DNA from: a virus
Strand: one strand, 5' to 3'
DNA length: 21,368 nt
Virus record (IMG/VR): IMGVR_UViG_3300036826_000337
Coordinates: 1-21,368 of that record
The notes beneath the pieces are model-generated. The model did not search any database, was not told the origin of the DNA, and saw only the letters and a list, made by a program, of their open reading frames with translations. Numbering within the stretch: the first letter of the stretch is position 1; every line of letters starts with the position of its first letter. The position numbers and the translations under genes were made by a program. Below, one piece after another: positions 1 to 21,368 of the stretch.

Positions 1-231
1 CGTCCGATAGTAGGAGCGCATAAACTCAGGAGCTTCACCCTGTATGCAACGAACGACAAGAAGCACCTTTTCCGGACCTTTAGCACCAATCGTGACAGCC
101 CCACCGAAAGTGCGCGTTTCCTTGCCTTCAATGTCCGTTGACGTTTTTACCGGCGTCCAAACCGATTGCTCTGCCCGCACTCCCACAGACCAAACGAACA
201 TCACGGCTAGCAGCTTCGCATGAATTTTCAT
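1..231 (-). CDS. Secreted small protein, 3' part outside window
   Basis: This is a partial gene of 77 codons that is still open at the window edge. It starts at ATG 231-229, with a purine-rich GAGGGGG/GAAAAG stretch just upstream. The N-terminus (MKIHAKLLAVMFVWSVGVRA) looks like a Sec signal peptide: basic residues, a hydrophobic core, and an A-R-A type cleavage end. The mature part (EQSVWTPVKTSTDIEGKETR, then a segment with GGAVTIGAKGPEKVLLVVRC) is polar and beta-rich, as in small periplasmic proteins. The family is not recognised. It is divergent from the + strand genes and has lower GC than the phage operon, so it could be host flank or a phage cargo gene. The reading frame and signal peptide are directly visible; the export is inferred. 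Confidence 0.7.
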   Translation of the reverse strand, partial: MKIHAKLLAVMFVWSVGVRAEQSVWTPVKTSTDIEGKETRTFGGAVTIGAKGPEKVLLVVRCIQGEAPEFMRSYYRT

Positions 232-301
232 GAGCTTTTCCCCCTCGTCACTTTTTGACATCTCGTACAGGTGAACGATTCGGAAAAGGAGCCGTTTAAA
301 A

Positions 302-327
302 ACGATGTCGTAGCATCATAGCATCGT
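302..327. promoter_or_regulatory. Candidate operator repeats
   Basis: Two adjacent copies of an octamer, TAGCATCA (311-318) and TAGCATCG (319-326), sit inside an inverted repeat ACGATG (302-307) / CATCGT (322-327). The site lies between two divergent genes, where a repressor operator would be expected. Nothing in the window shows which protein would bind. The helix-turn-helix protein encoded at 1112-1336 is the nearest candidate. The repeat is visible; the function is a guess. Confidence 0.3.
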
Positions 328-430
328 AACTGTTCAATGCGAAAATTGAGTCAATTCCTGTTACGTTCGCATCTCTAAAGTAAAGATTCTGGCTTTGAAT
401 AGCGCGAGTCGTGGAAGCTCCCCTCACAGG

Positions 431-481
431 GCTTCAATAACACGAAAGCCCGCTTGAGTGAGAAGCGGGCTCGTTTGAAGC
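431..481 (+). promoter_or_regulatory. Nested hairpin in the leader of the 26-codon ORF
   Basis: The inner stem is AGCCCGCTT (447-455) paired with AAGCGGGCT (463-471), 9 perfect pairs closing a 7-base loop. The outer stem is GCTTCAA (431-437) paired with TTGAAGC (475-481), 7 perfect pairs. The structure ends 4 bases before the AAAGGAG ribosome-binding site of the next ORF. It has only a short T run after the inner stem (TCGTTT), so it is a weak intrinsic terminator at best. An attenuator or RNA-stability leader is equally possible. Confidence 0.5.
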
Positions 482-497
482 TAGAAAGGAGACCCTT

Positions 498-578
498 ATG
501 GATCTCTTAGCGCTTATCGTTCTCCTGATCCTACTCAGGAAACGAGCGGCCCGGTTCAAAGTTGACATCCAACTCTAG
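498..578 (+). CDS. 26-residue single-TM peptide
   Basis: A short ORF starts at ATG 498 behind an ideal ribosome-binding site, AAAGGAG at 485-491, with 6 bases of spacing. The product is MDLLALIVLLILL followed by RKRAARFKVDIQL. That is a hydrophobic helix of about 12 residues and then a basic tail, so it should insert in the membrane with the C-terminus inside. This resembles small type I toxins or tiny phage membrane proteins in architecture, but no family is recognised. The strong initiation signal and the structured leader directly upstream are the main reasons to believe it is translated. It lies upstream of the three + strand genes and may share their transcript. Confidence 0.5.
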   Translation: MDLLALIVLLILLRKRAARFKVDIQL

Positions 579-637
579 ACCGGATCGAAACGGCTGGCGG
601 TTCGCGCCGCTGGCCGTTCGATGCTATTGTAACGCAA

Positions 638-886
638 ATGCCCCCGGAAGGAATGAACCGTAATATCCGAGTCGAAATCACGGACGCATCGGAGTTTCAC
701 TGCTTTCGTTTGGTTCTGAGTACACGCTCCGGGCACGACGTCGAAATCATGTTGCACGCGCGAAGCTTGGTCGATTTGATCCACCAATCTTCCATTGCAC
801 TATGCGAGTGGCAAGCGCAAACATCGGCGGATTTATTGCGGAAACTTGGGCATCCTGAGTTGATCGCATCGCCTGAGCAAGACTAA
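638..886 (+). CDS. Small hypothetical protein
   Basis: An 82-residue protein (from ATG 638) of unknown family. A second ATG at 653 is preceded directly by GGAAGGA, but with almost no spacing, so the start is uncertain (82 or 77 residues). The sequence reads as beta strands (NIRVEITDASEFHCFRLVLS, then a segment with GHDVEIMLHA) followed by helices (ARSLVDLIHQSSIALCEWQA and on), consistent with a compact alpha/beta fold. There is no signal peptide or TM segment. It ends 3 bases before the next gene, so the three small genes on this strand probably form one operon. Confidence 0.6.
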   Translation: MPPEGMNRNIRVEITDASEFHCFRLVLSTRSGHDVEIMLHARSLVDLIHQSSIALCEWQAQTSADLLRKLGHPELIASPEQD

Positions 887-889
887 GAA

Positions 890-1108
890 ATGCCACCCGC
901 TGAGGAAACCATCACACTCACGCTGCCAGCCCGCCATGCGGAAATTTTACGGTCACTCAGCGAAGAAACGGAAGTCCCCATCAGTCAGGTTGCCGCGCAA
1001 GCGATCGCTATGCTGCACGCCGTTCACATCGGCACATGGCACATTGTGAGTAATCCACAGGAAGCGATCGCCGCCGCGCGCCTGATGGATACACCCGAGG
1101 AAGATTGA
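890..1108 (+). CDS. Small hypothetical protein, ribbon-helix-helix-like layout
   Basis: A 72-residue protein. After an acidic start (MPPAEE) comes one strand (TITLTLPA), then two helices (ARHAEILRSLSEETEV and PISQVAAQAIAMLHAVHI). That order resembles MetJ/Arc-type ribbon-helix-helix DNA-binding proteins, but basic residues in the strand are missing, so DNA binding is doubtful. A third helix (NPQEAIAAARLMDT) ends the protein. It is packed between its neighbours with 3-base gaps on both sides. Family not recognised; the fold is inferred from the residue pattern only. Confidence 0.55.
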   Translation: MPPAEETITLTLPARHAEILRSLSEETEVPISQVAAQAIAMLHAVHIGTWHIVSNPQEAIAAARLMDTPEED

Positions 1109-1111
1109 GCA

Positions 1112-1336
1112 ATGGCCCCCGAAGAAACACCGGCGCTGCGGGAAGCCTACTGCTGGACGAAAGCAGATGCCGCCCGTTTCTTAGGCATCACGATTGCAAC
1201 TCTGAATAAATGGATGGTACAAGGCAAAGCACCCGACTATCGCAAAATGGGAGGTTATATCGTGCGCTTCCGGCCGTGCGATGTGGTACGCTTTGCCGAG
1301 TCGCAACCCGCCGCACGTCCCGACGGAAAGATGTAA
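1112..1336 (+). CDS. Excisionase/MerR-like helix-turn-helix protein
   Basis: A 74-residue protein. The core WTKADAARFLGITIATLNKW has the pattern of the HTH_17/excisionase family: a helix containing AARFLG, a turn, and a recognition helix containing ATLNKW. It is followed by a wing (QGKAPDYRKMGGYIVRF) with the usual G-x-x-P-x-x-K-x-G-x-x-x-R-F style spacing, and then a short helix (PCDVVRFAESQ). Such proteins act as phage excisionases or small regulators. It has a GAGGAAG ribosome site upstream and ends the + strand cluster, opposite the long leftward operon. No integrase gene is in the window, so a role in excision cannot be tested here. Confidence 0.7.
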   Translation: MAPEETPALREAYCWTKADAARFLGITIATLNKWMVQGKAPDYRKMGGYIVRFRPCDVVRFAESQPAARPDGKM

Positions 1337-1345
1337 TAACGGGCA

Positions 1346-1483
1346 TTATGTTAACTCCGCTTCGCCTCTTTTCAGCCACTTAGCAGCCGCCGTTTTTTCC
1401 GTCGCGCAAACCACAACATCTAGCGCTTTGTACCGTCAAGTTCGCCCCGTCTTCCCCTTGTCAGACTCGGAAACGGCTTTCAT
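1346..1483 (-). pseudogene. 46-codon reading frame with one in-frame TGA
   Basis: Downstream of the last clear gene of the leftward operon, ATG 1483 opens a frame coding MKAVSESDKGKTGRT. It meets TGA at 1438-1436 and then continues without a stop for 29 codons (RYKALDVVVCATEKTAAAKW and on) to TAA at 1348-1346. The second half looks protein-like: a beta strand (LDVVV) and an amphipathic helix (EKTAAAKWL). It could be a small phage gene broken by a point mutation, a recoded gene, or chance. No start codon except an internal GTG opens the second half alone. Low confidence. Confidence 0.3.
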
Positions 1484-1492
1484 GCGCTCTTT

Positions 1493-1804
1493 TCAATTCG
1501 CCGCGTCGCCGGCATTCCTATGCTCCTCACATAAAGGAATCTCGAGGTTCGAGCCGGCCCAGTGACGCATCTGCTCGATAAATTCGCACGTCTCGGAATC
1601 CTCCGGCAGCCAGTTCGCGTGCTCCTCGTTCATCGTTCGAAAGCAATGGAGATACATTGCCGGCCCTTTGCAGCGCATGCAATGTCGAAACAGAGGCGGA
1701 ATCCGGAGCCCATACTCCTCGATATCTTTGAGCCGGTACATCCGGCTCCCTGCTTCGGCAACAATCCAGTTCGTTTGCTTGCGTGGCATTTTCTTCTGCG
1801 CCAT
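1493..1804 (-). CDS. Hypothetical protein with Cys/His pairs
   Basis: 103 residues from ATG 1804, chosen because it lies just beyond the upstream stop (5-base gap). An ATG at 1849 would overlap the upstream gene by 40 bases. It contains HCMRC (a C-x-x-C pair), LHC, a lone Cys in SETCEF, and CEEH near the C-terminus. This set of Cys and His residues could bind one zinc ion. The N-terminus is basic (AQKKMPRKQ). No family is recognised. It is the last intact gene of the long leftward operon. Confidence 0.6.
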   Translation of the reverse strand: MAQKKMPRKQTNWIVAEAGSRMYRLKDIEEYGLRIPPLFRHCMRCKGPAMYLHCFRTMNEEHANWLPEDSETCEFIEQMRHWAGSNLEIPLCEEHRNAGDAAN

Positions 1805-1809
1805 CCTGT

Positions 1810-2028
1810 TTACCGCCTTTCCCGCAATCGCGTCAAAGTGAGCAGACACTCGCCCAGCTTTTGCTGCACCTGATTGTACGGATTGACATGTTCCCAGTCC
1901 TTACGCGCAAAATACCAATTCTGAATGAGACGCAATTCCTGACTGACTTCCGCCAGCGCTTGGATAGCATCGCTCAGGCGTGCATGGAAAGTGAACTCAA
2001 GGTCGATTTCGGCTGATTCGTGCCCCAT
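1810..2028 (-). CDS. Small helical hypothetical protein
   Basis: 72 residues from ATG 2028, supported by an AGGAG ribosome site (2039-2043) 10 bases upstream. A longer reading from 2109 would overlap the upstream gene by over 110 bases. The acidic N-terminus (MGHESAEIDLEF) is followed by two long amphipathic helices (SDAIQALAEVSQELRLIQNW, then NQVQQKLGECLLTLTRL). No TM segment, no known family. It overlaps the upstream membrane-protein gene by 32 bases and is 5 bases from the downstream gene, which implies translational coupling. Confidence 0.55.
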   Translation of the reverse strand: MGHESAEIDLEFTFHARLSDAIQALAEVSQELRLIQNWYFARKDWEHVNPYNQVQQKLGECLLTLTRLRERR

Positions 2029-2386
2029 TTCGCAATCGCTCCTGTACTCGCTCTCGCAATGCTTCAAAGTCGCGCTGACGTTGTTCGAAGTCCTTCCATT
2101 GACGCTCATAGATAGACGGATACCGCTCGAAAAACAGGAACACCAAGAGGGCAGCTAGAAGACCCGAGGCAAAACTCAGAACACAAGCACAGAAAAACTC
2201 ATGCTGCCGAAAAGAAGCAACAGAGGAGAGCAGCAGCAAGAGAGCCAGCATGGAGTACAAAACGATCATTTCGAAGTTCCCTCCCGCCGATTCGTTTTTA
2301 CTTTGAGCAGCTCTTTCAACTGCCGCCGCGTCGTGGTAACCGCACTGCCGCAGATAGATGGCATAGAACAAAGCTCGATAAGACAT
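1997..2386 (-). CDS. Two-TM membrane protein, holin candidate
   Basis: 129 residues from ATG 2386, which overlaps the upstream TGA by one base and has AGAGGAG just upstream. Two hydrophobic segments are clear: MIVLYSMLALLLLLSSVASF (about residues 40-59) and the run with FFCACVLSFASGLLAALLVF (about 64-83). After them comes a highly charged helical tail (ERQWKDFEQRQRDFEALRER) likely to form a coiled coil. The hairpin TM layout and charged cytoplasmic tail fit class II holins, but no endolysin lies next to it, so the role is unproven. It could equally be a superinfection-exclusion or accessory membrane protein. Confidence 0.6.
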   Translation of the reverse strand: MSYRALFYAIYLRQCGYHDAAAVERAAQSKNESAGGNFEMIVLYSMLALLLLLSSVASFRQHEFFCACVLSFASGLLAALLVFLFFERYPSIYERQWKDFEQRQRDFEALRERVQERLRNGARISRNRP

Positions 2387-2577
2387 CAGCGCTCCTCTTT
2401 CGCTTGCGCCAAAGCCCGCGCCCACCTTCGATCCTGCTCTGCCAGCGCTTGCGCCAATAACATCCGTATGAGATCGCTGCGCGTCATGCGCATGGCACGC
2501 GCCGTTTCATCCAAGCGCCCCACCAGCGCGCCGTCGAGCCGCAGCGTCAGTTTGTCGGAGGATACCAACCGTTTCAC
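2386..2577 (-). CDS. Ribbon-helix-helix DNA-binding protein
   Basis: 63 residues from GTG 2577, which overlaps the upstream stop as GTGA. This start fits the ATGA/GTGA coupling used throughout the operon better than a 150-residue reading from 2838, whose first half is low-complexity and lies over another gene. The strand DKLTLRLDGALVGRLDETAR leads into helix A, and MTRSDLIRMLLAQALAE forms helix B. This is the CopG/Arc-type ribbon-helix-helix pattern, with T-R-S-D-L-I-R at the helix start. A basic C-terminal helix follows. It probably works as a dimeric repressor; the target is unknown. Confidence 0.7.
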   Translation of the reverse strand: MKRLVSSDKLTLRLDGALVGRLDETARAMRMTRSDLIRMLLAQALAEQDRRWARALAQAKEER

Positions 2578-2783
2578 CGCTCCCCTTCCGCCTGCGCCAG
2601 GTGATAGAGAAAATTCATTAAGTACCCGGCCAGCTCCGGCGTTTCCCGCAATAGGACTAACAGCACCGCCACCGCTTCCCGCTCCTCCTGCGTGCGTGGA
2701 AACCATTTCGCCGTTTCGAAGGCTTTCAGATTCAAGGGAGGCCGAACCGGCCCGCCTGGCCCGCGGCGCATGGCGCACTTCAT
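2574..2783 (-). CDS. Small hypothetical protein
   Basis: 69 residues from ATG 2783, coupled to the upstream gene by an ATGA overlap. An alternative ATG at 2771 removes four residues. The first 20 residues are rich in Gly, Pro and Arg. The rest is helical (FPRTQEEREAVAVLLVLLRE and TPELAGYLMNFLYHLAQAE) with alternating hydrophobic faces, so it is probably a small helical bundle and not a TM protein. Family not recognised. It sits between the primase gene cluster and the ribbon-helix-helix gene. Confidence 0.55.
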   Translation of the reverse strand: MKCAMRRGPGGPVRPPLNLKAFETAKWFPRTQEEREAVAVLLVLLRETPELAGYLMNFLYHLAQAEGER

Positions 2784-3001
2784 AGCGGCATCCGTTCCTG
2801 CAGCGCGGCCGGCTCCAGCTCCTGAAACTTCTGCGCAATCAGCAGCACCAGTTCCCGTTCACGCCGCGTCAGCTTCCACGGTTCGCCCTGCAGCACCAGC
2901 CGCAGCACGCCACCGCCCGCGCAGCGATAGCGGCAGAGCTGATGCATGCGGAAACCCCAGAAGCCGGCCGGCACGAGTGCCCAGCAGTCGCGCCGCCTCA
3001 T
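2780..3001 (-). CDS. Small hypothetical protein behind the primase
   Basis: 73 residues from ATG 3001, coupled to the primase stop by an ATGA overlap. The N-terminal half has aromatic and cysteine residues (CWALVPAGFWGFRMHQLCRY) and a strand-like part (GGGVLRLVLQGEPWKL). The C-terminal half is an amphipathic helix (TRRERELVLLIAQKFQELEP). No family is recognised. Given its position, an accessory role in replication is possible, but nothing in the sequence shows it. Confidence 0.55.
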   Translation of the reverse strand: MRRRDCWALVPAGFWGFRMHQLCRYRCAGGGVLRLVLQGEPWKLTRRERELVLLIAQKFQELEPAALQERMPL

Positions 3002-5184
3002 TGCACGAAACCCCGTTCCTTCAGCGCCTCGAGCGCTGCTGGATTGATCCAGACCGGCCGGCCGTCGTCATCTTTGCCCGCGTGAAAGCCGGCCTTCGTC
3101 AGCAAATAGATCGCACGCCGCTGCATTTCGCGCGTCTGCAGGTGCAGCGGCACGCCGCAGACTTCGAAAAATTTCGCGATCGACAATTCCGGATTCTGGC
3201 GCGAATAGTAGACCAGTTTTTCCGACCATGGATCCGTCACCAGCCGCGCCTGCTGTTCCCGCTCGAACAGTTTCGCCGTTTCCATCTTCGGCCGCCAGCC
3301 GGCGCCGCGCCGGTAAAGCGCCAGCGCTTCCGCCCAAATCTGCCAGGCATCCCGCGCGAGCGCCGCCACATCCACCGCGCCCACCGCCACCGGCCAGACC
3401 AGGCGCTGGCCTTCCCCGTAGAGATAGCTCTGTTCCTCCTCCACCGTGCCCAGGAACACGCACTGCCGCGGATAGTTCATCTTGCCCCAGCGGCTGTGCG
3501 CCGGCCGGTACTGGTCATGCGTGCGCGTCAGGAATTGCCGCGCATGTTCGTATTGCAATTGCCGGCCGACGTCGGCCAGCGCCACCAGCCACACGCCGCG
3601 GAGCTGTTCGGCCGATGCCTGCCACTCGAAGCGCGACGGAAGCTGCGCGAGCAGATAGGATGCATCGCCGGCCAGCGCTTGGAAGGCCTCGAGCATTTCG
3701 GCAGGACGGCCGCCCTCGAACACGAGAATGCTTTCCGCTGCACAGCCTGGCTGGAAGAGACGCGCCACCGCGCCCACAAACCAGGCCACCGCGCATTCAT
3801 CCCAATAGAGCGCCTGGTCTTCCGCGTAGCGATGTTCGGCCCGCGGCTGCGCCTGGAAGTACTGCAGGAAAAAATTCTCCTCGAGCCGCTTCACCCCGTC
3901 CCAGCGTTCGGCCGCGATGCGTTCCCGCAACGGATGCATGGCCTGCGATCGCGCCACCAGCTCCACCGCGGCCCGCACCACGCCTTCCGAGAGTGTCGGC
4001 GTCAACTGCCGCTGCAGCCAAGCGAGAATCGAGAAGAAACGCTGCTCCTCCAATTCGCCGGCTGCGATCGCGGCCGGCAGGCCTTCGCCCAGCAGGATTT
4101 TTTCGCGGAACGCATCGTACTGGAGTTTACCGGCCCAGTCCGGATGTTCGCGCAGCGCATGCGCCGCGTTCGCCACATTCGGATGCGGCCGGCGATTGCG
4201 GTTGAGCGTCAGCCCGTTGCGCCAGGCCTCCGCTTCCCCTTCGAGCTGCTCGAAAGAAGGTCGATACAAGCGTTCCAGCCCCAGGATTGCCGGCGATTCC
4301 ATGCGACCCCAATACGGGCAAGCGGCGCAGGTTTCCTCCGCAAAGTCGCTGCGCACGCGTGCGCAGGTCACCGGCCCCGCATCCTCTAACGCATGCCGGA
4401 TTTTCTTTTCGGTTTCGCTGCGCCGGTAGCCGCGGTACGGCCGGCTGAAAGCATGCGCATCCTCGTGGCCGTTCTCGGTGCGCGCGACAATCGAGAGCAT
4501 GGCGTACCATTCCGACTCCGGCAGGCTGGCCGCGTCATCGCGTGTATGCCGCAGCCAGGCGCAGCCGGCGAGAATCGGAGGCAACTTCGGCGCCGCCAGC
4601 GGCTTCTTCCGATCGCCGGCCGGTTCGCGTGCCGAACTTTTCTGCGCCGCTTCCAGCCACGCCTGCGGCAGCTCCGCCATCGCCTGAAACCAGCCGCTTA
4701 GACCGTCCCAGGTATACTCGATGCCGCTATCCGGATGCACCGAGGGAGGCGCCAGCACATAGCAACCAGCGCCGCGCAGATCCACATGCGGCGCGAGGCG
4801 CCCGCGTGCCGCGAAATCCTCCGGCACGCGAAAGTAGAGATGCGTGCCGCCCGTTCCCGTCGAAACCGTGCGCGTCTCCGGCAGCTTGCCGTACTTCTGC
4901 TCGAGGGAAAAGAATTCTTCGCGGCCCGGTTTGCCATCGCGCACATCAATATCGACAATCAGCAGGCCGGCGCCGGCCGCCAGGCCGATATTCGCCTGCG
5001 GCTGCCGCTGCCACCAGACGCGAATCTGAAACTCATCCGTTGTCGCATCGAGTACCCCGCGTCCACCTTCCCGCTCCGGTATCAATGGCAGCTTCGAGCG
5101 CACACCCAGCGGCAGTACGCGAAACCCCGCTTTCGCATAGGCCAGCGCCGCCCGTAACAGTCGATCTGTCGCCGCGTCTGCCAT
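2998..5184 (-). CDS. Primase-polymerase fused to degenerate VapE-like helicase domain
   Basis: 728 residues, a phage replication protein. Residues about 10-180 form a bifunctional primase/polymerase (Prim-Pol) domain with the active-site pattern intact: D-I-D at 78-80, T-G-G-T-H with His115, and V-D-L-R-G at 134-138, followed by the usual YVLAPPSVH. Residues 200-300 resemble a primase C-terminal segment, with Cys274, Cys286 and Cys289 possibly binding metal. Residues about 330-650 match the virulence-associated E (VapE) superfamily 3-like helicase fold: HPLRERIAAERWDGVKRLEE, W-F-V-G-A-V-A-R-L-F-Q-P-G, FLTRTHDQYRPAHSRW, YPRQCVFLGT and VWPV. The P-loop is replaced by EGGRPAEMLE (490-499) and the Walker B segment reads WLVALADVG (532-540), so ATP hydrolysis is doubtful. 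Residues 655-728 look like a winged helix. It starts 3 bases after the upstream stop. Confidence 0.88.
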   Translation of the reverse strand: MADAATDRLLRAALAYAKAGFRVLPLGVRSKLPLIPEREGGRGVLDATTDEFQIRVWWQRQPQANIGLAAGAGLLIVDIDVRDGKPGREEFFSLEQKYGKLPETRTVSTGTGGTHLYFRVPEDFAARGRLAPHVDLRGAGCYVLAPPSVHPDSGIEYTWDGLSGWFQAMAELPQAWLEAAQKSSAREPAGDRKKPLAAPKLPPILAGCAWLRHTRDDAASLPESEWYAMLSIVARTENGHEDAHAFSRPYRGYRRSETEKKIRHALEDAGPVTCARVRSDFAEETCAACPYWGRMESPAILGLERLYRPSFEQLEGEAEAWRNGLTLNRNRRPHPNVANAAHALREHPDWAGKLQYDAFREKILLGEGLPAAIAAGELEEQRFFSILAWLQRQLTPTLSEGVVRAAVELVARSQAMHPLRERIAAERWDGVKRLEENFFLQYFQAQPRAEHRYAEDQALYWDECAVAWFVGAVARLFQPGCAAESILVFEGGRPAEMLEAFQALAGDASYLLAQLPSRFEWQASAEQLRGVWLVALADVGRQLQYEHARQFLTRTHDQYRPAHSRWGKMNYPRQCVFLGTVEEEQSYLYGEGQRLVWPVAVGAVDVAALARDAWQIWAEALALYRRGAGWRPKMETAKLFEREQQARLVTDPWSEKLVYYSRQNPELSIAKFFEVCGVPLHLQTREMQRRAIYLLTKAGFHAGKDDDGRPVWINPAALEALKERGFVQ

Positions 5185-5187
5185 CGC

Positions 5188-5622
5188 TTACCCCGCTCCC
5201 GCGGCCGGCGTGAACGCTGCGCCTGGCGCAAGCGGCCGCATCGCCTGACGCCGCTGCTTCGACGGATGCCGGCGCCGCCACTCCTGCAACTGGCGCACGA
5301 TTTCCCCGTCAATTTCTTCCTGCCGGCCGCCCTGATAATCGAAGGCCTGCCACGGCGTGAGCTGCTCCTCAAACAGCGCCGCCACTTCCACCGCCAGCGG
5401 AATCAGCGCATTTTTCGTCGTAAGCTGAGCTGCCTTTTCGCCGGAGCCGGCTGCTGCTTCCCAGATCGCAAACCAGCGGCTGCTGCCGAGTGCCACGCGT
5501 TCGATACGGAGCGCGACGGCTTGCCGGAATTGCAGCCCCAGCGCATTCCCCGCTGCCGGCCGCGGCTGCCGGAACAAAGCCCGCACGTAGTGAATATTCG
5601 CCGGCACGCCTAATCGCGGCAT
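5188..5622 (-). CDS. Hypothetical protein upstream of primase
   Basis: 144 residues from ATG 5622, with GGAGGG a few bases upstream and a 13-base overlap with the previous gene. The first part is basic and strand-rich (LGLQFRQAVALRIERVALGS), the middle has helices (NALIPLAVEVAALFEEQLTP), then a charged helix (EEIDGEIVRQLQEWRRRHPS), and the end is a basic, Ala/Pro-rich tail. No catalytic motif, TM segment or known family is visible. Because it directly precedes the primase it may belong to the replication module, or it may be the last gene of the tail module. Confidence 0.6.
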   Translation of the reverse strand: MPRLGVPANIHYVRALFRQPRPAAGNALGLQFRQAVALRIERVALGSSRWFAIWEAAAGSGEKAAQLTTKNALIPLAVEVAALFEEQLTPWQAFDYQGGRQEEIDGEIVRQLQEWRRRHPSKQRRQAMRPLAPGAAFTPAAGAG

Positions 5623-5819
5623 TCGCCCTCCGTTTCGATGCGCCGTTCCTTGCGCCAGGCCTCGAGCACCGTCTGCAAACGCCGCTCGAGTGCATACCAG
5701 TCGTACTCACGCGCCATGCGCGGCTGCGCAATACCGGCTGCGCTTAATGCCGTGAAAAGTGAGACGAGTTCGGCCGGCGAGAATTCGAGTGCAATCAACT
5801 TTTCATCCGCGCTGCTCAT
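5610..5819 (-). CDS. Small helical hypothetical protein
   Basis: 69 residues from ATG 5819, coupled by an ATGA overlap to the upstream tail gene. It is acidic at the start (SADEKLIALEFSPAELVSLF) and helical throughout, with a longer charged helix (YDWYALERRLQTVLEAWRKE). No family is recognised. The F-S-P-A-E-L-V-S-L-F part looks like a short helical protein-interaction segment. It marks the transition between the tail genes and the replication protein. Confidence 0.6.
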   Translation of the reverse strand: MSSADEKLIALEFSPAELVSLFTALSAAGIAQPRMAREYDWYALERRLQTVLEAWRKERRIETEGECRD

Positions 5820-7108
5820 AAGCCCGTCGTGCCGGCCGCGGCCGTCGCGTTCACCTCCGCTGCAATCTGCGCCATCGCATCGGCCAGCGTCGGATTATAG
5901 TCACCAACCGTCAACCGCGCCTCCGTCGTCGCCGCGCGATCGGGAAGCTGCTTTAACACGACCCGCTGCACGGCCATTTCTTTTCCGTTCCAGCCATAGC
6001 GTGCAGCCGTCAGACGCACGATGCCGCCCGGCTGTGCGCCGACTGTCCAGCAGACCAGCTCGCCGCGTTCGTTCGGCGTCGATGCCCGCGCCAGGTCCGT
6101 CTGCGCATACTGCAGCGCCGTGTTCGCGTGCGTTACCCGCAAGTCGTAATCGACCCACTGCAGCAGTCCGTACTGGTCGATGGAATTCTGATCATAAACA
6201 TGCGCCGTTACTCCGTCACCGACGAACGTTACGTCATTCGCCGGCGCATAGAAATCTTCGCTGTAGGCTTCGACCCGGAACGACGGTTTGCCGGCCACGT
6301 CGGCCAGCTCCAATATCGGTATCGCCGGATTCTCGCCGTAGGTCAGCACGCCGTTTACGTCAATGAACCAAACCCGGCCCGTTGCTTTCGCGATCGCATC
6401 GAGTATCTGCGTCACCGTCTGATACTCAAAATTCAGCGCCAGTACGGCTGTGCGCGTAATCGTGCCCGTCTGCAGAATGGAAGGCGTCAAGCCGGTTCCC
6501 GTCAGCACGTCGCGGATGATCTGGTCGTCATACAGGCCCAGCGCCGTATAGTCTTTCGTCCATTGCCGACCGTCCGTAAACAGTTTGTAATCGCGGCAGG
6601 TATAGGAAACTTCGACCGTGCCATCGAGTGCCCCCGCATCCGCCATGCTGCGCGCTGCCACAAAGCCCACAAACAAGGTCGAAGGACTGGCTGCCGTCAG
6701 CGCCATCTGCGGCAGCGACCAGGCCGCAAACAGCGGCGCGCCCAGATAGACCGCATCCACGCCGATCGTGAATACCGTATCGGCCGGTGAGAAGCCGCAC
6801 TCGAACCAGATTTCGATCACACGTGTCGAATCGAAGGCCGCACTGCGCATCGGCAGTCGATCCGGCCCCAGGTTATAGACGATGCGGTACGGATTCGGCA
6901 AAGCATCCTGATTGCCGGAAATCTGCGAACCGTACCAGCTCGCGCCGTTCGCATCCACCAGCCGGCCGCGAAAGAACCAGGCGCCGCCCGGCCCGCCTTT
7001 CGGCCATTCCACCGCCAGCGACAAATAGCAGTCATGAAAATCCGTCGGCGCAAAATGCGCCAGCCGTACCTGGCCGGCTCCGTATTTGCGATCGACTTGA
7101 AACAGCAT
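5816..7108 (-). CDS. Baseplate hub-like tail protein
   Basis: 430 residues, predicted structural component of the tail tip. The N-terminal third is beta-rich and aromatic (WPKGGPGGAWFFRGRLVD, and a run with WYGSQISGNQ), resembling a sandwich module. The middle and end resemble hub proteins of the gp27/gpD/Tal type: the motif QILDAIAKATGRVWFIDVNG followed by LTYGENP, the EAYSEDFYAPANDVTFVGDG strand pair, and a long helix with a column of polar residues near ALQYAQTDLA. It comes after the fibre-like genes and before the replication part. A hub would attach the tail tip to the tube. Assignment is from the general pattern, not from a close homologue. Confidence 0.65.
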   Translation of the reverse strand: MLFQVDRKYGAGQVRLAHFAPTDFHDCYLSLAVEWPKGGPGGAWFFRGRLVDANGASWYGSQISGNQDALPNPYRIVYNLGPDRLPMRSAAFDSTRVIEIWFECGFSPADTVFTIGVDAVYLGAPLFAAWSLPQMALTAASPSTLFVGFVAARSMADAGALDGTVEVSYTCRDYKLFTDGRQWTKDYTALGLYDDQIIRDVLTGTGLTPSILQTGTITRTAVLALNFEYQTVTQILDAIAKATGRVWFIDVNGVLTYGENPAIPILELADVAGKPSFRVEAYSEDFYAPANDVTFVGDGVTAHVYDQNSIDQYGLLQWVDYDLRVTHANTALQYAQTDLARASTPNERGELVCWTVGAQPGGIVRLTAARYGWNGKEMAVQRVVLKQLPDRAATTEARLTVGDYNPTLADAMAQIAAEVNATAAAGTTGL

Positions 7109-7112
7109 CGAC

Positions 7113-7664
7113 TTAACTCACCCGGTAACTCAGCGAAATCATGCCTTGATTGACGCCGGCCTTGAACACGGCGCCGCCGGGCATCGCAAAGACCAGCCGG
7201 TTATTCACCTTGTCCAGCCAGCAGGCCGTCGCAGTCCATCCCGCGCCAGGCGAAACCACGGCAGCCGTTGCTGCCATAGACGCAGCCAGATTCACCGCAG
7301 GAACCGGCAGCGTGAGATAGAGATAGGTATCAAGCGTTCCGCCCAGCGTCAGCGTGAAATTCAACTGCAGTAAGCATTCCGCGCCGCGCCGCAGATACTG
7401 CGCCAGATAGACCGTCAGCGCCGAAACCGTCATCGCGCCGGATGCCGTCACCACCGGCGTGTACGTCTGCCAGTCGTTCCCGAATTTCACCCGGTCTGGC
7501 GCCGCGAACGTCACCGCGCCGGCAACCGTCAGACTGCCCAGGTTCGTGAGTGCATAACCGCCTGCATTCACATCGCCGCCCCACGTCTGCAGGTTTTCGA
7601 GCAATGCGTTGTATTGATTCGCCGTCGAAGCTTCGCCTGCCTGTACCGGAGCCGGCCAGCTCAT
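7113..7664 (-). CDS. Short fibre-like tail protein (paralogue B)
   Basis: 183 residues from ATG 7664, which overlaps the upstream stop as ATGA and has GGAGG in front. A longer reading from 7703 lies inside the neighbour. The first 39 residues (MSWPAPVQAGEASTANQYNA, then LLENLQTWGGDVNAGGYAL) match the start of the next upstream gene at 25 of 39 positions. After this anchor come beta strands with Thr, Val and Gly (TYTPVVTASGAMTVSALTVY, then LTLPVPAVNLAASMAATAAV), as in small host-binding tips. It probably forms a tail spike or fibre tip together with the paralogue. The receptor is unknown. Confidence 0.7.
   Translation of the reverse strand: MSWPAPVQAGEASTANQYNALLENLQTWGGDVNAGGYALTNLGSLTVAGAVTFAAPDRVKFGNDWQTYTPVVTASGAMTVSALTVYLAQYLRRGAECLLQLNFTLTLGGTLDTYLYLTLPVPAVNLAASMAATAAVVSPGAGWTATACWLDKVNNRLVFAMPGGAVFKAGVNQGMISLSYRVS
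7548..7664 (-). repeat. Fibre anchor module, copy B
   Basis: 117 bases coding the first 39 residues of the shorter fibre-like protein. They align without gaps to 8900-9016. 25 of 39 residues are identical, with the core QTWGGDV and QYNAL conserved. DNA identity is clearly lower than protein identity, which indicates an old duplication. Confidence 0.75.
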
Positions 7665-9016
7665 ACGTTCGCCACCTCCGACCAGGGAACAACCGCTTCC
7701 CAAATTTCCGTATCCGATTTCTTGCCGAACACGTGCAGGCCGTCTGCCTCGGCCAGGAAGTTCACCGCGCCGACGGGTATCGTCTGCTCCGGCTGAACAT
7801 CACCATCCACCGGATCAGTCGTTTCCGTTTTCGCCGACCGCATATGCTGGCGAATCTCATCGAGCGATGCGCCGGACCCATGCGGAACCCAGGCCAGGCC
7901 GGAAACATTACCGGATGCGTAAATATTGCCCTGCGTGCGCATGCTGCCGGAGGCCGGATAAAACGTCGGATCGACTGCGAATCGGCCGTCATTGACGATC
8001 TGAAAATAATTCGCAGCGGTGCCGCTTTTGTTCAGCAGGTAATCGAAATTGGATGTGATGCGCCCGACGGCTAGTAGTGTGCCCTGCACAGTTAAACCCG
8101 ACCCGGTGCCGCCGGAAAAATCAATGGTTGGCGCCCCGCCGCTCAGTCCCAAACGCCACCAACTGGACGGGTTAATCGGAGTGTTGCAAACCGCAAACCA
8201 CTGCGCATTGAACTGCGTGGCAGTCGGAGTCTGACCGAGGCGCAGATAGGCATCGTTACTACTCAACGTGGCTGGCGCCAACAGTACTGCGCCGGCGCTG
8301 AAATTCGCAACCCCACCGCTGAAATTCACGGGCTGCGCGCTATCGAAAGCGATGGGACCATTCGCGCGCACGGAAACCGGCGCGCCCACCGGCGCATTCG
8401 GCGAAGCAACCGCCAATTGTAGGTAGGAACCAGCCGAACTTTGCGCCGTCAGCGTTAGCGCTTGCAAATCTCCCGCAGCCGTCAGGCTGCCGCTCGCCGC
8501 AATCGCGCGCACGCGCAAATCGCGGTCCACACCATTTGAATCGGAGATTTGCAGCACGCCGGCCGCGTTGCGCTGTATTCCGACGTCAATCGGATCCGAT
8601 GGTAAGTTATTCCCGCTCGCGAAGCCAATCACGCCAACGGCCGGCAGCTTGATCGGACTCCGCGCATTCGCCCCCGTCGTCGCAAACGATACAATGCCCT
8701 GGCCGGCCGTCACATCGTAGAGCGTCAGCCAGGCGCCGGCCGGCGTATCGGTAAAGGCGAAGCGATGCCCGCCTGTAGCCGTGTTCTCGATCACGAGCGA
8801 CGTACCGCCTGCATTCGCCGACGTCACAATCAACGGCGTACCCTGGCTGGCGCCGCCATTCGCGGTAAAAAGCTGCGTCTCTAGATTTGCGGCATTCTTC
8901 AGCGCATAATTGCCCGCATCCACATCGCCGCCCCATGTCTGCAAAGCAGCCACCAGTGCGTTATACTGCGCAGCCGTCGCCGTCTGGCCCGGCACGACTG
9001 TATTAGGCCAGGCCAT
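7661..9016 (-). CDS. Fibre-like tail protein (paralogue A)
   Basis: 451 residues from ATG 9016. The N-terminal 39 residues carry the anchor QYNALVAALQTWGGDVDAGN and the YALKNAANLE step common in phage fibres. The long central part is Gly-, Ala- and Asn-rich with short strands (GASQGTPLIVTSANAGGTSL, GASLDEIRQHMRSA), as in trimeric beta-structured shafts. The C-terminus has a polar head with VNFLAEADGLHVFGKKSD. It is likely a receptor-binding fibre. There is no sign of a hydrolase motif or of a variable-repeat cassette. It overlaps its upstream neighbour by 14 bases and is coupled to paralogue B by ATGA. Confidence 0.72.
   Translation of the reverse strand: MAWPNTVVPGQTATAAQYNALVAALQTWGGDVDAGNYALKNAANLETQLFTANGGASQGTPLIVTSANAGGTSLVIENTATGGHRFAFTDTPAGAWLTLYDVTAGQGIVSFATTGANARSPIKLPAVGVIGFASGNNLPSDPIDVGIQRNAAGVLQISDSNGVDRDLRVRAIAASGSLTAAGDLQALTLTAQSSAGSYLQLAVASPNAPVGAPVSVRANGPIAFDSAQPVNFSGGVANFSAGAVLLAPATLSSNDAYLRLGQTPTATQFNAQWFAVCNTPINPSSWWRLGLSGGAPTIDFSGGTGSGLTVQGTLLAVGRITSNFDYLLNKSGTAANYFQIVNDGRFAVDPTFYPASGSMRTQGNIYASGNVSGLAWVPHGSGASLDEIRQHMRSAKTETTDPVDGDVQPEQTIPVGAVNFLAEADGLHVFGKKSDTEIWEAVVPWSEVANV
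8900..9016 (-). repeat. Fibre anchor module, copy A
   Basis: 117 bases coding the first 39 residues of the longer fibre-like protein, homologous without gaps to 7548-7664. Both copies begin at the start codon, so the duplicated unit equals the attachment module of the fibre. Confidence 0.75.
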
Positions 9017-9239
9017 TCTTTTCTGCTCCGAACAAATCCGGCTGCGGCAGCTCCGCGGCCGGTTCCATCAGAATTAGCAGCCGATCTTCCTCTAAGTGCA
9101 CGCGGCCGCGAAAACCATGCTGCTCCGCGATGAACTGCAGCACCCCCTGCATGGCTCCCTGCGCCATCGCGATGACTTCCCGCTGCCGGCGGAACCAGGC
9201 CTGCTCCGCGGCCGTGAGTTCATACGTTTTCATGCCCAT
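9003..9239 (-). CDS. Small hypothetical tail-region protein
   Basis: 78 residues from ATG 9239. An ATG at 9233 gives 76 residues and an ATGA overlap with the upstream gene. An AAGGA site suits 9239 better by spacing (6 bases against 12). The protein starts helical (TAAEQAWFRRQREVIAMAQG) and then has a strand-rich part (GFRGRVHLEEDRLLILMEPA). No family is recognised. Placed between the tail tip protein and the fibres, it may be a small tip or fibre-attachment factor. Confidence 0.6.
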   Translation of the reverse strand: MGMKTYELTAAEQAWFRRQREVIAMAQGAMQGVLQFIAEQHGFRGRVHLEEDRLLILMEPAAELPQPDLFGAEKNGLA

Positions 9240-10129
9240 TGCGCGTCCTTACTCGTCGGGTTTGCTTCATCCGCCCAGAGAAAGTCATCCCAAACCGTAC
9301 CCTTCGGACACCAGGCCCATTTCGCGTTCTGGATGTTCGTGCCATCCTCCCAGTTACTCTGGTCCCACTTCTTGCACGTCAGCGGCTGAAAGGGCACCAG
9401 ACTCCCGGCGTAAGAGTCTGCATCGAAGGGAGGCAACTGCACGCCGGCTGGGTACGTACGGCCGCACAGCCAGACCGAATCGAGCCGGATTGTCGCCAGC
9501 AGCACATGCAGCGGCACGTCGGCTGCATGCGAAACGCGGAACCCGAATTCGACCAGATTCGAAGGCATTGCCGGCTGCGCCTGCGTCGGCGCCAGCCGCA
9601 GGCCGGCCGCAACCCAGCTATTCGCTTCCGCAATTGCCGTGCGCATCGGCGCTGCCCATTCGACGCCGGCCGCATCCTTCGCATACGGCAGCACGTATAG
9701 CGCCGGCTTCGTCGCCTGTGATGCATAAGCCACCTGCAGCCAGCCCCAGAACACATAGCCGTTGCCGTTCGTCGGCCAGGCGAACGAATGCACGAATTCG
9801 AGCGTCGCCGCTTGCGTCGCCGGCGTCCAATCGGTTTCGCTGCAGCCGATGCCGTAGGCCGATTGCGTCGCATCGAGGCGCAGCGCCGAACAGTCGCCGC
9901 GTGCCTGCCAGTCGCGCAAATCGCCCGGCTCCTCAAATCCCCAGGTCGCCACTTCCGCCCGGCAGTCGCGGCCGGTAATCTTCACTTTCGACAGATTCGT
10001 AATCCACGGCCCGCGGCCGGCCGAATGAATCGAGAAATTCGCGGCCGAAGAAAATTGCGCATCGAGCGTAATCGCGGCATCGTACCAGGATTCGAGACGT
10101 GCGCCGTTGATGAAGATGTCGAACTTCAT
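9230..10129 (-). CDS. Tail tip protein, Dit-like position
   Basis: 299 residues, encoded directly after the tape measure (ATGA overlap), the usual place of the distal tail protein in siphophages. The N-terminal segment (MKFDIFINGARLESWYDAAI) resembles a hub-domain start with a strand-turn-strand. The middle (residues about 60-210) is a beta-sandwich-like, aromatic and Trp-rich part (FAWPTNGNGYVFWGWLQVAY) reminiscent of carbohydrate-binding modules. The C-terminus is Trp-rich as well (WDQSNWEDGTNIQNAKWAW). The role as tail tip structural protein follows from position. Sugar binding is inferred from the aromatic content only. Confidence 0.62.
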   Translation of the reverse strand: MKFDIFINGARLESWYDAAITLDAQFSSAANFSIHSAGRGPWITNLSKVKITGRDCRAEVATWGFEEPGDLRDWQARGDCSALRLDATQSAYGIGCSETDWTPATQAATLEFVHSFAWPTNGNGYVFWGWLQVAYASQATKPALYVLPYAKDAAGVEWAAPMRTAIAEANSWVAAGLRLAPTQAQPAMPSNLVEFGFRVSHAADVPLHVLLATIRLDSVWLCGRTYPAGVQLPPFDADSYAGSLVPFQPLTCKKWDQSNWEDGTNIQNAKWAWCPKGTVWDDFLWADEANPTSKDAQWA

Positions 10130-12996
10130 CGCACAACTCCCGCGACCTGTAACGCGTGCACGATATCCTGCGACACCTGCTCCGTCGTCGGCCCGACTTG
10201 CACGTTCAATACAACGTTCGGCCGCAGTGCGCCGGAACTCAGCGCAGTCCGAATATCGTTCAGCACCGAAACAACCGGCGTAAAATCAACCGAAAAACTC
10301 GAAACATCTACCGGCACGCCGGCCGCCGGCGCGAACTGAATTCGGCTGATTGCATCGCTCAACAACTGCACATTGAAAGCGCCGGCGAGCGCGGCGAGCT
10401 GCGCCGAAATCGTCGCGAAGCCAGTACGCATGTTATTAAAGCCGGCCGATAACTGATTCCAGAGTTCACTGCCCCAGTGCGTGATATCGCCGCGCAGCCC
10501 TACCACCTGATTACGCGTGTACGCCTGAAATTCCGTATAGAGATCATGCACGGCCATGTAGGTGAGGAACACACCCTGCTGGATGTTCTCCTCGATTTTC
10601 TGCGTACCGCGTGTCTGGAAAATGCCAATCACTCCGGTTATCGCCGACACCGCACCCGTCACCATCGAAAACGCGCTGCCCAGGCCGCCCAACGCCGCGC
10701 CCGCCGCGGAGCCGCCTGCCGGCGTGCCCGTTTTCGCGGCCGTCTGCGCAGCCGATCCGCCCAGGCCGCCGAACAGATCGCCGACACCTTTAAAGGCTTT
10801 TGTCACTTCGCCCAGCGCCGCCGTCAGCCCGTTGCCGCCGATCAGCGACTGGATGAACTTGCCCACCGCCGCCACGCCCTGCTGCACGAAAATCTGCGTG
10901 AACATCTTGCCGATATCCGTCAGCAGCGATTTCGTGATTTCACCGAAACTCTTGTCGCCGCTCCAGAGCGCATCCGTAATATCCGATGCCGTCTGCCGTA
11001 CCAGCCGCGTGATATTGCGCTGCGCATCCTTCCACATGGATTCCTGTTTGCCCAGCTCTTTACCGGTATTCTCCGTCTGGTTTTTCAGAGTCTGACCCTG
11101 TTCGTCGGCCGATTTGCGCACCTGCGCGCCCAGCTCCGCCAGCGCTGCCCGTTGCTCTGCCGAAAGATTGCCCCAGTCTTTCGCGATCGTCTGCGTAATC
11201 GTGTCCCAGGCCGCTTGATTGATGCGCTTGATTTCTTCCGTACTCGTGCCGGCCAGCGATACCTGCTGCTTCCAGCCTTCGCGCACGTTGTAAATCATGT
11301 CGTTGATGGACTTGTCACTCGCGTACTTGATAGACTCCATCGCGGTTCTGATACGCTCCGCGCCGGCCATCGCATCCCGCGCCATCGCTTCGGTTGCTTG
11401 ATCCGCTTCCTTATAAACCGGAGTCATGCCGCTGATTTGCTCATTCAGCTTTTTCGCCAGTTCGATCTGTGCTTCCCAGGCGCGAATCGAATCCATCGAA
11501 AATTTACGATGCGCTTCCGCTACTGTCTCGACGGCAGTACCCACGCCCTGCAACGCATCGCCGGTTTTGTGTAGCTGGTCAATTAAATTTTTCTGATTGA
11601 CAACCCAGTTCACTACTCCGTGGATTGCAGATTCGTTGCGCTTCGTCAAATCGGAAATGCGATCCCCGATTCCTTTCAAGGGACTGTTTACGTCCGTATT
11701 GATGGAATGGCCGAGTTCCTGAAAATTCTTCTTCAGACCGTCGCGCAGCGTGCCCAGATCTTCGCCGATCACATCGAAGGCGAATTTGATCCACTCCGGC
11801 ATTTTTAATGCGAGTTTGTTCCACAACCCGCCAATTGCGGCCAGCTCCCGCTGCGTATTCTGCAGCATGCTTTCGTTATATTTGTTAGCCTGTTCGGCCA
11901 GCTTCTCGAAAATGGCCTGTATGACCGCGGCCGTATAGGCCACGTAGTGAATCACGTTGTCAAGCGAAGTCTTCCAGGCCTGCGCCCACAGATCGCTTGC
12001 TTTCGCATTCGTATCGAGCGATGTGTTGACGAATCCCAGCGCCTTTGCAATGCCTTCGAACGCACCACCTACAAATTGCCGGATCTGACTAAAGCCGGTA
12101 CTGAGCGTATCGAACAATTTCTGCGCCAGACCCTGAATGACCCCGCTTTTGATAAACCAATCACCGAAAGCGGACACCCACTTCAAGGCCTCCGTCACCC
12201 AGCCCGAAACTTTCTGAATGGCCGGCCCGAATAGCGTCGTAAACGCCTGCGCTAGCGCTTCGACACCTTTACCGGCCGCCTCCGAGAATGCCGTTTTGAC
12301 GCCTCCAAGCGTGGCATTCAAACCCTTTAATGCCTCCGAACTGGAGAGCGCTTTGATGCCGGTATCGAGCAGCCAGCCGCCGACTTTTTCGGCAATCTGC
12401 AAGGCAGTCATGCCGGTTGCTGCACCGGCGGCGATCGTCGCCACACTACCTAAACTCGGAACAAGTTTCGATGCTGCACCGCCCAGCGAGGAAAGGAAAC
12501 TACCAGCCGTACTCGACTGCTTGCCGGTATTCTCTAGCGCCGTACCCGTCGTCTGCGCCGCCTGCGCAACTGCAGCCGTTTTCGCGGCTGCCTCCGTCGC
12601 GGCCGTTGTCGAAGCCTTAAATGCATCCGTTACCTTCGTCGTCGCCGTCGCTGCATTCGTTTCCGCCGCGGCCGTGGCTGCCGCCGATTCGGCAACCTTC
12701 TTCGTTGACTCCGCGGCTGATGCAGCCACCGTCGCCGTCTGCGCAAATTGCGCGTTGGACGCATTGAGCGCATTGCCTAACGCGCTGATCGATTGCGTTG
12801 TTTGGACATTCGCCAGGCCGGAGGTTTTGACCGATACCGAAAGCGCATCGAAGGATTTTGAGGCATTCGCGGCCGACGTCTGAATCGAGGAAACGGCCGC
12901 ATCCGTCGTTTTCTGCGCTTCCGCAATAGAACGGTTATAGGAATCCGTCACCGCGTTCAGAACAATATTGACGGTACGGTTCAAACCTTCAGCCAC
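10126..12996 (-). CDS. Tape measure protein
   Basis: 956 residues from GTG 12996; the start overlaps the chaperone stop by 8 bases. It determines tail length and is ejected with DNA. The N-terminal 60 residues are amphipathic helices. Residues about 85-150 are a long Ala/Thr-rich helical stretch. Residues about 178-215 are hydrophobic (SLGSVATIAAGAATGMTALQ, then IAEKVGGWLL). Later parts contain helices typical of tape measures (GAFEGIAKALG, EAQIELAKKLNEQ) and a second hydrophobic zone (GSAFSMVTGAVSAITGVIGI) before a helical C-terminus. It has no lytic domain that I recognise. By the known rule of about 1.5 angstrom per residue, the tail would be near 140 nm. Confidence 0.93.
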   Translation of the reverse strand: MAEGLNRTVNIVLNAVTDSYNRSIAEAQKTTDAAVSSIQTSAANASKSFDALSVSVKTSGLANVQTTQSISALGNALNASNAQFAQTATVAASAAESTKKVAESAAATAAAETNAATATTKVTDAFKASTTAATEAAAKTAAVAQAAQTTGTALENTGKQSSTAGSFLSSLGGAASKLVPSLGSVATIAAGAATGMTALQIAEKVGGWLLDTGIKALSSSEALKGLNATLGGVKTAFSEAAGKGVEALAQAFTTLFGPAIQKVSGWVTEALKWVSAFGDWFIKSGVIQGLAQKLFDTLSTGFSQIRQFVGGAFEGIAKALGFVNTSLDTNAKASDLWAQAWKTSLDNVIHYVAYTAAVIQAIFEKLAEQANKYNESMLQNTQRELAAIGGLWNKLALKMPEWIKFAFDVIGEDLGTLRDGLKKNFQELGHSINTDVNSPLKGIGDRISDLTKRNESAIHGVVNWVVNQKNLIDQLHKTGDALQGVGTAVETVAEAHRKFSMDSIRAWEAQIELAKKLNEQISGMTPVYKEADQATEAMARDAMAGAERIRTAMESIKYASDKSINDMIYNVREGWKQQVSLAGTSTEEIKRINQAAWDTITQTIAKDWGNLSAEQRAALAELGAQVRKSADEQGQTLKNQTENTGKELGKQESMWKDAQRNITRLVRQTASDITDALWSGDKSFGEITKSLLTDIGKMFTQIFVQQGVAAVGKFIQSLIGGNGLTAALGEVTKAFKGVGDLFGGLGGSAAQTAAKTGTPAGGSAAGAALGGLGSAFSMVTGAVSAITGVIGIFQTRGTQKIEENIQQGVFLTYMAVHDLYTEFQAYTRNQVVGLRGDITHWGSELWNQLSAGFNNMRTGFATISAQLAALAGAFNVQLLSDAISRIQFAPAAGVPVDVSSFSVDFTPVVSVLNDIRTALSSGALRPNVVLNVQVGPTTEQVSQDIVHALQVAGVVR

Positions 12997-13656
12997 GGCG
13001 TTTTACTCCCGGCAGGCTCAGAAAATACGCCTCCAATTGCCGGCCGCTAGGCATCTGCGGCGCCCGCGGCCGCGGCTGCTCTGCCGCTTCGTCTGGCTTC
13101 GTCAGCAGGAAAGATTCAACGGATACTTCCGGCGCATCCTTCGCGCGATTCGCCTGATAGGTCAGATACAGTAACTGCGCGATCATAAGTTCCCAATGCC
13201 GGTTTTGATCCCTCCACTGCTCGATGAGTGCATCCAGCTCCGGCCGCGTCAGCTCCCAGAATTCCCACTCCTCGAGCCGGAGGCGGATACGTGCGAAAGC
13301 CCGGAGTCGCTCCCACTCGTGAACGACGGAACCGCCAGGCCGTTGACGGCTGGCGCCGGCTGCGCTTCCGCTGCCGGCTCCGCGGAAGGGTTTGCCGTAC
13401 CCATCGCTTCCGCCACACAGGCGTTGTAATACGACAAATTCTGCATTTCGATTAACGGCCGCAGGCCTTCGAGCGTCAAGTCGGCGTGTTCATGCCGCAG
13501 TCCCAGAAATAACGCCTTCGCCACCGAGTCTAAATCGCGCTCCGGAAGCTGCTGCAGCTCAAGCACATCCGCCAGCGTGTAATACAGATACCGCGGCACT
13601 TCGTCGCCCAGAACGATTTCGACCCGCTGCAGTACTTTTCGCTTGCGTTCCGGCAT
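12989..13656 (-). CDS. Tail assembly chaperone GT (-1 frameshift product)
   Basis: A fusion predicted to arise when ribosomes on the upstream chaperone gene slip back one base. The T part is open from 13489 to the stop at 12991-12989 but lacks a good start. It codes HEWERLRAFARIRLRLEEWE, then FWELTRPELDALIEQW, which matches the T half of lambda-like chaperones. Slipping at AAACCCT gives 90 residues of G plus 132 of T, 222 in all. Such fusions bind the tape measure and tube protein during tail assembly. A lone ATG at 13186 would give only 65 residues and would leave the conserved T part untranslated, so fusion is favoured. Confidence 0.75.
13249..13656 (-). CDS. Tail assembly chaperone G
   Basis: 135 residues from ATG 13656, chosen because it lies immediately after the upstream stop; ATG 13686 would add ten residues overlapping the tail tube gene. 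The first 86 residues (RVEIVLGDEVPRYLYYTLAD to about VAEAMG) are alpha/beta and match the size and pattern of lambda G-like chaperones. The last 49 residues are a Pro/Ala and then Ser/Gly-rich tail, which is the usual end of the unshifted product. It holds the frameshift site listed separately. Confidence 0.75.
   Translation of the reverse strand: MPERKRKVLQRVEIVLGDEVPRYLYYTLADVLELQQLPERDLDSVAKALFLGLRHEHADLTLEGLRPLIEMQNLSYYNACVAEAMGTANPSAEPAAEAQPAPAVNGLAVPSFTSGSDSGLSHVSASGSRSGNSGS
13387..13393 (-). other. Candidate -1 slippery heptamer AAACCCT
   Basis: Read on the minus strand, codons GCA AAC CCT contain A AAC CCT, a perfect X XXY YYZ heptamer in the zero frame. It lies inside the overlap in which both frames are open (13489 to 13252) and is the only perfect heptamer I found there. 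After a slip the next codons read TTC CGC GGA, a Gly/Ser-rich linker, before the conserved T region. Confidence 0.6.
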
Positions 13657-13657
13657 A

Positions 13658-14428
13658 TCAGGCCACCCGCTCGAGCGTCGTATCACCTGCCTGGCGCCGG
13701 CCCGTTCGCGTATCCGGCGCCCCTGTCCGTTCTACCGTCACATCGCCGAACTGGCGCAGCGTGCAATTCAATTTCATGGCGCCGGTTCCGGTAAAGGCCA
13801 GCGGCAGCGCGGTAACGAATGCCGCGAAGGTCACGACCAGCGTTTCGCCGGCTGTATATTCGGTTTCAATCTTGAATGGCCGCACTTCGCGCGTTTTCGA
13901 CAGATGAATCAGCCCGGTTAGTTCGTTATGCGTCGGATCATCCGGCCAGTAATTCACCACCAGCGCGATGTCGCCCGGCGTCGATAGACCCGGAATCTGC
14001 AGCACGACCTTCGAGGCATTCGCCAGGTTATTGACATCGAGCATGGAAATCGAAGGCGAAGGAATCGTCAGACTCTCGACATTCGATATTTCCTGCCAGG
14101 TCGGTTCCGAACTGGCATCGTTACAGGTTCCGAGGTACACATGCGAAGGAACCGGCACGAAGCCGGCCGGCGTCACCGTCGGATCGACGGCGATCTGTGA
14201 GCAGATACTCGCCTTCGTAACGGCAACAGCGGTTCCACTGACATGCGCCGCGGCCGTCGTCGCCTGCTGTCCGCGCGCAATCGTGAACGTATCGCCGGAA
14301 CCGCCCGTGACCTTCACTTTTTCCATTTCGATCGTGAGCGTGTCGCCGGTTGCTACGGCGTCGTGCCCGGTATTCAGTGTCAGAGATGTATCAGTCGCCG
14401 AAATGTCGGCCGCCAACGTCGTAGGCAT
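13658..14428 (-). CDS. Major tail tube protein with extra N-terminal domain
   Basis: 256 residues. The part from about residue 95 to the end has the tube-protein pattern: VESLTIPSPSISMLDVNNLA, LQIPGLSTPGDIALVVNYWP, PFKIETEYTAGETLVVTFAA, and a late conserved F-T-G-T-G-A-M-K-L-N-C-T. The first 70 residues (MPTTLAADISATDTSLTLNT; MEKVKVTGGSGDTFTIARGQ; TAAAHVSGTAV) match a beta module found in other phage tail and fibre proteins, with the R-G-Q and A-H-x-x-G motifs. It makes the hollow tube around the tape measure. It starts 20 bases after the upstream stop. Confidence 0.78.
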   Translation of the reverse strand: MPTTLAADISATDTSLTLNTGHDAVATGDTLTIEMEKVKVTGGSGDTFTIARGQQATTAAAHVSGTAVAVTKASICSQIAVDPTVTPAGFVPVPSHVYLGTCNDASSEPTWQEISNVESLTIPSPSISMLDVNNLANASKVVLQIPGLSTPGDIALVVNYWPDDPTHNELTGLIHLSKTREVRPFKIETEYTAGETLVVTFAAFVTALPLAFTGTGAMKLNCTLRQFGDVTVERTGAPDTRTGRRQAGDTTLERVA

Positions 14429-14448
14429 TTCTTATCGTTCTCCCTTCT

Positions 14449-14853
14449 TCACAAAAACAGAATTTGCACGTTCACCGTCGCCGCGCGAACCGTGCCCTCC
14501 GCGCGCGTAAAGGTCACTCGATTGACAAACGTCTGCATCCGCCGTTTGCCGATGTATAAGCACTGGTCTTCAAACAGGTAATTGAGAACCGTTGCGATTT
14601 CGCGCACCCGCTGAAACCCCTTCTCCGGATCGGCATCATTCGAATACACCCGCAGCACCTGTTCCCCCCAGAGCTGTTTCGACTGATCGACCGCACGATC
14701 CGACGTCGCCGAAAACGTATCGAACAGCACGTAAGGGTACGGCGTCGCATCGGGCACATAATCCCAAACGCCGGAAACGAGTAGCAGCAATTCTTCCGAC
14801 TGTTTCAGCCGGTCGTAAAGCACCTGCTGCAGCGCCAGGAAATCTATAATCAC
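14449..14853 (-). CDS. Tail terminator-like protein (DUF3168 type)
   Basis: 134 residues, coupled by ATGA to the gp10-like gene. It has the features of the DUF3168/gpU group: an N-terminal helix (IDFLALQQVLYDRLKQSEEL), then VWDYVPDATPYPYVLFDTFS with the P-x-P-Y-V-x-x-x-x pattern, strands (QVLRVYSNDADPEKGFQRVR), and a helix/strand end (VLNYLFEDQCLYIGKRRM). These proteins cap the tail tube and join it to the head. Length and position are as expected. Confidence 0.78.
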   Translation of the reverse strand: MIIDFLALQQVLYDRLKQSEELLLLVSGVWDYVPDATPYPYVLFDTFSATSDRAVDQSKQLWGEQVLRVYSNDADPEKGFQRVREIATVLNYLFEDQCLYIGKRRMQTFVNRVTFTRAEGTVRAATVNVQILFL

Positions 14854-15173
14854 GGCGCATCCACTCCGATCTGCTGCGCGAGGCGCACATCGAACAGACG
14901 CAGCTCACGCGCCACCGCCGACTGCAGAAACGCGTGCGGCTTCACATAGCGCGTACCGAAAATCACGTAACTGGCATACGGGACGGCAGCCGTGACCACG
15001 AACTCACCTTCCGATGGCCGATGCGCATAGATGTTCGTGCGCAGCCGGCCGGTTCGCACCGGCGCCGCGGCCGCGGCTGCGCGTGCCGCCTCCGTTACCG
15101 CTTCGTCTAAGTCGCGGCTGACCAGCTCCGGCAATCCACGCAGTTCCAGAAAAAGGCTGGACAATTCGTTCAT
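14850..15173 (-). CDS. HK97 gp10-like neck protein
   Basis: 107 residues, coupled by ATGA on both sides. It begins with helices (LSSLFLELRGLPELVSRDLD) and has the family signature of this neck protein: AAAAAPVRTGRLRTNIYAHR, then YASYVIFGTRYVKPHAFLQS and a helical end. The P-V-R-T-G-x-L and the Y-x-x-x-x-x-F-G-T segments are typical. It helps join head and tail. Nothing odd is seen. Confidence 0.85.
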   Translation of the reverse strand: MNELSSLFLELRGLPELVSRDLDEAVTEAARAAAAAAPVRTGRLRTNIYAHRPSEGEFVVTAAVPYASYVIFGTRYVKPHAFLQSAVARELRLFDVRLAQQIGVDAP

Positions 15174-15499
15174 TCGATGCCCTTTCCTTCCCAGGCCGTC
15201 AGCACCTGTTCGCGGTTCCGTTCATCGCGGTTATAGATGGCCGTGATATTGAGAATGCGGCCGCGATACAGCAGGCGCATCGTCGCATCCACATCCAGCC
15301 GATGGCGCAGCGTCACCTGCCACCAGACCCGCGACTCCATTTGTTCCGCCTGCGCAATCTCCAGGCCGGATTTCTGCTCGAATTTCGCCCAGGCCCAGGT
15401 CACGTGCTCCCAATCGAGCGCCACCGCATCACCCGTCGCGCCTGCGATCGGCAGCGGCCGCTGAATCTCGACAAAGGAACGCAAATCGCCGGCCCGCAT
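15170..15499 (-). CDS. Head-tail joining protein
   Basis: 109 residues from ATG 15499. It has the head-tail joining family pattern: the start MRAGDLRSFVEIQRPLPIAG (usual M-x-x-G-x-L-x-x-x-x-x-x-x-Q), W-A-K-F, ESRVWWQVTLRHRLDVDATM, and a final strand set RILNITAIYNRDERNREQVL. Its job is to make the stopper or adaptor ring. It is 9 bases from the connector gene and coupled by ATGA to the next gene. Confidence 0.85.
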   Translation of the reverse strand: MRAGDLRSFVEIQRPLPIAGATGDAVALDWEHVTWAWAKFEQKSGLEIAQAEQMESRVWWQVTLRHRLDVDATMRLLYRGRILNITAIYNRDERNREQVLTAWEGKGIE

Positions 15500-15508
15500 A
15501 AAACGCCT

Positions 15509-16156
15509 TCAGGAGAACTCGAACCGCCGATCCGACAGCAGCGAGTCGATGAACGGAACCGTTTGAATATTCGCATCCGTCGCCTCCTCCCGGTTTTCGT
15601 AGAGTGCCCCAATCCGCAACAACAGCCAGGACTGCACATCCGCCGGCACATCTTCCGGCAGTTCGCCGTAGCCGGCCCGGTAACGCACACGCAGCAGATC
15701 TTCCGTCAACGCCTCGAAATCGACGTCGCCGCAGCCGCACGCGCAGCCGCCGCAGCACGTGCCGAAGATGCCCGCGTTAAAGACAACGCGCCCCGGCGAT
15801 GTATACAGGCCATCGCTGGTTTGCTCGATGCGATAATCCGTTCCCGCGATCAGCGTTTCATCGCCGTACGTCACCAGCTCGACACTAAGTAAATTCGTCC
15901 AGGGCAATTCCAAAACGCAGCAGCCGCAGCGCGTGCCGAGTTCCTGCGGATAGCAGGCCGTTTCGTATTTGGTGTCGATCAGCGCCAGGCGCAGCGTTTT
16001 CGTGGCGGTCCGCACCGCCGCCTGCGCCAGCGTCTGCATGACATATGCTTCCTCGGACGATTCGATCTGCCCCAGCTCCTCCAGGCGCAGATGCCGCTTC
16101 ACCTGGTCCCAGGTAACCGGCAGCGTCGCCGGAGGCTCAATGAGTGTCGTTTTCAT
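15509..16156 (-). CDS. gp6-like head-tail connector, cysteine-rich
   Basis: 215 residues. The N-terminal part (LPVTWDQVKRHLRLEELGQI, AYVMQTLAQAAVRTATKTLR) and the C-terminal helix region (DVPADVQSWLLLRIGALYEN) match HK97 gp6-type connectors that form a ring below the portal. Unusually the middle holds nine cysteines: one in ETACYP, three in TRCGCC and five in FGTCCGGCACGCGD (about residues 130-145). The pairs could hold a metal or form disulphides. It is coupled by ATGA to the small ORF before it. Confidence 0.85.
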   Translation of the reverse strand: MKTTLIEPPATLPVTWDQVKRHLRLEELGQIESSEEAYVMQTLAQAAVRTATKTLRLALIDTKYETACYPQELGTRCGCCVLELPWTNLLSVELVTYGDETLIAGTDYRIEQTSDGLYTSPGRVVFNAGIFGTCCGGCACGCGDVDFEALTEDLLRVRYRAGYGELPEDVPADVQSWLLLRIGALYENREEATDANIQTVPFIDSLLSDRRFEFS

Positions 16157-16248
16157 ATCCGCTCCGCTCCCGTTCGGCAGGCCCCTCCGGTTGCGGCGCA
16201 GGATGAATAGGCTGCGCGGAAAGGCCTGCCGTTCGAGAGTTCGCGCAT
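16153..16248 (-). CDS. 31-residue mini-ORF, coupled at both ends
   Basis: ATG 16248 shares its A with the upstream TAA (TAATG), and its TGA overlaps the connector ATG (ATATGA). The product begins MRELSNGRPFRAAYSSCAAT and ends with GGACRTGAERI, 31 residues with two cysteines and no TM segment. Both junctions match the spacing used elsewhere in this operon, which supports translation or at least a coupling role. Function unknown; a translation-coupling leader for the connector is possible. Confidence 0.4.
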   Translation of the reverse strand: MRELSNGRPFRAAYSSCAATGGACRTGAERI

Positions 16249-16349
16249 TAGCGTTTCTCGTCGTCTTCGTCGTCGCCGTCCGGTTTCGGCCGGCGTTCCG
16301 GTTCCGGTTCCGGCTGCGGTTTTGGTTGCGGTTTTGGTTGCGTACCCAT
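16248..16349 (-). CDS. 33-residue Pro/Lys/Glu mini-protein
   Basis: ATG 16349 starts 8 bases after the capsid stop and has GGGAGG overlapping the end of the capsid gene (about 11 bases upstream). The product begins MGTQPKPQPKPQPEPEPE, a proline-alternating segment that changes from Lys to Glu, and ends with a basic RR and an acidic GDDEDDEKR. The regular P-x spacing would give an extended polyproline-like rod. It may be a small capsid-associated or assembly peptide. Family not known. Confidence 0.45.
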   Translation of the reverse strand: MGTQPKPQPKPQPEPEPERRPKPDGDDEDDEKR

Positions 16350-16357
16350 TTCGTTCG

Positions 16358-17953
16358 TTACCTCCCTTCCCGGCGTTGCCGTTCACGTTCGCTCGTTGCC
16401 TGTTCCGCACGTTCATTCGATCGCCGCGCCGCCGTTACCGTCGGATGTTCGCCGGCCGCGGCACCACCGCCTTCGAGCTGCGCCTGCTGCCGTTCCTGCG
16501 CATTCTCAAACCGGCTGCCCTGCGTTTCGCGTCCCGTCACACCGTCACCGCCCAGCAGCACATACGGCGAACGCTGCGAGCCGGATTTCGTGGTAATCGG
16601 AGCCTTAAACCAGGGAGTTCCGCCGACGCGAATCACAAACCGGAAGCAGGTAATGTCGTAATCGAACCAGAGATGAATCGAAATGTCCTGCCGCAACCCG
16701 CCTGTTTTGGTCGCCGTCAGATAGGCCTTCAGATCGACCAGCGCCACATCGCCGGTTTCCCCTAGCGGCGCCGCCGCATCGGTAATGACAATCGGCCGCC
16801 CCATCAGCGTTCCGTAGGGAGCCACCGACAAGCCGCCCGGAGGCAGATAGGCCGGAAAGCCTCCCACCGGCGTACCACCCGCTCCCACGATCGGGAAATA
16901 AAGCGAAATCAGCGCCGCCTGCGCATCCTGACTCATGATCCAGACGGCCGATCGCGACGCCGAATAAAACGCCGTCCACATCTGCACGATGTTCTGGACG
17001 GTCACTGTTTTCACCGGTTGCGTGCCCGGCCGCGGCACCATCACGGCTGCCGGCGATGTGTAAATACCCTGCGGTTCGCCGTTTCCGGTTCCGTTTAGAA
17101 TGGCATCGGAAATCTTGTAGTCCATCTTTTCCGGAGCCTTCCGGCGCAGCAGCGCTGCCAGCGCCGGCGCATCCTCGAGCAGCTCATCCGATACCGGAAC
17201 CAGCACATAGAGCTTATTCAGTGCGACCGTCACCTGATCGAGTGCCAGCTTGGAATTCTTCTTCAGTGCGCATTCCTTATCCCAGTACGCCTGAATGCCC
17301 GCAACCGTATCCCAGGGAGTGGAACTGTCAATCGGCACCACGACGCGGTTGCTGGAAGTCGTGATGTTGTCCGTCAGCGGCAGCAGCGAATCTTCCGCCA
17401 TAATCAGGCTTTGAATGTCGGCCCGATAGTCGGGAGGCACCGCATAACCGCCGTCGGCGTTGACGCCTTCCGTCATCACGTTGTCGGGAGGTCCAGCCGA
17501 ATTCAGCAGCCGCGGATCCGTCGGCCGGCCATGAATGCCGGCGTTGCGCACCGCCTGCGCGAATTCGCCGAAATCGCGGAATCCGAAGTTACCCGCAGCC
17601 CGATTTTCCACCTGCACACGATGCCCGGCGCGCGGTTGCTGCTGCTGCGACTGGGGAACCGGCCGCGGCTGCAGGCCGGAGCCGTTGCCGTTTGCATTTC
17701 CGTTCACGTGTATGACCTGGACACCAGCGGAAGGCGCTGGCCCGGAGAGATGTTGATTCATCACTTCCAGCTGCTCGCGCCGCGCGACATCGGCCAGCAC
17801 ACGCGCCTGCTGTTGCATGGTATTCTCGAATTCCTGCACCTCGGCATCCGACAGGTCCCGTCCCTCCTGATCCGCCATCGCCATAATTGCGGTAGCTCTC
17901 GCTTGTAAATCTGCCGATCGCTGCCGCTGTTCCTGAATTGTTACTGCTGCCAT
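16358..17953 (-). CDS. Major capsid protein, HK97 fold
   Basis: 531 residues. Residues 1-67 are helical and coiled-coil-like (scaffold/delta domain), 70-120 form a Gly/Asn/Gln/Pro linker, and 145-467 the shell domain. Shell signatures include GGYAVPPDYRADIQSLIMAE, VLVPVSDELLEDAPALAALL, EPQGI, and DITCFRFVIRVGGTPW. Scaffold removal by the protease encoded upstream would occur around the linker. Beyond residue 468 there is a charged, Arg/Glu-rich C-terminal tail (RSNERAEQATSERERQRREG) that most family members lack. AAAGGGCGG precedes ATG 17953. Confidence 0.93.
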   Translation of the reverse strand: MAAVTIQEQRQRSADLQARATAIMAMADQEGRDLSDAEVQEFENTMQQQARVLADVARREQLEVMNQHLSGPAPSAGVQVIHVNGNANGNGSGLQPRPVPQSQQQQPRAGHRVQVENRAAGNFGFRDFGEFAQAVRNAGIHGRPTDPRLLNSAGPPDNVMTEGVNADGGYAVPPDYRADIQSLIMAEDSLLPLTDNITTSSNRVVVPIDSSTPWDTVAGIQAYWDKECALKKNSKLALDQVTVALNKLYVLVPVSDELLEDAPALAALLRRKAPEKMDYKISDAILNGTGNGEPQGIYTSPAAVMVPRPGTQPVKTVTVQNIVQMWTAFYSASRSAVWIMSQDAQAALISLYFPIVGAGGTPVGGFPAYLPPGGLSVAPYGTLMGRPIVITDAAAPLGETGDVALVDLKAYLTATKTGGLRQDISIHLWFDYDITCFRFVIRVGGTPWFKAPITTKSGSQRSPYVLLGGDGVTGRETQGSRFENAQERQQAQLEGGGAAAGEHPTVTAARRSNERAEQATSERERQRREGR

Positions 17954-17971
17954 AGAGAGTCACCGCCCTTT

Positions 17972-18703
17972 TTAATTGGATTTTTGGTACTGCTCGAACA
18001 ATCTGCGATTCATAGCCGCAAGCCGCGCCCGGCGCGCATCCGCCCGCGGCCGTTTCACCGCCGATACTTTCACCCAGGCCGGCATATTGCGAAACCGCAT
18101 GGCGGCCGGATAGCAGGCCGCGATCGGTAGCGCTTCTTCAACCTGCTCTGCGAATCCTTCATCCACTGCTTCCTGCGGCGAAAACCAGGTTTCCCGATCC
18201 ATCCACTCAGCCAGGCGTTCGCGGCCGGCCGGCGTATGCCGCTGATAGGCGTCGATTAGGTTTTCTTTCGTCTGATCGAGCGTATCGGCCAGCCGGCGCA
18301 GTTCATCCGCTCCGCCGAAGGCGAACGCCAACGGATTGTGAATCATGAACGAGGCATTGCCGGCCAGCACAACCCGCGCCGCCGCCATTGCAATGACCGA
18401 AGCAATCGACCAGGCCATTCCATCGACGTAGGCGGTGACAGGCACCGGCGAGCGCAGCAGCGCGTTATAGATCGCCAGGCCCTGAAACACATCCCCGCCC
18501 GGCGAATTAATGCGAACCGCTACTTCATCGACACCGCGCAGCCCTTCCAGCCGCTGCGCGATGGATTTCGGCGTTTCGCCGTTTTCGTCAAAGAACAGCC
18601 CGCCGCCGCCGATGACGTCGTAAAGGTAAATCGTTTCGGTTCGTACCGCGGCGCTAGCTCGAACCCGCGCCGCCGTTCCGCGGGATAGAATGGTTTCCGT
18701 CAT
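17972..18703 (-). CDS. ClpP-like prohead protease
   Basis: 243 residues from ATG 18703, with AGGA 10 bases upstream. An ATG at 18742 would add 13 residues and extend the overlap with the portal gene. The ClpP-type serine protease core is clear: VRINSPGGDVFQGLAIYNAL, the catalytic serine in DGMAWSIASVIAMA (S99), the catalytic histidine in FMIHNP (H122), and the EWMDRETWFSPQEAVDEGFA segment near the third catalytic residue. The basic C-terminal helix (KRPRADARRARLAAMNRRLF) is probably a targeting tail. It matures the capsid by cleaving the scaffold. Confidence 0.9.
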   Translation of the reverse strand: MTETILSRGTAARVRASAAVRTETIYLYDVIGGGGLFFDENGETPKSIAQRLEGLRGVDEVAVRINSPGGDVFQGLAIYNALLRSPVPVTAYVDGMAWSIASVIAMAAARVVLAGNASFMIHNPLAFAFGGADELRRLADTLDQTKENLIDAYQRHTPAGRERLAEWMDRETWFSPQEAVDEGFAEQVEEALPIAACYPAAMRFRNMPAWVKVSAVKRPRADARRARLAAMNRRLFEQYQKSN

Positions 18704-20231
18704 GTCCGTTGGTTCCTGTCGTAGGGAATTGCGATTTGACACTTGCCGGCAGCAGCTCGAACTGCTGCCGGCTCATCTGTAACAATTGCAGGCGCCGGTA
18801 AGCCTGCGTTCCTGCCTTCACGTCATCCGTTGCCGGCGCCTGTGCCTGCTCCGGCGTAAACAAATCACTGCCGCCGCCTCCGCTCGAGGTTGCATCCGGC
18901 GTCTGCTCGCCGCGCGTCACCAGTGCTTCCGTCTGCGCTTCCCGATACGCTAAATCCGCTTCCGCCTGCTGCAGCTTGACCCGCGCCAGCGGTTCAAATT
19001 CATCGAGTGGCACCGTGTTCAACTGGACCGTACGCAGTTCGCCGTTCGAGACGTTATCCAGCTCTTCCATTTGGCGCACGTCGTTAATCGAAAGAAAACC
19101 ATAGCGCAGGCCGATGCTATACGCTTCATAACGCGTTTTCAGATCGCCCTTCAAAATTGGCGTCAGCGAATGCCGCGTGAAAAATTTCGATGTGCGAATG
19201 CTGCCTTCGAACAGTTTGTAGTCAACTTCCTGCTGCAGCCGGATCGTCGCCGGCAGGAAGGTTTCGTTGAAGCAGTCGATTTCGAGTGCCTCGATGTTCG
19301 CATAACTCGCTTCCTCGAGAATGCCGATCTTATGCTGCGGCACACGAAACCAGCGGCAGATTTCCTGCGCCTGAAATTGCCGGCTTTCTAAGAACTGCGC
19401 GTCGCGCAGCGGAAGCTGCAACTGGTTGTACTTCATGCCCGATTCGAGAATCGGTACTTCGCCCGCATTGCGCCAGCCCATGTAGCGTTCGCGCCAGCTC
19501 CGTTTAATCGCATCGCTGTGTTCCTTATCCGGCAGCTTGCCCGGATATTCCATCCAGCCCGACAAAAACGGCGCATTCTGGAAACCCACCGAACCGAAGA
19601 CCTCGAGTTCCTTGCCGAACGAAATCGTCTGCGAAGCCTGCGCAACAGTACTCAGGCCGACTACGCCGTTTGCGCCGATATTGCGCCAGTGCAGCATATT
19701 GTCAGCCGTCACCGTCCGATCTTCCTCCCCGAGGTTGCCCCGCACGATGTAAAGCAGATTGCCGCGGCCGTCGCGTTCGATCGTCACCTGGTTCGATGGC
19801 ACCAGCCATAACTGGTACGGATAGCCATCATTGCCCCAGGTAATCTCCGCGAAGGCATTGCCCCAGGCCAGCATCTGCATCACGATCGCTTCGCGAAAAT
19901 TCATAGCCGGCATGTCATCGTTCGGCCGGCGATTCAGCAAATACCAAACGCGCAGATCGGAACGCTGCCGCGATGCGCCGTTCGGCAGGCGTTCGAAAAC
20001 TTCCCATTCGAGCATGGCCAGCGTTTCCGCAATGACGCGCATACAAGCAAACACCGCGGAATAGGTCAGCGCCGTTTCCGGCGTCACCGGATAAGACCCC
20101 GGCACACGTCGCGGAGGCAGCCAGCCGCCCGCCACCTGCCGTGGATCCGGCCGGAACTGATTCAGGAAACGCAGCGCGCGCGTCACTAGCGCTAGGACCG
20201 GATTTCGCGGCAGCGGCAACGCATTCGTCAT
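18654..20231 (-). CDS. Portal protein, HK97 type
   Basis: 525 residues, forming the dodecameric portal through which DNA passes. It is recognised by TPETALTYSAVFACMRVIAE, WGNAFAEITWGNDGYPYQLW, the stem and wing part with GFQNAPFLSGWMEYPGKLP, and FQAQEICRWFRVPQHKIGIL followed by SYANIEALEID. The C-terminal 130 residues are polar and low-complexity (SSGGGGSDLFTPEQAQAPAT). It is coupled by ATGA to the preceding small gene and overlaps the protease start by 50 bases. Confidence 0.93.
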   Translation of the reverse strand: MTNALPLPRNPVLALVTRALRFLNQFRPDPRQVAGGWLPPRRVPGSYPVTPETALTYSAVFACMRVIAETLAMLEWEVFERLPNGASRQRSDLRVWYLLNRRPNDDMPAMNFREAIVMQMLAWGNAFAEITWGNDGYPYQLWLVPSNQVTIERDGRGNLLYIVRGNLGEEDRTVTADNMLHWRNIGANGVVGLSTVAQASQTISFGKELEVFGSVGFQNAPFLSGWMEYPGKLPDKEHSDAIKRSWRERYMGWRNAGEVPILESGMKYNQLQLPLRDAQFLESRQFQAQEICRWFRVPQHKIGILEEASYANIEALEIDCFNETFLPATIRLQQEVDYKLFEGSIRTSKFFTRHSLTPILKGDLKTRYEAYSIGLRYGFLSINDVRQMEELDNVSNGELRTVQLNTVPLDEFEPLARVKLQQAEADLAYREAQTEALVTRGEQTPDATSSGGGGSDLFTPEQAQAPATDDVKAGTQAYRRLQLLQMSRQQFELLPASVKSQFPTTGTNGHDGNHSIPRNGGAGSS

Positions 20232-20473
20232 TGCCCGAATGCTCCGTAGTCGTCGCGCCGGCTTTCGTTCTGCGCTTCGCGCACCGTCAACCCGCCCAGC
20301 GCCATCAAATCCAGCCGCACAATCGCCGGCCCCTCCGGCTTCATCTGCAGCTCGAGCGAATGCACGCCGGCCAGCTCGTACCCGTCCAGAAAAACACGCG
20401 TGCCGATCAGTCGCGTACCATTCACCGCAAAGCCCTTCGGCACGATGATTTCGATATGCGGTTTATTCGTCAT
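20228..20473 (-). CDS. Small beta-rich protein between terminase and portal
   Basis: 81 residues from ATG 20473 (ATGA overlap with the terminase stop, again ATGA with the portal). It is nearly all strands: PHIEIIVPKGFAVNGTRLIG, TRVFLDGYELAGVHSLELQM, GPAIVRLDLMALGGLTVREA. Small conserved proteins of this V-x-x-D-G-x-x-x-x-G-V-x-S style occur next to portal genes in many siphophages, with unknown role. The polar C-terminus (NESRRDDYGAFGQ) is likely flexible. Confidence 0.72.
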   Translation of the reverse strand: MTNKPHIEIIVPKGFAVNGTRLIGTRVFLDGYELAGVHSLELQMKPEGPAIVRLDLMALGGLTVREAQNESRRDDYGAFGQ

Positions 20474-21368
20474 AAGCCGGCCAGCGGATCAAACCCGCTT
20501 CGCCTCGATTCTTCCGTTAGACGAAACGGAACCGTGCGAATCTCCGGCCGGCCGTCATAGGCAGATGGCAGCGCCTGATAGGCCTTGATCACGCGATCGG
20601 CTGCCAGGAACATCGCCACCGCCGCGTCAATCTTATTCGCACGCGTCTGCTTTCGCGGAAAATAGTTGTCGTTCGCATCACGCCGGCAAACCACGTTCGA
20701 AACCATCCAGGCAACCGCAGGGTTTCCGTCGTGCGCGATCTGGCCGGAGAGCAGCCAGGCCTCGGTTTCTTTCATGGCCGGCGAGAATATCGCCGTTGCC
20801 TGCTTCGTTTCTGCCACCGGCGTCTCAAACGATCGGCGATTCAGAATCGAGAGCAGCGGAGGCAACTGCCAGGGATCCGCCGCCATCTCCCGCACATCGT
20901 AAACCCGGCCGATCGCTTCCAGTTCATCCGCCAGCGCTTCGAAATCCTGAATGTTGCCCGGCGCAACCGTGATGAATCCCTGTTTCGCCCAGGTTTCGAG
21001 CAGCGCATTTTCTTCCTGCAGCAATGCCCGTTCCGGTATCCACAGCCGGAAGATCAGCCGATGCCGTTCGCATCCCGCCTGCGGAGGAAACCAGAGACAG
21101 AGCGCGATTAAATCACTCTTCGTCGCCAGGTCTAACCCGACGTAACAGAATTCTCCCGCCTCCGGCTGGCGGAAGTCCGCGGCCGCACACCGCCAATATC
21201 CCAGATCGAGCCAGGCCGCGAATGCATTGACCCACTGATTTGCACGCGTCGTTTGAAACGCTGCCAGCGATGCCGGCGAGTGCTTCGCTTTCTGCGCCAG
21301 CGCCTCGATGTCACTCCGATAAACCGAAACACCCAGGTTCGGATTCGCCTTCGGCCAGTTCGCCGGCT
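20470..21368 (-). CDS. terL: Large terminase subunit, 3' part
   Basis: About 299 C-terminal residues; the ATPase half lies beyond the window. The reading frame is open from 21368 to TGA at 20472-20470. It holds the HK97-type nuclease domain: YVGLDLATKSDLIALCLWFP with the two aspartates of the metal site, then AADPWQLPPLLSIL and the end motif AHDGNPAVAWMVSNVVCRRD followed by RANKIDAAVAMFLAADRVIK with the last catalytic Asp. The protein cuts concatemeric DNA and drives packaging. It is coupled to the next gene by ATGA. No separate start is needed, since the frame runs through. Confidence 0.92.
   Translation of the reverse strand, partial: PANWPKANPNLGVSVYRSDIEALAQKAKHSPASLAAFQTTRANQWVNAFAAWLDLGYWRCAAADFRQPEAGEFCYVGLDLATKSDLIALCLWFPPQAGCERHRLIFRLWIPERALLQEENALLETWAKQGFITVAPGNIQDFEALADELEAIGRVYDVREMAADPWQLPPLLSILNRRSFETPVAETKQATAIFSPAMKETEAWLLSGQIAHDGNPAVAWMVSNVVCRRDANDNYFPRKQTRANKIDAAVAMFLAADRVIKAYQALPSAYDGRPEIRTVPFRLTEESRRSGFDPLAGL

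Follow-up and report, generated by a model that had tools for sequence, protein, structure and literature searches.

The stretch of DNA analysed here, hereafter the window (IMG/VR record IMGVR_UViG_3300036826_000337, 21,368 bases), carries an HK97-type head-tail module on its minus strand, with the gene order terminase, portal, ClpP-like protease, capsid, connectors, major tail protein, G, T and tape measure. Metagenomes are the only source of the phage carrying this locus. The G open reading frame (13249-13656, minus strand; ATG at 13656, stop TGA at 13251-13249) encodes 135 residues and, from its match to phrog_2115 and its flanking genes, is assigned as the short product of a tail assembly chaperone pair. 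Its upstream neighbour encodes the major tail protein (13658-14428, minus strand; phrog_158 major tail protein, E = 3.5e-14), and the downstream neighbour of T encodes the tape measure protein (10126-12996, minus strand; phrog_1272 tape measure, E = 2.4e-12), with a GTG start that overlaps the T stop by 8 nt. G and the overlapping T frame are thereby placed between the major tail protein and tape measure genes, as in lambda-type G/GT loci.

The T frame lies in the -1 frame relative to G and is open from 13489 to 12992, between an upstream stop at 13492-13490 and its own stop at 12991-12989. A reading-frame check showed both frames to be open across 13252-13489 (minus strand), exactly the overlap given in the first-pass annotation. 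That annotation had also described T as lacking a plausible start, and indeed no ATG, GTG or TTG precedes the ATG at 13186 in the T frame of the window, this ATG itself falling inside the T domain, and none is conserved in relatives. When a perfect heptamer was defined as X_XXY_YYZ in the G-frame register, a recount again found A_AAC_CCT (13387-13393, minus strand) to be the sole one in the overlap. A slip at this heptamer would join 90 residues to the 132 residues of the T part (12989-13387 with its stop, minus strand), giving a predicted product of 222 residues with the junction N-P-F-R-G, and all of these previously proposed numbers were correct. The T part comprises a linker (13387-13322) followed by a helical T domain from 13321. 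In AlphaFold models, which were of low confidence (mean pLDDT 52 for G and 55 for T), the folded part of G ends at residue 86, just ahead of the predicted slip, and the T helices come after a disordered linker.

Because heptamers also arise by chance, their rate was determined in the 14 other genes of the window, where 11 in-frame perfect heptamers occur in 5,047 codons; this corresponds to 0.17 expected in the overlap. A single heptamer in one genome, taken alone, is only mildly unusual and no more than suggestive. As a control, the same code was applied to lambda, where it recovered the known GGGAAAG and no other heptamer from the overlap of G and T.

The family assignments of the two parts were examined separately. 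G matches phrog_2115 'tail protein' in 6/6 members (E = 4.9e-5 for the window and 1.3e-10 for the best relative), a PHROG tail family without a detailed function. T is matched by Phage_TAC_6 (PF09550) in 5/5 members, with clade B (see below) at 23.8 bits against a gathering score of 23.4 and the window below it at 13.3 bits; the score of T against TIGR02216 was far below the cut-off. Against Phage_tail_T (PF06223), T stayed below the gathering score (15.1 versus 25.9 bits), with sub-threshold matches in four members, and G of the window and of clade B gave no match to Phage_TAC_2 (PF06894), to which lambda G itself scores 206.9 bits. Judged by position and family, G and T are predicted to form a tail assembly chaperone pair outside lambda's own G and T families.

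Relatives were found on 11 IMG/VR contigs that represent seven distinct sequences, the window included, in two clades. Queries with G and T recovered the five contigs of clade A, one of which is identical to the window at this locus, and a major tail protein profile recovered the six further contigs of clade B, with two distinct sequences; further IMG/VR profile scans recovered all or some of these eleven and no others. Clade B shares 58-59% identity with the window in the major tail protein, 39% in G and 33% in T. Tape measure and major tail profile scans of contigs from GTDB genomes found no relatives, and among isolated phages tblastn queries with the G and T proteins of each clade gave no homologue, the match in Streptomyces phage Bmoc being weak (E = 1).

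In 7/7 sequences T lies in the -1 frame of G, with both frames open at the same place, and every indel within the overlap, in all relatives, is a multiple of three. The position of the G stop relative to the site differs between the clades (+141 versus +78). Chance occurrence of heptamers, at the rate given above, leaves some room for the explanation that the overlap is accidental or an assembly indel, in which case G and T would form a single frame, or the T frame would go untranslated. The same -1 offset, open overlap and triplet indels recur, however, in seven distinct sequences from several independent metagenome assemblies and two clades, and the T frame is conserved as protein with its variation at third positions. 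Assembly indel and chance overlap are thus effectively excluded, and we regard this explanation as scarcely credible.

The distribution of variable positions was used to follow the coding frame along the locus. Before the site, variable positions in clade A lie at G-frame third positions (27/54 and 20/33), while after the G stop they lie at T-frame third positions (37/86, versus 12/86 and 16/85 at the other two); the pattern in clade B agrees with that in clade A. Periodicity and alignment together therefore place the downstream open reading frame under protein-coding selection in the T frame. In the linker that leads from the heptamer to the T domain, variation is still G-periodic (9/19 at G third positions versus 3/20 at T third positions), so that periodicity alone cannot tell a switch of frame at the heptamer from one lying 3′ of it, and its exact position is left to the motif argument. 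A shift elsewhere in the linker, at a non-canonical site, would account for G-frame periodicity continuing there, but so would an abundant G product, if that product dominates selection over this interval; either way the linker would be read in both frames, with weaker constraint expected from the minor product. In all seven sequences both frames stay open between -58 and +78 nt relative to the AAC codon, and apart from the heptamer site this stretch contains no shared Z_ZZN or X_XXY_YYZ motif, while the retention of rare codons described below is located at the heptamer itself. We therefore consider a shift 3′ of the heptamer to be improbable. The relaxed motifs GAATTTG, GGCAAAC and CCCTTCC found in the window were also rejected, as none is common to both clades and nothing beyond C_CCT is shared.

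Within the T-frame linker, GAG and QRPG are kept between the clades. One segment, GTCAACGGCC-GGC (window 13348-13335, minus strand; L029 6199-6212), is conserved at the nucleotide level between clades whose residue identity is 33-39%; it translates as VNG-A when read in frame with G and as RQRPG when read in frame with T. Separately, relative L027 carries a 41-nt insertion (alignment A6, columns 946-986) between the T stop and the tape measure start that is a tandem duplicate of neighbouring sequence (GATGAGCCCGCG..TGAGCGAGGCGAAGACT); the duplicated stretch is present as a single copy in L028-L032.

The heptamer A_AAC_CCT is intact at the homologous place in 6/7 distinct sequences, including clade B, where it is again the only heptamer of the overlap. 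The first-pass annotation had suggested a comparative search for conserved AAACCCT in related phages, and the heptamer proved conserved with one exception: in L006 GCG replaces GCA, giving G_AAC_CCT, and the overlap is kept nonetheless. L006 is thus a partial instance of what that annotation had named as contrary evidence, relatives that retain the overlap but not the heptamer. This variant rests on one assembly. C_CCT is the only Z_ZZN tetramer common to 7/7 within the shared open stretch. While AAC makes up about 45% of Asn codons, CCT accounts for only 9% (window) and 6% (clade B) of Pro codons and GCA for 14% and 9% of Ala codons, respectively; with clade B codon usage, the probability of GCA-AAC-CCT given Ala-Asn-Pro is approximately 0.002. 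At other residues conserved between the clades, CCT was kept in 0/2 cases and GCA in 0/11. Retention of these rare codons across clades points to selection on the nucleotides beyond that on the peptide, and would be unlikely without it. The invariant core of the predicted slip site is AAC_CCT / C_CCT, with A at the X position strongly preferred but not absolute.

With G_AAC_CCT in L006, the one slip open to every sequence is that of the proline tRNA. This variant, and C_CCT as the sole motif in 7/7, are the basis for an alternative in which the -1 shift is mainly a single-tRNA slip of the proline tRNA on C_CCT, with AAC and the preceding A merely modulating it. Conversely, the minority codon GCA is kept in 6/7 sequences, which suggests that re-pairing in the P site matters, and G-U pairing could partly rescue the L006 variant, itself a single assembly. 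On balance we judge a predominantly single-tRNA slip unlikely, though it is the most serious of the competing explanations.

No frameshift would be needed if T were translated independently of G, either from a start codon belonging to T or by ribosomes re-initiating once G had terminated. Two observations speak for this: in the Streptomyces phages Chymera and Yara the annotation gives the T-like gene a start codon downstream of G (although these phages, too, have a -1 overlap that is open and holds a perfect heptamer), and an ATG or GTG follows a purine-rich stretch inside the T domain at 13186. The relatives nevertheless share no T-frame ATG, GTG or TTG; all that the clades offer is a CTG at -28 (clade A) and a CTG or GTG at -34 (clade B). 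A start at 13186 would lose the conserved TAC_6 part, in which strong conservation of T-frame residues extends upstream of that codon. Given the differing G stops, and with no start beside the G stop in clade B, stop-coupled re-initiation was rejected along with the internal start, and separate synthesis of T appears quite unlikely. The codon at 13186 (minus strand; ATG, or GTG in clade B) follows a GGGA/GGAG stretch in all relatives; it could yield a truncated T fragment, but is more probably part of a conserved peptide.

Downstream of the heptamer a putative stimulatory stem-loop was identified in the window (13355-13378, minus strand), in which GCCGGC (13378-13373) pairs with GCCGGC (13360-13355) beginning 8 nt past the heptamer. 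All members of clade A keep the GCCGGC/GCCGGC stem, around a loop that varies, and clade B has a 13-bp hairpin of -20 kcal/mol, 5 nt downstream of the heptamer. By the empirical rule of Sharma and colleagues, a structure starts 4-10 nt after the motif and has at least 7.6 kcal/mol (PMC4066793); both the clade A stem and the clade B hairpin satisfy this rule. Across the sequences, hairpins of approximately -12 to -22 kcal/mol begin 5-8 nt downstream, mostly as base composition predicts, and they differ between the clades. Relative to shuffled controls the window gave z of about -2.7 and the relatives about +0.7 to -1.7, so that in this GC-rich sequence the fold of the window is the only one clearly better than shuffled controls. 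RNA folding comparison gave no fold common to both clades, and Rfam contained nothing credible at the site. A stimulator at the AAACCCT site is thus no more than plausible.

The properties of AAACCCT were compared with published rules. All 64 X_XXZ_ZZN heptamers have been assayed in Escherichia coli, with 61 giving more than twice background in the presence of the IS3 pseudoknot (PMC4066793). A_AAC_CCU is absent from the three that did not shift (A_AAC_CCA, G_GGC_CCA and C_CCG_GGC) and therefore shifts in this assay (PMC4066793). The suggestion in the first-pass annotation that AAACCCT would broaden the list of slippery sites is consequently not upheld: the motif is uncommon, but already laboratory-tested and within known rules. 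Annotated phage heptamers include every base at every position according to the authors of PRFect (PMC10885494). Within the literature searched, AAACCCT and AAACCC turned up only in unrelated uses, and no paper described the heptamer as a natural phage site. In E. coli, C_CCU is among the six best tetramers, and CCN codons and mixed purine/pyrimidine X and Z generally give weaker shifting (PMC4066793). By these general rules AAACCCU would be inefficient, implying either a low shift frequency or a need for host-specific tRNAs.

Taken together, the conserved overlap, gene order, T-frame coding and heptamer, all retained in the distant clade, support a model in which A_AAC_CCT is the site of a programmed -1 frameshift, conserved and of the lambda G/GT type. 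This was the proposal of the first-pass annotation, and we consider it very probably the best explanation of the sequences. Most ribosomes would read G through to its own stop, producing the 135-residue protein. In a minority, the Asn-tRNA on AAC and the Pro-tRNA on CCT would slip back by one base onto AAA and CCC, and reading in the -1 frame would then yield a 222-residue GT consisting of the G domain, a Gly/Ala/Ser-rich linker and the helical T domain. We infer that the move from CCU to CCC would improve A-site pairing if the wobble position of the proline tRNA is G. By analogy with lambda, G and GT may coat the tape measure protein, with T recruiting the major tail protein. In lambda, gpG and gpGT are made at about 30:1 through a -1 shift, and the G/GT arrangement is widely conserved among long-tailed phages (PMC5009743). 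A more speculative extension is that A_AAC_CCT with invariant C_CCT represents a natural class of tail-chaperone sites, driven by re-pairing of the proline tRNA from CCU to CCC and efficient enough in the host to set the G:GT ratio, despite a motif that is poor by E. coli rules; we hold this only tentatively, as possible but doubtful.

As in lambda G/GT, two overlapping open reading frames lie between the genes for the major tail and tape measure proteins, the second of them (T) is read at -1 to the first, the overlap holds one in-frame heptamer, and the T stop overlaps the tape measure start by 8 nt. The locus differs from lambda in the position of the heptamer, since G_GGA_AAG lies close to the G stop in lambda and A_AAC_CCT about 45 codons before it here, and in its families, PF06894 being unmatched by G and PF06223 matched by T below threshold only. 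A likeness to gene transfer agents is seen in the clade B T domain, which scores above the gathering threshold of Phage_TAC_6 (PF09550, the rcc01693 family), but the window T (13.3 bits) is below it and TIGR02216 is far below its cut-off. The rcc01693-family protein of gene transfer agents has its own start. Chymera and Yara share a similar head-tail module, a major tail protein that is 26-27% identical over part of its length to that of clade B, and a T-like open reading frame in the -1 frame of G, the overlap being open and holding only one perfect heptamer. In contrast, their G and T belong to other families (phrog_344 plus PF06223) and are annotated as separate genes, and their heptamers are GGGTTTC and GGGAAAC (L035 3806 and L036 3736). 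The chaperone pairs of Chymera and Yara may therefore be unannotated G/GT frameshifts.

The conserved heptamer adds an apparently naturally used proline-codon slippery site to a gene pair in which frameshifting is near-universal. It is an aid to annotation, as T would otherwise go unrecognized as a gene, and a clean case for asking whether other hosts shift strongly at motifs on which E. coli shifts only weakly; the principle of G/GT frameshifting is unchanged.

Elsewhere in the window, a gene at 2998-5184 (minus strand) encodes a 728-residue primase-helicase protein in which Prim-Pol (PF09250) is fused to a VapE-like domain (PF05272). Behind the tail module, two adjacent genes without a PHROG match (7661-9016 and 7113-7703, both minus strand) encode products with a common N-terminal motif, WP..V..G..T..QYNAL...LQTWGGDV.AG.YAL.N, and these look like paralogous tail-tip or fibre proteins.
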